NCBI RefSeq assembly: GCF_009455635.1
Contig: NZ_QPER01000002.1
Location: forward strand, 2,542,001 to 2,606,000
Direction: 5' to 3'
Length of the DNA: 64,000 nt
DNA from: Paraburkholderia agricolaris
GTDB taxonomy: Bacteria > Pseudomonadota > Gammaproteobacteria > Burkholderiales > Burkholderiaceae
Below the pieces are notes generated by a model. The model saw only the letters and a program-made list of their open reading frames with translations. It made no database searches and was not told the origin of the DNA. The position numbers and the translations under genes were made by a program. Every line of letters begins with the position of its first letter. The stretch's first letter is position 1. Positions 1-64,000 of this stretch are shown in pieces.

Positions 1-1
1 G

Positions 2-616
2 TGCAATAAGCGCACGCCGGGCAGCGGCTGCGCGGCGCTCGAAGGCCACAATCGCACGCAGGCGATTCTCGGTGCGAGTCCGCAATGCATCGCCGTGAAC
101 CCGTCGGATATGAGCGTGGCGCTCGCTGCGCTCGACGCCGTCGTGCGCGTCACGGGCCCCGCAGGCGAGCGGACGATTGCGTTCGCGGATTTTCACAGGC
201 TGCCCGGCGATCGGCCCGACGTCGATACAACCTTGCGGCCGGGAGAACTGATTACTGCCGTCGATTTGCCACCGCCTTTGTTCAGCGCGAACTCGCACTA
301 TCTGAAAGTGCGTGACCGGGCCAGTTACGCATTCGCGCTGGTGTCGGTGGCCGCCGCGTTGCAGATGGATGGCGATCACATAACAACCGCGCGCATCGCG
401 TTGGGCGGCGTCGCGCACAAACCATGGCGTGCGAGTGCCGCTGAGCAGATGCTCAACGGCCAGCCGCTCACGCAGGCGAGGTTGCGTGATGCCGCAGCGG
501 TCGCACTACGCGATGCCAGGCCGCAGCACGAAAATGCGTTCAAGGTGCAGCTCGCGCAACGCGCGATCGTGCGCGCAGTGAATCTGGCCGCGGGCCGCAG
601 CGGAGGTGTCGCATGA
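2..616 (+). CDS. Molybdenum hydroxylase FAD-binding subunit (C-terminal part, cut by window edge)
   Basis: This is the medium (FAD) subunit of a xanthine dehydrogenase/YagS-type aldehyde oxidoreductase. It passes electrons from the molybdenum and 2Fe-2S subunits to FAD. About 204 residues are visible and the frame is open from base 2. It starts inside the FAD-binding domain (CNKRTPGSGCAALEG, AILG, CIAVNPSDM), and from about visible residue 100 it becomes the flavoprotein C-terminal domain (LKVRDRASYAFALVSVAAAL). Its stop overlaps the start of the next gene (ATGA at 613-616), so the two are probably translationally coupled. The missing N-terminus and the usual small 2Fe-2S subunit should lie left of the window. 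The physiological substrate cannot be read from this fragment. Confidence 0.9.
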   Translation, partial: CNKRTPGSGCAALEGHNRTQAILGASPQCIAVNPSDMSVALAALDAVVRVTGPAGERTIAFADFHRLPGDRPDVDTTLRPGELITAVDLPPPLFSANSHYLKVRDRASYAFALVSVAAALQMDGDHITTARIALGGVAHKPWRASAAEQMLNGQPLTQARLRDAAAVALRDARPQHENAFKVQLAQRAIVRAVNLAAGRSGGVA

Positions 617-2835
617 ACCTGATCGGTCAACCTATGGACCGCATCGACGGTCTGCTTAAAGTTACCGGCGAAGCGCGCTACGCCGCCGAGTTCCCCGAGG
701 CGCGGCTTGCGCATGCCGTGCTGGTCACCAGCACGATTGCAAGCGGCACGATTACGTCGATCGACGCCAGCCGCGCGCAGGCATTGCCAGGCGTATTGCT
801 GGTGATGACCTGTCAGAACGCGCCGCGCCTGCCGAATGGCGGCAAGCCCGCGTTGGCGCCACCGGCCGTCAGACGGCTGTCGCTGTTGCAGGACAACCAG
901 GTTCAGTACAACAACGAGCCGGTCGCGGTGGTGGTTGCCGATACGCTCGAACATGCTGCCGACGCCGCCCGTCAGTTGCGCATCACCTATCAGAGCAGCG
1001 CGGCGGTACTCGATTTCGCACAGGCGAAGCCGAACGGACATGCGCCCGACAAACCGCAAGGCCGCACCACCGACACGCAACGCGGCAGCTTCGAGGACGG
1101 CATGCGCAGCGGTGCGGTCCACATCGACGCCGTCTACACGACACCGATCGAGCATCACAACCCGATGGAGCCGCACGCCACCATGGCGCGCTGGGATGGC
1201 CCGCAGCTCACGCTCTACGACTCGACGCAAGGCGTCAGCAATGCGGCGCAGGCGGTCGCCAGAACCTTCGGCGTGCCGGCGGCCGACGTACGCGTGATTT
1301 CGCCGTTCATCGGCGGTGGCTTCGGTTGCAAGGGATCGTCGTGGTCGCACGTATCGTTATGCGCGATGGCGGCGAAACAGACCGGGCGCCCGGTGCGTCT
1401 CGTGCTCGAGCGGCCACAGATGTTCGGGCCGGTCGGCGCGCGGCCGCATACCGAACAGCATTTCACGCTTGCCGCGCGGCACGACGGCACGCTGACGGCG
1501 ATGCGCCACGACAGTACCTCGAACACGTCGGTGTTCGAAGACTGGACCGAGACCTGCTGCATGGTCACGCGCATGTTGTATGCGGTGCCCAATCAGATCA
1601 CGACGCACAGGATCGTGCCGATGAATCTCGGCACGCCGACCTTCATGCGCGCGCCCGGCGAGACAACCGGTTCGTTCGCGCTCGAATCGGCAATGGACGA
1701 ACTCGCCGTGGCACTGAAGATGGACCCGCTCGCGCTGCGCCTGAAGAATTACGCCGAAGCCGATCCGCAGGAAAACAAGCCGTGGTCCAGCAAGTCCCTG
1801 CGCGAGTGCTATCAGATCGGCGCGGAGAAATTCGGCTGGTCGCGGCGTACCGGCGCACCGCGCTCGATGCGCGACGGCAACACGCTGATCGGCATGGGCA
1901 TGGCCACCGCGACCTATCCGGCCAACCGCAGCGAAGCCGCAGCCATCGCACGGATTCTGCCGGACGGCAGCGCCATGGTCGCCTCCGGCACCCAGGACCT
2001 CGGCACCGGCACCTACACGGTGATGACCCAGGTGGCTGCCGACGCCCTCGGCTTCGCGCCGGAGAACATCCACTTCGCGCTCGGCGACTCGTCGTTGCCG
2101 AAAGCACCGGGGTCGGGCGGCTCGCAATCGGCGGCCAGCGTTTCGCCAGCAGTGCGCGAGGCCGCCAACGAAGCGCGCAGCCAGCTGATCGCCCTGGCGC
2201 TCGCCGACGAAGCATCGCCGGTGCATGGCGTCGCGCTCGACGACATCACGGTGGAGAACGGCTGGGTCGTGAGCCGTTCGCAACCGGCGAGACGCGATCC
2301 GGCGGCGGCGATCATCGCGCGCTCAGGCGGCAAACCGATCGAAGCCACCGCGACGGTCAAACCCGGCGATGAAAGGCAGAAATATTCGCTGCACTCGTTT
2401 GGCGCCGTGTTCGCCGAAGTCCATGTCGATGCGGATCTGGGCACGATTCGGGTCGCGCGCGTGGTCGGCGTATATGACGTGGGGCGCGTACTGAACCAGA
2501 AAACCGCGCGCAGCCAGTTGATGGGCGGCATCGTATGGGGCGTGGGCGCGGCGCTCCAGGAAGAGACCTCGCTCGATACGCGCTATGGGCGCTTCGTCAA
2601 CGCGAATCTCGCCGAGTATCACGTGCCGGTGAATGCCGACATCGGTTCGCTCGACATCACGTTCATCGATCGGCCCGATCCGTATGTCAACTCGCTGGGC
2701 GTGCGCGGCATCGGCGAGATCGGCATTACCGGCGTACCGGCGGCCATCGCGAATGCGGTGTATCACGCGACCGGCGTGCGCGTGCGCGATCTGCCGGTGA
2801 CGCTCGACAAGGTGATGGAAACGATGCGCGCATAA
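613..2835 (+). CDS. Molybdenum hydroxylase molybdopterin-binding (large) subunit
   Basis: This 740-residue large subunit is of the xanthine dehydrogenase/PaoC (YagR) type and oxidises aldehydes or N-heterocycles at a Mo-cytosine-dinucleotide centre. The N-terminal hammerhead domain covers about residues 10-120 (MDRIDGLLKVTGEARYAAEF). A cofactor-binding glycine loop PFIGGGFGCKG lies near 233-243. GVRGIGEIG near 697-704 contains the expected catalytic base, Glu702. Length is normal for the three-subunit form. It overlaps the FAD subunit by 4 bases and is followed after 77 bases by a MocA-like gene, which fits cofactor supply for the same enzyme. No twin-arginine signal is seen at this N-terminus. 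In PaoABC the export signal is on the small subunit, which is outside the window. Confidence 0.92.
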   Translation: MNLIGQPMDRIDGLLKVTGEARYAAEFPEARLAHAVLVTSTIASGTITSIDASRAQALPGVLLVMTCQNAPRLPNGGKPALAPPAVRRLSLLQDNQVQYNNEPVAVVVADTLEHAADAARQLRITYQSSAAVLDFAQAKPNGHAPDKPQGRTTDTQRGSFEDGMRSGAVHIDAVYTTPIEHHNPMEPHATMARWDGPQLTLYDSTQGVSNAAQAVARTFGVPAADVRVISPFIGGGFGCKGSSWSHVSLCAMAAKQTGRPVRLVLERPQMFGPVGARPHTEQHFTLAARHDGTLTAMRHDSTSNTSVFEDWTETCCMVTRMLYAVPNQITTHRIVPMNLGTPTFMRAPGETTGSFALESAMDELAVALKMDPLALRLKNYAEADPQENKPWSSKSLRECYQIGAEKFGWSRRTGAPRSMRDGNTLIGMGMATATYPANRSEAAAIARILPDGSAMVASGTQDLGTGTYTVMTQVAADALGFAPENIHFALGDSSLPKAPGSGGSQSAASVSPAVREAANEARSQLIALALADEASPVHGVALDDITVENGWVVSRSQPARRDPAAAIIARSGGKPIEATATVKPGDERQKYSLHSFGAVFAEVHVDADLGTIRVARVVGVYDVGRVLNQKTARSQLMGGIVWGVGAALQEETSLDTRYGRFVNANLAEYHVPVNADIGSLDITFIDRPDPYVNSLGVRGIGEIGITGVPAAIANAVYHATGVRVRDLPVTLDKVMETMRA

Positions 2836-2912
2836 CGGTCCATACATTGGCGCTTGCCTGCCGATGCGTTGCATCGCACAATCGGGCACATCCTTTCTAA
2901 CGGTGCCCGTCC

Positions 2913-3500
2913 ATGGCCTACGCCTCGCTCGCTACTGGCGTGTTGCTCGCCGCCGGCTTCGGCTCACGCTTCGACCCGGACGGCCTGCACAACAAGCTGC
3001 TCGCGCAGATGCCCGACGGCACGCCGGTCGCGCACGAAGCCGCACACCGGCTGCTGCGGGTCGTCTCGCATGTGCTGGCCGTGGTGCGGCCGGGCTCGGA
3101 CGCCCTCGCCCGCCTGCTGAACGACGCCGGCTGTGACGTTGTGTTCGCCGAGAGTGCCAATCGTGGCATGGGTGCGAGTCTCGCCGCCGGCATCGAAGCC
3201 AGCGACGACGCCGAAGGCTGGATCGTCGCACTCGCCGATATGCCGCGCATCGCCACTCCCACAATTGAAGCCGTGGCGCGTGCGCTCGACGGCGGCGCTT
3301 CGATCGTCGCGCCGTTTTATCAGGGTCAGCGCGGCCATCCGGTTGGTTTCGGCATCGAGCATCGGGACGCTCTGGTGGCGCTCGACGGCGACACCGGCGC
3401 ACGCGCGCTGTTGACCTCACAGCGGGTAATGCGGCTGGACGTCGACGATCCGGGGATTCTGCGGGACGTGGATACGCCGGAAGATCTGCGCAGCGTTTAA
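2913..3500 (+). CDS. MocA/MobA-like molybdenum cofactor nucleotidyltransferase
   Basis: This 195-residue NTP-transferase domain protein most resembles MocA, the CTP:molybdopterin cytidylyltransferase that makes the cofactor of xanthine dehydrogenase-family enzymes. The N-terminal signature is TGVLLAAGFGSRFD (residues about 7-20), followed by a Lys in the NKLLAQ segment. The metal-binding aspartate is in ALADMPRI, and the acceptor-binding segment is QRGHPVGF. Its position directly downstream of the two hydroxylase subunits supports the assignment. XDH-family operons often carry their own MocA or XdhC maturation factor. It ends with a 4-base tail-to-tail overlap with the convergent LysR gene. 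GTP specificity (MobA) cannot be excluded from the sequence alone. Confidence 0.85.
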   Translation: MAYASLATGVLLAAGFGSRFDPDGLHNKLLAQMPDGTPVAHEAAHRLLRVVSHVLAVVRPGSDALARLLNDAGCDVVFAESANRGMGASLAAGIEASDDAEGWIVALADMPRIATPTIEAVARALDGGASIVAPFYQGQRGHPVGFGIEHRDALVALDGDTGARALLTSQRVMRLDVDDPGILRDVDTPEDLRSV

Positions 3501-4414
3501 CCCGACGACACCTGCTGACGGCACATTCTGAGAACGAGCTGCCTAAGCCAGCGATGAACCGGGTCATTCTCCGAACGGGGATGCCACATCTGCGAAACCG
3601 TAAAACCCTCAGTCACCACGGGAAGATCGAACGCGTAGACGCTGACGGCTGCACCGGGCTGCGTGTTCACAAAAGATTCCGGCAGGAGCGCGACCAGATC
3701 CGACGCTCGCGCCACGGCCAGCGCCGCCGGAAAACTCGGCACAACCGCGACAGTCGTGCGCTCCAGACCAGACTGGGCAAGCGCGGCGTCAAGCGAGTCG
3801 ATTGTCTGGCGGCCGTATGGCGCGACGACGTGACCAAACGCGGCGTATTGCTCGATCGTCACCTCCTGTTTCAGGTCGAGGGGATGCCCCTTTCTGACGA
3901 CACCCAGAAAACGGTCTCGAAACAGGGCCTGGACGCGAATTTCAGGCCCCATTTCCTCCACGACGCCGATCTCGAGATCGGCGGAGCCATTGCGCAGATA
4001 TTCCGCGTTCTTTTCGGGCTTGGACGAAAAGTGCAAGCGCACAAACGGCGCCTGCGCAGTCACTTCTGCGATCAAGGGCGCACCGAAGGCTTCCACGAAG
4101 GCTTCATTGACACGAATCGTCAGGGTTCTGCGCAAGGTTGAAAAATCCAGCGCCGCGGGCGACGGGCGCAGCAAGGAACGCGCGTCCTGAACGATATTTT
4201 GCGTTCGCTCACGAATCTCCTCCGCATACGGCGTCAGCACCATCTGGCGCCCGGCCCGGACCAGTAATGAATCGCCGGTCGCGGCGCGAAGCCGGGTCAG
4301 CGTGCGGCTCATTGCCGACGCACTCAAATGCAACGACCGGGCGGCGCGCGTCACGTTTTTCTCGGTGAGCAACGCATCTAGCGCGAAAAGAAGATTGAGG
4401 TCCGGTTCAGACAT
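3497..4414 (-). CDS. LysR-family transcriptional regulator
   Basis: This 305-residue LysR-type regulator has an N-terminal winged helix-turn-helix (LLFALDALLTEKNVTRAARSLHLSASAMSRTLTRL, residues about 8-42) and a periplasmic-binding-protein-like effector domain from about residue 90. It resembles the NodD/SyrM-like branch that begins with a DLNLL segment. It is divergent from the short-chain dehydrogenase at 4590, which is the likely target. The 175-base gap between them holds a candidate operator at 4455-4473. The 3' end overlaps the MocA-like gene by 4 bases tail to tail. The effector is unknown. Confidence 0.9.
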   Translation of the reverse strand: MSEPDLNLLFALDALLTEKNVTRAARSLHLSASAMSRTLTRLRAATGDSLLVRAGRQMVLTPYAEEIRERTQNIVQDARSLLRPSPAALDFSTLRRTLTIRVNEAFVEAFGAPLIAEVTAQAPFVRLHFSSKPEKNAEYLRNGSADLEIGVVEEMGPEIRVQALFRDRFLGVVRKGHPLDLKQEVTIEQYAAFGHVVAPYGRQTIDSLDAALAQSGLERTTVAVVPSFPAALAVARASDLVALLPESFVNTQPGAAVSVYAFDLPVVTEGFTVSQMWHPRSENDPVHRWLRQLVLRMCRQQVSSG

Positions 4415-4454
4415 TTTTTTAATCGTAGTTGGCGGAGATGGGATAAGGCGTCTG

Positions 4455-4473
4455 ATGCAGATATTAGTTGCAT
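4455..4473. promoter_or_regulatory. Candidate LysR operator (ATGCA-N9-TGCAT)
   Basis: This interrupted palindrome lies between the divergent LysR and dehydrogenase genes. It has the size and T-N11-A character of LysR boxes. It is the clearest dyad in the gap, but the arms are only 5 bp, so chance is possible. Confidence 0.4.
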
Positions 4474-4589
4474 TCAGCGCGGCTTCCGCCCTTTCCTGCG
4501 TATGGCTATATTGGATTGCACAATTTATCCACGAGGATCGCTCCCGTTAGATTCAGGTTCGGGAACAGCTTCGTTTACCGGAAATACCC

Positions 4590-5294
4590 ATGAAAAACAC
4601 CCATTCGCAGAAAACCGTCCTCCTTATCGGCGCGTCCCGCGGCCTTGGATTGGCGATGGTCGCGGAATATTTGAAGCGCGGTTACCAGGTCATCGCCACA
4701 GGACGAACAGGCTCGACCGACAAGCTCCGGCATGTCGCGGAGGCCTCCGCTGGCGCGCTGGAAGTAGAGACTGTCGATATCACGAGTCTGGAACAGATCG
4801 CAGCGCTGCGCACCCGCCTTGCAGACCGTCGTATCGATGTGCTCTTTGTGAACGCCGGCGTCAAGAACGACGATGGGGAAACAATCGCGGATGTCTCGAC
4901 CGAGGAATTTGTGCGCGTGATGGTGACGAATTCGCTAAGTCCGATGAGAGTCATCGACGCGTTTCAGGACCTCGTCCCGCCGACTGGAACGATCGGTGTC
5001 ATGTCGTCGGGGCAAGGCAGTATCGCGAATGCCACCAACGCGAATTACGAAGTCTACCGGGGCAGCAAGGCCGCGCTGAATATGTTCATGCGTACTTTCG
5101 CGGCGCGCAGCGCCGAGTATCCGCGCAGTCTCCTGCTGATGGCGCCAGGATGGGTCCAGACCGATATGGGCGGTCCTACGGCGCGCCTGACCATCGGGGA
5201 AAGCATTCCGAACCTGGTCAATACGATCGAGGCTTATGAAGGGCGTGCCGGCCTGCATTACCTCGACTACCTCGGAAAGGTCGTGCCCTGGTGA
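4590..5294 (+). CDS. Short-chain dehydrogenase/reductase (SDR)
   Basis: This 234-residue classical-type SDR oxidoreductase is presumably cytosolic and NAD(P)-dependent. The Rossmann dinucleotide motif is LIGASRGLGLAM (residues about 12-23), and VNAG stands in for the NNAG motif. The catalytic serine lies in VMSSGQGSI and the YxxxK pair in VYRGSKAAL. The length is slightly shorter than the usual 250 residues. It is divergent from a LysR gene that probably controls it. The substrate is not predictable. The ATG at 4590 is chosen because the Rossmann strand starts about 10 residues later, as is usual. Confidence 0.9.
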   Translation: MKNTHSQKTVLLIGASRGLGLAMVAEYLKRGYQVIATGRTGSTDKLRHVAEASAGALEVETVDITSLEQIAALRTRLADRRIDVLFVNAGVKNDDGETIADVSTEEFVRVMVTNSLSPMRVIDAFQDLVPPTGTIGVMSSGQGSIANATNANYEVYRGSKAALNMFMRTFAARSAEYPRSLLLMAPGWVQTDMGGPTARLTIGESIPNLVNTIEAYEGRAGLHYLDYLGKVVPW

Positions 5295-5416
5295 CCAGCG
5301 CCGTTGACCGAAATACCTGTCGGCTTGCGAGCGTGTCTCTGTCCCAGTTGCAATGACGTGCGCTCGCGGCGCGGGCTCGATCCGGCTGACTTGATCCGAG
5401 CAGGCGTTCTGGCGCA

Positions 5417-5436
5417 TACTGTATATCCATACAGTA
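5417..5436. promoter_or_regulatory. LexA (SOS) box upstream of DUF4130-UdgX gene
   Basis: TACTGTAT and ATACAGTA form perfect 8-bp arms around a 4-base centre. The core fits the CTG-N10-CAG LexA consensus of beta- and gamma-proteobacteria. It ends 52 bases before the ATG at 5489, a normal operator position. The same arms recur at 21307-21326. Confidence 0.85.
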
Positions 5437-5488
5437 TTTTGCTGCATAGGTACGCGCTTCAAGATGCGCGTTTCCACGGCGCGTCAGC

Positions 5489-6499
5489 ATGAAACGCATT
5501 CCGATCGAACCGTCTTTCGCCACATGGCGGCGTGCCGCGCGGGTACTGCTGCGGCAAGGTAGCGAGCCGCTACAGGTCGAGTGGGTCGAATCCGAAGCTG
5601 AAGCTGGGGCTGCAACTCCGGGCGTGCCGGCTACTGAATCCGCGTTCGCCACGGCGGGTGCCTCCGGCCCAGCAATCGCTGCCGCCGCTGCCCCAGGCCT
5701 CGCCACGCCCGTGATTCCCCGCGAACTGCTCTCCTGGCTGAAAACGGCGGCGTGCTTCCGCGCGCCGGACCGCTGGGCGCTGCTGTACCGCGTCCTTTGG
5801 CGCTGGACGCGCAGCGAGCGCAATGTCCTCGACCCCGGCGACCCGGACGGCGCGCTGCTGGATCAGCGCATCCGCACTATCGAGCGCGAAACCGAAGACC
5901 TGCTGACACTCACCTTGTTCAGACGGCGTGATCCGTCGATGGGGCCACCCGAATTCGTCGGCTGGTACGAGCCGCATCACGACTTGCTGGAGCGGGCCGC
6001 CGTGTGGTTCGCCGAGCGCATGGGCAATTCCACGTGGATGCTGGCCACGCCGCACGGCGCGGTGTTCTGGAACGGCATGCTGCTGCGCACTGACCGGCCG
6101 TTACGGGCGCAATGCGAGCAAGCCGCGCCAGCGTCAGCGGCCAGTGCGGCGGGTGCACTGAGCGGCGAAGCCGTCACCAGCACACCCACCGAGGCGCTCT
6201 GGCTCGCGTACTACAGCAACGCCGTCAATAGCCTGCCGTCGCCGGTGCCGCTGCGTTACTGGAGAATGCCGCCCGCGGGTCCACCGCTGCCCGCACATCT
6301 CGCGCGCGAACGCAGCCGTCTCGGCGCGCAAAGCGCGGCTGTCACCGTTCCCCGCACACCGCCGGTCGAGTATTCGGCCGCGACGCCCCCTTGCAGGAGC
6401 CCACTGGCCCGCTCGCCACCTGCCGGCGCTGCGCGTTATGGCGCAACGCGAAACAGGCGGTGGCGGGCGCCGGGCCCGCACCTGCGGCGATCATGGTGA
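5489..6499 (+). CDS. DUF4130 (TIGR03915-type) DNA repair protein, N-terminal part of a frameshifted DUF4130-UdgX fusion
   Basis: This frame encodes a TIGR03915/DUF4130-like domain. Supporting segments are FRAPDRWALLYRVLWRWTR near residue 92, the arginine-rich LFRRRDP, FVGWYEPHHDLLERAAVWF near 165, and LATPHGAVFWNGMLL. The domain is known next to or fused to UdgX uracil-DNA glycosylases and radical SAM repair proteins. An Ala-rich linker (about residues 37-72) is unusual. From about 6390 the frame becomes an arginine- and proline-rich tail with no family likeness, while the UdgX domain continues in another frame. I read this as one gene of about 510 codons broken by a 1-base loss in the five-C run at 6386-6390. 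An SOS box precedes it. A sequencing error, a true mutation or programmed slippage are all possible. Confidence 0.75.
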   Translation: MKRIPIEPSFATWRRAARVLLRQGSEPLQVEWVESEAEAGAATPGVPATESAFATAGASGPAIAAAAAPGLATPVIPRELLSWLKTAACFRAPDRWALLYRVLWRWTRSERNVLDPGDPDGALLDQRIRTIERETEDLLTLTLFRRRDPSMGPPEFVGWYEPHHDLLERAAVWFAERMGNSTWMLATPHGAVFWNGMLLRTDRPLRAQCEQAAPASAASAAGALSGEAVTSTPTEALWLAYYSNAVNSLPSPVPLRYWRMPPAGPPLPAHLARERSRLGAQSAAVTVPRTPPVEYSAATPPCRSPLARSPPAGAARYGATRNRRWRAPGPHLRRSW

Positions 6500-7020
6500 T
6501 CGGCGAACAGCCGGGCGAAGACGAGAATCAGCATGGCGAGCCCTTCACCGGCCCGGCCGGCCAACTGCTGGACTCCGTGCTGGCACGCGCCGGACTGGAG
6601 CGCCAAGCGCTGTATCTGACGTATGCCGTCAAGCATTACAAATGGGAAACACTCGACCAGCAACGCGTCCATCGCACACCCGTGTGGCGCGAACTCGAGG
6701 CTTGTCAGTACTGGCTGGAAAAAGAACTGGCGCGGGTCGCGCCGCGCGTCATCGTCGCACTCGGCGCGACGGCGTTGCAAACACTGACCGGCGCGCACGT
6801 CAATCTGTCCGAATACCTTGGTCAAACCATCGCCCACGACGGGCGCCTGATCGTACCGACCTGGCACCCTTCGTATGCGCTAGGAATGGCCGACGCCACG
6901 TTACGCAACGACATCGTGGCGACCATCGCAACGGCGTTCAGCCGCGCAGCGGCGCTGGCGGACGGCAGTGCGCCCGCTCAAGGTGAGCAGGTTCGGGATA
7001 GGCCAGAGACACAACGGTGA
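6391..7020 (+). CDS. UdgX-type uracil-DNA glycosylase domain (C-terminal part of the frameshifted fusion)
   Basis: UdgX enzymes excise uracil and become covalently linked to the abasic DNA through a histidine. Visible features are two Cys in CRRCALW (an iron-sulfur-type N-terminus of family 4-like UDGs), the GEQPGEDEN active-site motif, FTGPAGQLLD, AVKHYKWE, the R-loop QQRVHRTP with the probable linking His, VALGATAL and the WHPSYAL motif. The R-loop is QQRVH rather than the usual KRRIH. The frame could start at TTG 6391, but family likeness (GRDAPLQEPTG) extends upstream of it. It therefore looks like the 3' part of the gene starting at 5489 rather than a separate gene. The last 30 residues are low-similarity tail. 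Confidence 0.8.
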   Translation: MQEPTGPLATCRRCALWRNAKQAVAGAGPAPAAIMVIGEQPGEDENQHGEPFTGPAGQLLDSVLARAGLERQALYLTYAVKHYKWETLDQQRVHRTPVWRELEACQYWLEKELARVAPRVIVALGATALQTLTGAHVNLSEYLGQTIAHDGRLIVPTWHPSYALGMADATLRNDIVATIATAFSRAAALADGSAPAQGEQVRDRPETQR

Positions 7021-7206
7021 GCCTCTACGGGAAGCCGCTGCAGAATCGGCCCGCCCAGGCACGCGGTTTGCACCGCTCACAACGATTACACAAGCCGCGC
7101 CAATTCCGCCTAAGCTGATGTGACGCCGTCGATCCGGCAAGTTTGTCTCACGCAATATTGAAGTTTCGAATGCGGCCCCGCACGTCTCGCAATCTCCACA
7201 CATTCC

Positions 7207-7911
7207 ATGAGCGAAACCAGCCCACGCCTTTTTATCGTCTCGCCCCATTTCGACGACGCCGTCTTCAGTTGCGGCGCATTACTTGCCGCCCACCCCGACG
7301 CCGCGGTCTGTACCGTATTCGCCGCCCCGCCCCAGCAGGAAATGCATACCGAATGGGATGCAAAGTCGGGGTTCACGAGCGCCCATCAGGCCATCCATGC
7401 CCGCACGCGCGAAGACAACCTCGCGCTCGAAGTGCTCGACGCGATTCCGCTACGCATGCCGTTTCGTGACGGCCAGTACCTGGACTCGCCGTCGATCGCC
7501 CGATTGGCTGCGGCGCTTGAAGAGACCATCTACCGCACGACCGCGAATACGCTGCTCATGCCACTCGGCCTGCGGCACGAGGATCACGTCCTGGTATTCG
7601 AAGCCTGTTGCGAAATCCTGCCGCGTCTGTCGCATCTCACATGGTTCGCCTATGAGGACGCGATTCACCGCCGCACACCCGGCGTCGTGCAGGCTCGCCT
7701 CGCCGACCTCGCGCAACGTGGCATTGTCGCCACGCCGGACTATCCGAACGCGAGTCACACGATCGATCTGCCGCGCCGCCTCCAACTCAAACGCGAAGCG
7801 GTCAACGCTTACGCAAGCCAACTGCGCGCATTCGGCGCCGGCAACTACGACGACGTTTTCGCCGCCGAACGCTACTGGCAGTTGAGCGCGGGCCGTCGCA
7901 GGAAAAAGTAA
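7207..7911 (+). CDS. PIG-L family deacetylase
   Basis: This 234-residue zinc-dependent LmbE/PIG-L-type N-acetyl-sugar deacetylase has the signature SPHFDDAVFSCGALLA near residues 11-26, a variant of the usual PHPDD metal-binding motif with Phe for Pro. The second histidine motif RHEDHVLVFEAC lies near 122-133. No signal peptide or membrane segment is seen, so it should be cytosolic. The gap of about 190 bases upstream has no clear Shine-Dalgarno sequence before the ATG. The substrate is unknown, and the neighbours (DNA repair, then a small protein and phosphonate genes) do not point to one. Confidence 0.88.
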   Translation: MSETSPRLFIVSPHFDDAVFSCGALLAAHPDAAVCTVFAAPPQQEMHTEWDAKSGFTSAHQAIHARTREDNLALEVLDAIPLRMPFRDGQYLDSPSIARLAAALEETIYRTTANTLLMPLGLRHEDHVLVFEACCEILPRLSHLTWFAYEDAIHRRTPGVVQARLADLAQRGIVATPDYPNASHTIDLPRRLQLKREAVNAYASQLRAFGAGNYDDVFAAERYWQLSAGRRRKK

Positions 7912-7992
7912 GGGGCGTGCGGTGCTGGATCGCCTACGCTAGAAGGAAACGGCCTGCGTTCAGGCACATTCCTGACTCAAAGAGGTGATGCA

Positions 7993-8145
7993 ATGAGCTA
8001 CGACATGCATACCAGCCCGATTCCCGATCCGAACGCCGATCCGAATCGGGACCCGGAAGCCGATCCGCTAGTGCCGCCGTCGCCGGGTCATCACACCGAG
8101 GAGCCGCAGCGGCCCGATGGACCGCCGGACAAAGATCCGGTGTGA
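7993..8145 (+). CDS. Small Pro/Asp-rich hypothetical protein (50 aa)
   Basis: This short reading frame of 50 residues contains 14 prolines and 8 aspartates and no Cys or Trp. It has a run of DP repeats (PDPNADPNRDPEADP). An AGAGGTG Shine-Dalgarno sequence sits 5-6 bases before the ATG, the best support for translation. It follows the deacetylase by 81 bases on the same strand and is convergent with phnW. The composition predicts a disordered acidic peptide. No function can be assigned. Confidence 0.6.
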   Translation: MSYDMHTSPIPDPNADPNRDPEADPLVPPSPGHHTEEPQRPDGPPDKDPV

Positions 8146-8201
8146 CGCCGCCGAGGACTTGCCGCCTGCCTTGCTAGCGGACACCCGAGTCAACGCGCGT
8201 C

Positions 8202-9269
8202 TTAGCGGGCCAGCTCGGAAAAGCCTTGCAGGAGACGCTCGATGTCGGCGGCGTGAATGTTGCCCATCGTCGAGATGCGGAACAGTTCGGCCGACAAACC
8301 GCCTTGACCGGCGTAAATGACGAAACCGCGCGCCTTCAGTGCGTCGTGCAGTTGCGGATACGCTACGCCGTTCGGCAAACGATACGCGCGCAACACCACC
8401 GACGATTGCTCCGGCGGCAACACGCTGCCGATGCCCCGCTCCGCCAGGCCCGCGCGCGCCTGCTCGGCGAGCGCTGCATAACGCGCGTGACGCGCACGCC
8501 AGCCGCCTTCGTCGGCAAGTTCGCGCAGTGCTTCGACCAGCGCGTAGTACGCATGCACCGACGGCGTGAACGGCGTATTACGCTGATCCTGCAAACGCGC
8601 GAGGCGTCCGAGGTCCAGGTAGTACGTGCGGCTCGCCGCCTGCGTGAGCGCCGCACGCCGCACCAGCACGAACGACGCGCCGGGTACGCCATGCAGACAC
8701 TTGTTCGCGGTCGCCGCGACGGCGTCGAGACTGGCGTCGGCGAAATCGATCGCTTCCGCGCCGAAGCTGCTCACGCCGTCCACCAGCAAACGCAGACCGC
8801 GTTCGCGGCACAGCGCGCCGAGCGCCTGCAGATCGTTCAGACGGCCGGTGGTCGTTTCATGATGAATCACCGCGACGTGCGTGAACGCTTTGTCCGCGTC
8901 GAGGCGTTCGGCGATCTTCGCGAGATCCGGCGCCTGCATCCAGTCGTGCTTCAGCGACTCATGCGCAATGCCGTACTGCGTGGCGATCTGCGAAATGCGT
9001 TCGCCGTACACGCCGTTTTCCACCACCAGCAGCTTGCCGTTTTGCGGCACCAGCGCGGCGGTCATGGCTTCAACAGCGGCCGTGCCGGAACCGGTCATCA
9101 GGACCGCTTGCCATTCGCTTGCGTCGAGACCGTACAGATCGACCAGACGTGTGCGCGCTTCTTCCTGCAAGTCGAAAAACTCGCTTTCGCGGTGGCACAG
9201 ATCCGTTTGCAACAGGCTGTTGCGGACGCGTTCGGTGAGCGTCACCGGGCCTGGATTGAGCAGCAGCAT
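8202..9269 (-). CDS. phnW: 2-aminoethylphosphonate-pyruvate transaminase
   Basis: This 355-residue fold-type I PLP aminotransferase interconverts phosphonoacetaldehyde and 2-aminoethylphosphonate. The N-terminus LLNPGPVTLTERVRNSLL and the HRESEFFDL segment are typical of PhnW. The PLP lysine is K190 in AATANKCLHGVPG. It is the last gene of a three-gene minus-strand operon behind aepX and aepY, with 11 bases to aepY. It therefore works here most likely in the biosynthetic direction, aminating phosphonoacetaldehyde, rather than in phosphonate breakdown. No phnX hydrolase is present. Confidence 0.93.
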   Translation of the reverse strand: MLLLNPGPVTLTERVRNSLLQTDLCHRESEFFDLQEEARTRLVDLYGLDASEWQAVLMTGSGTAAVEAMTAALVPQNGKLLVVENGVYGERISQIATQYGIAHESLKHDWMQAPDLAKIAERLDADKAFTHVAVIHHETTTGRLNDLQALGALCRERGLRLLVDGVSSFGAEAIDFADASLDAVAATANKCLHGVPGASFVLVRRAALTQAASRTYYLDLGRLARLQDQRNTPFTPSVHAYYALVEALRELADEGGWRARHARYAALAEQARAGLAERGIGSVLPPEQSSVVLRAYRLPNGVAYPQLHDALKARGFVIYAGQGGLSAELFRISTMGNIHAADIERLLQGFSELAR

Positions 9270-9280
9270 GAGCGGACTCC

Positions 9281-10447
9281 TTAAGCGGCGCCGATGTGGC
9301 GCATCAGGCGCGTCTTCACATCGGGCGGGGTGATAGTGGGGCGCGGCAGGCCATCGGGCGTGCCGCGGCGAATCGCCAGTCGCACGAAGCGCGGGCCGTG
9401 GGGCGACGGCGCTGTGCCGAACATCTCGTCGATCACGCCGACGTCGTCGCTTTCAAGCGCCGACGCGTAACCGCAAGCCGCGGCGACACCCGCAAACGAC
9501 ACCTGCGACGACACCGTCGCCTGACCACCGGTCGAATCGTGCGCGCCGTTGTCGAGCAACACGTGCGTGAGATTCGACGGGCCGTACGCGCCGAGCGTGG
9601 CGAAGGCGCCCATGCGCATCAGCGCTGCGCCGTCGCCGTCGAGCGCGACCACGTGCAGATCCGGACGCGCGAGTGCAAGACCCAGTGCAAACGGCGTCAC
9701 GCAGCCCATCGAGCCGACCATGTACAACTGGTTGGGACGGTCGTCGATGGCATAGAGTTCGCGGCCGCAAAAACCGGTCGACGCTAGCACCACCGTGGAT
9801 TCGAGCGGCGTGTGCGCGATGACTTTTTGCAGCGCGTCGTGACGCGAAGCCAATTCATTCGCCGCGACGTTTTTGAATTGCGAACGCGGCGCGACCGGCA
9901 CGCGGCGCGCGCCGGCGGCGCCCTCTTTCAACTCGTATGGCGCCACGCTGCCCTTTTGCATCACGAGCGCGTAGGGGCGGCCGGTTTCATCCATGTGGGC
10001 AATGGCACGATCCAGCGCCGGGCCGATCGCGTCAGCCTCAGTCGGGAAAGTCTCCCACGGAATCTCCATCGTATCGAGCATCGCGGGCGTGACGGGTCCC
10101 ATCAGCGCGTGCTGCGGCTCGTCAGCGACGCCGGGTTGACCGCGCCACGTCACGATCAGCAACTGCGGCAGACGGAAGGTCCACGTGAGCGAAGTCAACG
10201 GGCTCACCGCGTTGCCGAGCCCGGAGTTCTGCATCATCGTGATACCGCGCCGACCGTTCTGCGCGCCGAGCGTGACGCCGGCGATCAACGCAACCGCATC
10301 GCCTTCATTGGCGGCCGAGACGTAATGCAGCGATTCGTCCTGCAATACGTAGTTGATGAACGGCGTCAGATACGAGCACGGCACACCTGCGTACCAGTCG
10401 AAACCGCGCTCGCGCGCCGCCTCGACAAACTGTGCTGCCTCGATCAT
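9281..10447 (-). CDS. aepY: Phosphonopyruvate decarboxylase
   Basis: This 388-residue thiamine-diphosphate enzyme decarboxylates phosphonopyruvate to phosphonoacetaldehyde, the irreversible step that drives C-P bond formation. The N-terminal pyrimidine-binding half includes the catalytic glutamate ([15 protein letters not shown]48). The C-terminal half carries the diphosphate-binding motif [16 protein letters not shown] ending in [12 protein letters not shown]. The start overlaps the aepX stop by 4 bases, so the two are translationally coupled. The length matches single-chain Ppd proteins of about 380 residues. Confidence 0.95.
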
Positions 10448-12165
10448 TGCGCCGCTCCGCTGGCGTCGTTCGTCTTGCTGCCGGCCGCTGCCGCAAACGG
10501 CGCTTGCGCATGCGCGAAATCGCCGGCGCGACGGAAGTCTTCCAGATCGTTCACGCCGCGCCAGTGGCCGTGCACGTATTGCACTTCGATCGCCTCACCT
10601 GCTTCGATCAGCGCATTGAGCAGCGCGGGCATGTCGAGCGAATCGAAATCCGGGCGCGCCTGCAACTTGCCTAGCACCGCTTGCAGACGCTCACGCCCTT
10701 CGCCGCGCACGTTCAGCAGACCCACCCAGCGGCCATGCGGCGTTTGCGAAGCGATGGCCGAGCTTGCCTCCTGCCCGCTCGACACGTGACGCAGCGTGAC
10801 CTTGTTGCCGAACAGACCGCGATCGTCGGCTGCCGAGCACCATGCGAAATCGCGCACGCTGGCGTTTTCCGCATCGGTCAGCGACGAATCCACCACGACG
10901 CTGAACGCGGCTTCGCTCTCGACCAGATCGCGCAGGATGTAGCTGCGGAACAGCAGATCGCCGTACGAGATGACGGTGTCGCCCGCGAGCTTGCCGGCCG
11001 CGCAGGCGAGCGACGCCAGCTCGCCGGTTTGCGCGTGGCGTTCGTTGACGACCAGCTTGATACCGGCCGTGTCGATCGCATCGGCGCGATAACCGCCGAC
11101 CACGGTGATGTCGTTGACGCTTTGCTTCTTGAACGCGTCGACGAGCCAGCGCAACAGCGGCTTGCCCGCGATCGGCAGCATGACTTTCGGACGATCTTCG
11201 GTGACGGCTTCGAGCCCCTTGCCGCGGCTTGCCGCGAGCACGATGGCGGAGCCCGCCGAGCGCCCGCTCGACAGATAGCGGTCTTCGGCTTCCGAGTATT
11301 CGTCCGCGTCTTGCAGACGGAAGATTTCGTTGACGGCGGCGATGCTGTCTTCGACGTTGACGAGCGTTTCGCTCGAGTGAATTTCCTTGGCGACGGCCTG
11401 CATGGCCGAGGTTGCTGCGCGGATCAGATGATTCGCCCAGATGACCGTGCTGATGCCGGCTTCGCGGAATACTTCGGTGGGCGTGCTGTAGTACTTGGTC
11501 GGCACGATGACGAGCGGCCCGCGGCCGGCCCATTCGCGCGCGAACTCGAGAATTTCATCGGGGCGCGAGAGCTTGCTGTGGATCAGGATCGCGTCCGCGC
11601 CTGCTTGCCGATAGGCTTCCGCGCGACGCAGCGCTTCGTCCATGCCCCAGCCGGCGATGAGTGCTTCGACGCGGGCGACGATCGAGAAATTTTCATCCGA
11701 CTGCGAGTCTTTGCCGGCTTTGATCTTGCCGCAGAACTCGTCCATGTCGGCGAGCGGCTGGGCTTCGCCGTTGATGAAGCTGTTTGTTTTCGGGAATTGC
11801 TTGTCTTCGATACAGACGCCGGCGATGCCGCGCTGTTCGAGTTTGCGCACGAGGCGGCGCACGTTGTTGAAGTTACCGTAGCCGGTATCGCCATCGAGGA
11901 GGATGGGCAGATCGCTGGCATCGGCCATGAATTCGAGGTTATCGACGACTTGCGTCCAGCTGGCTTCGTTGTTGTCGCGCACGCCGAATTGGGCGGAGAT
12001 CGCGAGACCCGAACCCCAGATCGCCTTGAAACCCGCTTCGCGGACGATACGGGCGGAGAGACCGTTGTGGGCCTCCATCATGAATTCGAGTTCGTTGCTG
12101 ACGAGCATCTGGCGCAGGCGTGCGCTGCGGGAAGCCGGGATAAATGCGGGTTCGCGGGCGTTCAT
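10444..12165 (-). CDS. aepX: Phosphoenolpyruvate mutase fused to a nucleotidyltransferase (PntC-like)
   Basis: This is a 573-residue two-domain protein. Residues about 15-295 form a PEP mutase of the isocitrate-lyase fold. It has [11 protein letters not shown] holding the nucleophilic Asp and the gating loop [11 protein letters not shown] at 120-130, the hallmark of the mutase. From about residue 310 a nucleotidyltransferase domain begins ([32 protein letters not shown]), which in related proteins makes CMP-2-aminoethylphosphonate. The glycine loop reads AASRGKGL rather than the usual AGxGxRL. A strong AGGAG ribosome site precedes the ATG. It heads the operon and predicts a nucleotide-activated phosphonate head group for a lipid or polysaccharide. 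Confidence 0.93.
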
Positions 12166-12506
12166 TTTCTTTACTCCTGGTAGCGGGCTTATTGGTGCTC
12201 TTTTTTGCCCGGCTGGCGACTGGAAAATGGCGACTATAGCTGAAATCGTTTTTATTGGTAGTGCCGGTTGTATTCAGGTTTTTTGAGGTTGTTGTTAAGT
12301 GGGAAAATGTGCTTTTTTTTGCATTTCATGCAGGGTAGTTTCTGGTTGGGGTTTTTTGGCGTTGCGTGGAGAAATGTGATTAGGCCCTGCGGGGCTTGGG
12401 GTTTGGGGTGGGTTTTTCGTTTTCTATTTATTTTGTTTTTTTGGTTTATATTGTTGGTGTTTGTTTTTTTCTGCATTAACTTCGGTCGTGGTTTATTAGT
12501 GTTTAT
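12166..12506. other. Long T-rich (plus strand) non-coding region upstream of aepX
   Basis: About 340 bases with a striking excess of T and G on the plus strand, including several runs of T, unlike the GC-rich surroundings. It must carry the aepX promoter, reading left; a TATAGT hexamer is visible on the minus strand near 12236. An open frame of 91 codons here encodes only Phe/Leu/Val-rich sequence, as any T-rich DNA would, and is not taken as a gene. Confidence 0.6.
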
Positions 12507-13279
12507 CTTTTGGCCTTTCCTTGTTTTGTTAGTGGTCTATTAGTGTTGCCCCTGTGCGGGGCGGCACCTACTTTTCTTTGCCTGCCGCAAAGAAAAGTAG
12601 GCAAAAGAAAGCGGCTCAAACCGCTAATTCTTAAGCGGGTCCCCCGCACAGTAGCGGTAGTGGTGCATCTGGAATCTGTGCCCTCGCACATTCAGCCCCG
12701 GTGACAAGGGCGTCATACCTCCGGCGGCGCTGCGCGCGCCGATACCCGGTTCAGAACACCACCCGCTGGGTTTTGACTCTTCCGATTTACCCCGTTCCCG
12801 GTTCGTCGTTGCATCACTGCCATCAGGTGCGGTTTCGCTTTCCCGTTTATCCCTGTTCCCTGATTCGCTGTTGCCTCGCTGTTGCCAGCACAGCGGCGGC
12901 AGCGATCGCACCGCGAATGCGACGCACCGACATTTCATTTGAAGTGGGTTTCGCCGATCAGAGCGGGAGCGCCTCGCCGAGGCGAAGCCGATGGCTCCCG
13001 CTGCGCGAAGCAAACCCGCTGGTTTCCCAGGCAGACCCGTCCGCGACGCACGTAGTGCGGAGTGGGAGCTGATGAGCGCTTTGTCAACAGCGCGGAGTGT
13101 GCGAGTGCACGGATTCCAGATGCACCACTACCGTTACTGTGCGGGGGACCCGCTTATGAGCTTGCGGTGTGAAGCCGCTTTCTTTGCTTATCTTTCTTTG
13201 CGGCGGCAAAGAAAGTAAGTGCCGCCCCGCACAGGGGCAACGCTAATAGACCACTAACACAACAAGGAAAGGCCAAAAG
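12507..13279. repeat. Large imperfect inverted-repeat element (arms of about 185 bp)
   Basis: Left arm 12507-12692 and right arm 13096-13279 are inverted copies that look close to 90% identical by eye, with a few small indels. Shared blocks include CTTTTGGCCTTTCCTTG, GTTGCCCCTGTGCGGGGCGG, AGCGGGTCCCCCGCACAGTA and GGTAGTGGTGCATCTGGAAT. Each arm contains its own hairpin: 12567-12601 with a perfect 15-bp stem, and 13192-13215 with a 10-bp stem. The spacer of about 400 bases holds no convincing gene. It looks like a non-autonomous mobile or REP-like intergenic element. The element class is not recognised. Confidence 0.75.
12567..12601. repeat. Perfect 15-bp stem hairpin inside left arm
   Basis: CCTACTTTTCTTTGC and its exact complement are separated by the 5-base loop CTGCC. 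The stem is too regular to be chance and is probably a recognition structure of the surrounding element. A related, shorter hairpin sits in the right arm at 13192-13215. Confidence 0.7.
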
Positions 13280-13510
13280 ACCAACAACAGAACAGACCAC
13301 GATCACTACCAGAAAAGGCCAACGGCATATCCCCTCTTTTAATCAGACAAATAAAAACAACGGGTTTCCCCTCCCTGCGGAGCAACGAACAAGGACCCGT
13401 AAACACAGTAAGCGACAAGCCACTCGCTGCAAGCGAAATACAGAAAGAGCCCTTGACCGACCACCTCGCGAAAGCGAAAGCCCAAGCGAAAGCGAAACCC
13501 CCCTCTTGCT
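13280..13510. other. A-rich (plus strand) leader upstream of chemoreceptor gene
   Basis: Rich in A and C on the plus strand, mirroring the T/G-rich region on the other side of the inverted repeat. It ends in short GCGAAAGC-like repeats (about 13466-13497) and a run of C. No Shine-Dalgarno sequence is visible before the ATG at 13511. It presumably holds the chemoreceptor promoter. Confidence 0.5.
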
Positions 13511-15052
13511 ATGACTCTGAACAAAAAACTAGCCTCAATGATCGCGGTCCTCTGGACCGGCCTGATCCTGATCGGCGGCTTCGGCGCATGGCAAAACCGT
13601 GCGTCGATGATCTCGGACCGCCGTGACCAGCTCGCCTCGCTGATCGACCAGGCGAATCACATCGTCAACCGCTACTACACCCTCGCCCAGCAACACACGA
13701 TCACCGAAGACGAAGCCAAAAAACAGGCGCTAGAAACACTCGCCGCCATGCGCTATGGCAAAGACGGCTACATCTCCGTCAACAACTCGCAATCGGTCAT
13801 GCTAATGCACCCGATCAAACCGGAACTGGTCGGCAAAAACCTGACTCAATTCACCGACCCGGCCGGCAATCACCTCTTCACCGATATCGTCGACGCAGGC
13901 AATCACGACGGCGGCGGCTACGTCGACTATCTCTGGTCCAAGCCCGGCAGCGATAAACCCGTGGCGAAAACCAGCTTCTCGCTGCGCTTCGCGCCGTGGG
14001 ACTGGTATCTCGTCACCGGCATGTACATGGACGACGTGCAGAACGCGTTCTACGCCAATCTGCTGCGCTGGCTCGTCATCACCGTGACGCTCGGCGCAAT
14101 CGCGACCGCCGTCATGCTGCTGGTGTTGCGCAGCATCCGCCGCACACTCGGCGGCGATCTGGAAGTCGCGGTCGAAGCGGCTCAACTGATGGCGCGCGGC
14201 AACCTCGCCACGCGCGTGCCGGTACACACGAACGACACCAACAGTCTGCTGCACGCGCTCCACACCATGCAGGCCGGTCTCGTCGATACGGTGTCGCGCG
14301 TGCGTCTCGGCACCGAAAACATCAACATCGGCGCTACCGAAATCGCCGCAGGCAACACGGATCTGTCGCAACGCACCGAGGAGCAAGCCGCGGCGCTCGT
14401 CGAAACGGCCTCGAGCATGGATCAGATGACAGTCAACGTGAAGCAGAATGCGGACAGCGCGCTGCAGGCAGCCCATCTCGCCGGCCAGGCCGCGGATGTG
14501 GCCACGCGCGGCAGCCGCGTGGTCGACGACGTGGTGCGCACGATGGGCGAAATCACCAGCAGCTCGCGGCAGATCGGCGACATCATCGGCGTGATCGACG
14601 GCATCGCGTTCCAGACCAACATCCTCGCGCTCAATGCGGCCGTCGAAGCAGCCCGCGCGGGCGAACAGGGACGCGGCTTCGCCGTGGTCGCCGCCGAAGT
14701 GCGCAGCCTCGCACAGCGCTCAGCCACCGCCGCGAAGGAAATCAAGGCGTTGATCGAAACGTCCACTCACACCGTCGAAGCCGGCGCATCGCTGGTCGCC
14801 AACGCCGGTTCGACCATGGGCGAGATCGTGCAGTCGGTGCGCCGCGTGAACGAAATCCTCGAGGAAATCAGCAATGCGTCGCGCGAACAGAGCGCGGGCA
14901 TCGAACAGGTCAATCGCGCAGTCGGCGAAATGGATCAGGTCACGCAACAGAATGCCGCGCTCGTCGAACAGGCCGCAGCCGCGGCCCATTCGCTGAAGGA
15001 TCAGGTCGGCGTATTGCGCGAGGCGATCTCGAGCTTCGCGTTGCCGGCCTGA
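13511..15052 (+). CDS. Methyl-accepting chemotaxis protein with Cache sensor
   Basis: This 513-residue inner-membrane chemoreceptor has a first transmembrane helix at about residues 10-30 and a periplasmic single Cache_2-type domain at about 35-185 ([28 protein letters not shown]). A second transmembrane helix is at about 190-212, then a HAMP linker, then the cytoplasmic signalling domain. The conserved hairpin tip is [35 protein letters not shown] (two parts of one segment near 365-400). It signals to CheA and CheW. No C-terminal CheR-binding pentapeptide is seen (it ends AISSFALPA). The ligand is unknown; Cache_2 sensors often bind small carboxylates. It is followed by a strong terminator. 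Confidence 0.95.
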
Positions 15053-15178
15053 GGCCGAACGCGCTTCGCACGGTAGAACCTCTCGCGAGGGGCGTCAGAG
15101 AAAAAAGAAGGCGCCCAACAGGCAGAGAGCGCCTCTTTAACACGCCGCGTCGGAGTCGACGCATTAATCGAACGAACC

Positions 15179-15213
15179 AGCCGCACGGATTTTCAAGTCC
15201 GTGCGGCTTTTTT
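15179..15213 (+). terminator. Rho-independent terminator after chemoreceptor gene
   Basis: Perfect 11-bp stem AGCCGCACGGA/TCCGTGCGGCT with an 8-base loop, followed by a run of six T. It lies 127 bases after the stop codon. Confidence 0.85.
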
Positions 15214-15317
15214 GTGGGCGCTCGGGGCGACGGCCACAGCCGCGTCCGCTTCGAAAAGATCGGGATAAAACCCCTGTCATTCAGCAAACGCTTACTTCGC
15301 CCGATCCCGCAACGAAG

Positions 15318-15352
15318 TTAAGCCGAATTTGGCATTGCCGAATTCGGCTTAA
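15318..15352. repeat. 12-bp inverted repeat upstream of YadS/TRIC gene
   Basis: TTAAGCCGAATT and AATTCGGCTTAA are perfect arms around an 11-base spacer. It lies about 120 bases before the channel gene, in a 420-base gap otherwise occupied only by the upstream terminator. It could be an operator or an RNA hairpin; no poly-T follows. Confidence 0.55.
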
Positions 15353-15473
15353 GGAATTTTCATCAGGAGCCGCCGCTTCCGATAATGGCCGCTTTCGAAC
15401 ACGCGCCTCGCGGCAAGCTCCGATGCGCGGAGTCCTTGATCTCACGAGCGCCGCCCCAGCAAGGCTCGCCGTC

Positions 15474-16097
15474 ATGTTGCTCCATTCCCTCTACCTGCTT
15501 GCGATCGTCGCCGAAGCCATGTCCGGCGCCATGATGGGCATGCGCCGCGGCATGGACCGCTTCGGCCTGTGCCTCGTCGGCACCGTCACCGCACTCGGCG
15601 GCGGCACGGTGCGCGACGTGTTGCTCGGCCACTATCCCCTTGCATGGATCTCGCATCCAGATTACGTTCTGATTACAATTGGGGCGGCGTCGATTGCCGC
15701 GGCCGGCGCCAGATGGTTGCGCAACTGGCAAGGGCTGTTTGTCACGGTCGACGCAATCGGCCTGATCGCGTTCACGATCATCGGTTGCGATGTTGCCGCG
15801 ACACTCGACGTGAGCCCGGCCATCGTCGTGCTGGCCGGCGCGATCACCGGCGTGTGCGGCGGCATGCTGCGCGACCTGCTGTGCAATCAGATACCGCTCG
15901 TGCTGCGCGAGGAGCTGTACGCCAGCATCGCGCTCGGCGCGGGCGCACTGTATGTGGCCCTGCAAGCCTGCGATGTCGCGCCGGGGCCGGCTTCCATCGT
16001 GGTGCTGGCAGGCGGCTTCACGGTGCGCATGATGGCCGTGCGGTTTCGCTGGCAACTCAAGGTATTCACCGCCGCCGATTCGGGCGGCGCAAGCTAA
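15474..16097 (+). CDS. TRIC/UPF0126 (YadS) family membrane channel
   Basis: This 207-residue integral membrane protein has about seven hydrophobic helices and is built from two UPF0126 repeats. Each repeat carries the family motif: VTALGGGTVRDVLLG in the first half and ITGVCGGMLRDLLC in the second. Bacterial and archaeal TRIC proteins form trimeric cation channels. The start at 15474 (MLLHSLYLLAIVAEAMSG) matches where the first helix begins. An in-frame ATG at 15423 would add 17 residues. No neighbours suggest a specific role. Confidence 0.88.
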   Translation: MLLHSLYLLAIVAEAMSGAMMGMRRGMDRFGLCLVGTVTALGGGTVRDVLLGHYPLAWISHPDYVLITIGAASIAAAGARWLRNWQGLFVTVDAIGLIAFTIIGCDVAATLDVSPAIVVLAGAITGVCGGMLRDLLCNQIPLVLREELYASIALGAGALYVALQACDVAPGPASIVVLAGGFTVRMMAVRFRWQLKVFTAADSGGAS

Positions 16098-16220
16098 TCC
16101 CGCTGCACGCCACGCGCGTGCGGCTTTCACTCGAGGAGCCCGCTCGACAGTCACGCGTAACAGGCCGCCGGCCTTGCCGGTTTCAGCCCGCCACGCGAGC
16201 GCTGCTCGCTCACCGCACTC

Positions 16221-17969
16221 ATGGTCCAAAAGAAGAAATCGCAGTCGCATGATCCCTACGCGCCCGTCGCGAAGAACCAGTTGCTGGCCGCGCGCCTGCC
16301 GATGTGGCGCTCGAAACTCGTCATCCTGCTGGTGTTCAGCGCGTTCGCGTCTCTGGTTGCGCGCGCGTTCTGGGTGCAGATCGTCAATCAGGATTTCTAC
16401 GTCGATCAGGGGCAAAAACGCTATCAGCGCACCCTCGAACTCGATGCAACACGCGGGCGCATCGTCGACCGTAATGGCTCGCTGCTCGCCGTCAGTCTCG
16501 CGACCTATGAGATCTGGGCCTCCCCCAAGCTGCTCGACGAAGCCACCTTCGCGCCGCTGTCGAAGCTGCTCGACCTGCCGATGGCGGAACTGCGCCGGCG
16601 TCTGAACGGCGACAAGACCTTCGTGCTGCTCAAGCGCCAGGTGGATGCGGACACCGCCGACCATCTGAACAAACTCGGCCTCGCCGGCATCACGCAAATC
16701 GCGGATTCGAAACGCTTTTATCCGGAAGGCGAATCGGCCGCGCACGTGGTCGGCTTCACGGATATCGAGGACAACGGCCAGGAAGGCGTCGAACTCGCCG
16801 CCAACGAACAACTGCTCGGCGTGCCAGGCCAGCGCGAAGTGATCCGCGACCGTCTGGGCCGGGTGGTGTCCGAGACCCGGCCGCTGGTACCCGCGCAAAA
16901 CGGCGACACCATCCACCTGACGATCGACCGGCGCATTCAGCAGCTCGCCTACACGCAACTGAAGGACGCCATCGCCAAACATCATGCCGAAGCCGGCAGC
17001 GTGGTGGTGCTCGACGCGCGTAACGGCGAGATTCTGGCGCTCGCCAATTATCCGAGCTTCGATCCGAACGACCGCGCGCGGCTAACCGGACGGCAACTGC
17101 GCAATCGCGCGGTGGTCGACACCTTCGAGCCGGGTTCGACGATCAAGCCGGTCGTCGTCGCACTGTCGATCGACGAAGGCAAGGTGCGGCCGCAAAGCAT
17201 CATCAATACCGCGCCGGGCTGGTACAAGATCGGCCCCGCCGTGATTCACGACACGTCGAATCATGGCGCAATGACGGTTGCCGAAGCGGTGCAGAAGTCG
17301 AGCAATATCGCACTTGCCAAGCTTGCACTGAACCTGCCCGCCGAAACGATCTGGAACAAGTATCAGGAATACGGGCTTGGATTGAGGCCGGATTTGACCT
17401 TTCCGGGTGTCGCGTCGGGCAAGGTTCGCCCGTACAAACGCTGGCGTCCAATCGAACAGGCGACCATGGCCTATGGCTACGGCCTGTCCACTTCGCTGCT
17501 GCAGATTGCGCAGGTCTACACCGCCTATGCCGGCGACGGCACCCTGCATCACGTGAGTCTGTTGCGCAAGGACCAGGGTGCAGACAGAGAAGCGGGTGCG
17601 GCCCGCGCGGCGCAGGCCGCAGACCCAGGCCATGCGGTCACGACGCCCGCCACCGCGCGCGCGATCCGCTCGATGCTTGAAATGGCCACGGGTCCGGGCG
17701 GCACGGGGCGCGCAGCGGCAGTGGAAGGCTACCGGATCGGCGGCAAAACCGGCACGGCGCGCAAACAGGTCGGCGCCACTTACGCGAAAAACCGTTACCG
17801 CGCGCTGTTTGTCGGCATGGCGCCGATGAGCGACCCACGGCTGATCGTCGCCGTCATGATCGACGACCCGGCCGGCAAAGCGTTCTACGGAGGCACGGTG
17901 GCCGGCCCGGTGTTCGGCGCGGTGACGGGTGGCGCGCTGCAATTGCTGGGAGTGCCGCCGGACGCGTGA
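16221..17969 (+). CDS. FtsI/PBP3-type peptidoglycan D,D-transpeptidase
   Basis: This 582-residue class B penicillin-binding protein cross-links septal peptidoglycan in the periplasm. It has a short cytoplasmic tail, a transmembrane anchor at about residues 30-50, a dimerisation domain with RGRIVDRNGSLLAVS near 75-88, and a transpeptidase domain. The three active-site motifs are all present: S306-T-I-K309, S360-S-N362 and K509-T-G511. It is not in a division/cell-wall cluster here (neighbours are a TRIC channel and a diguanylate cyclase), so it is probably a second FtsI paralogue rather than the essential dcw-cluster copy. The stop is followed by a convergent gene. Confidence 0.93.
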   Translation: MVQKKKSQSHDPYAPVAKNQLLAARLPMWRSKLVILLVFSAFASLVARAFWVQIVNQDFYVDQGQKRYQRTLELDATRGRIVDRNGSLLAVSLATYEIWASPKLLDEATFAPLSKLLDLPMAELRRRLNGDKTFVLLKRQVDADTADHLNKLGLAGITQIADSKRFYPEGESAAHVVGFTDIEDNGQEGVELAANEQLLGVPGQREVIRDRLGRVVSETRPLVPAQNGDTIHLTIDRRIQQLAYTQLKDAIAKHHAEAGSVVVLDARNGEILALANYPSFDPNDRARLTGRQLRNRAVVDTFEPGSTIKPVVVALSIDEGKVRPQSIINTAPGWYKIGPAVIHDTSNHGAMTVAEAVQKSSNIALAKLALNLPAETIWNKYQEYGLGLRPDLTFPGVASGKVRPYKRWRPIEQATMAYGYGLSTSLLQIAQVYTAYAGDGTLHHVSLLRKDQGADREAGAARAAQAADPGHAVTTPATARAIRSMLEMATGPGGTGRAAAVEGYRIGGKTGTARKQVGATYAKNRYRALFVGMAPMSDPRLIVAVMIDDPAGKAFYGGTVAGPVFGAVTGGALQLLGVPPDA

Positions 17970-18020
17970 GGGTCCCCGCTGCTCCGTCAATTACGCGCGG
18001 TGCCGTTGCTGCAGCGAGGG

Positions 18021-19136
18021 TTAGCGTGCAGCGTTATGGCTGGCGGCTTGCACCAGCGCTTCGATGCGGTTGCGGCCATTGCGCTTGGCCTGGTACATCG
18101 CCCGATCGGCTTCTTCTATCATCGCGTGGCCGTGCACGGCCGCCTCGGCCGGCGTGCCGGTAATCGTGCGCGCCGCCACGCCAACTGACACGGTCAGTGC
18201 AATACGTTCACCGTGGTCGTCCTGTAAATCCAGTTTTTCGACCGCCAGCCGCACGCGCTCGGCCACCGTCAGCGCATCGGCCCGATCGCCCTGCAGCAGC
18301 GCGGTGAATTCTTCGCCGCCGTAACGCGCCACGGTGTCGCCCAGCCGCACCTGCTGCCGTACACAGGCCGCCACCGCCGCCAGCGCGCGATCGCCGGTCT
18401 GGTGCCCGTAGGTGTCGTTGATCAGCTTGAAATTATCGATATCGATAAACAGACACGCGACCGGCACGCCATACCGGACAGCGCGCATGATCTCCTCGCG
18501 CAACCGTTCGTCGAAGTAGCGGCGATTGGCGAGGCCGGTCAGCGAATCGGTCATACCGAGTTGCTTGAGCCGCTCGCGATGCGCGACGTTGTCGAGACTC
18601 GCCGTCACGATGCTTGCAAAGCGTTCCAGAATATCCGTCGCCATGCCTTCCGCGAAACGCGTGGGATCGTCGCTGCAGAGGCATAGATAGCCGCTGGCGG
18701 TATCGCCGGCGGCAAGCGGCAACAAGATCGCGCTAGCCGGCGTGTCGATGTCGCCGAAGAACGCGCGGCGCGCCATTTCATCCAGTTCGTCCAGCTTGCC
18801 CAGCCACGGCCGTCCTGCATCGCACAGCCCCTGGGCGGCGAGACCACCTTCGCGCGAGGTTCTCAGATTGGCCTGGTCGAGCGCATGCAAAGCGCCCGGC
18901 TCGAGGAGTTCGAGCAACATCGGCGCGCGGTCGTCGAGCCATAACACGACGCTCGCCAGCGAGAATTCTCGCGGCAGATGGCTAAACAACGTGTCGAGAA
19001 ACGACGTGAAATCCTGTGCGCCGATCAACCTCAACTCGACGTTCTGGAAGCGGCGCAGGGTGCGCTCATTGTGCTGCACCGTATCGACGAGCGAGCGAAG
19101 GCGGTCTGAAAGCGGCGTTTGAGCGAGATTCGTCAC
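18021..19136 (-). CDS. Diguanylate cyclase (DUF484/GAF-like + GGDEF)
   Basis: This 371-residue cytosolic enzyme makes cyclic di-GMP. The N-terminal half is a DUF484/GAF-like sensor domain (RLIGAQDFTSFLDTLFSHL to FASIVTASLDNV). The C-terminal half is a complete GGDEF domain: DSLTGLANRRYFDERL, DIDNFKLINDTYGHQTGD and active-site RYGGEEF. An RLGD inhibitory I-site lies five residues upstream, so feedback inhibition is expected. The GTG at 19136 (VTNLAQTPLSDRL) is preferred. Longer in-frame starts reach back to 19328 but add Arg/Pro-rich sequence without family likeness. It is convergent with the FtsI-type gene. Confidence 0.9.
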   Translation of the reverse strand: MTNLAQTPLSDRLRSLVDTVQHNERTLRRFQNVELRLIGAQDFTSFLDTLFSHLPREFSLASVVLWLDDRAPMLLELLEPGALHALDQANLRTSREGGLAAQGLCDAGRPWLGKLDELDEMARRAFFGDIDTPASAILLPLAAGDTASGYLCLCSDDPTRFAEGMATDILERFASIVTASLDNVAHRERLKQLGMTDSLTGLANRRYFDERLREEIMRAVRYGVPVACLFIDIDNFKLINDTYGHQTGDRALAAVAACVRQQVRLGDTVARYGGEEFTALLQGDRADALTVAERVRLAVEKLDLQDDHGERIALTVSVGVAARTITGTPAEAAVHGHAMIEEADRAMYQAKRNGRNRIEALVQAASHNAAR

Positions 19137-19354
19137 GTTATCGATGCGAGCCCGAAGGCGGAGCGAGGTCGGCGGCCCCAATCGCTGTAATAACGGCCAA
19201 TTCCGTGAGGTCTTGAGGGTTGGATCACCACGCCCGCAAAACAGCGGCTTGACGAGGCGATCAGGCAAACGGACGCAGCGCGGGAATTTTGAGGGTGTTC
19301 TTAAGTTTGGCTTAATTCTTACCTGCAACTATGACACCCAACATCCCCTGTTGA

Positions 19355-19382
19355 GCCGCCAGAACATCGGCGGCGCTTTTTT
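19355..19382 (+). terminator. Orphan Rho-independent terminator in 19137-19445 gap
   Basis: GCCGCC/GGCGGC stem with an 8-base loop, then GC and six T. No plus-strand gene ends just upstream, because the left neighbour is on the minus strand. It may end a short leader or small RNA. The rest of the 309-base gap shows no gene. Confidence 0.5.
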
Positions 19383-19445
19383 CTCCGGGGGTGTCGCCGA
19401 CGCGCGGATACATGGACAGCATGCCTGCGAACAAGGAGTCAAACC

Positions 19446-19703
19446 ATGGTGGAAGACACGGTATTCGAGCATTTGCGCGCGATGCCCGGCAACGAATGGG
19501 TGCGCCAGATCCACTCGTGCAAGGTCTCAGACCCTCTGCAGCCCCCTTGGGGACGCTCGTACAGACTCGTCGAATGGACCATGAAGCACAACCCCGAGTC
19601 GAGCCGTCGCGTGGTGCCCGCGGAAAGCACGCCACTCGAAATCGCACAGGCGGTCGTGTCGCACATTCCGGGGCGCCGATTCTGCCAGCAAAGCGACGAC
19701 TAA
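19446..19703 (+). CDS. Hypothetical protein (85 aa)
   Basis: This 85-residue soluble protein (VEDTVFEHLRAMPGNEW at the N-terminus) has no signal peptide or membrane helix, and I do not recognise a family. The ATG is preceded by an AAGGAGT Shine-Dalgarno sequence at about 19433-19439. It is flanked by a possible attenuator-like terminator upstream and a convergent GST gene downstream. Composition is ordinary, with scattered Trp and Cys, which argues for a folded small protein rather than a chance frame. Confidence 0.6.
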   Translation: MVEDTVFEHLRAMPGNEWVRQIHSCKVSDPLQPPWGRSYRLVEWTMKHNPESSRRVVPAESTPLEIAQAVVSHIPGRRFCQQSDD

Positions 19704-19725
19704 TCGTGCTGCCGGCAACCTGCTC

Positions 19726-20364
19726 TCAGCTTTTCGCGTGCTTCGCCATTTCTGCCTGAAACAACGCGACTTCTTCGGCGGCGGCTTTTGCAATACTCGG
19801 CCGCTGCATCAACCGCTTGTAGTACCCCGCAACCGCCGGCCATTGCGACAGATCGATGCCGCCATACGATGCCCAGTTCAGCACCGTGACCAGATAGGCG
19901 TCGCCCACCGTGAACGTGTCGAGCAGATACTCGCTTTGCGCCAGATGATCTTGCAGAACGCCTAGCCGCAACGCGGCCTTGTCGCGCGCATAGCGCTTCG
20001 CGTCTTCAGGCGCATGCGCGTCGAGCAGCGGCACGAACACTGCCTTGTGCAACTCCGTACTGATAAAACCCAGCCATTGCTGCAGCCGCGCGCGCTGCGC
20101 CGTGCCCGCGGCGGGCGCGAGCCGTGCGGCGGGATAATGATCGGCCACATAGGGCAAAATCGCCGTGTTCTCGGTCAACAACCAGCCTTCGTCCGTGCGC
20201 AGCACCGGCACCTGACCGAGCGGACTGATCGGATAGAAGTCCGAACCATCCGCCAACTGCTTCGACTTCGTATCGACCTGAATGTACACGGCCTGCGCCC
20301 CCGCTTCGTACAGCGAGATGCGGGTGGCGAGCGAGCATGCGAGCGGAGAGAAGTACAAATCCAT
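19726..20364 (-). CDS. Glutathione S-transferase
   Basis: This 212-residue protein has an N-terminal thioredoxin-like domain (MDLYFSPLACSLATRISLYEAG) with a beta-class-like Cys10, the glutathione-binding segment GQVPVLRTDEGWLLTENTAILPYVAD near residues 50-75, and an all-helical C-terminal domain. It is cytosolic. Likely roles are detoxification or peroxide reduction, but the substrate is unknown. It is divergent from a TetR gene, which probably regulates it, with about 65 bases between the starts. Confidence 0.92.
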   Translation of the reverse strand: MDLYFSPLACSLATRISLYEAGAQAVYIQVDTKSKQLADGSDFYPISPLGQVPVLRTDEGWLLTENTAILPYVADHYPAARLAPAAGTAQRARLQQWLGFISTELHKAVFVPLLDAHAPEDAKRYARDKAALRLGVLQDHLAQSEYLLDTFTVGDAYLVTVLNWASYGGIDLSQWPAVAGYYKRLMQRPSIAKAAAEEVALFQAEMAKHAKS

Positions 20365-20386
20365 GGGGGATCCCCTGTCGTTGGTG

Positions 20387-20448
20387 TTTTTGTACTATAT
20401 TGCATATAAATAACTTGCGCCACATTTTTATGCCAATCAGTACAAAAA
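20387..20448. promoter_or_regulatory. Widely spaced inverted repeat between GST and TetR genes
   Basis: TTTTTGTACT (20387-20396) and AGTACAAAAA (20439-20448) are perfect 10-bp arms 42 bases apart, spanning an AT-rich promoter-like stretch. The right arm lies inside codons 3-7 of the TetR gene. It could be a repressor site pair. The A/T runs make a chance match possible. Confidence 0.3.
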
Positions 20449-21062
20449 AAGAGATTCGCCCGCGCGGCCGCCCGCGTGCTTATGATTCCGACCAGGCGCT
20501 TGCCGATGCAAGAGACGTGTTCTGGCGCAACGGTTACGCGGGCACCTCGCTGGATCAATTGAGCTCCGCGACCGGCATGAATCGCCCGAGCCTGTATGGC
20601 GCATTCGGCGACAAACGCGCGTTGTATCTGACCACGCTCGAACGTTATATCGAGGCCGGCCGTCTCGCGATGGTTCACGCGCTCGCCGAGGACCTGCCCT
20701 TGCCGCAGGCACTGCTGCGCGTGTATGAGGGCGCACTTGCGTGGTACCTGCCCGCCGACGGCGATCCGCTCGGCTGCTTTATGATCGGCACCGCCACGGT
20801 CGAAGCGGCGGCTGACGCCGAGGTCCGCACGGCGCTTGGCGAAGGGCTGCGCACCTACGACAAGGCCTTCGAAAAACGCTTCAAGCTGGCGCAGGCCGCG
20901 GGCGAACTGGCCGCCGACGCCCAGCCGGCTCTCCTCGCGAAGCTCGCGTCGGCGATTTTGCACAGCCTCGCGTTGCGCTCCCGCGCGGGTGATTCGCGCG
21001 CGTCGTTGCGGGCCACGGCGGTTGCGGGGGTGGCGTTGCTATGCGGCGATGCGGACAGCTAG
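20430..21062 (+). CDS. TetR/AcrR-family regulator
   Basis: This 210-residue repressor-type regulator has an N-terminal helix-turn-helix (ALADARDVFWRNGYAGTSLDQLSSATGMNRPSLYGAFGDKRALY, residues about 22-65) and a ligand-binding C-terminal domain with a YLPADGDPLGCFMIG segment typical of one TetR branch. It is divergent from the GST gene, its probable target. The start at 20430 is chosen over upstream in-frame codons because it gives the usual basic N-terminus (STKKEIRPRGRPRAYD) directly before the DNA-binding domain. Confidence 0.9.
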   Translation: MPISTKKEIRPRGRPRAYDSDQALADARDVFWRNGYAGTSLDQLSSATGMNRPSLYGAFGDKRALYLTTLERYIEAGRLAMVHALAEDLPLPQALLRVYEGALAWYLPADGDPLGCFMIGTATVEAAADAEVRTALGEGLRTYDKAFEKRFKLAQAAGELAADAQPALLAKLASAILHSLALRSRAGDSRASLRATAVAGVALLCGDADS

Positions 21063-21145
21063 CCAGGCCTTTGCAATGGTTGACAGTCACGGCGAACGGT
21101 TACACCTATCATGGCTCGATTCATCCGACGCGCTATGGTCCCGAC

Positions 21146-21229
21146 ATGAACTATCCGTACGACGTACTGACTGCCGCCTGTCTTTTCATCATCGTGGTCT
21201 CCACGTCCATCATGCTCGTGCTCGGCTGA
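21146..21229 (+). CDS. Possible small membrane peptide (27 aa)
   Basis: A short frame of one hydrophobic helix (YDVLTAACLFIIVVSTSIMLVLG). It has no clear ribosome site, and only a weak GC hairpin (21241-21255) follows. Compatible with a single-pass membrane peptide but not proven. Confidence 0.22.
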   Translation: MNYPYDVLTAACLFIIVVSTSIMLVLG

Positions 21230-21306
21230 GCGCCTTAATACCGCCCTTTTGGCGGGGTTGATATCCGCTCGACACGCGCTACGCGTTTCCGTAAAAAGAC
21301 GGGCTA

Positions 21307-21326
21307 TACTGTATGCATATACAGTA
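21307..21326. promoter_or_regulatory. LexA (SOS) box upstream of 122-aa hypothetical gene
   Basis: TACTGTAT/ATACAGTA arms around GCAT fit CTG-N10-CAG. The arms are identical to those of the box at 5417-5436. It ends 15 bases before the ATG at 21342, so it almost certainly overlaps the promoter. Confidence 0.85.
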
Positions 21327-21341
21327 CTTTTCGTCTGAGCA

Positions 21342-21710
21342 ATGCACCTTCCTCCCTTCGATCCTCCCACGCTCGCCGAACTGCGCGCCTGGTGGCGCAC
21401 GTGCGACGAGCAGGCCATTCATCGGCTTATCCTCGAGATCCAGCGCCAACGGCTCACGTTGCTGGAATTGCGCAACCTGATCGACAGCGGCGTCCAGCAG
21501 GCGCGCGCCGCCGACCGCACGCTGGTCGAGCGCGGCGAGCCATTAATGACGCTACGCATACGGATCGCGCAAGAAGTGCTGCGCGTGGGGGATATCGACG
21601 ATACGCGGCAGATGAGCCGCGCCGAACAGGAAAAGCTTGCCGTGCGCACCCAGGGCCAGATGGAATACGCACGTGAAGGCCGCTTGAGGCGGCAGCGCCG
21701 GAATATCTAG
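21342..21710 (+). CDS. SOS-controlled hypothetical protein (122 aa)
   Basis: I do not recognise this 122-residue protein. It is predicted to be soluble and mostly helical and is very rich in Arg, Glu and Gln. It has a WW pair near the N-terminus (LRAWWRTCDEQAIHRL) and a strongly basic end (REGRLRRQRRNI) that could bind nucleic acid. There is no signal peptide or membrane segment. A near-perfect LexA box directly upstream implies induction by DNA damage, and the gene stands alone, with a strong palindrome (21709-21731) overlapping its stop codon. Candidate roles by context are DNA repair or checkpoint control. This is inference. Confidence 0.75.
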   Translation: MHLPPFDPPTLAELRAWWRTCDEQAIHRLILEIQRQRLTLLELRNLIDSGVQQARAADRTLVERGEPLMTLRIRIAQEVLRVGDIDDTRQMSRAEQEKLAVRTQGQMEYAREGRLRRQRRNI

Positions 21711-21731
21711 CTCGGGCACGGTGCCCGAGCT
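21709..21731. terminator. Strong palindrome between convergent genes
   Basis: AGCTCGGGCAC and GTGCCCGAGCT are perfect 11-bp arms around one base. It overlaps the stop codon of the SOS gene and precedes the convergent exporter gene. There is no T run, so termination activity is uncertain. Confidence 0.5.
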
Positions 21732-21796
21732 AACCGGCGTATTTCTGCGCGCGCCCGAACTAAGGCACGGTGCGCGGCCAGGTCGGTCCCGCTGAA

Positions 21797-22423
21797 TCAG
21801 CGCGTTTGTGTCGCGACGCGCAGGCCGAGCGAAATAAACAGCACGCCGATAATCTTGTTTTGCCAGCGGCTAAGCCATGTCATGCGCTTGACGAGTTTGC
21901 CCAACGGACGAATGGTCAGCACGATCAGCGTTGTATAAAGCGCGCTCATGCCCACGAAGATCAATCCGAGCGTCGCGAACTGCAGGAATGATGAGCCGTG
22001 CTCCGGGTGAACGAACTGCGGCAGGAACGCGAGGAAAAACAGCGCGGTCTTGGGATTCAACACTTCGGCAGGAATCGCCTGAAAGAAGGCCTTGGAAGCG
22101 GATACTGGCGCGACCGTCGGCAAATGGGTGCTCGCCTGTTTCTCGCGCAACGCGCGAATGCCCAGGTAGACCAGGTACGCCGCACCGACGAATTTCACGG
22201 CATTGAAGGCAAGTGCCGAGGTCATCAGCAAGGCCGACAGCCCGACCGCCGCGCCTAACGTATGGATGAAATCGCCCACGGCGATACCGAGACCGGTGAG
22301 TATGCCGGCCTTGCGCCCACCATGCACCGTGCGCGTCAAAACCAGCAGCACGGCCGGGCCGGGAATCAGAAAAAGCCCTAATACAACGGCAACGAACGTT
22401 CCTAGCGTTGAAAGATCAAGCAT
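21797..22423 (-). CDS. LysE/RhtB-family amino acid exporter
   Basis: This 208-residue inner-membrane transporter has about six helices. The family signature near the N-terminus is FLIPGPAVLLVLTRTVHGGRKAGILTG, a variant of the PGP motif, and the second half includes NPKTALFFLAFLPQFV. Members export amino acids such as homoserine, threonine or lysine. It is divergent from the YigZ-type gene with about 95 bases between the starts. The substrate cannot be read from the sequence. Confidence 0.92.
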   Translation of the reverse strand: MLDLSTLGTFVAVVLGLFLIPGPAVLLVLTRTVHGGRKAGILTGLGIAVGDFIHTLGAAVGLSALLMTSALAFNAVKFVGAAYLVYLGIRALREKQASTHLPTVAPVSASKAFFQAIPAEVLNPKTALFFLAFLPQFVHPEHGSSFLQFATLGLIFVGMSALYTTLIVLTIRPLGKLVKRMTWLSRWQNKIIGVLFISLGLRVATQTR

Positions 22424-22519
22424 GTCATCTCCTGGGTGGCGCGCCTCGTTCAGTGGACAGGGGCGCGTTCAGCTGTCGATTATAGACATTCGCCGATTAG
22501 CCGTCGGCGATCCGTTACC

Positions 22520-23179
22520 ATGACGGACACGGGGCCACATGAGATGCACACGACCCATGAGCCCGCAACTTTTCCGTCCACTGAAGTCTTAGCCTTGCCC
22601 ACCTATACCTTGCCCGCGCCGCTCTGCGCGGAACTCGAAATCCGTAAGAGCCGTTTCATCGCGCATGCGATACCGGTCGCCGACCGCGACGCCGCGATGG
22701 CCGAGTTGCGGCGTCTGCGCGACGAGCATCCTGGCGCGACGCATGTGTGCTGGGCGCTGCTGGCGGGTGGCCAGTCAGGCATGTCCGACGACGGCGAGCC
22801 GTCGGGAACCGCGGGCCGGCCCATTCTCGAAGTGCTGCGGCATCATGATCTGGACGGCGTGCTCGCGGCCGTCGTGCGGTATTACGGCGGCGTGAAGCTG
22901 GGTGCCGGCGGGCTCGTGCGAGCGTACACCGACGCGATTGCCTCGGCGCTACTGGACGCGCCACGGGTGGAGCGGATTGCTCAGGTCACGCTGATCGTCG
23001 AAGTGAGTTACGCCGACGAAGCGAAAGTGCGCAGATGGCTCGAAGCCGAAGGCTATGGACTCGTCGACAGCGCTTACGGAATGCTGGTGAAAATGACGAT
23101 CCGGCTGCCGGTCAACGCGGTGGACGCTGCACGGCTGGCGTTAGTGGATATGACTCAGGGCAAGGCCGGTTTCTTCTGA
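22520..23179 (+). CDS. YigZ/IMPACT (UPF0029) family protein
   Basis: This 219-residue protein carries the whole UPF0029 signature: ELEIRKSRFIAHA near residue 40, then HVCWALL, DDGEPSGTAGRPIL and AAVVRYYGGVKLGAGGLVRAY. An extra C-terminal domain (DUF1949-like, TLIVEVSYADEAKVRRWLE) follows. Bacterial YigZ proteins are thought to bind nucleic acid or ribosome-related targets; the exact role is not settled. An in-frame ATG at 22544 is an alternative start. It is convergent with the TonB receptor gene 45 bases away. Confidence 0.9.
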   Translation: MTDTGPHEMHTTHEPATFPSTEVLALPTYTLPAPLCAELEIRKSRFIAHAIPVADRDAAMAELRRLRDEHPGATHVCWALLAGGQSGMSDDGEPSGTAGRPILEVLRHHDLDGVLAAVVRYYGGVKLGAGGLVRAYTDAIASALLDAPRVERIAQVTLIVEVSYADEAKVRRWLEAEGYGLVDSAYGMLVKMTIRLPVNAVDAARLALVDMTQGKAGFF

Positions 23180-23224
23180 TCGCGTTTGCCCTCCTCGCTC
23201 GTCGCGAAGAAGGCAAACGCAGAA

Positions 23225-25330
23225 TCAGAACGCGTATCTTATGCCGGCAAAAACACTCCGCCCCTCCCCGGGATAAAAGATCGCCCCACTCGCCGTGGCG
23301 GCATTGGCCACCGTGCTGATATCGCTAACGTAGCGCTTGTTGGTCAGATTCCTGGCATCGACGAACACCGACACGCCATTGCGGAAATCCATTCCGGCTT
23401 GCAGGCCCAGCAAGGTATATCCCGGCACGCGCAGTGTGTTGGCATCATCGGCCCAGGCGCCGGCGGGCACCCAATCCACGGTCGCCGACACATGAAAACC
23501 GTCTGGACGCGCATAACTCAACGCGGCGCGCAGCACGTTGACCGGCACACCGGCAATCCGGTTGGATCCATACTGCGGATCGTCCCTGAAACGGAAATCG
23601 CTCAGATTCCATAGCCCCGACAGCGTAATCCGGTCTCCCGAACCCGGCTTGAAAACATCGCGCCACACATCGACCGAAGCACCCGCTTCAATGCCGCGCA
23701 ACACGGTCTTGTTGGCGTTGAAGGTAGCGGCCGGAATATCCGGATTCGTCGTGTACTGCAGCAACTGATCGCGCACCATCGACTGATACGCCGTGAGGTC
23801 CCAACTCACCGCGCCACGCGTGCCGCGCGTCCCGACCTCCAGCGTCCACGCATGTTGCGACTGCAACGGCGTAAAGCGCGTGGTCGATGCGAACGACTGC
23901 GCGAGGTCGGTGAAGTCCGGCGTGTCCTGGCTGCGGGTAATGTCGACAAAGGCCTGAATCTCGCGATTCGGCTGCCACAACAAACCGAGCTTCGGATTGA
24001 TGCCGTTGTAGGTCTGGCTCGCCGATTTATAGGTTGGGTCGGCAGCGAGGCCGCCGTGGTCAACATATTCACGCATGTCACGCAGCGCCTTGACTCCTGT
24101 CATCAGCGCGACGGTCGGCAGGAAAAACAGCCGGTTCTCGACATAGGCCTCGTAGTTGTAGGCGTTCTGCGACGAGTCGAGTGTCTGCGTGCCACGATTG
24201 CCGGCAACGTTCACATACTGCCGCGCCTGTGTATTGCCGCCGAAAAAACGTGCGCCCGCAATCACGTCGTTGCGCATGCCGCCGAGGTTCAGCGTTGCCG
24301 TATAGCGAGGCGCCACGCCATAGGTCCAGCCGTCCTGGTCAATGACCTGAAAGATCGGGTGATACAGGCTCTTGTGGATGGCCCACGTGTCGATGTCGAG
24401 TTGGCCGACGTCGAGTTTCACCGTCGTGCGGTTCGCGATCCGCTCCGTGCGTGTATTGCGCGCCTGGTCGCCTGACAACGCGCTGGCGGCAGCTTTGGTT
24501 GGATTGTTCAGCGCATCGCTCAGACTGAGCGTGCCCGGCAATTGCTGATCGACGATGTATGCGCCGAGATAGAAGCGCGTCTCGACGTTCGGACTGAAGC
24601 GGTAGCCGATGTTGGCGTTGAACTGCTCATATTGACCGCGTGAATGCTGGCGAAAGCCGTCGTTATGATCGACCGTGAACGTGCCGATGAAATCGAGTGG
24701 TCCCACCACGCGCGAAAACTGCGCACTGCTGCGCACCGTGCCAAAACTGCCGCCTTCGAGCCGCAAGATGTTCGGCGCGACCGCTGTGTGTGCAGTTGGC
24801 GTCAGAAAATCGATCGCGCCGCCAAGCGTCGAAGACCCGTAAGCGAGCCCGTTGCCGCCCTTGTAGACCTCGGTCGCCTGCAATGCGAGCGGATCGATCT
24901 GATAATAATCGCCGCTGCCGTCGGCCTGATTGGTCGGTATGCCATCCTGCAGGATTTCCAGCCCGCGTGTGTGATAGGAACGCGCAATGCCCGAGCCGCG
25001 GATCGACAGACGCAGCTCCTGTCCATAGCGGTTCTGCACGAACACGCCCGGCACGTCCTTCAGCACGTCGCGCAAGGTAAAGGCATACGTGTTCGTATAC
25101 GACTCGCTATTCACAAAGCCCACTGAGCCCGAAGTTTCGTCGAGCTTGCGCTTCTGTTGAGCCGGCGTGCTGGACGTTAGAGAATGCCCGGCCTGCCCTT
25201 GCACAACAAGCGGCGCCAATAGTTTCGGCTCCGAAACGTCGGAGGGTTTGCCGGTCTGCGCAAGCGCGTGCGTGGCGAAGAAAACCGCGGCGCTCGATAG
25301 CGCGCCGCTTCTTTTGATGAATCGATACAT
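23225..25330 (-). CDS. TonB-dependent outer-membrane receptor
   Basis: This 701-residue receptor has a signal peptide of about 25 residues ending HALAQ. The plug domain includes TLRDVLKDVPGVFVQNRYG, LRLSIRGSG and EVYKGGNGLAYGSSTLGGAIDF. A long beta-barrel follows and ends in the typical aromatic terminus (FAGIRYAF). It should move a scarce ligand such as a siderophore or metal chelate across the outer membrane using TonB energy. The upstream same-strand gene is a DUF2946 protein, a family often found beside copper-linked TonB receptors, so copper or another metal is a possible ligand. The start at 25330 puts the signal peptide directly at the N-terminus. Confidence 0.93.
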   Translation of the reverse strand: MYRFIKRSGALSSAAVFFATHALAQTGKPSDVSEPKLLAPLVVQGQAGHSLTSSTPAQQKRKLDETSGSVGFVNSESYTNTYAFTLRDVLKDVPGVFVQNRYGQELRLSIRGSGIARSYHTRGLEILQDGIPTNQADGSGDYYQIDPLALQATEVYKGGNGLAYGSSTLGGAIDFLTPTAHTAVAPNILRLEGGSFGTVRSSAQFSRVVGPLDFIGTFTVDHNDGFRQHSRGQYEQFNANIGYRFSPNVETRFYLGAYIVDQQLPGTLSLSDALNNPTKAAASALSGDQARNTRTERIANRTTVKLDVGQLDIDTWAIHKSLYHPIFQVIDQDGWTYGVAPRYTATLNLGGMRNDVIAGARFFGGNTQARQYVNVAGNRGTQTLDSSQNAYNYEAYVENRLFFLPTVALMTGVKALRDMREYVDHGGLAADPTYKSASQTYNGINPKLGLLWQPNREIQAFVDITRSQDTPDFTDLAQSFASTTRFTPLQSQHAWTLEVGTRGTRGAVSWDLTAYQSMVRDQLLQYTTNPDIPAATFNANKTVLRGIEAGASVDVWRDVFKPGSGDRITLSGLWNLSDFRFRDDPQYGSNRIAGVPVNVLRAALSYARPDGFHVSATVDWVPAGAWADDANTLRVPGYTLLGLQAGMDFRNGVSVFVDARNLTNKRYVSDISTVANAATASGAIFYPGEGRSVFAGIRYAF

Positions 25331-25610
25331 AGGATGAGGTCCCGGCGCTGCATCGTGGCAGCGTCTTTTTGAATGTGGCATATCGCGCGCATTCGATCAG
25401 GTCGAATACGCGTGTGAGTGGGCCACGCGGCAAGCACGCGCTGACAGGCACAGGCGTGCGCATACAAGCACGCGCAAGCTGCTAGCTAGCGAGAAAAGCC
25501 GGTGGCGGAGGAAAGAGGGTCTGCGCGCTCAGGCAGGCATGCGCGTCGTCGCAACGGCGGCATTCATGCGCAAGCACGCCACACCTGGCATGCAGGCAGA
25601 CCGGCAGAAA

Positions 25611-25991
25611 TCAGATAACGGCGGCAGGTGGGGCGCGGGGCTGCGCGGACAGATGCGGCGTAACAGACGGTGCGCTGACGCTGGCGTGGACGACAGCGGT
25701 ATGCGCGAAAGCGGCTTGAGTCGCGAAGGCAAGCGGCACCGGTGGCACGACCGGGAAATGTGCGAGCAATCCGCAATAGCCGCATGCTTCCCAATGAAAC
25801 GCCAGCGAATGCGAGTCACTTGTGCCACTGCTCGCCGACGCATCGGCCTGCGCCGAACAATGGTCGACCAACGCCGCGTCGAGACGATCCCGCGCATTCA
25901 ACGCTTGCGACACCGTAGGTGCGAGCGTTGCCATCAGGATTGCGAGCAATCCGAGGATACTGCCGATCTTCTGCAGATGGCGGCGCAGCAT
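25611..25991 (-). CDS. DUF2946 protein
   Basis: This 126-residue DUF2946 family member has an N-terminal hydrophobic segment (GSILGLLAILMATLAPTVSQAL) that could be a signal peptide or membrane anchor. The centre contains the diagnostic Cys/His region: DHCSAQ, then FHWEACGYCGLLAHFP. The Cys and His residues suggest metal contact. The C-terminus is Ala/Pro-rich. It is on the same strand as the TonB receptor, 280 bases upstream, and may share its regulation. The start at 25991 is chosen because the hydrophobic segment follows directly. Longer in-frame starts exist up to 26123. Confidence 0.72.
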   Translation of the reverse strand: MLRRHLQKIGSILGLLAILMATLAPTVSQALNARDRLDAALVDHCSAQADASASSGTSDSHSLAFHWEACGYCGLLAHFPVVPPVPLAFATQAAFAHTAVVHASVSAPSVTPHLSAQPRAPPAAVI

Positions 25992-26457
25992 AGGGCGAGA
26001 TGTTGGAGAAATGAAAGCCGGGAGATTATGCCACGCAGCTTCGCCGAAATCACACGCCCATCGACACGTGATGATGGATATAGCGGCCTGCATGAGATGA
26101 GGTGCAAGTCTCGCGATTTTCACGCGCGACGGTTATTGTCGTGAGACAACTGAAGCAGCCGCCGGCGCATCGATGTGATCGCGCGGATGCGGCATGGGTA
26201 GCAGCTATCCTCTAATGACGCTGTGCCTATTGAAGAAACGGCCCGTTATGATGAGCGGGGCCGTTTCAATCGGTCGAGAATTCCGGCCCCTGATCCTGTT
26301 AAGAAGATGAATGGGATCGGCTCGCTGTTACCATGCTGCTCTGTACCGGGATGACTCAACTTAAAAGGCAACCCCTCTGACCTCGACCGCCGCTTTTTCC
26401 AGCACAGCGCCCAAGTCGCCGCACCAGAGCCAATCTCAGCGGCAATCGCACGGTTCC
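25992..26457. other. Intergenic region between divergent DUF2946 and lipoprotein genes
   Basis: 466 bases with no convincing gene. It contains a 10-bp inverted repeat GAAACGGCCC/GGGCCGTTTC at 26235-26267 with a 13-base loop and no T run. Promoters for both neighbours must lie here, but no clear hexamers can be assigned. Confidence 0.5.
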
Positions 26458-27021
26458 ATGCGTCCGGCCTTGAGATCCACTGTGCTCAAGGGTTGTGGCG
26501 CCGTAGCACTGCCGTTGATGCTGTCTGCCTGCTCCTGGTCGTGGTTCGGCCTTAATTGCCCACCGCGCGCGGCCGCGCACTCCACCGGCTGGCTCAGCGT
26601 CGCCCCTGCTCGCGACTTCGTGTACATGGCGGCACGCAACGGCCAGGTTTCGCCGAACCGGATCGAAAACACGGCAATGACCGGCATCGTGCTGAAAAAC
26701 GACATCAACGAGGCCGTGCGCAACGGCATTGCGAGCAGTTTGCAGATTGCCGGTTTTCATCTCACCGAAGGTCGCAAGGTTCTGAGCGGAAGCATCGAGA
26801 AGTTCACGGTAGACGACACGCGGTCGCCTGCATACTGGACACTGAAAATGCGCTACGTCGTGACCGATGCCGCGAGCCAGAAAGTCGTGTTCTCAACCAC
26901 GAAGACAGTCCGGCAGAAGTCACCTAAATTCACCAGCAATACCATCGCCATCGAAGACACGGTCAAGCTGAGCGTCGATGCGCTGATCAGCGACCCGGGC
27001 TTTGTTAAATCGGTGAATTGA
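26458..27021 (+). CDS. Putative lipoprotein (187 aa)
   Basis: The N-terminal signal peptide has lipobox LSAC with the lipidated Cys at residue 25, followed by two Trp. The mature part is about 160 residues with alternating strand-like segments (SSLQIAGFHL, RKVLSGSIEKFTVDD, TLKMRYVVTD, KVVFSTTKTV). This resembles YajG/LptE-like small lipoproteins with a beta-sandwich, but no specific family is secure. It is probably anchored to the outer membrane and faces the periplasm. It is followed after 143 bases by an exporter gene. Function unknown. Confidence 0.8.
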   Translation: MRPALRSTVLKGCGAVALPLMLSACSWSWFGLNCPPRAAAHSTGWLSVAPARDFVYMAARNGQVSPNRIENTAMTGIVLKNDINEAVRNGIASSLQIAGFHLTEGRKVLSGSIEKFTVDDTRSPAYWTLKMRYVVTDAASQKVVFSTTKTVRQKSPKFTSNTIAIEDTVKLSVDALISDPGFVKSVN

Positions 27022-27164
27022 ACGCACGGACTGAATCGGCACGGCTCGCCGATTCGCTACAATCGGCAAATATCGGGAAATCGCGGAATCGGGGGCGTTA
27101 CAGGCGCCTGCGGTCCCACACGCCCGTTCGTCGCAATCCCTTGCCCTTCTCCGTGCGAGCCGTC

Positions 27165-27785
27165 ATGTCCCTCACCGCCTGGCTGTTCTTCCTGCCCGCC
27201 TGCTTCGCGATCAACCTCGCGCCCGGCCCAAACAACCTTCTGTCGATCAACGTCGCCGCGCGTCACGGCTTCATGACGGCCTTCGTTGGCGGCACCGGCC
27301 GGCTTGTCGCGTTCGCGTTGATGCTGGTGTTGGCTGCAACCGGCCTCGCCGTTGTGTTGCATGCATCCGAGTGGTTCTTTCTTGCGCTCAAACTGGCGGG
27401 CGCCGCCTATCTGATCTGGCTGGCAATCCAGTTGTGGCGCAGCGACGCCCCCTCTATCGACACGATGCAGCAGGACGACGCGTCGCTCTGGCGGATCGCG
27501 CGGCAGGAATGTCTGGTGGCTGCCGGAAATCCGAAGGCGATTCTGGTTTTCACTGCGTTCCTGCCACAGTTCGTCGATATCGCCAAGCCAATGCTGCCGC
27601 AATTCGCGGTGCTCGGTGCGAGCTTTCTGGTGCTTGAATGCGTGGCGATCGCGCTTTACTCGTGGGCCGGCATGCACCTTGGCAAGTGGCTGGTTCGCGC
27701 GAAGGTCCGGCGCTGGTTCAATCGCTGCTGCGGCGCGTTTCTTGGGGCGATTGGGGTGAGTTTTTTGCTGGTTAGGAGGGGGTGA
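27165..27785 (+). CDS. LysE-family translocator
   Basis: This 206-residue inner-membrane exporter is a second LysE/RhtB-type protein in this window. The signature is FAINLAPGPNNLLSINVAARHGF near residues 14-36, and the later segment is NPKAILVFTAFLPQFVD. About six helices are predicted. The ATG at 27165 places the first helix at the N-terminus; longer in-frame starts add an Arg-rich stretch. It is convergent with the Wzy gene, with 6 bases between stops. The substrate is unknown, probably an amino acid. Confidence 0.9.
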   Translation: MSLTAWLFFLPACFAINLAPGPNNLLSINVAARHGFMTAFVGGTGRLVAFALMLVLAATGLAVVLHASEWFFLALKLAGAAYLIWLAIQLWRSDAPSIDTMQQDDASLWRIARQECLVAAGNPKAILVFTAFLPQFVDIAKPMLPQFAVLGASFLVLECVAIALYSWAGMHLGKWLVRAKVRRWFNRCCGAFLGAIGVSFLLVRRG

Positions 27786-27791
27786 GGGGCG

Positions 27792-29060
27792 TTAAGCGCG
27801 TTGATGGGAACGAGACTTGGGCAACACAATAAAGATCGCCATTGCCAGGCCATAGATAAGCCCGGTCCCGACTGCGTGCACGATGATCTTGTAAAGCCCG
27901 AGCTCAATGGACTCACGGAAACAGAAAAATGAAAAGAATATTGATGGCCATAGACAAATAAAAAATATCGACTTCCCGTTGAACATTGCGCGATCAATCA
28001 ATACAAACGAACTTATCAGCAGCGGCACGCCAAGGAAAACGAACAACCACCCGCCCATCAAATAAAGCGAACCAATGCCCGTCGGCGCAATAACGAGACC
28101 TTTACCGTAGCCATAAATTTGCTCTGTAAAATAATAAGCAATCGTATCGAGATAGATAGGCTTGCCGGACCAGAACATACGCGGTATTGCAGCATATGCC
28201 TGATTGAAAAAATATTCGAAACCGACGAAGCGAATTTGATCGTTATTAAAAATCCGCGAGAGCGACTCCACCGGGAATACTGTGTCTCGCGTATACGTTG
28301 CTATTAATCTCGCGGATCCGGCACCAAACGCGTTTCCGTACCGCACCATGGCGAGCGCCGTAATTGCCCCAACACCTGCAAGAAAAAATATAACGAGCTG
28401 CTTCTCTCTAACAATTTTTAAAGCATAGGCAATCAACAAAGCCGGCAGAACCGCCGCAACCAGATAATTTCTCGCCCCACCCAGGGTCATGAACAAAAAT
28501 ATTCCATATGCGAACATCGCCCCCACTGAAACAATCATCCGTTGCCACGTCGGTCTTTTTAAAAACCACAGAACTGAGATCGAAACGGCAGTATACGAGA
28601 GGATGGTAAATCCGCCAGTGTCGGTGTTTGATTCGAAGCGAGTGCCATAGTTACCTACGGACAGCGTTATTCCTTTGGTCATGGCCAACCCACCAATGCA
28701 ACTTGCAACAACAACCGCTCCCGACCAGAAGTACACACGGCCTTTGAGCGAATTGGCAAATCGCGACAATAGATCAACCCGCTGCATCAGAGGACGCCAA
28801 TAAAACAAACGCTTCGCAACCATTGCAATCTGCACACTGACAACAAAGGTCGCTACGATACAAAAAAACTCGAGCCCACTTAACGGATAATCCCACCCAA
28901 CTTGCAAAAAATAATTGCAAAGCACGTAGTACGGAACCCACGAAATACAGATCACATAAAGCGCGACTATGCCAAAGAACGTAAAGCCCGGATAGCCTCG
29001 CCAGGCCTTCACAAAGTGAATAAGGAACAGCGTAGAAACGAAAAAAAGGAAGATAACCAT
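27792..29060 (-). CDS. Wzy-type O-antigen/exopolysaccharide polymerase
   Basis: This 422-residue polytopic membrane protein with about ten to twelve helices and a large periplasmic loop is probably the polymerase that joins repeat units in the periplasm. It is the last gene of the exopolysaccharide operon and the only protein there that can fill this role. The sequence is visibly AT-richer than its neighbours, as is common for Wzy genes, which suggests separate ancestry or fast divergence. The ATG at 29060 (VIFLFFVSTLFLIHFV) is preferred over a TTG at 29123. Wzy families are poorly conserved, so the name rests on topology and context. Confidence 0.75.
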   Translation of the reverse strand: MVIFLFFVSTLFLIHFVKAWRGYPGFTFFGIVALYVICISWVPYYVLCNYFLQVGWDYPLSGLEFFCIVATFVVSVQIAMVAKRLFYWRPLMQRVDLLSRFANSLKGRVYFWSGAVVVASCIGGLAMTKGITLSVGNYGTRFESNTDTGGFTILSYTAVSISVLWFLKRPTWQRMIVSVGAMFAYGIFLFMTLGGARNYLVAAVLPALLIAYALKIVREKQLVIFFLAGVGAITALAMVRYGNAFGAGSARLIATYTRDTVFPVESLSRIFNNDQIRFVGFEYFFNQAYAAIPRMFWSGKPIYLDTIAYYFTEQIYGYGKGLVIAPTGIGSLYLMGGWLFVFLGVPLLISSFVLIDRAMFNGKSIFFICLWPSIFFSFFCFRESIELGLYKIIVHAVGTGLIYGLAMAIFIVLPKSRSHQRA

Positions 29061-29206
29061 TGCAAGCAGGCAAAGTGATGGAGATGTCAAACGGCAGGCG
29101 CTGTATCGCCGGAAACGAAGCAAAGCGCCTGTCTTACTGCGGTATGGTTGCAGCCCACCTCTGCCCGACCGGTTTTAAGTGCGATGCGGCAGGAACGGCA
29201 CAACCT

Positions 29207-29947
29207 CTATCGCACTTGCCTGCGCACCCAGGCCTCACCCAACATTAGCGCGAACTTGCTATTGGTGACGAGGTAACGCGCGAACATTCGCCGCGGTTCC
29301 TGCAGCAAGCGAAAGAGCCATTCAAGCCCTGCTCTCTGCATCCACGATGGGGCTCGCTTTACCTTACCTGCAACCACATCGAACGTACCGCCAACACCCA
29401 TGACGAAATCGACGCCCAAGGCTGCTTTCCATTGGTTGATAAACTTCTCTTTCTTCGGCGAAGTGATCGCCACGAACAGCATCCGCGCCCCGGATGCCTG
29501 AATTCGTTTCACGATCGCTTCTTCGTCACCCCAAAAATACCCGTGATGGTGCCCGGCTACGATCAGTCGGGGATACTGCATAACTGACCTGGTTGCCACG
29601 GCTTGAACCACATCGACCGTCGCGCCGAGGAAATAGACAGGAAAACCCTTCAAGGCAGCTTCGCCCAACAGACGGTCGAACAGGTCGACGCCCGTCACAC
29701 GCTCCGGCACGTCATGACCGAGCACGCGAGCACCCCAAACGACGCCCATCCCGTCGATATTGATGACGTCGCAACAATGCACGGACGCTGCCAACTGCGG
29801 ATCGGTTCTCATATTGACGAGCTTGGCAACGTTAACTACAACGTGCTGGGTAAACTCTCTTCTGCTTACTCGTTCTGAGATAAAACTGACCGTTTCATCC
29901 ATCGACGCGACGTCCAGTGGACAGCCAAGTACTTCGATACGCTTCAT
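29207..29947 (-). CDS. WecG/TagA/CpsF-family glycosyltransferase
   Basis: This 246-residue GT26 transferase is expected to add N-acetylmannosaminuronic acid (or N-acetylmannosamine) to a lipid-linked sugar at the inner membrane. Motifs are NIDGMGVVWGARVLG with the catalytic Asp, then HHHGYFWGDEEAIV and FVAITSPKKEKFINQWK. The WecB and WecC genes upstream make the matching donor. An amphipathic C-terminal tail (EWLFRLLQEPRRMFARYL) fits the family's membrane attachment. There are 29 bases to the upstream lyase gene. Confidence 0.92.
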   Translation of the reverse strand: MKRIEVLGCPLDVASMDETVSFISERVSRREFTQHVVVNVAKLVNMRTDPQLAASVHCCDVINIDGMGVVWGARVLGHDVPERVTGVDLFDRLLGEAALKGFPVYFLGATVDVVQAVATRSVMQYPRLIVAGHHHGYFWGDEEAIVKRIQASGARMLFVAITSPKKEKFINQWKAALGVDFVMGVGGTFDVVAGKVKRAPSWMQRAGLEWLFRLLQEPRRMFARYLVTNSKFALMLGEAWVRRQVR

Positions 29948-29976
29948 GTTAGATCGATACCTTAGTCAGGGCTGGC

Positions 29977-30777
29977 TTAACGCCGCCCCACTGAAACGGG
30001 TCCGTAGAACAGAACGATGGGGCCAGGGTCCGCCTGCTTCCATCCACCGGGAATGTAAAGGCCCATCTTCAGAAATGAGGCGTTGTCGCGGGGATAAGCG
30101 TTTGGTGTTCCCCGCGATGCATAGACCGAGGTGCCGTCTTTCCAGAACTGGGTAGAAGCGTGTGTGCCTTCGGCATCGGGAACGTAGCGTAATGCCCAGT
30201 GAATCCATTTGCCTTGATCCATCGCTGCGCAGCAGATGCGAAATGTTGTTCCTTGCCCCGACTCGCTGCTGCCACGCTCGGAAAAGGTGTAGTCCCCACC
30301 GGTAATAGTCAGCATGATGGGTGGCGAGCCACTAGCGGGACCCTGGTGTATCTGCGCGATAATCTCGCTCGAATCGAACCGGTATTCCTGTGGGATGTAG
30401 GTGCTCCATCTCACGAGGTAGTCGCGCCCCTGCGTAAATCTGACGGGCGCGGGAAATACCAACTCAGCCCGAGGCAGGCCGTTGGCAACGTGAGAGAAAT
30501 CCTCACTTTTTGAAATGCTGACGCGCAGCGCTTTATGTCCGCTCATAGAGGGGGCGTTGACGACTGAGATGTCACCCACATTGGCCTGTTGGAGGCTCAA
30601 CGTTGAGTCAAGGCCGCCTCGCCAGTCGATCGTGTAGAGCGAATCGTATGTGCTTGCAAGAACCCCCATAGCCGGGTCGTTCCATTTCACGGTCAATTCC
30701 TGTGATTCACATGTGCCGCATACAACCAGAAACATCATTGCACGTACGAACCATGCGCTATTCCTGCTTACACCCAT
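29977..30777 (-). CDS. Secreted polysaccharide lyase (heparin-lyase I-like fold)
   Basis: This 266-residue protein has an N-terminal hydrophobic signal (FVRAMMFLVVCGTCES). The remainder resembles the polysaccharide lyase/heparin lyase I-like family with a jelly-roll fold: LPRAELVFP, YLVRWSTYIPQEYRF, IIAQIHQGP, GKWIHWALRYVPDAEG and LKMGLYIPGGWK. It is encoded inside the exopolysaccharide operon, so it probably trims or releases the polymer in the periplasm. The predicted ManNAcA residue would supply the uronic acid that such lyases cleave beside. The specificity is inferred, not shown. Confidence 0.8.
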   Translation of the reverse strand: MGVSRNSAWFVRAMMFLVVCGTCESQELTVKWNDPAMGVLASTYDSLYTIDWRGGLDSTLSLQQANVGDISVVNAPSMSGHKALRVSISKSEDFSHVANGLPRAELVFPAPVRFTQGRDYLVRWSTYIPQEYRFDSSEIIAQIHQGPASGSPPIMLTITGGDYTFSERGSSESGQGTTFRICCAAMDQGKWIHWALRYVPDAEGTHASTQFWKDGTSVYASRGTPNAYPRDNASFLKMGLYIPGGWKQADPGPIVLFYGPVSVGRR

Positions 30778-30789
30778 TCCGCCGGCCTC

Positions 30790-31929
30790 CTATTGGCTAA
30801 TTTCACGGTAACAATTCACATATCGACGCAGCGTGTGTTCCATTGAAAAGCACCGAATTGCACGTCGTCGCGCCGCCGTGCCCATAGCCCGTGCCAGCGA
30901 GTCGTCAACCATGAGAAGTCGAATACGGGCGGCCAGTGCTTCCGGATCATTTGCCTTCACCAGAAATCCCGTCTCCCCCTCCTCGACAAGATCGAGAAAT
31001 CCGCCGAGTCGCGTGCCGACAACCGGTATCCCCGCAAACATCGCCTCGAGCGTCGATATCCCAAACGATTCGTAGTAACTCGGCATGCAGAACACACGAG
31101 CATTCCGATAGAACGCAAGCTTCTCATCACCGTCAAGCCATCCAACGAAGCTCACACGATCGTCGATTCCATAGTCAATAGCGAGCTGTTTCCAACGCTC
31201 AATATCGCCACCGCCAGCAAGCTTCAAGGCTACGGTCAGGCCGTCGTCTCCCAGCAAGGCAATCGCTTTCAGAAGTTCTGCGAGTCCCTTCGCTTCCGTC
31301 AGGCGACCTGCAAACGCAACATACGGCACCGAATCATCAGCAGTTCCGGGTTCCACAGATTTCTGCGAAGCTTGCTCGGCAAGACAAGCCGTGTTTCCAA
31401 TCACATGAAGCGTCGACGGCTTCGCACCGAGGCGCCGCAATTCATCGGCAATGGATCTCGACACCGCAACCGTCGCATTCGATCTACGTATGAACCAACC
31501 GATCGCACGCTTGCTCATTTTTCCCGCGTTCGACTCAAAACGCTCGAAATTGCCGGCGTGCAGATGGAATATGGTCTTTCTGCCACTCAGCTTCGCCAAC
31601 GTGAATAGCATCAACTTGCGATAAAAAGAACCGCGTACAGAAACATGAAAATGCACGATATCCACACCACGGATCAACGTCAGAACGAAATGCGGCACGT
31701 CCGCAATCAGAAAGCTGAGTGCATGCCGCACACTTTGAAAACCATGCGTTTCGAACAACGAAATCGATACATGATCGTTCCTGAACTGATCCTTCAGCGT
31801 CACGAGTTCGCTCAAAACCGATGCGATCCCACCTCGCTGCCCCCATCCAGGGCCGACATGAAGGATTCGAATCGATTCCGGCGCTCCTGTACGGTCACGC
31901 TCGCCGTTTGTGTCCATTGAACTACTCAT
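30790..31929 (-). CDS. Family 4 glycosyltransferase
   Basis: This 379-residue GT-B enzyme has an N-terminal acceptor domain with the glycine loop HVGPGWGQRGGIASVLSEL (residues about 25-43). The donor domain has VAFAGRLTEAKGL and the EX7E motif ESFGISTLE within MPSYYESFGISTLEAMFAG. It adds one sugar to the growing lipid-linked repeat unit on the cytoplasmic face. Besides the WecG-type protein it is the only ordinary glycosyltransferase in the operon. Its start overlaps the flippase stop by 4 bases (31926-31929). Donor sugar unknown. Confidence 0.92.
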   Translation of the reverse strand: MSSSMDTNGERDRTGAPESIRILHVGPGWGQRGGIASVLSELVTLKDQFRNDHVSISLFETHGFQSVRHALSFLIADVPHFVLTLIRGVDIVHFHVSVRGSFYRKLMLFTLAKLSGRKTIFHLHAGNFERFESNAGKMSKRAIGWFIRRSNATVAVSRSIADELRRLGAKPSTLHVIGNTACLAEQASQKSVEPGTADDSVPYVAFAGRLTEAKGLAELLKAIALLGDDGLTVALKLAGGGDIERWKQLAIDYGIDDRVSFVGWLDGDEKLAFYRNARVFCMPSYYESFGISTLEAMFAGIPVVGTRLGGFLDLVEEGETGFLVKANDPEALAARIRLLMVDDSLARAMGTAARRRAIRCFSMEHTLRRYVNCYREISQ

Positions 31930-33248
31930 GCGTGCCTCGCCAGCAACGCAAAATACATCCGCAAGCGCGGCTCACGAGCAATCGAAACGACGTACAAAAC
32001 CAGAATCACTGCTTCTGCGATCAGAAATGACATCGCAGCGCCTTGTGCTCCCATTCGCGGTATGAAACTGATTGCCAGCGCAATATTCAAACAGCCAGCG
32101 GCCAACATGACGAACGAGCGTTTGCGACTCTGGCCGAATGGCACCAGCACCTGGAGCCCGAGGAAGTACGCGAGATTACCGAACAGCGTCGACACACTCA
32201 GCACAAGCAACACTGCCGATGCGCCGTGAAACGCATTGCCGAGAATCAACTTTGTGACAGGTCCGGCAAACAGCCAAAAAAACAGTACGCTCGCAAGCGA
32301 CGTCACTACCGTGGCAACCGCCCCCACTACCGTCAGCCTTGCGGCAACCCGCGGCTGCTGGTTAAAGAGGCGGGAAATACGCGGGTACAGGACGGCGCTG
32401 ATCTGTGCAGGAACCAGATTGCCCACGGTTCTGATCTTGTCGGCAGCCGCATAGAGACCGACCTGATACGGGCCGGCAAGCGATGCAAGAATAACTGCAT
32501 TGGCCGCGCCGAACAGCGTCACCGAAGCGGTGGCAACGAACATATCCGTGCCGTGTTTCAGACGTTGTCCGATCGAGCGCCATGAGACATCCGGTGCCCG
32601 CAACAACCCCAACCACCACGCGATCCCGATCGACCGAAATGCACCCACGGCGGGACCGGCGGCCTGAATCGTTGCGGCTACCGCGACATCGTCGGGGCCA
32701 TGCACCAGCCAGAACGTTAACGGCAACGTCGCCAGACGGTTCGCAAATACCATTGTGGCGATCAGATAAAAGCGCTCCAATCCTTGAAATAGCCAATAGA
32801 GTGTGAATACATTAGCGACGACACCGAGCCACGAGAGCAGCACTACCGTTCTGGACGATGCGAGATGTCCGTCGAACCGCAACAGCATCAACAAGGCCAG
32901 GAAAGACAGCACGCAGAGGCCAGTCTTCGCGCCGGCAATAGACCAGATCAGCTCATTGAGCGCACGCGGTTCGTCCTGGTAATCGACCACTGCTTTAGGC
33001 GCGCTGAGATTGAAACCCCATTCGGTGAACAAGGTTCCATAGGCGGCGATTGCCATTGCATAAGCGAGCACGCCGAAGTGCGTTGGGCCCAATACACGCG
33101 TCAGATAAGGGAAGGTGGCGAATGAGGCGAGGTAGTTTCCGACGAACGTCACAACCATGATGAACACATTCCGGCCAACCTTTGATTTCGGCCGGCCACC
33201 TCCCGAAGCGGTGTTACGGATCTCAACCGGATCGCAAACCTTGCTCAT
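31926..33248 (-). CDS. Wzx-type oligosaccharide flippase
   Basis: This 440-residue membrane protein of the MATE/Wzx polysaccharide transporter class has about 12 helices (first FIMVVTFVGNYLASFATFPYLTRVLGP). It should flip the undecaprenyl-linked repeat unit to the periplasmic face for polymerisation by Wzy. It lies between WecC and the GT4 gene in the same transcript, with a 4-base overlap into the GT4 gene. The length and topology are normal for Wzx. Confidence 0.9.
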   Translation of the reverse strand: MSKVCDPVEIRNTASGGGRPKSKVGRNVFIMVVTFVGNYLASFATFPYLTRVLGPTHFGVLAYAMAIAAYGTLFTEWGFNLSAPKAVVDYQDEPRALNELIWSIAGAKTGLCVLSFLALLMLLRFDGHLASSRTVVLLSWLGVVANVFTLYWLFQGLERFYLIATMVFANRLATLPLTFWLVHGPDDVAVAATIQAAGPAVGAFRSIGIAWWLGLLRAPDVSWRSIGQRLKHGTDMFVATASVTLFGAANAVILASLAGPYQVGLYAAADKIRTVGNLVPAQISAVLYPRISRLFNQQPRVAARLTVVGAVATVVTSLASVLFFWLFAGPVTKLILGNAFHGASAVLLVLSVSTLFGNLAYFLGLQVLVPFGQSRKRSFVMLAAGCLNIALAISFIPRMGAQGAAMSFLIAEAVILVLYVVSIAREPRLRMYFALLARHA

Positions 33249-33305
33249 GCCACGCTCCGGCGGTGCACAGTGCGCACTCCAGAATGACTATCGCAACTCA
33301 ACCGC

Positions 33306-34559
33306 CTAACCATGCGACAACAGCCCTCGCGTATCGATCACCACCTTCGCCTGCAACCGCACCGGATCGACCCGCTTGAACTGGGCGTGGTCCACCAGGA
33401 TCACGACAACATCCGCCTCCGCAAGTGCCTCATTCAGTTCGCAAAGCCGGACCGTGCCTTCAAGCGACTCCGGCAGTTTCCGGATATTCGGCTCGACGGC
33501 TACCACCTGCCCGGCAAAACGCTCTGCCAGCGCACGTGCGATCTCGAGGGCCGGGCTCTCCCGCAAATCATCGATGTTCGCCTTGAAAGCCAGGCCAAGA
33601 CAAGCGATCACAGGATCCCTGAAGCGCTTCGCCGCACGCTCAACCCGATCGATCACATAGCGTGGTTTGTCGTCGTTCACCGTCCTGGCCGTTCGAATCA
33701 GTCGAGCCTGTTCGGGCGCGGAATCGACGATGAACCATGGATCGACGGCAATGCAGTGACCGCCGACACCGGGTCCGGGCTGAAGAATGCTCACACGGGG
33801 GTGACGATTTGCCAGCCGGATCAGTTGCCACACGTTGATATCGAGTTCATCGCAAATCACCGATAATTCATTTGCGAACGCTATATTCACGTCGCGAAAC
33901 GAATTCTCGGTAAGTTTGCACATCTCGGCAGTACGGGCATCCGTCAGAATGCATTCACCGCGCACGAAGCTCTGATACAGCTCACGCGCCAGTTCACTGC
34001 ATCGAGGCGTCATCCCCCCGATCACACGGTCGTTCTCGACTAGTTCGCGAATCACATGCCCAGGCAATACGCGCTCAGGGCAGTGTGCGATACGAATATC
34101 CGAGTCTTCTCCCGCCTGCTGTGGAAAGCTTAGATCAGGCCGGACTTCCGCCATCCACGCCGCCATCTGCTCGGTCGCCCCAACTGGGGAGGTCGACTCA
34201 AGTACGACCAGATCGCCCTTCTTGAGCACCGGAGCAACAGCACGGCTCGCCGCCTCGATATAGCTCAGGTCCGGCCTGAAGCCGTCCGCGAACGGTGTGG
34301 GCACGGCAATCAGGAACGCGTCAGCGGGTTCCGGCACGGTCGTCGCCCGCAGATAGCCTTGCGTGACGGCTGCGTGAACAAGCATGTCGAGCTCCGGTTC
34401 GACAATGTGAATCGCGCCCTTGTTAATAGTGTCGACCGCGTGCTGATTGACGTCTACGCCGATCACCTGCTTTCGGCGCGCCGCAAAGGCCGCTGCAGTC
34501 GGCAAGCCAATGTAGCCAAGTCCGACTACCGAGATAATTTCGAATTCCATATTGTTCAA
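33306..34559 (-). CDS. wecC: UDP-N-acetyl-D-mannosamine dehydrogenase
   Basis: This 417-residue UDP-sugar 6-dehydrogenase oxidises UDP-ManNAc to UDP-ManNAcA in two NAD-dependent steps. The Rossmann motif is VVGLGYIGLPTAAAFA near residues 11-26. Substrate-domain motifs are ESTSPVGATE, HCPERVLPG and LTENSFRDVNIAFANELS. The catalytic Cys is in GPGVGGHCIAVDPWF. These match WecC better than UDP-glucose dehydrogenases. It is followed by the flippase and preceded by WecB, as expected for a ManNAcA pathway. Confidence 0.94.
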   Translation of the reverse strand: MNNMEFEIISVVGLGYIGLPTAAAFAARRKQVIGVDVNQHAVDTINKGAIHIVEPELDMLVHAAVTQGYLRATTVPEPADAFLIAVPTPFADGFRPDLSYIEAASRAVAPVLKKGDLVVLESTSPVGATEQMAAWMAEVRPDLSFPQQAGEDSDIRIAHCPERVLPGHVIRELVENDRVIGGMTPRCSELARELYQSFVRGECILTDARTAEMCKLTENSFRDVNIAFANELSVICDELDINVWQLIRLANRHPRVSILQPGPGVGGHCIAVDPWFIVDSAPEQARLIRTARTVNDDKPRYVIDRVERAAKRFRDPVIACLGLAFKANIDDLRESPALEIARALAERFAGQVVAVEPNIRKLPESLEGTVRLCELNEALAEADVVVILVDHAQFKRVDPVRLQAKVVIDTRGLLSHG

Positions 34560-34582
34560 GCTATAGAGTGATCTGTTTGTCG

Positions 34583-35731
34583 TTACGCCGCCAGGAGCGA
34601 CGCCGGAGGATTTGCCGTAAGCGCGCAGGCGATACGCTCACAAGCCTTGCCATCGCCGTATGGATTGCCGCCACGGCTCATCGCGTCATATCGCCCGGAG
34701 TCGCCAAGTAGTTGCGACACACCTTCAACGATCCTCTGCACATCGGTTCCGACAAGTGCCACTACTCCCGCATCAACCGCTTCCTGCCGTTCAGTCGTAT
34801 CGCGCATCACAAGCACCGGCTTGCCAAGCGATGGCGCCTCTTCCTGAATGCCACCGGAATCAGTCAGAATCAAAAATGCACGATCCATCAGATGAACAAA
34901 AGGCAGATAGTCGAGCGGTTCAATCAGATGAACGTTTGGGATGTTCGAAAGAAGACGGTTCACAGGCCCGCGCACGTTGGGGTTGAGATGCATCGGGTAC
35001 ACGATGTCTACGTCCGGATGCGCACTCGCCAACTGTGCCAGCGCCGAGCAGATGCGTTCGAATCCGTCGCCGAAACTTTCCCGGCGGTGTCCCGTAACCA
35101 GAACCATGCGCCGATTGGGTGCGAGTTTCGGTAAGTGCAGCTCTGCCGCGGCGCGTAACTGCGGATCGTTCGCTAGTAACTCGCGCACATGCAGCAGTGC
35201 GTCGATCACCGTATTGCCCGTCACCACAATCTGCTCGTCAGGCACGTTTTCAGCGAGCAGGTTCTGGCGCGCACGTTGCGTGGGCGCAAAATGGGTTGTC
35301 GCCAGCACTCCGGTCAGTTTGCGGTTCGCCTCTTCGGGCCACGGCGACAGAAGATTGCCGGTGCGCAGACCCGCTTCAACATGCCCGACTGGAATGCGCT
35401 GATAGAACGAAGCCAGACTGGCCGCCATTGTCGTGGTGGTATCTCCGTGCACGAGAACGAGATCCGGCCTGCAGTCGGCCAACACGTCGCGCATGCCCAG
35501 CATGATCGAGGTCGTGACGTCATAGAGGTCCTGGCCTCGCTTCATCACGTTCAGATCGAAATGAGGACGTATCTGGAACAGCGACAGCACCTGATCAAGC
35601 ATTTCCCGATGCTGGCCTGTCACGCAGACGAAGCAGTCAATCCCCTTCGTACTCTTGAGCCGCTTCACAAGCGGCGCCATCTTTATGGCCTCTGGACGAG
35701 TTCCAAAGGTAAGCAGTATCCGGTTATTCAT
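34583..35731 (-). CDS. wecB: UDP-N-acetylglucosamine 2-epimerase (non-hydrolysing)
   Basis: This enzyme of about 382 residues converts UDP-GlcNAc to UDP-ManNAc. The N-terminus [21 protein letters not shown] is diagnostic. Further motifs are [51 protein letters not shown] and [29 protein letters not shown]. It supplies the substrate of the adjacent WecC. The start at 35731 gives the standard N-terminus; an ATG at 35743 would add four residues. It follows the Wzc kinase gene in the operon. Confidence 0.95.
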
Positions 35732-35818
35732 GACGACCGCCATGTATTGAACGCTTGACTTTCACGGGGATGCACTGTGTTGGGCCCGTATGGCGGCACC
35801 CGGTTTGATTTTCGGAGT

Positions 35819-38032
35819 TCAAGATTCATCCTTCTTCGCTTCGTATTCCGAGAACGCGCCGTAACTGCTGGCACGTTGCGGCACGTCGGTCAACAGGATG
35901 CCGTTCACCGTTACACCCGCACTGTTCAACTGGCGTGTCGTTTCACCTAGTTCCGCTGCAGAATGACGGCCATGACGCATGACGAGCAATGTTGCGCCGG
36001 CGTGCTTCCCAATCAGGACCGGATCGGTTACCGCCAGGACCGGCGGCGAATCCACAATGACCACGTCGTATCCCTTGCCGAACTGCGCCAGTACCTGGGC
36101 GAAGCGCTCGCTCATCAACAGTTCAGCCGGACTCGACGGAACCGTCCCGCTCATGAGAACGTCGAGATTGGGCAGAACCTGGCGATGAATCGCCTTGTCA
36201 GGCTCGATACCGCCTATCACGTCGGAGAGGCCCGGCTTACGCGGTAGTTCGAAATAGGTGTGAACGTTGCCGCGACGCATGTCTGCATCGACGAGCAATA
36301 CCCGCTTTCCTGTCGCTGCAAGCACGGTCGCCAGATTGACCGAAAGGAACGACTTGCCGACACCGGGCCGCGGCCCCGTGAGCATCACGATGTTGTTGTC
36401 GGGCTTCAGAATGCCGAACTGCAGCGCCGTACGCAGGCTCCGGATACCCTCCACGGCGATATCTTCGGGGAAGGCCGCGGCCAGCACGCGGGGGCCGGAC
36501 ACACCTCTGCGAGGCGACTGCTGCAACGTCAGTTGACGCTCGCTGCGCGAAATGATTGCGTACACCGGTACGTCAACCGCGCGCTCGATTTCCGCCGGGC
36601 TCTCAAGACCGCGATTGAGCACGCGTCTTACGAATGCAATCGTGCATCCCAGCAATAGACCGAAGACGGTTGACAAGACAATCACAAGCGCCTTCCTGGG
36701 CTTGACCGGCATTTCCGCAACAACGGCATAGTCGACGGCACGTACATTGCCCAACTGTCCGGCCTTCAACACCCGCAGTTGTTGCGTGCTATCAAGAAGT
36801 TTGGTGTACAGGTCTGTGTTGACCTGTACGTCGCGCATCAGCCGCAGCGCTTGCTGCTGGATGTCGGGCATCGCAACGACTTTACGGTCGAACGTGTTCT
36901 GCTGCTGTTGAAGCTCGCCGATCTGCGCATCAATCGCTGCCACGGACGGGTGTACTGCGGTAAAGCGTTGTACTAGCAGTGAGCGCTGCTGTTTCAGCTC
37001 GATCAGTTTTGCGTTGGTATCGACAATCGACTGCAGCAAAAGCTTGCCTTCCGCCTCCAGATCGACGGTTCCGTGCTGCGCCCGGAAGGCGTTGTAACGC
37101 TGTTCGGCTTTGTCGAGATCTCCTCTCAACTGGGGAAGTTGCTCACCGAGAAAGCTGAGCATCTGCTCGGCCTGTGCCGACTTCCGGTCTACATTGCGCT
37201 GCACGTAGATACGCGCAACGGTATTGACCGTTGCTGTAGTTCGAACGGCATCCGTTCCATCAAGCGTGATCGAGATGATGCCGGACTGCTTGACCTTTTC
37301 CTTAATGTCGAGTGCCTTCTGCAGATCTCCGATCGTGAGTTGCGTCGACGACCGCGTGATGCCGAACGTTGTGCCGGCTCGGGCAACCATCCTGGCCACG
37401 GTCAACTCCACGGGTCCATACTGAGTCGCGCCACGCTCACGATTGCCCACACGCCCGTGAAGCACGGTTTTGCCATCCGGATCACGGAGCTCGAAGCGCT
37501 GGTTGTCTTCGGCGATAAGCGTGAAATCTTCTTCATACTGCTTATGCGGCACATCGAATTGCGTTACATCCAGCTTTTCGCCGCCCCACGCAAAGTGGCG
37601 CAATCCGACTAGCGGGTCGGCGAGACTGTCTTCCGACGCGCGCCGTGCAACTAGTGCACCAATCACCGGAAAATAGCGTGGTTTCACGTCGATATCGAGG
37701 TGCAGGCTGCTCACAGTCTCACTGGCAACCATGCGTGAACGGATCAGCTCGATCTCCGCGTCTGCTGTCGCTTTGTTCTGGAAGAGCGAGGCTAGATCCC
37801 CGAGCTTGTCATTGATGCTGCCAGCACCAGAGTCGTCATCCACCTGAACCAGCGCGTCGGCCCGATAGATGGGTGTTCCCAGAAATGCGTATACAGCGCC
37901 GAGAGCCAGCATCGCGGCGGTAACAAGCGCGATCAGAAACCGGTTCTCGCGGACAACGGCAATGATTTCGGAAAGGTCGATTTCGTCGTCGGCAGATGTA
38001 TCGGCCGCTCGACTTTGTTTGAGCAGATTCAT
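35819..38032 (-). CDS. Wzc/BceF-type polysaccharide co-polymerase and BY-kinase
   Basis: This 737-residue inner-membrane protein has an N-terminal Wzz domain bounded by two membrane helices (FLIALVTAAMLALGAVYAF near 33-51; a second near 445-465) and a long coiled-coil periplasmic part. A C-terminal tyrosine kinase domain follows. Its P-loop is TGPRPGVGKS near 550-560, with Walker A' LLVDADMRRG and Walker B VIVDSPPVLA. The C-terminal tail has only two tyrosines (SSYGAFSEYEAKKDES), fewer than the usual Tyr cluster. It controls chain length and export together with the Wza and Wzb homologues encoded just upstream. Confidence 0.94.
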   Translation of the reverse strand: MNLLKQSRAADTSADDEIDLSEIIAVVRENRFLIALVTAAMLALGAVYAFLGTPIYRADALVQVDDDSGAGSINDKLGDLASLFQNKATADAEIELIRSRMVASETVSSLHLDIDVKPRYFPVIGALVARRASEDSLADPLVGLRHFAWGGEKLDVTQFDVPHKQYEEDFTLIAEDNQRFELRDPDGKTVLHGRVGNRERGATQYGPVELTVARMVARAGTTFGITRSSTQLTIGDLQKALDIKEKVKQSGIISITLDGTDAVRTTATVNTVARIYVQRNVDRKSAQAEQMLSFLGEQLPQLRGDLDKAEQRYNAFRAQHGTVDLEAEGKLLLQSIVDTNAKLIELKQQRSLLVQRFTAVHPSVAAIDAQIGELQQQQNTFDRKVVAMPDIQQQALRLMRDVQVNTDLYTKLLDSTQQLRVLKAGQLGNVRAVDYAVVAEMPVKPRKALVIVLSTVFGLLLGCTIAFVRRVLNRGLESPAEIERAVDVPVYAIISRSERQLTLQQSPRRGVSGPRVLAAAFPEDIAVEGIRSLRTALQFGILKPDNNIVMLTGPRPGVGKSFLSVNLATVLAATGKRVLLVDADMRRGNVHTYFELPRKPGLSDVIGGIEPDKAIHRQVLPNLDVLMSGTVPSSPAELLMSERFAQVLAQFGKGYDVVIVDSPPVLAVTDPVLIGKHAGATLLVMRHGRHSAAELGETTRQLNSAGVTVNGILLTDVPQRASSYGAFSEYEAKKDES

Positions 38033-38035
38033 GAT

Positions 38036-38476
38036 TCAGTGCGCCAGCCTTGCAATGACGTTGCGCCAGTTCGAAACACCGTGCTCGATCTGTGCAAATG
38101 CCAGATCAAATGCAGCGCGATGCCGTTGATAGGGATCGACGATGTCAATCTGATCGTGTTCACCAAGACGAAATACCTTCCCTCGCGCGAACGGATAGGT
38201 CGTCGAAATCAACTCGCGCTGATTCTGAGTCATGCTCAAGATCAGTTCGGCGCCGCGTACATCCTCCCAGGTCAGGGCGGTTGCTATATGGTCGGTGAGA
38301 TCGAGGCCGCGCTCGCCAGCGAGTTGCACCGCGAGCGGATCGGCGCGTTCGCCAATCAACGCTCGCGTACCGGCCGAACTCACGACGAGCTGCGGCAGCT
38401 CCTTCTGGAGCATCACTCGCGCGACCGGGCTCCGGCATACATTGCCCTCGCAAACCATCAGAACGCTGCCGATCAT
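38036..38476 (-). CDS. Low-molecular-weight protein tyrosine phosphatase (Wzb-like)
   Basis: This 146-residue phosphatase dephosphorylates the partner kinase. The P-loop is VCEGNVCRSPVAR, with nucleophile Cys in the CX5R motif, and the acid-loop aspartate is in DIVDPYQR. The start overlaps the Wza stop by 4 bases and the stop lies 3 bases before the Wzc start. Co-translation of export lipoprotein, phosphatase and kinase is therefore likely. This order is the standard Wza-Wzb-Wzc arrangement. Confidence 0.94.
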   Translation of the reverse strand: MIGSVLMVCEGNVCRSPVARVMLQKELPQLVVSSAGTRALIGERADPLAVQLAGERGLDLTDHIATALTWEDVRGAELILSMTQNQRELISTTYPFARGKVFRLGEHDQIDIVDPYQRHRAAFDLAFAQIEHGVSNWRNVIARLAH

Positions 38477-39750
38477 TTCGCCACCACGCCTGCGGTCAAC
38501 CCCGCGTTGACAAGCGGCATCAACAAACTCAGCACACGATTGAAGCGAACGAGGCCGCTGCCATCCACATACACGACATCCTTCGGCTCCAGGTCGAATT
38601 CCTTCGCGATCAACATTGCAACCGGTGAACTGCCGTCGAGGTGAAAGACCTGCGGTGCCTCGGTGAGCGAACCGCGGATCACAAACATCTGCGCGGCGTC
38701 GGCAGTACTCGAGTTCACGCTTCCCGCCTGCGAAAGCGCATCTGCCAGCGTAATTCGGCCGGTCCGGCGCGGAATCGCTGAAATGGGCTTGTTCACTTCG
38801 CCCATCACGTACACCGTGTTCTCGTCACGTGACACCACGCGCAGCAGGTCGCCAGGCTTCAGGTACAACTGCGACGGGCTCAATCCCTCAGCAAGCATCC
38901 GGGTCAGATTCACCCGACGCGAAACACCGTCGCGCACCAGCACGATGTCGCTCTGATCAGCCGTATCGCTGAACCCACCGGCTCTGCTGATTGCTTCGTA
39001 GAAAGTCATTGGCACGTCATTCACAGCCAGCACACCGGGGCTATGCACCTCGCCGTCGACATAGACCTGATGTGCCCGATACGACGCCATCCGCACAGTC
39101 ACCTGCGGTTTGACGAGATACTTCGCCAGCGCGGCCGTGACACGCTGCTGAACCTCCTCGACACGCAAACCCGCTACCTGCAACGTGCCCGCGTAAGGAA
39201 AGGTCAGCTTGCCGCTCTGATCGACGACAAAACCGCTCATCGGATCGGCCGGACGCGACGACGACTGCGTCTGTGCCGAGCCCAGCGCCGCGGCAATTTC
39301 GGGGTGATCCCAGACGACGATCTGGAGCACGTCACCCGGGCCGACTGTATAAGCCTGGGGCGCCCCGGACAGGAGTTGCGCCTGCTCCAACTGCTTCTGC
39401 CGTTGCAGTTCGGACATGCGCTTGACCAGTGCAATATCGAGTTCCGTCAGCGGAATCTCCGGCGTACCCGCCGTGGCATTCACCTTCCCGCCCGCCTTGC
39501 TCAAATCCTCTTGCGCTGCAGGATCAGATGCTCTCGTGGCCCCCGCACCATCGTTCGCAACCATGGCACCAGCGGCCACGCCCGGTGCGTTCGCCGGATA
39601 GGCAAAGTCCGCTGCCGTCGTCTGCACCTGGCTTGACGAAGTCTTCATACGCATGCCAGGCGCTGCCGCGCAAGCGGACAGCAGCAGAGTCGCCGCAACT
39701 GTCAAAGATCCAAGACGACCGATCGTCTGCGTAGGGGTCACCACTAACAT
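38473..39750 (-). CDS. Wza-type outer-membrane polysaccharide export lipoprotein
   Basis: This protein of about 425 residues has a lipobox LSAC (ATLLLSACAAAPG near residues 20-32). The polysaccharide export domain starts near 115 (AYTVGPGDVLQIVVWDHPE), followed by SLBB-type repeats (YVDGEVHSPGVLAVNDVPMTFYEAISRAGGFSD, in two segments; YVMGEVNKPISAIP). The C-terminus has the hydrophobic helix expected to cross the outer membrane. The start at 39750 places the lipid signal at the N-terminus; an upstream in-frame start lacks it. The linker after the lipobox is longer than in E. coli Wza. Confidence 0.92.
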   Translation of the reverse strand: MLVVTPTQTIGRLGSLTVAATLLLSACAAAPGMRMKTSSSQVQTTAADFAYPANAPGVAAGAMVANDGAGATRASDPAAQEDLSKAGGKVNATAGTPEIPLTELDIALVKRMSELQRQKQLEQAQLLSGAPQAYTVGPGDVLQIVVWDHPEIAAALGSAQTQSSSRPADPMSGFVVDQSGKLTFPYAGTLQVAGLRVEEVQQRVTAALAKYLVKPQVTVRMASYRAHQVYVDGEVHSPGVLAVNDVPMTFYEAISRAGGFSDTADQSDIVLVRDGVSRRVNLTRMLAEGLSPSQLYLKPGDLLRVVSRDENTVYVMGEVNKPISAIPRRTGRITLADALSQAGSVNSSTADAAQMFVIRGSLTEAPQVFHLDGSSPVAMLIAKEFDLEPKDVVYVDGSGLVRFNRVLSLLMPLVNAGLTAGVVAK

Positions 39751-39920
39751 CCTGTTCAACCTGTTTCCTAAGCGAGTCGCGCCACGCGCACCGCTCGTGT
39801 CGTCACGAGCCACTGGGCCATCCCAACTCAACTTCCATTTATGTTCATGCCATGCGCGCCGGCCAAACCTTGCCGAACATCGCGCGCACTGCTCTCTGCC
39901 TGATACAAATACGTCGCACG

Positions 39921-41336
39921 TCAGTACGCGTTCCGATGCACCAGTCCCTTCACCACCGTGGCAACAACGATGCGCATATCCAGCCCGAACGACCAGTTGC
40001 GCAAGTAATAAAGATCGCGCTCGACCCGCCCCTGCATCTTCTCGATCCGATCGGTCTCACCCCGAAACCCGTTCACTTGCGCCCAACCCGTGATGCCCGG
40101 TTTGATGCGGTAGCGGTGGATATAGCCGTCAACCAGGCTGCGGTACTGATCGTCATGTTCGAGTGCATGCGGACGCGGTCCCACGACCGACATCTCGCCA
40201 CGCAAGACATTGAGAAACTGAGGCAACTCGTCAAGGCTCGTGCGGCGCAGGAACGCGCCCACACGCGTGATGCGCGGATCTCCGCGCGTGGCCTGGCGCA
40301 CCACACCGGATTGCTCCGCGTGCACGCGCATCGTGCGGAACTTGAAGATGCGAAAGACCTCGCCGTCCACGCCCTTGCGCCGTTGGGTAAAGAACACCGG
40401 CCCTTTCGACGACAGCTTGATAGCCGCCGCAATCGCAAGCATGAGCGGTGACAGCGCGAGCAATGCCGCGGCCGCAAACAGCCGGTCGAAAATCGCTTTC
40501 TGGAGCAACGCGCGCGGGGTCATGGGCGAAGCCATCAGATTGACGGCCGGAGCGCCGATCAGATCGACGAGGTGTCCATCGAACATCGCGAGACTGCGTA
40601 CGTCGGGGATGAACCGCAGATTGACGAGGTCGCCGCTGAATTCATCGACGAGCCGTAATACCATCTGCTCTTCGGACATCGGCAACGCGATCCATACTTC
40701 CTCGATTCGTTCGCTTCGCACCCAGTTTGCAAATTCGCGCACACGCTTGAATGAACGCAAACCCGGAAAATCCGGCTCGCTGTGCGGCTGCGTGTTTAAG
40801 GTGGCAACCGCCCTGAAACCGGCGCTCGGCGAACTCACCATGTTGCCGATCACGCTATCGCGATGCGCCCCCGCGCCCACCACGGCCACCATGCGCAGAT
40901 TGCGCCCCGCGCGTCGCATCCGGCCGAGCACGGTATGCACGAGCAACCGCGACGCAACGAGTCCGCCCGCGGTCATCACGGTCCAACTCACACACCAGAC
41001 CCGCGACACCGACGCCGTGCGGTGAAGCAGGAACATGATCGCGAGGCCGCAAAGCTGCACCGCGATCCAGCCGAACACGATGTTGACGACAAGACGCCAT
41101 TTCGAGCGACCGCGCCACGAGTCGTAAGTGCCGAACAGGGGCAACAGCAAAATCGCCAACGCCATGTCGAGCGCCACAAAGGCGCCTTCGAGAATCGGAT
41201 GTGCGACGCCGGTCACCAACAGGAGCGAAGCAAGCGCCGCGCCGAGTGCGATCAACATCACATCGAGCAGACGCGCGAGTACGCTCTCGATGTACGCGGA
41301 ATCCTCGCGAGCGGTGTGACGACTCATCGTGAGCAT
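39921..41336 (-). CDS. Undecaprenyl-phosphate sugar phosphotransferase (WcaJ/WbaP type)
   Basis: This 471-residue priming enzyme loads the first hexose-1-phosphate on undecaprenyl phosphate and is the probable first gene of the exopolysaccharide operon. Four or more N-terminal membrane helices are followed by a CoA-binding-like soluble domain (VAVVGAGAHRDSVIG). The catalytic C-terminal domain has FFTQRRKGVDGEVFRIFKFRTM, RRTSLDELPQFLNVL and MSVVGPRPHALEHDDQY. It resembles glucose-1-phosphate transferases more than WecA, which is notable beside WecB, WecC and WecG homologues. The start at 41336 (LTMSRHTARED) is favoured over a longer Arg-rich extension. Confidence 0.93.
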   Translation of the reverse strand: MLTMSRHTAREDSAYIESVLARLLDVMLIALGAALASLLLVTGVAHPILEGAFVALDMALAILLLPLFGTYDSWRGRSKWRLVVNIVFGWIAVQLCGLAIMFLLHRTASVSRVWCVSWTVMTAGGLVASRLLVHTVLGRMRRAGRNLRMVAVVGAGAHRDSVIGNMVSSPSAGFRAVATLNTQPHSEPDFPGLRSFKRVREFANWVRSERIEEVWIALPMSEEQMVLRLVDEFSGDLVNLRFIPDVRSLAMFDGHLVDLIGAPAVNLMASPMTPRALLQKAIFDRLFAAAALLALSPLMLAIAAAIKLSSKGPVFFTQRRKGVDGEVFRIFKFRTMRVHAEQSGVVRQATRGDPRITRVGAFLRRTSLDELPQFLNVLRGEMSVVGPRPHALEHDDQYRSLVDGYIHRYRIKPGITGWAQVNGFRGETDRIEKMQGRVERDLYYLRNWSFGLDMRIVVATVVKGLVHRNAY

Positions 41337-41789
41337 GGCGCTTAACCTGTCGTTCGGCCGCGCCGCAGTGCCGAACACTCGCCGCCATGCGATCCGCACA
41401 CCAGCGGCACACACAAAAACACTTTCGAATTCTGCAAATCAATCTTCGACTTCACGGCATCGCTTCCAGGAATCAGTTCGCAATGCCATTCATCTGCATC
41501 ACTTTTCAACGAAGCCGCATTCTCCTCTCAACGACATCCTGATCGATTGAGAAATTTCCCATTTCTGCCCGGTATCAATCAGACGAACTGCGCCAATTTC
41601 TGACTGCTTCCGAGAACCCCTCAGCGCCTCCCGCTGCCCCTTCCATAACCAATCCCTAATACATCGGCGGAGAAACTTTAACTATCTGCAATTGCGTGGG
41701 AGACTTATGCTCGATCAATGACCCGCCGCCGCGGCAAGACCACATGCGGCGGCGGGCAAGCGACTTCTCATAGTCACAGGGGCGGCATC
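41337..41789. other. Intergenic region upstream of the exopolysaccharide operon
   Basis: About 450 bases between the divergent priming-transferase and ketopantoate reductase genes. The middle part is AT-richer (GAAATTTCCCATTTC, and an ATACATCGG stretch near 41660) and should hold both promoters. No clear operator or gene is seen. Confidence 0.5.
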
Positions 41790-42767
41790 ATGAAGATTTG
41801 CGTCTTCGGAGCAGGAGCGATTGGCGGTTTGATGGGCGTGCAACTGGCGCGTGCCGGCGCGGAGGTGAGTTTCGTCGCGCGCGGCGCGCATCTGGCGGCG
41901 ATGCGCGAACACGGCGCGAGGTTGATCATGGACGGTGAAACGTACAGCGCACCGGTACGCTGTACGTCGGACCCGCGCGAACTCGGCGTGCAGGACTTCG
42001 TCATCATCACGTTGAAGGCACACTCCCTGCCGGGCGTGGTCGAGACCATGCAGCCGCTGCTCGGCAAGCACACGGCGATCGTCACAGGCGTCAACGGCAT
42101 TCCTTACTGGTACTTCTATCAGCACGGCGGAAAATTCGCCGGCACGCGCCTCGCCAGCATCGACCCGGACGGCAGCCAGTGGACGAGGCTCGGCCCGGAA
42201 CGTGCGATCGGCTGTGTGCTGTACCCCGCCGCGGAGATCGTCGAACCGGGTGTCATCAAGCACGTGTACGGCAAGAAATTCCCGATCGGCGAGCCGAGCG
42301 GCGAACGTACACCGCGCATTCAGCAGTTGCACGAGATCATGCAGGCGGCGGGTTTCGATGCGCCGATCCGCGACAATATCCGCGACGAAATCTGGCTCAA
42401 GCTATGGGGCAACCTGTGCTTCAATCCGATCAGCGCGTTGACTCACGCCACACTCGACGTCCTCACCAGCGACCCCGGCACGCGCGCGGTATCACGCACA
42501 ATGATGCTGGAGGCCAAGCGCATTGCGGATCAGTTCGGCGTGCATTTTCGGGTGGATGTGGAAAAACGCATCGACGGCGCGGGTGCGGTCGGCGCGCACA
42601 AAACCTCGACGCTGGTCGATCTGGAAAACCGCCGTCCGATGGAGATCGATCCGCTCCTGACGGTAGTTCAGGAAATGGGCCGTCTCGTTGCCGAGCCCAC
42701 GCCGACCATCGATGTCGTGCTCGCCCTGATCAAACTGCGCGAACGGATGGCCTTGCAGGGCAACTGA
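41790..42767 (+). CDS. Ketopantoate reductase family protein (2-dehydropantoate 2-reductase)
   Basis: This 325-residue NADPH-dependent reductase has the Rossmann motif KICVFGAGAIGGLMGVQLARAG at the very N-terminus. The conserved lysine-containing segment is VIITLKAHSLPGV, and the helical C-terminal domain includes DEIWLKLWGNLCFNPISALT and EIDPLLTVVQEMGRL. PanE reduces ketopantoate in pantothenate synthesis, but many paralogues act on other 2-oxo acids. The lack of pan gene neighbours leaves the substrate open. The ATG at 41790 is chosen because the Rossmann strand starts directly after it. A good terminator follows. Confidence 0.88.
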   Translation: MKICVFGAGAIGGLMGVQLARAGAEVSFVARGAHLAAMREHGARLIMDGETYSAPVRCTSDPRELGVQDFVIITLKAHSLPGVVETMQPLLGKHTAIVTGVNGIPYWYFYQHGGKFAGTRLASIDPDGSQWTRLGPERAIGCVLYPAAEIVEPGVIKHVYGKKFPIGEPSGERTPRIQQLHEIMQAAGFDAPIRDNIRDEIWLKLWGNLCFNPISALTHATLDVLTSDPGTRAVSRTMMLEAKRIADQFGVHFRVDVEKRIDGAGAVGAHKTSTLVDLENRRPMEIDPLLTVVQEMGRLVAEPTPTIDVVLALIKLRERMALQGN

Positions 42768-42826
42768 ACGTCAGTTCACGCAGCCTGCCCACCTCTCGCC
42801 GCAGGCGGCAGCGGCAGGCCCCAGAC

Positions 42827-42856
42827 AAGGATCGAACGCCACGCGTTCGATCCTTT
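42827..42856. terminator. Bidirectional-type hairpin between convergent genes
   Basis: AAGGATCGAACG and CGTTCGATCCTT are perfect 12-bp arms with a 5-base loop. It lies between the reductase stop (42767) and the aldehyde dehydrogenase stop (42867). T runs are short on both sides. Confidence 0.7.
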
Positions 42857-42866
42857 AGTTATGCTG

Positions 42867-44321
42867 CTATTGATCGATCGCCAGCCACACCGCCTTCGGT
42901 TCGGTGAAGTTTTCGATCGCGACGTCGCCGTGCTCGCGGCCGAATCCTGAATCGCCCGAACCGCCCCAGGGCAAACGCACGTCGGTATAACCGTAAGTAT
43001 TGATCCACACGGTGCCCGCCTTCAGGTCGCGCGCCACGCGATGCACCCGGCCGATATCCGCGCTCCATACGCCGGCCGCGAGGCTATACAAGGTGCCATT
43101 GGCAATCCGGAGCGCATCGGCTTCGTCGTTGAAACGAATCACGGTTGCCACCGGCCCAAAGATCTCCTCCTGCGAAATGCGCATTTCATGTTCGACATTG
43201 GCGAATACCGTCGGCTCGACGAAAAAGCCCCGTTCGCCCACCCGCGCGCCGCCCGTCACGAGCGATGCCCCCTCGGCGCGCCCTGCCTCGACATAGCCGA
43301 GCACGGTCTTCATCTGCGCAGCGGAGATAAGCGGCCCCATCGACGTTTCGCGTGCCGCCGGATCGCCGACCTTGATTGCCTTCGCACGCGCCGCAAGACG
43401 CTCGACAACTTCGTCATACACATCGCGGTGGGCCAGAATGCGCGAGCCGGCGGAACATACCTGCCCCGTATTGAAGAAAATACCGGACGCCGCGGCTCGC
43501 ACCGCATTGTCGAGATTCGCATCCGGAAAGATCAGGTTTGCCGATTTGCCGCCGAGCTCCAGCGTGACACGCTTGAAATTGCCGGCCGCGCCCTGCAGAA
43601 TGCCGCGCCCCACTGAAGGCGAGCCCGTGAAAGTCACTTTGTCGATGCCGGGATGCGCCACCAGCGCATCGCCGACCACCCGTCCCTTGCCAGTAACAAT
43701 GTTCAGTACGCCCGGCGGCACACCCGCTTCGAGCGCGAGTTCGCCGATGCGCAAGGCGGTCAGCGGCGTGATCTCCGCGGGTTTGACGATTAGCGTGCAG
43801 CCACATGCCAGCGCGGGCGCGATTTTCCACATCCCGATCATCAGCGGGAAATTCCACGGCACGATCGCCGCGACCACGCCGACCGGCTCACGCAGCGTGT
43901 ACGTCAAGGCGTCAGGACGCACCGGCACCACCTGCCCGTTGATCTTGTCGCACCAGCCTGCGTAGTATTCGAGCGCATCGATCGCGGCGGGAATATCCTG
44001 ACGCATCACCGCCGAGATCGGTTTACCCGCGTCGAGGCTTTCCAGCGCGGCGAGTTCCTCCTGATTCGCGCGCATCAGACCGGCGAGACGCATCAGGATG
44101 CGGCCTCGTTCCGCTGCCCGTATCGCGTTCCACACTTTCAACGCGGCGCGCGCCGCGTGTACCGCAGTATCGACATCGGCGGCACTGCCTTGTGCAACCA
44201 GCGCAATCGGTTCTTCGGTTGCCGGGTTGATGTCGATGGAATATTCACCCGTGCCGGGCGGCAAACGCTTGCCGTCGATCAGCAGGTCATGGCGCCTGAG
44301 GTCGGTTTCAGTTTCCATCAT
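42867..44321 (-). CDS. NAD(P)-dependent aldehyde dehydrogenase
   Basis: This 484-residue ALDH superfamily enzyme resembles betaine- or aminoaldehyde dehydrogenases. Motifs are VVAAIVPWNFPLMIGMWKIAPAL, the cofactor loop FTGSPSVGRGI, general-base Glu in TLELGGKSANL and nucleophile Cys289 in NTGQVCSAGSRI. It is cytosolic, and its length is typical. Its start overlaps the upstream LysR gene by 14 bases, so the two are co-transcribed and probably form an autoregulated unit. The aldehyde substrate is not evident. Oxalate-pathway genes next door make a glyoxylate or glycolaldehyde link conceivable but unproven. Confidence 0.92.
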   Translation of the reverse strand: MMETETDLRRHDLLIDGKRLPPGTGEYSIDINPATEEPIALVAQGSAADVDTAVHAARAALKVWNAIRAAERGRILMRLAGLMRANQEELAALESLDAGKPISAVMRQDIPAAIDALEYYAGWCDKINGQVVPVRPDALTYTLREPVGVVAAIVPWNFPLMIGMWKIAPALACGCTLIVKPAEITPLTALRIGELALEAGVPPGVLNIVTGKGRVVGDALVAHPGIDKVTFTGSPSVGRGILQGAAGNFKRVTLELGGKSANLIFPDANLDNAVRAAASGIFFNTGQVCSAGSRILAHRDVYDEVVERLAARAKAIKVGDPAARETSMGPLISAAQMKTVLGYVEAGRAEGASLVTGGARVGERGFFVEPTVFANVEHEMRISQEEIFGPVATVIRFNDEADALRIANGTLYSLAAGVWSADIGRVHRVARDLKAGTVWINTYGYTDVRLPWGGSGDSGFGREHGDVAIENFTEPKAVWLAIDQ

Positions 44322-45252
44322 GAAGCTCCTTGTGTGGAATGTCGCGTGGGCTGACCAGCAGCGGATCGGTCAGGGCAGCAAACTGCGCCCACGCCGCCGC
44401 GGCGTTGGGTCTGAGGGAGCGGTTGCGGCGATGCACGAGCAGCGTCGTCAGATTCATCTCGGGAACCAGCGGTCTGCTCACCAGCGACGCCGCGGGCACA
44501 GGCCAATGTCCACCCACAGGTAAAACGCCGATACCGATCCCGAGCTCGACCATGCGCGATACCGCCGCAACGTGTCCAAGTTCCTGGAGCGGCCGTCGCT
44601 TCAGGCCGTGCGTACTGAAAGCGAGTTCGAGCGCGGTGCGCACACCCGCGTCGGCATTCAGCGTGACGAGCGCGTACTCCTGCAAGGCGCGCCACGGAAC
44701 AACGGTTTGCCGCGCCAAGGGGTGCGCGGGCGGCATCACCACGTGCAGTTGCGTGGCGAAAACCATTTGTGCATGCAACTGATCGGAACTCAGGGGCTCC
44801 GCGACCGAGACCACGCCGAAGTCCACTTCGCCCTGCTCGACGCTCGCCAGCACACCGCCTTGCGCCTGGTCCTTAACCGACACGATCAGCTCCGGAAACG
44901 CCAAGGCGCAACGGGCCAGTCCCTGAGCCACCCAACTCGACGACAGCACGGGATTGCTCGCCAGCACAACCACGCCGGTGTGTCCGTCGTAAGCGGCACG
45001 CTCCTCGCGCAAAGTCAGTTCGATTTCATCGAGCAGGCGACCGATTCTGCGTTCGAGACTCGCGCCCGCATGCGTCAGTTCTACCTGGCGTGTGGTCCGA
45101 TCGAACAGTTTCAATTCGACCGCGTCCTCGAGTTCGCGCACGCAACGGCTCACCGCCGACTGCGTCAGATCGAACTGGCGCGCCGCGCGCGTGAAGCTCC
45201 GTTCACGCGCCACGGCGACGAACACCTTGAGTTGCTGCAGCGACACATTCAT
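44308..45252 (-). CDS. LysR-family transcriptional regulator
   Basis: This 314-residue LysR regulator has helix-turn-helix LKVFVAVARERSFTRAARQFDLTQSAVSRCVRELE (residues about 8-42), followed by a substrate-binding domain starting near 90 (GVVVLASNPVLSSSWV). It is unusual in being upstream of and overlapping its neighbour in the same direction rather than divergent, so it is probably in one transcript with the aldehyde dehydrogenase. Its start lies 30 bases from the antiporter stop. The effector is unknown. Confidence 0.92.
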   Translation of the reverse strand: MNVSLQQLKVFVAVARERSFTRAARQFDLTQSAVSRCVRELEDAVELKLFDRTTRQVELTHAGASLERRIGRLLDEIELTLREERAAYDGHTGVVVLASNPVLSSSWVAQGLARCALAFPELIVSVKDQAQGGVLASVEQGEVDFGVVSVAEPLSSDQLHAQMVFATQLHVVMPPAHPLARQTVVPWRALQEYALVTLNADAGVRTALELAFSTHGLKRRPLQELGHVAAVSRMVELGIGIGVLPVGGHWPVPAASLVSRPLVPEMNLTTLLVHRRNRSLRPNAAAAWAQFAALTDPLLVSPRDIPHKELHDGN

Positions 45253-45282
45253 GAGGTCACCGCCGGGGGTGGGCAGCTCACT

Positions 45283-46623
45283 CTATTCGCCTGTCTGCTC
45301 AGGCCAACGGCTAAGCCGCGAGGACTTGCTGCCGGCAACGGCGAGCGCACCCTGAGGTTCGTTGTGCGTTTCGATCCAGCGCGAACGCATGGGCGCAAGA
45401 ATGAACTTCGCCGAGATGCCCGCGGCAATCGTGACGACGGCCGAGACGATAAAGACGAGATTCCAGCCGCCTGTTGCCGACAATACCGAAGCGATCGGCA
45501 CCAGCAGCGAGGCCGTGCCCTTTGCGGTGTAAAGCGTGCCCGCATTGGCCGCCGCGTATTTGCTGCCGAAAGTGTCGGCACAGATCGCCGGGAAGATCGA
45601 GAAAATTTCGCCCCAGAACAGGAAGATCAATGCCGCGAACGTCATGAACGCATACGGGTTGCTGCCGTATTGCATGAGACCGAGCAATGCCAGCCCTTCG
45701 CCGATGAAGATCACGAACATTGTGTTTTCACGGCCGAGTTTGTCGGAAATGAAACCGCACAGGGGGCGCGTAAAGCCGTTGCAGATGTTGTCGATCGAAA
45801 GCGTGGCGGTGAGCAGCGGCAGGGTCATGCCGAAGATCGTCATCGGGATGCGTGCGAGCCCCCAATCTTTCGCGATCGGACCAATTTGCGCCGTCGCCAT
45901 CAGGCCGCCGGCCGCCACCGCGACAAACGACACGTAGATCACCCAGAACACCGGTGTCTTGATCATCTGGCCCGGCGTGTAATCGACCTTGGTGACCGCG
46001 AACTTCTTCTTCGGTGCCGCCTGCTGGCGCAAGGTCGGTTTTTTCAACAGCAGCGCGAGGCCGAGTATGCAAACACCCTGCAGGATGCCGAAGAAAAAGA
46101 ACGTGTGCTCGTAGCCGGAGCGCGTGATCATGCTGGCGATAGGAATGACGGTGACCGCCGCGCCGGCGCCAAATCCCGCCGCCGTCAAACCGGCCGCGAG
46201 ACCGCGCCGATCCGGAAACCACTTCAACGCATTGCCGACACACGTACCGTACACGCCACCCGCACCGATCCCGGCAATGACCGCCGACACATACAGCATC
46301 GGCAAGGTCGTCGCATATGAATTCATGACCCAGGCGAGACCTGCGCATACCGCACCGCCGGCGACTACCGGGCGCGGACCGAACTTGTCGACCAGCCAGC
46401 CTTCTACCGGCACGAGCCACGTTTCAGTGAGAATGAAAATAGCGAAGGCGAGCTGGATGGATGCTTCCCCCCAATGATGCCGCGTATTCATCGGTGTGAC
46501 GAACAACGTCCATGCGTATTGCAGATTGGCTACCAATGCCATGCACATCATGCCGATGACGAGTTGCCACCAACGGTTCGCCCAGAATACGCGGGCCGTG
46601 GTCTGCTGATTGATATCGTCCAT
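45283..46623 (-). CDS. oxlT: Oxalate/formate MFS antiporter
   Basis: This 446-residue, 12-helix major facilitator of the OFA family should exchange external oxalate for internal formate. Supporting segments are WWQLVIGMMCMALVANLQYAWTLFV at the first helix, a VDKFGPRPVV loop between helices 2 and 3, and NALKWFPDRRGLAAGLTAAGFGAGAA in helix 4-5, which is characteristic of OxlT-like proteins. A charged central loop lies around TLRQQAAPKKKFAVTK. The formyl-CoA transferase 3.3 kb downstream supports an oxalate role. A divergent LysR gene starts about 385 bases away. Confidence 0.93.
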   Translation of the reverse strand: MDDINQQTTARVFWANRWWQLVIGMMCMALVANLQYAWTLFVTPMNTRHHWGEASIQLAFAIFILTETWLVPVEGWLVDKFGPRPVVAGGAVCAGLAWVMNSYATTLPMLYVSAVIAGIGAGGVYGTCVGNALKWFPDRRGLAAGLTAAGFGAGAAVTVIPIASMITRSGYEHTFFFFGILQGVCILGLALLLKKPTLRQQAAPKKKFAVTKVDYTPGQMIKTPVFWVIYVSFVAVAAGGLMATAQIGPIAKDWGLARIPMTIFGMTLPLLTATLSIDNICNGFTRPLCGFISDKLGRENTMFVIFIGEGLALLGLMQYGSNPYAFMTFAALIFLFWGEIFSIFPAICADTFGSKYAAANAGTLYTAKGTASLLVPIASVLSATGGWNLVFIVSAVVTIAAGISAKFILAPMRSRWIETHNEPQGALAVAGSKSSRLSRWPEQTGE

Positions 46624-47008
46624 GCGTCTTGTCTCCGCTATTTTTTAGCGTGCGGCCGGCCGTCGCGCCGCGCGCCATGCGTCTCACCTTATGGTTATGA
46701 CCCGAATAGCGTTGCCATTCGGGAATATTTGATATTTGCGTCTTTAATTCGCATTATTCGAAAAAAATCCTGCCTGAATCATTGCTTTTCCGATCAGTTC
46801 TTTTATTTCGACCAATTAAGCCTCGGCACTGCATCAATTTCTTCTTTCGCCCCTGCCATGCGTCAAATTCAAGCGTTAACCCGAGTACCCGGCTAACTAT
46901 CGCGCCGGCAATTCCGCTTCTAATACAGGCCCATGCTAGGGTCATTGCTGAATTACTAATAATTAAAGTTTGTTATTATGTTGATTCACATTTGCTTATA
47001 CATTGGCC
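46624..47008. other. Divergent promoter region oxlT/LysR
   Basis: 385 bases, clearly AT-richer than the flanks, especially the last 130 before the LysR gene. It carries the dyad listed at 46957-46978 and otherwise no recognisable gene. Confidence 0.55.
46957..46978. promoter_or_regulatory. Candidate LysR box (TAATAA-N10-TTATTA)
   Basis: Perfect 6-bp arms in the AT-rich stretch 31 bases before the LysR start. The form agrees with LysR/CbbR-type boxes, so autoregulation and control of the divergent oxlT are plausible. Confidence 0.4.
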
Positions 47009-47956
47009 ATGACGATGCGCAATGCGACTCTGCGGCAACTGAAGGTCTTTGAAACGGTGGCGCGCCACCTGAGCTTCTCGCGCGCCGCGGAAGAACTGCA
47101 TCTGACGCAACCCGCCGTCTCCACCCAGGTCCGGCAACTCGAGGAACATGCGGGACTGCCGCTGTTCGAACAGCTCGGCAAGAAAATCTACCTGACGCCG
47201 GCCGGCACCGAGATGCTCCACTACAGCCGCGCGATCATCCAGCAGTTCCACGAAGTCGACGAGGCGATGGGGCAGCTCAAGGGCGTGTCCGGCGGCAAGC
47301 TGAACGTCGCGGTGATCAGCGCCGGCGACTACTTCTTTCCGCGGGTGCTGGCTGAGTTCACGCGGCGCTACTCGGGCGTCGTGCTCAATCTCGCGGTACA
47401 CAATCGCGCGGAACTGCTGCATCAGCTCGCGACCAATCAGACCGATCTCGCCGTGATGGTGCGCCCGCCGCACGAAACCGACGCGACCAATGAGCCGTTC
47501 GCACCGCACCCTTATGTGATCGTGGCGGCGCCCACTCATCCGCTCGCGCACAAACGCAACATCAAGATGAGCCAGTTGGCGAACGAGGCTTTTATCGTGC
47601 GCGAGCGCGGCTCGGACACCTGGAATTCGATGGAAGAAGGTTTCGCCGGCCGTCTCGCCAATCTCAAGATCGCGATGGAGATCAAGAGCACCGAGACGAT
47701 CAAGCAGGCCGTGATCGCCGGCATGGGCATCGCGTTCCTGTCGGCCCATACGATCAGTCTCGAGTTGCAGCTCGGTCATCTTGTCGTGCTCGACGTCGAG
47801 AGCTTTCCCGTCATGCTCAACTGGTACGTCGTGCATCGGAAGAACAAGCGCCTGCCGCCGGTTGCGGTTGCCTTCAAACGCTTCCTGATGGAGGAAGGAG
47901 CGAATCTCATCGAGAAAATTACCCGCGTGAAGGAATTGAGCGTCTATAAACAGTAG
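47009..47956 (+). CDS. LysR-family (CbbR-like) transcriptional regulator
   Basis: This 315-residue LysR regulator is close to the CbbR group. Its helix-turn-helix is LKVFETVARHLSFSRAAEELHLTQPAVSTQVRQLEEHAG (residues about 9-46) and its effector domain starts with GGKLNVAVISAGDYFFPRVL. The divergent position opposite the oxalate antiporter suggests that it regulates oxlT. No cbb genes are in the window. The ATG at 47009 is used. A TTG two codons upstream is also possible. Confidence 0.92.
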   Translation: MTMRNATLRQLKVFETVARHLSFSRAAEELHLTQPAVSTQVRQLEEHAGLPLFEQLGKKIYLTPAGTEMLHYSRAIIQQFHEVDEAMGQLKGVSGGKLNVAVISAGDYFFPRVLAEFTRRYSGVVLNLAVHNRAELLHQLATNQTDLAVMVRPPHETDATNEPFAPHPYVIVAAPTHPLAHKRNIKMSQLANEAFIVRERGSDTWNSMEEGFAGRLANLKIAMEIKSTETIKQAVIAGMGIAFLSAHTISLELQLGHLVVLDVESFPVMLNWYVVHRKNKRLPPVAVAFKRFLMEEGANLIEKITRVKELSVYKQ

Positions 47957-48052
47957 CTTATGCAAACCCATTAAAACTTTAACTATTTCAGGTTGATCAG
48001 TATCCCTATGCTGCAAGTGAGTTCTCTTACTTGTCTGCCGAGGAGGCCGATC

Positions 48053-48376
48053 ATGAATTCCGTTCCGCTTGACTCTCATGCCAGCACGCTGTCCACACGC
48101 GCTGCCGTGGGCAGCTCCGACGACGCCCACCTGAGCGCCTACAACGCCGCCTTCAGCGACCTCGGCCTGCGGTTCCGCTGGGACCAGGCCACACTCGATG
48201 TGCTGAAGGAATTCAATAGTGAAGCGGCGCGTATCACAGCCTACATCGAGCGATTTCACTCGCATCTTCACCGAGCGTATGACGCCGAGTTTCTTGCCCA
48301 GATAATTCTGAGCAGGAAGCTCAGGTACTACAGCGAGTTCGCGCCAGCCAACGGGGCCGGTGAAGCCAACGAATAG
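48053..48376 (+). CDS. Hypothetical protein (107 aa)
   Basis: This 107-residue soluble protein of unknown family has a Ser/Thr/Ala-rich N-terminus (about 35 residues), then a helical, His/Tyr-containing part (YNAAFSDLGLRFRWD, YIERFHSHLHRAYDAEFLAQIILSRKLRYY). A strong GAGGAGG ribosome site lies 7 bases before the ATG at 48053, which decides the start. It follows the LysR gene by about 95 bases on the same strand and could be co-transcribed. It is convergent with the membrane protein gene of the formyl-CoA transferase operon. Confidence 0.65.
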   Translation: MNSVPLDSHASTLSTRAAVGSSDDAHLSAYNAAFSDLGLRFRWDQATLDVLKEFNSEAARITAYIERFHSHLHRAYDAEFLAQIILSRKLRYYSEFAPANGAGEANE

Positions 48377-48435
48377 GGACTGCGGCGGGACGCTCCCGCC
48401 ATTTATCCAGTGTTCCGCTCGACGTATCCCTCTAT

Positions 48436-49125
48436 TCATCTTTGACGGTACATCGCGCGAAGCGTCGCGTGCTGGCGCACAGGCCCATGCCTGTGTGCGC
48501 CCACCTTCCCAGTATCGTGCCAGCCGCGGCGATGCCGGTATGCTGCCGCGCGCACCATGCACGGCGTGATCTCACGCAGCGCCCATGTTTGCTCTTCCCC
48601 ACCGTGCCATTCGATGCGCGCCAACACGCCTCGTTGCTTGAGCGTTCCCGCGTGACAACGCGCATCACCACGCGCATGGCGGCGTCCGCTGAGCGCGTAG
48701 GTGCCGGGATTGCGGGAGTAGGCGCGATTCGCCATCAGATGCATACCGAGCGCAGCGGCTAGCACGCTCATCGCCAGCAGCGCGGCGAGCCCGAACGGCT
48801 GGGCCTGTTCGGTGACGAAGCCGTAGCCAAGCCACCCACACAGCAGCAGCGCCGATACATTGACGATGCCGTGACCCGGACGCGCCGCCGCGCTGAGATC
48901 CAATGTGCCGCGCAGCATGCAGAACGCGATTGCACACGCGGCAAAAACCAGCGCACCGATGAACACCGCCGTATAGAGTTCGAAACGCTCGACATTCGCC
49001 CGTGTCGCCGTCGTCGCCGTCGCCGTCGCCATCGTCGCCGAAAGATAGCAGGCAAAGCCGCCCACCATAACAGCCAGTCCCATGGCGCTGCCGAACAACG
49101 CAACGAGGCCGGGCCGTTGCGTCAT
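48436..49125 (-). CDS. Hypothetical membrane protein with basic C-terminal tail
   Basis: This protein of 229 residues has four or so membrane helices in the first 150 (VALFGSAMGLAVMVGGFACYL, YTAVFIGALVFAACAIAFCML, VSALLLCGWLGYGFV, FGLAALLAMSVLAAALGMHL). The last 80 residues are rich in Arg, His and Cys and look unlike a normal domain, perhaps a frame-altered or newly acquired end. It overlaps the fumarylacetoacetate hydrolase-family gene by 4 bases (ATGA), so it is translationally coupled to it and is the last gene of the frc operon. Family not recognised. A transport or anchoring role is only inference. Confidence 0.65.
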   Translation of the reverse strand: MTQRPGLVALFGSAMGLAVMVGGFACYLSATMATATATTATRANVERFELYTAVFIGALVFAACAIAFCMLRGTLDLSAAARPGHGIVNVSALLLCGWLGYGFVTEQAQPFGLAALLAMSVLAAALGMHLMANRAYSRNPGTYALSGRRHARGDARCHAGTLKQRGVLARIEWHGGEEQTWALREITPCMVRAAAYRHRRGWHDTGKVGAHRHGPVRQHATLRAMYRQR

Positions 49126-49907
49126 AGCACAAACTCACAGGCAGCGGTCAGCGCATTGCTCAACGTGCCGATCCCCTCGACCGTGATCGTCACAGTCGCA
49201 CCATCCTTGATCGATCCGACGCCAACTGACGTGCCGCACGCAATCACATCGCCCGGTTCGAGCGTCAAGTCCTGTGAAATCAGACGCACCTGCTCGGCAG
49301 GAGAAAACACCATATCGGCAAACGGATAGTTCTGCCGCTCTACACCGTCGAGCATCGTCACGAGACGTGCTGTGGACCAGTCGAAACCGGAAACGATCGA
49401 AGGTCCGATACAGCAGAACGTATCGAAGCCCTTTGCGCGGCACCACTGCGGAAAGTGGGGATTCTCGTTCAGCAGATCGGCCGCGGTCACGTCGTTGACC
49501 AGGGTGTAGCCGAAGATCGAATCCGCGGCCTCTTCAGCACTCGCATCGCGGCAGCGCCGTCCGATCACGATCCCGAGTTCACCTTCGTAGACGATCTTGC
49601 CCGCATAGCTGGGCGGCCGCCGGATTGCCTCACCCGAGCCGATCACCGATCCCGCCGGCTTCAGCAGAAATAGCGGATGCGCCGGCACAGGCTTGTCGAG
49701 CTTCGCCGCGAGCGCGTGATAGTTATTCCATAACGCAACAATCTTGCCGGGCGCACACGGCGCGAGCGGCGTGAGTGCACGGGTCGACAACACCGCGCCG
49801 GTCGGCACCGGTTGATCGAGACTTTCGTACTCGTGCAGATAGCCGCCTTCCACCCGGCCGAACACGATGCCACCGTCGCTCGACATGAAACGCATCCACG
49901 TATCCAT
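49122..49907 (-). CDS. Fumarylacetoacetate hydrolase-family protein
   Basis: This 261-residue member of the FAH superfamily includes hydratases, isomerases and acylpyruvate hydrolases or decarboxylases acting on 2-oxo acids with a divalent metal. Metal-binding acidic residues are in YEGELGIVIGRRCRD and GYTLVNDVTAADL. The C-terminal family signature is DVIACGTSVGVGSIKDGATVTITVEGIG (two joined segments near residues 225-250). It lies 18 bases after formyl-CoA transferase in the same operon. That position hints at a role in metabolising an oxalate-related or oxaloacetate-like acid. The exact reaction is unknown. Confidence 0.9.
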   Translation of the reverse strand: MDTWMRFMSSDGGIVFGRVEGGYLHEYESLDQPVPTGAVLSTRALTPLAPCAPGKIVALWNNYHALAAKLDKPVPAHPLFLLKPAGSVIGSGEAIRRPPSYAGKIVYEGELGIVIGRRCRDASAEEAADSIFGYTLVNDVTAADLLNENPHFPQWCRAKGFDTFCCIGPSIVSGFDWSTARLVTMLDGVERQNYPFADMVFSPAEQVRLISQDLTLEPGDVIACGTSVGVGSIKDGATVTITVEGIGTLSNALTAACEFVL

Positions 49908-49925
49908 ACGTCGCTCCTTGAGCCG

Positions 49926-51173
49926 TCAAATCGCGCCGGCGGTTCGCAATGCGTTGATCTGCTCGGGTGAGTAGCCGAGTTCAGCCATCACTTCGTCGGT
50001 GTGTTCGCCCAGCAGCGGCGAGCGTTTGACTTCGGTCGGGCTGTCGGACAGTTTGATAGGATTACCAACGGTCAGGTACTTGCCGCGGGTCGGATGATCC
50101 ACTTCGACAATCGTGCCGGTTTTGCGCAGCGACGGCTCTTCGGCAATTTCCTTCATCGACAGAATCGGCCCGCAAGGAATGTCGTATTTGTTCAGAATCT
50201 GCATGGCCTCGAACTTGGTCTTGGTCATGGTCCAGCGCTCGATCTCGGCAAAGATGTCCTTCAGATGCGGCAAGCGCGCGGCCGGGGTCGCGTAGTTCGG
50301 ATCGGTGGCCCATTCTTCCTTGCCGATCACATTGCAGATTTTTGCCCACACCGGCGCCTGCGTGATGAAGTAGATATACGCATTCGGGTCCGTCTCCCAG
50401 CCCTTGCACTTCAGAATCCAGCCTGGCTGACCACCACCTGAAGCATTCCCCGCGCGCGGCACTGCTTCGCCGAACGTCCCGTTCGGATATTGCGGATACT
50501 CCTTCATCGTGCCGGTGCGCTCGAGCCGCTGCTGGTCGCGCAGTTTTACGCGGCACAGGTTAAGCACGCCGTCCTGCATCGCGGCGAGCACCTTCTGCCC
50601 ACGTCCGGTTTGCGTGCGCTGATACAGCGCCGTGACAATGCCAAGCGCCAGATGCAAACCGGTGCCGCTGTCGCCGATCTGTGCGCCGGTCACTACCGGC
50701 GGGCCATCGTCGAACCCGGTGGTCGAAGCCGCGCCGCCCGCGCATTGCGCGACGTTCTCGTAGACCTTGCAGTCCTCGTAAGGACCCGGGCCGAAGCCCT
50801 TGACCGACGCCACGATCATGCGCGGATTCAGTTCCTGAATCCGTTCCCACGTAAAGCCCATTCGATCAAGCGCGCCCGGCGCGAAGTTCTCCACCAGCAC
50901 GTCGCACTTCTGGATCAGTGCCTCGAGCACCAGCTTGCCTTCCGGATTCTTGGTGTCGATCGTGACCGAGCGCTTGTTGTGATTGAGCATCGTGAAGTAC
51001 AGGCTGTCCACGTCGGGAATATCGCGTAACTGCTCACGCGTAATGTCGCCGGCACCGGCCCGCTCTACCTTGATCACGTCCGCACCGAACCACGCGAGCA
51101 ACTGCGTGCAGGTCGGGCCCGATTGCACATGGGTGAAATCGAGAATGCGCACGCCGTCGAGTGCTTTACTCAT
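49926..51173 (-). CDS. frc: Formyl-CoA:oxalate CoA-transferase
   Basis: This 415-residue class III CoA-transferase activates oxalate to oxalyl-CoA using formyl-CoA. The N-terminus [30 protein letters not shown] is near-diagnostic for Frc. The catalytic Asp168 in [16 protein letters not shown] corresponds to the family nucleophile. The glycine-rich gating loop is SGGGQPGW, matching the Frc-specific loop. In oxalate users it works with oxalyl-CoA decarboxylase. Here only a gutted thiamine-diphosphate enzyme remnant sits upstream, so a working decarboxylase must be elsewhere in the genome. Start 51173 has a matching N-terminus. Confidence 0.95.
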
Positions 51174-51199
51174 ATCTTGTCTCCAGAAGTTCGCGCGTT

Positions 51200-51538
51200 T
51201 TACTTGTACATGGTTTGATTCTTTGTACCCGGTGCGTATTCGCGCGGGTCGACCCAGATATTCACGATCGCCGAGCGGCCCGTGCGAAGAATCGCTTCGC
51301 GGGCGCGCTGCAAGGCGCCGACTATCTGCGCCGGGTCGCGCACTTCTTCGCCATGACCGCCGAGCATTTCCGCGAACTTGCTGAACGGCACGTCGCTCAG
51401 CAGGTTGCCGACGTTCAGCGCTTTGGCCACCAGATGACCGCCAGAGACAACGCCGGCGTCATGGGTCTTCTGCTTCAGCGTGTCTTCGGCCGTCGTGCTG
51501 CCCGCGGCGGGATTCCCGGATGAAACAACTGCAGACAT
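51200..51538 (-). pseudogene. Internally deleted thiamine-diphosphate enzyme (oxalyl-CoA decarboxylase/acetolactate synthase-like remnant)
   Basis: This is an open frame of 112 residues with a good AGGAGA ribosome site. Residues 1-41 (to [16 protein letters not shown]) look like the extreme N-terminus of an acetolactate synthase/oxalyl-CoA decarboxylase-type enzyme. Residues 43-112 ([34 protein letters not shown]) look like the extreme C-terminus. The roughly 450 to 500 residues between, with all cofactor-binding and catalytic parts, are missing. The junction is near 51409-51418 and keeps the frame. It heads the frc operon, 26 bases before frc. It cannot be an active enzyme. It may still be translated and serve as an operon leader. 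Confidence 0.68.
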
Positions 51539-51646
51539 GGTTGTCTCCTGGTCGATGCAAAGCCGTCGATCGGTCGTTGCAGCGGTTACGACGGGCGCTC
51601 CTGCTTCGAAAGTCCTCATTCGTGCGGATACTGCCGTGGTACATAC

Positions 51647-51665
51647 GGTATGTGATATATCACAT
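51647..51665. promoter_or_regulatory. GntR/FCD operator site 1 (perfect palindrome)
   Basis: ATGTGATATATCACAT at 51650-51665 is a perfect 16-bp palindrome, preceded by GGT. It lies about 110 bases upstream of the first gene of the frc operon. The same motif recurs at 51810 and 53080, beside the GntR gene. Confidence 0.7.
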
Positions 51666-51809
51666 TCAATCAAGCTCGATTTCCAGGTGCAACCGTTCCG
51701 CGTTTTCTGCGCTGAATGCCTGCCTGGACTGCGTTACGAGGGAATGGCACGGCGCCGGTTCTCTCTGCCCAAGGGAAAACACCGAGCTTCTGTCTGCCTT
51801 CAGTCCGTT

Positions 51810-51825
51810 TGATATATCACATACC
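51810..51825. promoter_or_regulatory. GntR/FCD operator site 2
   Basis: TGATATATCACATACC is the exact reverse complement of GGTATGTGATATATCA in site 1 (16 of 16 bases). It lies about 160 bases from site 1 in inverted orientation, a spacing that could allow looping. Confidence 0.65.
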
Positions 51826-52013
51826 ATATTTCACGCATCGTCAAGCGAGGCTTATCCCGTAGCGCAAGATGACCGTTGCCGGACGACGAAACAGGAACAT
51901 GCGTGGATCTGAGCCGAATACGCCGGCTAAATACCGCATCAGGATGCGATTTCGATGGCGCGGCACAGCACTGCCTGCCAGCCTCGCCTACCGCATGCAA
52001 AGCAGAGAAGACG

Positions 52014-52052
52014 AAAAAAAGCCTGCGGTGACGACATCACCGCAGGCTTTTT
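52014..52052 (-). terminator. Bidirectional Rho-independent terminator after GntR gene
   Basis: Perfect 11-bp stem GCCTGCGGTGA/TCACCGCAGGC with a 5-base loop, flanked by seven A on the left and five T on the right. It can therefore work in both directions. It ends the minus-strand GntR transcript. Confidence 0.88.
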
Positions 52053-52086
52053 AATCCGTAACGCCAATCAGGCGCCTAAGCAGCCA

Positions 52087-52806
52087 TCAATCCAGAAAAT
52101 CGCAATTTGCTTCGACAAACGCCGCCAGATCCAGCGAATGCTGGCGCGTGAGCCGCTCGGCGAGTTCGGTATCGCGTTGCTCCAGCGCCTCGATAATGCG
52201 CAGGTGATCGACGATCGAACGCGACGCGCGGTCACTTTGCGAAATGGTCATGCGGCGAATCGCCCGCACGTGGATGAAGATGTTCTTGATCGTGTCGAGA
52301 ATGATCTGCGATTTCGACAGTTCGACGATCGCCTGATGAAACGCGATGTTGGCGTCGGAATACTCGGCGATGTGTTCGGCCGGCGTGGCGTCGCGAAAAT
52401 TGTCGAACATATGGCGCAGACGGGCGATTTCCTCGTCCGTGGCGTGCAGAGTGGCCAGACGCGCGGCCATGCTTTCGAGCGCGGCCCACATCTGGATCAT
52501 TTCGACAATTTCACGCTTGCTCTTGCGCACGATGTAGATGCCGCGGCGCGGCACCATGCGCAGAAAACCTTCCTGTTCGAGCAGCGTCATCGCCTCGCGC
52601 ACCGGCGTGCGGCTCACACCCAGCGATTCGCTCAGCACGCGCTCGTCGAGACGGATTTCTTCGCGATTCTGATAGATATCCGCGTCGGCTATCGCCTGGC
52701 GGAGCATCGTATACGCCTGATCGCGCAAGCTCGCGCTCGCGCCAATCGGCTGCAATGACAACATCAACGGTGTGGCCACTGCTTCAGTTTGAAGTTCTGA
52801 CGACAT
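52087..52806 (-). CDS. GntR-family (FCD/FadR subgroup) transcriptional regulator
   Basis: This 239-residue regulator has an N-terminal winged helix (DQAYTMLRQAIADADIYQNREEIRLDERVLSESLGVSRTPVREAMTLLEQEGFLRMVPRRGIYI, in parts near residues 28-92), followed by an all-helical FCD ligand-binding domain with metal-coordinating His/Asp positions (AHQAIV-like segment IAFHQAIVELS). Such regulators usually respond to small organic acids. Three copies of one palindrome-like motif, two in front of the frc operon and one upstream of this gene, are its probable sites. It is probably co-transcribed with the small membrane protein upstream, since they overlap by 23 bases. Confidence 0.92.
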   Translation of the reverse strand: MSSELQTEAVATPLMLSLQPIGASASLRDQAYTMLRQAIADADIYQNREEIRLDERVLSESLGVSRTPVREAMTLLEQEGFLRMVPRRGIYIVRKSKREIVEMIQMWAALESMAARLATLHATDEEIARLRHMFDNFRDATPAEHIAEYSDANIAFHQAIVELSKSQIILDTIKNIFIHVRAIRRMTISQSDRASRSIVDHLRIIEALEQRDTELAERLTRQHSLDLAAFVEANCDFLD

Positions 52807-53005
52807 TCATCGCCTCTTGTTGAACATGCGCACGATACGGCGCCGCCGGCACTGCGCCGCCCTGCTCGCCCAGACCGACAAACCGGCCATGTTGCGCTGC
52901 AAGTTGCGCAACCGGCTGAGGAATCCAGCGGGTCAACAGGACGGTGGCGGCCGAGCCTAAACCCACGACAGCGACGGCGAGCAACGCGAGAGGAACAAAT
53001 TCCAT
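52784..53005 (-). CDS. Small hypothetical membrane protein (73 aa) leading the GntR gene
   Basis: The start ATG at 53005 is preceded by GGAG. The N-terminus is one hydrophobic helix (MEFVPLALLAVAVVGLGSAATVLL), and a soluble tail of about 45 residues follows. The last 23 bases overlap the GntR start in another frame, so translation may be coupled. I do not recognise a family. It could be a real single-pass protein or a translated leader peptide. Confidence 0.45.
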   Translation of the reverse strand: MEFVPLALLAVAVVGLGSAATVLLTRWIPQPVAQLAAQHGRFVGLGEQGGAVPAAPYRAHVQQEAMNVVRTSN

Positions 53006-53079
53006 TTGCAACTCCGAATGATTGAGTAAGTGAACAGATGACTCAATCATATGCTGCAACGCCGCAAATATCAATATTC

Positions 53080-53095
53080 CGTATGTAGTATATCA
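53080..53095. promoter_or_regulatory. GntR/FCD operator site 3 (weaker)
   Basis: CGTATGTAGTATATCA matches GGTATGTGATATATCA of sites 1 and 2 at 13 of 16 positions. It lies 75 bases upstream of the small membrane protein that leads the GntR gene, which would give autoregulation. Confidence 0.5.
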
Positions 53096-53167
53096 GGCGT
53101 TGTTGTTTCCAGACATCAAATCAAGGTAGCACGATCGCCCGCTGCACAACACGCCTGAATTGCCCCG

Positions 53168-54435
53168 TGTATAGACCGGAGACATGGTTGACAAACGTGC
53201 GGAGACATCATTGACACTTTATGGTCAGTGATTGTCGCTCCTCAGGTCAAGGGTGAGGATGCGGTGATGGGCAAACCAGAATTCAAATACGCCGTCTTCG
53301 CCCGGCTTTGCGCGTGCCGCAACCGGCAGTCCATAAAGTGCATTCGAGACCTTGAGGTGCCGTCCTTCAAAGCGTAGCCGGCCATCCGATTTAACCAGCA
53401 GCACCACGTCATCCGGGCCGTACTCCGGCTCCGGCAGGATCGATGGATACGCCCGGGGGCTCGGCCGGTAACGGCTGATGGGCGTGTCCATGCCGATCGC
53501 CTCATGCGGGCGCTCGCAGTTATATACGGTGCGCCAGCGGTCCAGTTCCTGTTGCACGTGCTGCTGGGTAGCGAAGCTTCGTCCGTTCAGTACTTCAGCC
53601 TTCAGCGTACGGTGAAACCGCTCGTCCTTGCCGTTGGTCTGCGGGTGGTAAGGCCGGCTGTAACTGATGCGGATACCCAGCCGGATCAGCCAGACGGCCA
53701 GTTCGGTGAGTTGCCCCGGACTGCCAGGCGAACCCCACGGCGAGCCGTTATCGGTATTGATGCGTAACGGCAGGCCATAGTGTCCAAACGCCTCCCGTAA
53801 TCCTGTCTGCACGGTAGCGGTGTCGGTGGGTCCACAGGCGCGCAGCAGGATGCTGAAGCGCGAGTGGTCGTCGAGTACCGTCAGGGGGCTGCAGCGCTCC
53901 TTCCCGAGGGTCTCAAAGTGCCCCTTGAAGTCCATCTGCCAGAGTACGTTAGGCTGCTCGTGCTCAAAGCGCTTCCAGGGTTGGCTCATCGCTGAATCGG
54001 CCGGCAGGATCAGGTTGTGCCGGTGCAGGATGTCGGTCACGGTGCTGGGCTGCGGCACCGCCTCAAGGCCCAGATCACGCAGGCGCCGGCTGATCTTGCG
54101 GCCGCCCCAGCGCGGATGGGCCTGGCGCAGCCGTACCACTTCCTGCTCCATCGCAGTGGGGGTCTTCGACGGACTGCTGAGCGGGCGTCGGGATTGATCT
54201 GCCAGCGCATGCTCGCCGCGATGGAGCCATTTGTAGCCGGTCTGCCGGCTGATGTTAAAGCGCTGGCACAGCTCGGTCATCGTCAGCGTGTCCTGACTGG
54301 CCAGATGAACAAATTCCTGTCGGAGGCTCATAGTGTCTCTTGCGTTCCAGGGCATGGTCGGGACCGGGTGTTTTAGTACCCGGAAGTGTCAACCATGTCC
54401 CCGCACACCTGTCAGCTATGTCTCCGGTCTATACA
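53168..54435 (-). mobile_element. Complete IS481-family insertion sequence (1,268 bp)
   Basis: The ends are inverted repeats of about 51 bp, starting TGTATAGACCGGAGACAT and about 43 of 51 identical. Each end contains two tandem copies of a GGAGACAT-N2-TTGACA-like motif (for example 53178-53193 and 53201-53216), probably transposase-binding sites. The sequence GCCCCG flanks the element on both sides (53162-53167 and 54436-54441), a 6-bp target duplication that proves insertion at this spot. It sits just behind the RND efflux operon and carries one intact transposase gene. Confidence 0.9.
53225..54355 (-). CDS. IS481-family transposase
   Basis: This 376-residue DDE transposase has an N-terminal helix-turn-helix (TMTELCQRFNISRQTGYKWLHRG, residues about 25-47). 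The RNase H-like core has catalytic Asp in VLWQMDFKGHF, the second Asp in RINTDNGSPW and the Glu in NGKDERFHRTLKAEVL. The C-terminal beta-rich domain is present. Full length with no frameshift, so it is probably functional. The GC content fits the host. An in-frame ATG at 54331 is an alternative start. Confidence 0.94.
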   Translation of the reverse strand: MPWNARDTMSLRQEFVHLASQDTLTMTELCQRFNISRQTGYKWLHRGEHALADQSRRPLSSPSKTPTAMEQEVVRLRQAHPRWGGRKISRRLRDLGLEAVPQPSTVTDILHRHNLILPADSAMSQPWKRFEHEQPNVLWQMDFKGHFETLGKERCSPLTVLDDHSRFSILLRACGPTDTATVQTGLREAFGHYGLPLRINTDNGSPWGSPGSPGQLTELAVWLIRLGIRISYSRPYHPQTNGKDERFHRTLKAEVLNGRSFATQQHVQQELDRWRTVYNCERPHEAIGMDTPISRYRPSPRAYPSILPEPEYGPDDVVLLVKSDGRLRFEGRHLKVSNALYGLPVAARAKPGEDGVFEFWFAHHRILTLDLRSDNH

Positions 54436-54445
54436 GCCCCGGCGA

Positions 54446-55909
54446 TCACGCACTGCCCTCCTTCTGCCATCCGCCACCTAGCGCCCGGTACAGCGTAATC
54501 GCATTAGTGAGGCGCAACTGCTTCAGCCGGATTAATTCTTGCCCCGACTCGAACAGGCTGCGTTGCGCATCGAGCAGTTCCAGATAGGTTGCCACCCCGC
54601 TCGTGTAGCGCCGTTGCGCAAGCCGCATCCGCTCATTGTCCGCCTCATAGACGCCTTTTTGTGCATCGAGCTGTGCGTCGATCTGATCACGGGCGGCCAA
54701 CGCATCGGCCACTTCGCGGAATGCGGTCTGAATCGTCTTTTCGTATCCGGCGATCGCCATGTCCTTGCGCACCGTTGCGAGATCGAGGTTCGCGCGATTG
54801 CGGCCACCGCTGAAGATCGGCAATGTCAGTTGCGGTGCGAACGACCATACTCCCGAGCCGCCCGCGAACAGACGGGAAAAGCCGTCGCTGACCGATCCCA
54901 CTTCGGTGGTGATGCGCAGACTCGGAAAGAAAGCCGCCCGTGCCGCGCCGATATTCGCGTTCGCGGCTTTCAGGCGCTGTTCGGCCTCGCGAATATCCGG
55001 CCTGCGTATCAGCAGATCCGACGACAAACCGACCGCCACCGGCGTCATCGTCAAGTCGTCGAGCACCGGCGTGGCGCGCGGCAGATCGACAGCGAAGTCG
55101 CCGAGCAACAGTTGCAGCGCACTCGCTGCCTGGGTGCGCTCGCGCGCCAGCGCGGCCAGCGACGCGCGCGCGGAGTCGACCAGCATCTGTGCCGTGCGCA
55201 ATTCGATCGCGGTACTCATGCCCGCGCCATAGCGGCGCTTCGTCAGTGCGTAGATGCCGTCACGCGCGGCGAGCGTGCGGCGCGCCAGTTGCTCCTGATC
55301 GTAAAGCGCGCGCTCGGCGACATACGCCGACGCGACCTCCGCGATCAGACTGATCTGCACGGCGCGCTGCGCCTCGACACTGGCGAGATACTCGGCCAGC
55401 GCGGCATCAGACAGACTCTTCACGCGTCCGAACACGTCCAGTTCGAAAGCGCTCACGCCAAGTGCCGCGCGATACTGGCTTGCCACCACGTTTTCGCCCA
55501 GCGAAGGATCCACGGTCCGGCCACGGTTGTAGCTGGCGGTGCCGTCGACGGAAGGCAGCCGCTCCGCAAACTGGATGCCGTACAGCGCGCGCGCCTCCTG
55601 AATGCGCAACGTTGCGGTGCGCAGATCGCGGTTGTTGGCAAGCGCCACCTCGATCAGGCGGCTCAAGGCCGGGTCGGTGAAATACACACGCCAGTCGTCG
55701 AGATCCTGCTCACCGGAAGGGCTATTCGCGGGATTGCCCGTCACGGCTACCGGAAAAGCCTGCGGCACCGGCGCCGGCGGACGCTTATAGACCGGCGCCA
55801 GCGAGCAGCCCGCGAGCGTCATCAGCAGTCCCACCAGCGCCGAGCGCGCTACCCGCCCGGCCAACGCCGGTCCTTGCAACGGGTCTCGTTGCATCAAAAC
55901 GCGCTTCAT
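54446..55909 (-). CDS. RND efflux outer-membrane lipoprotein (NodT/OprM type)
   Basis: This 487-residue TolC-like outer-membrane channel has a lipobox LAGC (LMTLAGCSLAPVYKRP near residues 30-45). It has two internally repeated coiled-coil halves (for example ALANNRDLRTATLRIQEARALYGIQ and RRPDIREAEQRLKAANANIGAARAAFFPSL). It forms the exit duct for the pump encoded just upstream. Its start overlaps the permease stop by 4 bases. It is the last gene of the operon, and the IS481 element inserted only 11 bases after its stop without disrupting it. Confidence 0.94.
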   Translation of the reverse strand: MKRVLMQRDPLQGPALAGRVARSALVGLLMTLAGCSLAPVYKRPPAPVPQAFPVAVTGNPANSPSGEQDLDDWRVYFTDPALSRLIEVALANNRDLRTATLRIQEARALYGIQFAERLPSVDGTASYNRGRTVDPSLGENVVASQYRAALGVSAFELDVFGRVKSLSDAALAEYLASVEAQRAVQISLIAEVASAYVAERALYDQEQLARRTLAARDGIYALTKRRYGAGMSTAIELRTAQMLVDSARASLAALARERTQAASALQLLLGDFAVDLPRATPVLDDLTMTPVAVGLSSDLLIRRPDIREAEQRLKAANANIGAARAAFFPSLRITTEVGSVSDGFSRLFAGGSGVWSFAPQLTLPIFSGGRNRANLDLATVRKDMAIAGYEKTIQTAFREVADALAARDQIDAQLDAQKGVYEADNERMRLAQRRYTSGVATYLELLDAQRSLFESGQELIRLKQLRLTNAITLYRALGGGWQKEGSA

Positions 55910-58900
55910 TCCTTTATCTCCAGTGCATTCGTCGCGGCCGGGCCAGGACGCCGGCGCTTGCCGACGTTGAATAGACGCCCGACCACCACAAAGAACAGCG
56001 GCACCATGAAAATCGCCAGCACGGTCGCACTGACAATACCGCCCAGCACCCCTGTGCCGATCGCGATCTGCGCGCCGGATGCCGCGCCCGAGGCGAACGC
56101 GAGCGGCACTACCCCAACGCCGAACGCAAGCGATGTCATCACGATCGGCCGCAAGCGCAGACGCGCGGCTTCGAGCGTCGCGTCGACCAGCGTCATGCCC
56201 TCGGCGTATAGATCTTTCGCCACTTCGACGATCAGAATCGCGTTCTTGGCCGACAGGCCGATCGTCGCGATCAGGCCGACCTTGAAGTAGATATCGTTAG
56301 GCATGCCACGCAGCGTCACCCCCAGCACCGCGCCGATCACGCCGAGCGGCACCACCAGAATCACCGCGAGCGGAATCGACCAGCTCTCGTACAGCGCCGC
56401 GAGCGCGAGGAACACGATCAGCACCGACAGCGCGAACAGCATCGGCGCCTGCGAGCCCGACAGACGCTCTTCGAACGATTGCCCCGACCAGTCGAAACCG
56501 ATCCCCGCCGGCAATTTGCCCGCCAGCGTTTCCATCACCTGCATCGCTTCGCCACTGCTGTGTCCGGGTGCCGCCGACCCATTCAGCGTGAATGACGGAT
56601 AACCGTTGTAGCGCGTCAGTTGCGGCGGCCCCGCGCGCCATTGCAGCGTGACGAACGCCGAGAGCGGCACCATCTGGCCCGCCGCATTGCGCACGCGCAG
56701 CTTGCGCACATCGTCGACGGCGACGCGATTGCGTCCGTCCGCCTGCACGATCACGCGCCGCACCTGCGAGCCGTGCATGAAATCGCCGATGTAGTCGGAG
56801 CCGAACATGACGGCGAGCGTGGTATTGATCTCGTCCATCGTCACGCCCATCGCGGCAGCCTTGTTGCGGTCGATGTCGAGCACGATCTGCGGCGCGTCCG
56901 GTTGACCGGCGAACATCAGGTCGGTAATGCCTTTCTGCCCGTGACCGTCGGCCAGCAATTTTTCGCGCGCCGCCACCAGCGCCGCGTAGCCGACGGCGCC
57001 GCGATCCTGCAAACGGAAGTCGAAACCGCTCGTCGAACCGAGGTCCGGCAACGCGGGGGAATTCATCGCGAACACCATGGTGTCCGGCGTGCCGGCAAAG
57101 CGCTGGTTCACGCGTGCGACGATGGCCTCCACATGTGTCTCGGCATCCTTACGATCTTTCCAGTTCTTCAGCGTCGAAAAGATCATGCCGCTGCTCGGGC
57201 CGCTGCCGTAATTGCTGAAGCCGCCAACCGCGTACACGTACTCGACCGGCTCCTTCTCGAGCAGATAATCTTCCACGGCTTTGATACTTCGCATCGTTTC
57301 CGCCATCGTCGCGCCTTGCGGACGCATCACCATGATCATGAAGTTGCCCTGGTCCTCGTCGGGCAAAAACGCGCTCGGCAGACTCGTGAACAGCATCGCG
57401 ACCGCCGCGCCGATTGCGGCGTACAGCGTCATCCAGCGCAGCGGCTTGCGCAGGATCTTCGCGACCGCGCCGTGGTAGCGGCCCGTCATGCGCGTGAACA
57501 TCCGGTTGAACCAGCCGAAGAAACCACGCTTTTCATGATGCCCGGCGTCGACCGGCCTGAGCAGCGTCGCGCACAACGCAGGCGTGAGCGACAGCGCCAG
57601 GAATGCCGAGAAGCCGATCGACACCGCCAGCGACAACGCAAACTGCCGGTAGATGTTTCCCACCGCGCCGCTGAAAAACGCCATCGGCAGGAACACCGAG
57701 GTCAGCACCACCGTGATGCCGATAATCGCGCCGCTGATCTGGCGCATCGCCTTCACCGTCGCTTCATACGGCGACAGCCCTTCTTCGGCCATGATCCGCT
57801 CGACGTTCTCGACCACCACGATCGCATCGTCGACCAGAATGCCGATCGCCAGCACCATGCCGAACATCGTCAGCACGTTGATCGAGAAACCGAGCGCCAG
57901 CATCACGCCGAACGTGCCGAGCAGCGCAACCGGCACGACCAGTGTCGGGATCAGGGTCGCACGGATGTTCTGCATGAACAGATACATCACGAGGAACACC
58001 AGAACACCGGCTTCGATTAGCGTGCTGAGCACTTTCTGGATCGAGATCTGCACGAACGACGCGGTCTCGTACGGAATCTGATAGCTCACACCCGGCGGAA
58101 AATACTTCTTCAACTGGTCCATCGTCTCGCGCACGCGTTTGGTCGTGGCGACCGCGTTCGAACCCGGCGCCATCTTGATCGCCATGCCGGTTGCGGTCTT
58201 GCCGTTGACGCGCGAGGTGAACGCGTAGTCGCTGCCGCCGAATTCGATCCGCGCGACGTCGCGCAGATAGAGCGCCGAGCCGTCCGGCCTGGTGCGCAAC
58301 GCAATGCCGCCGAATGCTTCCGGCGTGCTCAGTTGACCGCCCGCGAGCACGGTGGCGCTGATCTGCGCCGAGTCCGGCACCGCCTGGTTGCCGATATCGC
58401 CGACCGTCACACGCGCGTTATGGCTGCGGATCGCCGTAACCAGATCGGACGCGGAGAGATTCAGCGACGTCATCCGGATCGGGTCGGGCCAGATCCGCAT
58501 CGCGTATTCAGCGCCCCAGAACTGCACTTTGCCGACGCCGTCGACACGCCGCAGCGCCTGGACGACATTCGCCGACGCGAGTTCGCCGAGTTGCACCTCG
58601 CTCATGCGGCCATCGTCGGAAGTCAGCGTGACGACGAGTTGGATGTTGTCCGCCGCCTTCTCGACCGAGACGCCGTCGCGCCGCACCGGCTCGGGCAGAC
58701 GCGCTTCGACCGTCTTCAAACGGTTCTGCACTTCGACTGCGGCCAGATCGGGATTCGTGCCCTGCTTGAAAGTGAGCGTGATCGATGCCGAACCGGCGCT
58801 GCTGGTCGCTGACGTGTACATCAGCCCCGGCGCGCCGTTCATCTCGCGCTCGATCACCGCGGTCACCGATTCCTCGACGACCTGCGCCGAGGCACCCGGA

Positions 58901-59046
58901 TAGTTCGCCCAGATGTTGACCACGGGTGGCGCGATGTCCGGGTATTGCGCGACCGGCAGCGCACGGATCGCGAAGATGCCCGTGAGCATGATGAGTAAGG
59001 AAATCACCCACGCAAAGACGGGGCGATCGATAAAAAATCGAGCCAT
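55906..59046 (-). CDS. HAE1-family RND multidrug efflux permease (AcrB/MexB type)
   Basis: This 1046-residue proton-driven inner-membrane pump has twelve predicted helices with two large periplasmic loops. The N-terminus is MARFFIDRPVFAWVISLLIML. The proton-relay aspartate pair is in GILVDDAIVVVENVER, with its lysine partner in IGLSAKNAILIVEVAKD. Porter-domain segments include VQFWGAEYAMRIWPDP. These features define the HAE1 drug-export class rather than metal export. It lies between adaptor and outer-membrane genes, as is standard. The substrate range cannot be predicted from the sequence. Confidence 0.96.
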   Translation of the reverse strand: MARFFIDRPVFAWVISLLIMLTGIFAIRALPVAQYPDIAPPVVNIWANYPGASAQVVEESVTAVIEREMNGAPGLMYTSATSSAGSASITLTFKQGTNPDLAAVEVQNRLKTVEARLPEPVRRDGVSVEKAADNIQLVVTLTSDDGRMSEVQLGELASANVVQALRRVDGVGKVQFWGAEYAMRIWPDPIRMTSLNLSASDLVTAIRSHNARVTVGDIGNQAVPDSAQISATVLAGGQLSTPEAFGGIALRTRPDGSALYLRDVARIEFGGSDYAFTSRVNGKTATGMAIKMAPGSNAVATTKRVRETMDQLKKYFPPGVSYQIPYETASFVQISIQKVLSTLIEAGVLVFLVMYLFMQNIRATLIPTLVVPVALLGTFGVMLALGFSINVLTMFGMVLAIGILVDDAIVVVENVERIMAEEGLSPYEATVKAMRQISGAIIGITVVLTSVFLPMAFFSGAVGNIYRQFALSLAVSIGFSAFLALSLTPALCATLLRPVDAGHHEKRGFFGWFNRMFTRMTGRYHGAVAKILRKPLRWMTLYAAIGAAVAMLFTSLPSAFLPDEDQGNFMIMVMRPQGATMAETMRSIKAVEDYLLEKEPVEYVYAVGGFSNYGSGPSSGMIFSTLKNWKDRKDAETHVEAIVARVNQRFAGTPDTMVFAMNSPALPDLGSTSGFDFRLQDRGAVGYAALVAAREKLLADGHGQKGITDLMFAGQPDAPQIVLDIDRNKAAAMGVTMDEINTTLAVMFGSDYIGDFMHGSQVRRVIVQADGRNRVAVDDVRKLRVRNAAGQMVPLSAFVTLQWRAGPPQLTRYNGYPSFTLNGSAAPGHSSGEAMQVMETLAGKLPAGIGFDWSGQSFEERLSGSQAPMLFALSVLIVFLALAALYESWSIPLAVILVVPLGVIGAVLGVTLRGMPNDIYFKVGLIATIGLSAKNAILIVEVAKDLYAEGMTLVDATLEAARLRLRPIVMTSLAFGVGVVPLAFASGAASGAQIAIGTGVLGGIVSATVLAIFMVPLFFVVVGRLFNVGKRRRPGPAATNALEIKE

Positions 59047-59136
59047 GGTGCTCTCTGATCAGTTGGGTTTCGACCGTGGCGGCGCGTGCTGCGCGCGCCG
59101 CCACGGCCGGTTGGCGGGAACCAGCCGGTTCACCCG

Positions 59137-60324
59137 CTATGTGCTGGCCGGGGCCTTCGTTGTACCCGGCTGGTCCGCGCCACGTTCAGCACGCTCGCGC
59201 GGCGTGACGACGGTGCCAGGCACAAGCGTCGCGGCGTTCTCCACGATGACGCGCTCGCCGCCCTTCAGGCCGCGCGTCACGAGCCAGTTGTGGCCCTTCA
59301 ACTCGTTGACCTGCACGGGCACTACCACCACCTTGCTCGCCGCATCGACGACCTTGACCGTTGCGTCGTCCGCGGTGCGGGTGACGGCATCGCGCGGCAC
59401 CGCAATCGCCGCGGTATCGATCGCACGATCCAGCCTGATCCGCACATAGGCACCCGGCAACAGCTCACGCTGCGCATTGGGAAACAGCGCGCGCATCGCC
59501 ACCGAGTCCGTGCCCGGATCGACAGCCAGGTCCGTGAACAACAACTTGCCGGTCTGCGCGTATTCGCTGCCATCAGGCAGCATCAGATAAACCTTGATGT
59601 CCTTTTGCGCGACGCCTTGTACGCGCCCGGTGTCGATCGCGCGGCGCAACGCGGCCACGTCCGCGGCGGGCTGCGAGAAGTTCACGTAGATCGGATCGAT
59701 CTGCTCGACCGTGGTCAGCGGCGTAGCCGAATCCTGACCGACCAGCGCGCCTTCGGTCACGAGCGCGCGCCGGGCGCGGCCGTCGATCGGCGCGGTGACT
59801 GTCGCGTAACTCAGTTGCAGCCGCGCCCGCTCTAGTTCGGCACGTGCCGACGCCACCTCGGCCTTCGCCTGGCGCTCCTCAATAAGCGCTTCGGTGTGGT
59901 CGCGTTCGCTTACCGCGCGATCGGTAACGAGATCGTCGTAGCGCTTGCGCTTGTCAGTGGCGCCAAGTGCATTGGCTTCGGCACGCGCCAACGTGCCGGC
60001 CGCCACGTCCAGAGCCGCTTTCAGCGGTGCCGGATCGATCCGGAACAGCGGCGCATTCTTGCGCACCTCCTGCCCTTCTTCATACAGACGCGCCGTGACA
60101 ATGCCCGCTACTCGCGCACGCACTTCTGCTTGCCGGTATGCTTCGAGCCTGCCCGGCAACTCGACCGTCAACGCTGTGGACGACGGATGAACCGTCAACA
60201 CCGCGACTTCCTGAGGCGCGGCGGCCGTGGCATCGGCCCGCGGGGTCTGTTTGCCGCATCCCGCGAGCAACGCGACCAGTGTGGTTACGGCGAGCGTGAT
60301 CGGAATGGCGCGTGTGGTTTTCAT
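59137..60324 (-). CDS. RND efflux periplasmic adaptor (AcrA/MexA type)
   Basis: This 395-residue membrane-fusion protein has a lipobox LAGC near residues 20-23 (TTLVALLAGCGKQ), a lipoyl-like half VELPGRLEAYRQAEVRARVAGIV, an alpha-hairpin (KAEVASARAELERARLQLSYATV) and beta-barrel/MP domains (IDGRARRALVTEGALVG, LPGAYVRIRLDRAI). It links the permease and the outer-membrane channel. The first gene of the operon, divergent from a TetR repressor with a palindromic operator in between. The ATG at 60324 is chosen because the lipoprotein signal starts there; a further in-frame ATG at 60360 precedes it. Confidence 0.94.
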   Translation of the reverse strand: MKTTRAIPITLAVTTLVALLAGCGKQTPRADATAAAPQEVAVLTVHPSSTALTVELPGRLEAYRQAEVRARVAGIVTARLYEEGQEVRKNAPLFRIDPAPLKAALDVAAGTLARAEANALGATDKRKRYDDLVTDRAVSERDHTEALIEERQAKAEVASARAELERARLQLSYATVTAPIDGRARRALVTEGALVGQDSATPLTTVEQIDPIYVNFSQPAADVAALRRAIDTGRVQGVAQKDIKVYLMLPDGSEYAQTGKLLFTDLAVDPGTDSVAMRALFPNAQRELLPGAYVRIRLDRAIDTAAIAVPRDAVTRTADDATVKVVDAASKVVVVPVQVNELKGHNWLVTRGLKGGERVIVENAATLVPGTVVTPRERAERGADQPGTTKAPAST

Positions 60325-60406
60325 CTGAATCCTTGGTGTCGAAGCGGTCGCCGCCGCCAAATTGCCACCGCCTCGTTGTGGCAGTCCGCGAAAGGCGATC
60401 GATTAT

Positions 60407-60424
60407 AATCAGTCATGACTGATT
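60407..60424. promoter_or_regulatory. Perfect 18-bp TetR-type operator
   Basis: AATCAGTCATGACTGATT is a perfect palindrome located between the divergent adaptor and TetR genes, in an AT-rich promoter stretch. Size, symmetry and position fit an AcrR/AmrR-type operator controlling both directions. Confidence 0.8.
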
Positions 60425-60488
60425 GAATAAAGCGAAATACCGTAAGATTGTTGCGTGGTAACGACAGCGAAATGAAAGGTTAGTGCGA

Positions 60489-61136
60489 ATGGCTCGCAAA
60501 ACGAAAGAAGAATCGCAAAACACACGTAATGGCATCCTCGATGCCGCTGAACTGGTGTTTCTGGAAAAAGGCGTCGCGCAAACCGCGATGGCCGATATCG
60601 CCGACGCGGCGGGTGTGTCGCGTGGCGCGGTCTACGGACACTACAAGAACAAGATCGAGGTGTGCCTCGCGATGTGCGACCGCGCGTTCGCGCGCGCCGC
60701 CGAGGGCTTCGAACTGGCCGAGGATGGACCTGCGCTGGAGGCGCTGCGCGAGGCGGCGCTGCACTATTTGCGGCAATGCGTCGAATCGGGCTCGGTGCAG
60801 CGCGTGCTCGAAATCCTCTATATGAAATGCGAGCAGAGCGAAGAAAACGCCCCGCTGCTGCGACGGCGCACGCTCTACGACAAGCAGACGCTGCGCATCA
60901 CGACCGCGCTGCTACGGCGCGCGGTGAGCAACGGCGAGTTGCCCGCCACCCTCAATCTGCATCTCGCGAGCGTGTATTTTCAGTCGCTGGTGGAAGGCAT
61001 TTTTGGCACGATGGTGTGGACCGACCGCCTGCGCAACACACCGTGGGAAGACGTCGACGCGCTGCTGCTCGCCGGCATCGACACGCTGCGCGATTCGGCG
61101 CGGCTCAGACATGCAAAGCCTTGCGCGGCCACCTGA
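60489..61136 (+). CDS. TetR/AcrR-family repressor of the efflux operon
   Basis: This 215-residue regulator has helix-turn-helix GILDAAELVFLEKGVAQTAMADIADAAGVSRGAVYGHYKNK (residues about 16-56) and an AcrR-like C-terminal ligand domain (HYLRQCVESGSVQRVLEILYMKCEQSEEN). It is divergent from the RND operon and should repress it until a drug binds. The ATG at 60489 is used; a GTG two codons upstream is also possible. It belongs to the group that includes AmrR and BpeR in Burkholderia, by general likeness. Confidence 0.93.
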   Translation: MARKTKEESQNTRNGILDAAELVFLEKGVAQTAMADIADAAGVSRGAVYGHYKNKIEVCLAMCDRAFARAAEGFELAEDGPALEALREAALHYLRQCVESGSVQRVLEILYMKCEQSEENAPLLRRRTLYDKQTLRITTALLRRAVSNGELPATLNLHLASVYFQSLVEGIFGTMVWTDRLRNTPWEDVDALLLAGIDTLRDSARLRHAKPCAAT

Positions 61137-61351
61137 AGCGGCTTGGTGTAAACGCGTAAAACGCGCGCTATGCGCGCATATGCGATCGATAATCGCGCAA
61201 TCGGCATCGAATGCGGATTGTGAGATATGCATCGCGTCATTAACCTTCCGAAATCCTGCAACGGGTCGGCGGCGGCCGGCGCTGATTCCTGGGCTTATCT
61301 TCCGCCACGCGATCCTGAACCGCAGTCCGAGAATCCGAAGGAGACACCGTC

Positions 61352-62680
61352 ATGAGTACCACCATCCCCAAAGCGCCGAAAACGGCCGTGGCCGGCAACA
61401 ATACGGCGCGCAGCCAGGCACGCAAGGCGGCGCTCGGCAGCTTTGTCGGCGCCGTGGTCGACTGGTACGACTTTCTGCTGTACGGCATCGTCGCCGCGCT
61501 CGTCTTCAATGCCGAGTTCTTCCCGAAGGTCAGCCCGGCAATGGGCACACTCGCCGCCTTCGCAACCTTCGGCGTCGGCTTTCTGTTCCGGCCGCTCGGC
61601 GGCTTCGTGTTCGGCCACTATGGCGACCGGCTTGGACGCAAGCGCATGCTGGTTCTCACGGTAATGACGATGGGCCTCTCCACCGCCGCGATCGGCCTGC
61701 TGCCGGCCTTCTCCAGCATCGGCTGGTGGGCGCCGGTGCTGCTCGTGACCTTGCGCGCAATCCAGGGTTTCGCGGTCGGCGGCGAATGGGGCGGTGCGGC
61801 GTTGATGGCGGTCGAAAGCGCGCCGGAAAAGAAGAAGGCCTTCTACAGCAGTGGCGTGCAGGTCGGCTATGGCGTGGGTCTCGTGCTCTCGACCGGCCTC
61901 GTCGCGATCATCAGCCGTTCGATGGACAACGCGTCGTTCCTGAGCTGGGGCTGGCGCCTACCGTTTCTGTTCAGTGTGGTGCTGGTGCTGATCGCGCTGT
62001 GGATCCGCTCGAGCATGGAAGAGTCGAAGGAGTTCGTCGAGAAGGTCGGCGAGCACGGCGAACGCAGCGTGCGGCTGCCGATCGTCGAGGCCTTGCTGAA
62101 GCACCCCAAGGCTTTCCTGCTGATCATCGCGCTGCGCCTCGCCGAGTTGTTCACGATGTACATCGTGACGGCGTTCGCGCTGAACTACTCGACGGCCAAT
62201 CTGCACATGCCGCGCGAGTTCTTCCTCTCGATCGGCCTGCTGGTGGGCGCGGTAAGTTGCGTGACGATTCCCTGCTTCGCGTGGCTGGCTGACCGTTTCG
62301 GCCGCCGCCGCGTGTATATCGTCGGCGCGCTGGTCGGCATGTTCAGCGCGGTGCCGTTCTTCCTCGCGCTCGAAGCGCGCTCGACGGTGTGGATCGTGAT
62401 CTTCGCGGTCATGCTCGCCAACGTCGCCCACGATATGGTCGTGAGCGTGCAGCAGCCCATGTTCACCGAGCTGTTCGGTACCGAGTATCGCTATAGCGGC
62501 GCGGGTGTCGGCTATCAGGTGGCGAGCGTGGTCGGCGGCGGCTTCACGCCGTTTATCGCGGTGGCGCTGGTCAGCTTTGCCGGTGGCTCGTGGCATCCGG
62601 TGGCGGCTTACCTCGCGATCGGCTGCCTGATCTCGGTGCTGGTGGCCGCGAAGATGAAGACCGGGCGCGGCGTCGCCTGA
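61352..62680 (+). CDS. MHS-family MFS metabolite:proton symporter
   Basis: This 442-residue 12-helix transporter of the metabolite:H+ symporter group (shikimate/citrate/alpha-ketoglutarate-like) has the first-helix motif GSFVGAVVDWYDFLLYGIVAALVFN. The loop 2-3 signature is GHYGDRLGRKRMLV, and helix 4-5 has RAIQGFAVGGEWGGAALMAVE. The substrate is probably an organic acid or osmolyte but is not resolved. There are 215 bases of upstream non-coding DNA with several GC-rich dyads near 61166-61202. A GC-rich hairpin follows the stop. Confidence 0.93.
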   Translation: MSTTIPKAPKTAVAGNNTARSQARKAALGSFVGAVVDWYDFLLYGIVAALVFNAEFFPKVSPAMGTLAAFATFGVGFLFRPLGGFVFGHYGDRLGRKRMLVLTVMTMGLSTAAIGLLPAFSSIGWWAPVLLVTLRAIQGFAVGGEWGGAALMAVESAPEKKKAFYSSGVQVGYGVGLVLSTGLVAIISRSMDNASFLSWGWRLPFLFSVVLVLIALWIRSSMEESKEFVEKVGEHGERSVRLPIVEALLKHPKAFLLIIALRLAELFTMYIVTAFALNYSTANLHMPREFFLSIGLLVGAVSCVTIPCFAWLADRFGRRRVYIVGALVGMFSAVPFFLALEARSTVWIVIFAVMLANVAHDMVVSVQQPMFTELFGTEYRYSGAGVGYQVASVVGGGFTPFIAVALVSFAGGSWHPVAAYLAIGCLISVLVAAKMKTGRGVA

Positions 62681-62726
62681 TTCTGACCGCGGGTCTCACT
62701 GATCACTGATTGTTGCGATGTTCCGA

Positions 62727-62770
62727 CGGGCCGGCCTGGCGAAAACGCCACGCCGGCCCGCTTCTCTTTT
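62727..62770 (+). terminator. Hairpin terminator after MHS symporter
   Basis: CGGGCCGGC-(C)TGGCG-AAAA-CGCCA-CGCCGGCCCG folds into a long GC-rich stem with an AAAA loop. The following tail (CTTCTCTTTT) is pyrimidine-rich but not a pure T run. Confidence 0.65.
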
Positions 62771-62958
62771 GTCCCCGCCTTCTTGCCGTTCCGGCATCCA
62801 GATCCCGCGCCTCAGGTCGTTCATTCCGATGCTTCATGCCGCGTTGCCGCAATTCGGCAAATTACGGTCGTATTTCACCAGGCTAATACCTTATGCATTT
62901 ACATCTCATATTGCAAAGGCTATGTCTGCGTCCTATCGTTCGTCGAAGCGGGGCTTAT

Positions 62959-62990
62959 ATCGAATTTGCATACGGCATATGAAATTCGAT
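62959..62990. promoter_or_regulatory. Candidate operator upstream of OFA-type MFS gene
   Basis: ATCGAATTT and AAATTCGAT are perfect 9-bp arms around a 14-base centre that is itself partly symmetric (GCATA-CGGC-ATATG). It lies about 104 bases before the ATG at 63094 in an AT-rich promoter stretch. The regulator is not known. Confidence 0.45.
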
Positions 62991-63093
62991 TACATATATT
63001 GATGCCGGATTACTTGCAATTTTTTTACGCCGCGACACTCAAGCATTGTGTATGAAGCGCCGATAACAAAGAATTCCTCACCGGAGACCGACC

Positions 63094-64000
63094 ATGAGTA
63101 GTATCACCGAGCCGAATGGCACTTCAGGCTCAGCCCCATTCTTTTCCAAACAGGCCACCGTCGCGCAACCGGGGTTTTCGCGCTGGATGGTTCCGCCCGC
63201 GGCGCTCGCGGTTCACCTGTGTATCGGCCAGGCCTACGCCTTCTCCGTGTTCAACGGGCCGCTCACCAAAGTTATCGGCATTACGCAATCCGCCCCCGAC
63301 GACTGGTCGCTGACTTCGCTCGGCTGGATCTTTTCGCTGGCGATCGTGTTCCTTGGTTTGTCGGCCGCGTTTGCCGGCAAGTGGCTCGAACACGTCGGTC
63401 CACGCCGTACGATGTTTACCGCCGCGTGCTGCTTCGGCGGCGGCTTCCTGATTGCCGCACTCGGCGTGCATCTGCATCAGATCGCGCTGCTCTATCTAGG
63501 CTACGGCGTGATCGGCGGAATTGGGCTCGGGCTCGGCTATGTGTCGCCGGTGTCGACGTTGATCCGCTGGTTTCCGGACCGCCGCGGCATGGCGACCGGC
63601 ATGGCGATCATGGGCTTCGGCGGCGGCGCGATGATTGCCGCGCCATTGTCCGTGGCATTGATGAACCACTTCCGCAGCGCGACGAGCATCGGCGTGGCGG
63701 AAACTTTCGTCGTGCTCGGCATTGCGTACTTCATCTCGATGTCGATCGGCGCACTCGCGATTCGCGTGCCGCCGGCAGACTGGAAGCCGGCCGGCTGGAC
63801 GCCGCCCGCGACCAACCAGAAGAAGATGATTTCGCGTAACCACGTGCACATCGACCAGGCGTTGAAGACGCCGCAGTTCTATCTGATCTGGCTGGTGCTG
63901 TTCCTCAACGTGACCGCGGGCATCGGCATTCTCGGCCAGGCGTCGGTGATGATTCAGGAAAGCTTCAAAGGCACCGTGACCGCTGCCGCCGCGGCCGGGT
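63094..64000 (+). CDS. OFA-like MFS transporter (oxalate/formate antiporter family), cut by window edge
   Basis: 302 codons are visible and the frame is open to the window end. It has an N-terminal cytoplasmic stretch of about 35 residues, then 12-helix MFS architecture. Helix 1 is MVPPAALAVHLCIGQAYAFSVF, and an LIRWFPDRRGMATGMAIMGFGGGAMIAAPL segment (two adjoining pieces near residues 150-180) closely mirrors the OFA signature seen in the oxlT gene at 45283. It is therefore a second OFA-type carrier; the substrate may be oxalate or another carboxylate. ATG 63094 has a GGAGA ribosome site. Confidence 0.88.
   Translation, partial: MSSITEPNGTSGSAPFFSKQATVAQPGFSRWMVPPAALAVHLCIGQAYAFSVFNGPLTKVIGITQSAPDDWSLTSLGWIFSLAIVFLGLSAAFAGKWLEHVGPRRTMFTAACCFGGGFLIAALGVHLHQIALLYLGYGVIGGIGLGLGYVSPVSTLIRWFPDRRGMATGMAIMGFGGGAMIAAPLSVALMNHFRSATSIGVAETFVVLGIAYFISMSIGALAIRVPPADWKPAGWTPPATNQKKMISRNHVHIDQALKTPQFYLIWLVLFLNVTAGIGILGQASVMIQESFKGTVTAAAAAG

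Follow-up and report, generated by a model that had tools for sequence, protein, structure and literature searches.

SRAP proteins covalently cap abasic sites in DNA, and to our knowledge it is an open question how bacteria place, regulate and remove SRAP-DNA crosslinks. In the accessible text of one study, YedK is described as binding abasic sites covalently via Cys2, through a bond that is reversible within hours in vitro (PMC9436759), and the portion of a 2013 SRAP survey available to us names SRAP neighbours other than the genes described below (PMC3765255). LexA regulation was predicted in 2012 for two hypothetical beta-proteobacterial proteins, hypA and hypB; of these, hypB is described, in the part of that article open to us, as apparently confined to the genus Burkholderia and LexA-regulated (PMC3323433). 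DdrR, a damage-induced Acinetobacter protein of 78-81 amino acids whose gene is divergent from that of a DNA-damage regulator, is proposed to act in that genus with UmuDAb, as far as the accessible text goes (PMC7273328).

The gene described here lies in a 64,000-nucleotide stretch of DNA from Paraburkholderia agricolaris that was analysed as a whole (the window), and it belongs to a family of proteins predicted to be SOS-controlled. The family has in common with SRAP (YedK/HMCES; PF02586) an SOS setting, and 59 of 126 listed family genes have an SRAP gene close by; it differs in that the family protein is all-helical by prediction and lacks a PF02586 match. DdrR resembles the family in being small, damage-induced and divergently encoded, a likeness drawn from the available description alone, but it is regulated by UmuDAb rather than LexA and is found in Acinetobacter. 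Compared likewise by description alone, from the accessible part of PMC3323433, hypB could be a member of the window gene's family; DUF2471, whose gene stands behind a LexA box in the same genome, is another candidate for hypB. In the literature searched, mostly outside subscription papers, we recognised no report of an SRAP-linked family of small SOS proteins. The family looks undescribed, with the caveat that the hypB of that partly accessible article may be the same gene.

The window gene and its LexA box

Six features of the window, all on the forward strand, enter the analysis:

21342 to 21710, + strand: predicted SOS-controlled helical protein of 122 amino acids, phrog_17852-like (open reading frame, stop codon included)
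21342 to 21593, + strand: conserved domain, residues 1-84 (LPPFxPP...WW...RLILEvq..R...E..R), the part common to homologues
21618 to 21701, + strand: C-terminal basic helix, residues 93-120, from the structure model (block confidence 66-76); varies between subfamilies
21309 to 21324, + strand: LexA (SOS) box CTGTATGCATATACAG, from a sequence scan; kept in relatives
21305 to 21310, + strand: -10-like hexamer TATACT, read from the sequence; overlaps the LexA box
5419 to 5434, + strand: second LexA box CTGTATATCCATACAG, with the same arms; precedes a TIGR03915-like DNA repair open reading frame (5489-6496)

The 122-codon reading frame starts with ATG, its codons occupy positions 21342-21707 and its stop codon 21708-21710. 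A spurious reading frame is ruled out by the median dN/dS of 0.086, which indicates purifying selection (378 pairs from 28 sequences, that of the window and L051-L077). The outer 20-mer of the box (21307-21326) ends 15 bases upstream of the ATG, and the neighbouring genes are TetR upstream and LysE downstream; the spacing and the unrelated neighbours are both as the initial annotation had given them. No Rfam family was found at 21000-21800 (E up to 1).

The palindrome of the box overlaps TATACT, and LexA binding would therefore block the promoter. The overlap of box and promoter that is looked for in a LexA regulon is thus present, in the form of a -10-like hexamer; a consensus promoter scan found no -35 element for the gene. 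When 28 upstream regions are aligned, the sequence ATACTGTA...TACAGT falls in the most strongly conserved block. With up to three mismatches allowed, the window contains two occurrences of the 16-mer CTGT(AT)4ACAG, and two were seen in none of 100 shuffles; the bare arms CTGT-N8-ACAG are weaker evidence, with at least two in 8 of 100 shuffles. The open reading frame behind the second box scores 90 bits against TIGR03915 ('putative DNA repair protein'), below the curated cut-off of 112.

Across the whole genome (8.72 Mb, two contigs) the strict form CTGTAY-N4-RTACAG was found at 12 places, compared with 3 in the reversed control, so that a few of these sites could have arisen by chance. The genes behind such boxes include lexA, uvrA, an imuA and those for a PA0069-type radical SAM protein, a FAN1-type protein, the TIGR03915-like repair protein and DUF2471, as well as an SRAP gene with an internal stop. 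Two of the genes behind strict boxes in this genome, that for DUF2471 (L184:1542-1937) and a 2'-5' RNA ligase/LigT-like gene (L181:1523-2266), may be uncharted SOS genes.

The protein and its family

The 122-residue protein has no match in Pfam, NCBIfam or PADLOC (E up to 10), and the PF02586 SRAP domain is accordingly absent from it at the same Pfam threshold. Its sole match in PHROGs is phrog_17852, a family of unknown function (E 1.4e-19), in which residues 1-84 align with profile positions 1-84 of 213. The statement that it belongs to no recognisable family thus holds for the first three collections and fails for PHROGs. Several known identities were tried. SulA is rejected, with no NCBIfam match at E up to 10 in a library that includes SulA models, and so is a known defence-system protein, with no match in Pfam, NCBIfam or PADLOC. 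PsiB, DinI and YebG, models of which are presumably included in the Pfam and NCBIfam libraries, are likewise not among the protein's matches there, which number zero.

An AlphaFold2 model built from 38 sequences (mean pLDDT 85) is all-helical, with helices at residues 11-20, 24-57, 59-64, 66-82 and 93-120, and the isoelectric point is 10.4, in agreement with the earlier description of a helical protein that is basic at its end. The most conserved positions are L3-P4-x-F6, W18, R28-L29-x-L31-E32, R37, E78 and R81, of which W18 is lost in some distant members, and the C-terminal basic helix is missing from the aligned plasmid forms. The Burkholderia form, as a rule 207-215 amino acids long, contains the domain twice: the family profile matches it twice, and in its model the helix pattern 11-20/24-57/67-82 repeats at 133-143/153-185/191-199. 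The window protein therefore shares residues 1-84 with phrog_17852, whose profile is 213 long, but consists of one domain with a basic tail rather than the full-length two-domain architecture. Neither the one-domain model, searched against PDB and BFVD, nor the two-domain model, searched against PDB, had a structural match at E 0.001, and a PDB profile search with the family gave none; the predicted fold thus offers no biochemical clue. In one subfamily (L050:1294-1746, L100:808-1275 and L169:3811-4254) the domain is preceded by an additional N-terminal part of about 65-75 amino acids (KPxWxYxWxY...). Pfam gave nothing over its cut-off for five N-terminally extended or divergent members, and none for this part in the two copies of the subfamily that were scanned (L100 and L169).

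The gene had been called an orphan, which is true of the locus, where it stands alone, and not of the family, which has many homologues on chromosomes of Paraburkholderia, Burkholderia and Caballeronia, on plasmids of Burkholderiaceae and Pseudomonas, and on phage contigs. A protein search returned 161 relatives, and the 120 of these that were listed are all 122 amino acids long, with Paraburkholderia or Burkholderia wherever an organism is named; a profile search returned 238 relatives, 120 of them listed. With the plasmid form as tblastn query, 99 plasmid records were matched (84 from Pseudomonas, 6 from Paraburkholderia, 5 from Burkholderia and 4 from Caballeronia). The family is present in six IMG/VR contigs. 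Phage Mana (two records) is the only match among phage records, a weak one obtained with the plasmid form as query, and phage records gave no match to the window protein or to a 215-residue protein. A 33-row profile picked up the family in 79 of the 299 Burkholderiaceae genomes searched, spread over 9 of 25 genera, and an earlier 9-row profile found 3 in a phylum-wide draw of 398 genomes (E<=1e-4), all of them Burkholderiaceae. From these genome and plasmid searches, the family is mainly one of Burkholderiaceae that is also present on Pseudomonas plasmids. On one of the latter, P. aeruginosa plasmid pP33-2 (L185), the family gene is accompanied by several anti-CRISPR genes and a carbapenemase gene.

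Among 33 family members scanned, 23 match phrog_17852. The source records mostly call members 'hypothetical protein'; records from Burkholderia also use 'GP32 family' or 'putative gP32', which we take to be a phage gene number and not T4 gp32. A single-strand binding protein of the T4 gp32 type was rejected, the name alone being in common.

LexA boxes upstream of family genes

A strict CTGT-N8-ACAG box lies 5-25 bp upstream of the start codon in 86 of 116 distinct family genes, each counted once and the broken copy L091 dropped; many of the 116 are close relatives. The other 30 comprise 10 with a strict box 217-237 bp upstream, 3 with a one-mismatch box and 17 with none. As a control, a box with at most one mismatch was found within 60 bp of only 10 of 694 other open reading frame starts at loci L140-L179. 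The box is thus conserved with the orthologues, the check that had been proposed for this gene, and also with distant homologues on plasmids and phage contigs. Chance as the origin of the box upstream of the 122-residue gene is ruled out by the shuffles, the genome-wide control, the upstream alignment and this conservation across the family.

The view of the gene as a candidate undescribed SOS effector has stood up in that its product looks like an undescribed SOS-controlled protein whose box is kept in distant homologues. SOS control is, as a prediction from sequence, strongly supported.

Many of the departures from the usual spacing have an evident local setting. In at least two of the ten genes with a distant strict box, those of L050 and phage Mana, the box directly precedes an extended start. 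Among the 17 counted as boxless, L169, of the extended form, has a one-mismatch box 212 bp upstream, and in L157 there is a box some 330 bp from the start. The copies in L009 and L094 each come second, behind a gene that has the box, and that of L049 follows imuA. The copy in L040 has a Tn3-type element directly upstream, and in L098 the contig end cuts 22 bp upstream. L071 retains the right arm alone, beside foreign-looking sequence near a contig end, and in L059 and L062 the end of a group II intron occupies the expected site of the box. The other seven of the 17 are without explanation (L038, L107, L141, L170, L172, L174 and L178), of which L038 and L141 are incomplete.

The intron ends in L059 and L062 (positions 34-110 of each; Paraburkholderia haematera and P. 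domus), which directly precede the orthologue at the place expected for the end of the box, match the group II intron 3' end model RF00029 with 66 bits each. Perhaps the intron inserted at the LexA box, with the palindrome serving as its stem-loop target; a literature search listed no report of group II intron insertion at a LexA box. In the Pseudomonas syringae plasmid pSP14-1_41554 (L040), the Tn3-type element ISPsy42 adjoins the boxless family gene at about 5940-5974, whereas the nearly identical copy of the gene in plasmid pPP1-3 (L042) has a LexA box at that site. In L049 (G009:C11), the family gene lies directly 3' of imuA (NF033429, 212 bits), and a convergent SRAP gene follows 1.2 kb on.

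Linkage to SRAP and possible functions

The first clue to SRAP came from phage Mana and a P. ginsengisoli plasmid, in which the family gene is divergent from an 'SOS response-associated peptidase', and Pfam confirms SRAP near the family gene in five contexts (L046, L048, L050, L092 and L094). PF02586 was searched in each of the 79 genomes that contain a match to the family, and its positions were compared with those of the family genes, of which there are at least 126 (matches down to E 1e-4). A YedK/HMCES-type SRAP gene lies within 3 kb of 59 of the 126 listed family genes, in 47 genomes, where about 0.24 would be expected under random placement, a figure that ignores relatedness and common prophage carriage. 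The two genes are divergent in 43 cases, on the same strand in 11 and convergent in 5. In 16 of the 17 divergent pairs that were read, a single strict, AT-rich LexA box is found between the domain matches, and over these 17 pairs there are 16 boxes in the 4,971 bp between the genes versus 1 in the 63,246 bp outside; the exception is L141, whose family copy is truncated.

The linkage is also recurrent. Mapped on a 76-row tree that has few columns, many unresolved forks and hand-set labels, SRAP linkage shows 16 changes, of which at least 9 fall on strongly supported branches, and so does not look like one inherited accident. Among the rows labelled 'other', the flanks of some are short, and in L093 a piece of SRAP lies at a distance of about 3 kb. 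SRAP is present in 69 of 79 genomes with the family versus 137 of 220 without it (p 2e-5, relatedness and genome size ignored). In a weak test within the genus to which the window belongs, it is present in all nine genomes with the lone chromosomal form, which are hand-picked and related, versus 19 of 30 others (p 0.04).

Not near SRAP are 67 of the 126 listed family genes, including the window gene and all 8 Paraburkholderia 122-residue and all 12 Burkholderia 215-residue copies counted. Conversely, 89 of 148 SRAP matches in family-bearing genomes have no family gene beside them and 59 have one, and 10 of the 79 genomes have no SRAP match. Both genes are prophage cargo, and part of the linkage could therefore be hitch-hiking. 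Carried further, this reading would make them late-acquired prophage morons that merely have a damage-inducible promoter in common, with the family protein serving an unrelated function such as phage or plasmid maintenance. The many copies on phage contigs and plasmids fit such a role, as do the copies in those stretches of Pseudomonas plasmids that were read, which are close to genes for replication or partition and have no annotated SRAP nearby; the one Pseudomonas plasmid read whole has no annotated SRAP at all. We nevertheless regard it as unlikely, given that nearly all the SRAP pairs read have a LexA box between the genes, that the linkage recurs on the tree and that chromosomal copies under selection keep the box. 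A partnership of the family with SRAP is the likely reading.

There is no SRAP gene within 3 kb of the window gene, which is thus not part of an SRAP-linked cassette. That it stands alone, as was first noted, is correct for this copy and not for the family, in which the paralogue and 58 others have SRAP within 3 kb. The window gene is on contig C2 of its genome; the paralogue is on C1, where it follows a NinX-like gene in a cassette with SRAP and the box lies in between. The SRAP reading frame beside the paralogue (L009:2245-3159) contains an internal stop, and another SRAP gene, at C1:1192976, is open over the whole match. The window protein is 98% identical to the L077 copy, which suggests a Paraburkholderia near P. 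fungorum, and its group in the tree consists of Paraburkholderia chromosomal copies and the IMG/VR contig L094 (SH-aLRT 97). The L094 copy, divergently linked to SRAP and 62-63% identical to the window protein, is the nearest relative seen beyond the chromosomal orthologues. We infer that the window gene derives from a mobile SOS cassette and was fixed on the chromosome by itself.

The reading we favour, to which we would give about even weight, is that the family protein is an SOS-induced helical accessory functionally coupled to SRAP and abasic-site processing. LexA would repress the gene, and DNA damage, on which RecA triggers LexA cleavage, would induce it, yielding a small accessory protein that is all-helical. 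The family gene and SRAP stand back-to-back across one common LexA box in phages, in prophages and on some plasmids, so that SRAP and its partner would be made together on LexA cleavage. The domain would bind SRAP, the DNA substrate of SRAP or the fork where SRAP acts, and the protein would assist in positioning, stabilising or removing the crosslinks between SRAP and DNA. The window copy, as a lineage-fixed chromosomal copy, would act in trans with an SRAP encoded elsewhere. More tentatively, and with less confidence than in the coupling itself, we suggest that the family may be an undescribed dedicated partner of SRAP/HMCES-type proteins, which binds SRAP or the abasic-site crosslink in single-stranded DNA and determines the fate of the crosslink, be it retention, reversal or transfer to repair or translesion synthesis, and which spread on phages and plasmids and became fixed on Burkholderiaceae chromosomes. 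A gene recurrently paired with SRAP under the same damage switch, on phages, plasmids and chromosomes alike, would make the question of crosslink handling directly testable, and the family would add a member to the Burkholderiaceae SOS gene set.

The family protein might instead tune the SOS response, as a corepressor of, or brake on, LexA, RecA or another repressor, in the way that PsiB acts on RecA or that DdrR is proposed to act with UmuDAb; it would then give mobile elements control over the SOS response of the host. The family gene usually keeps its own LexA box and is found on phage contigs and plasmids both beside SRAP and in its absence, all of which suits this role, and DdrR, a small, divergently transcribed, damage-induced corepressor, offers a precedent (accessible part of PMC7273328). 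However, no Pfam or NCBIfam model matched the protein, and such a role would not predict the strong preference for an SRAP neighbour; we give it only a small share of the probability. Least probable, in our judgement, is a damage-induced inhibitor of growth or cell division that would stand in functionally for SulA. Small LexA-controlled proteins are often checkpoint factors, which is in its favour, but no SulA model matched at E up to 10, no cell-division gene was seen among the neighbours read, many of which are without annotation, and nothing in the gene context predicts such a role. The initial suggestion of a cell-division or replication modulator accordingly finds no support, the gene context pointing to SRAP instead.

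Returning to the coupling with SRAP, some linked SRAPs, those of L092 and L094 (MCYSAQ or a similar start), have some 130 residues ahead of the Pfam match. We speculate that this N-terminal part might be a docking site. In one locus (L096:7033-7962), a DUF72 protein is encoded divergently from the family gene, in the position that is often that of SRAP.
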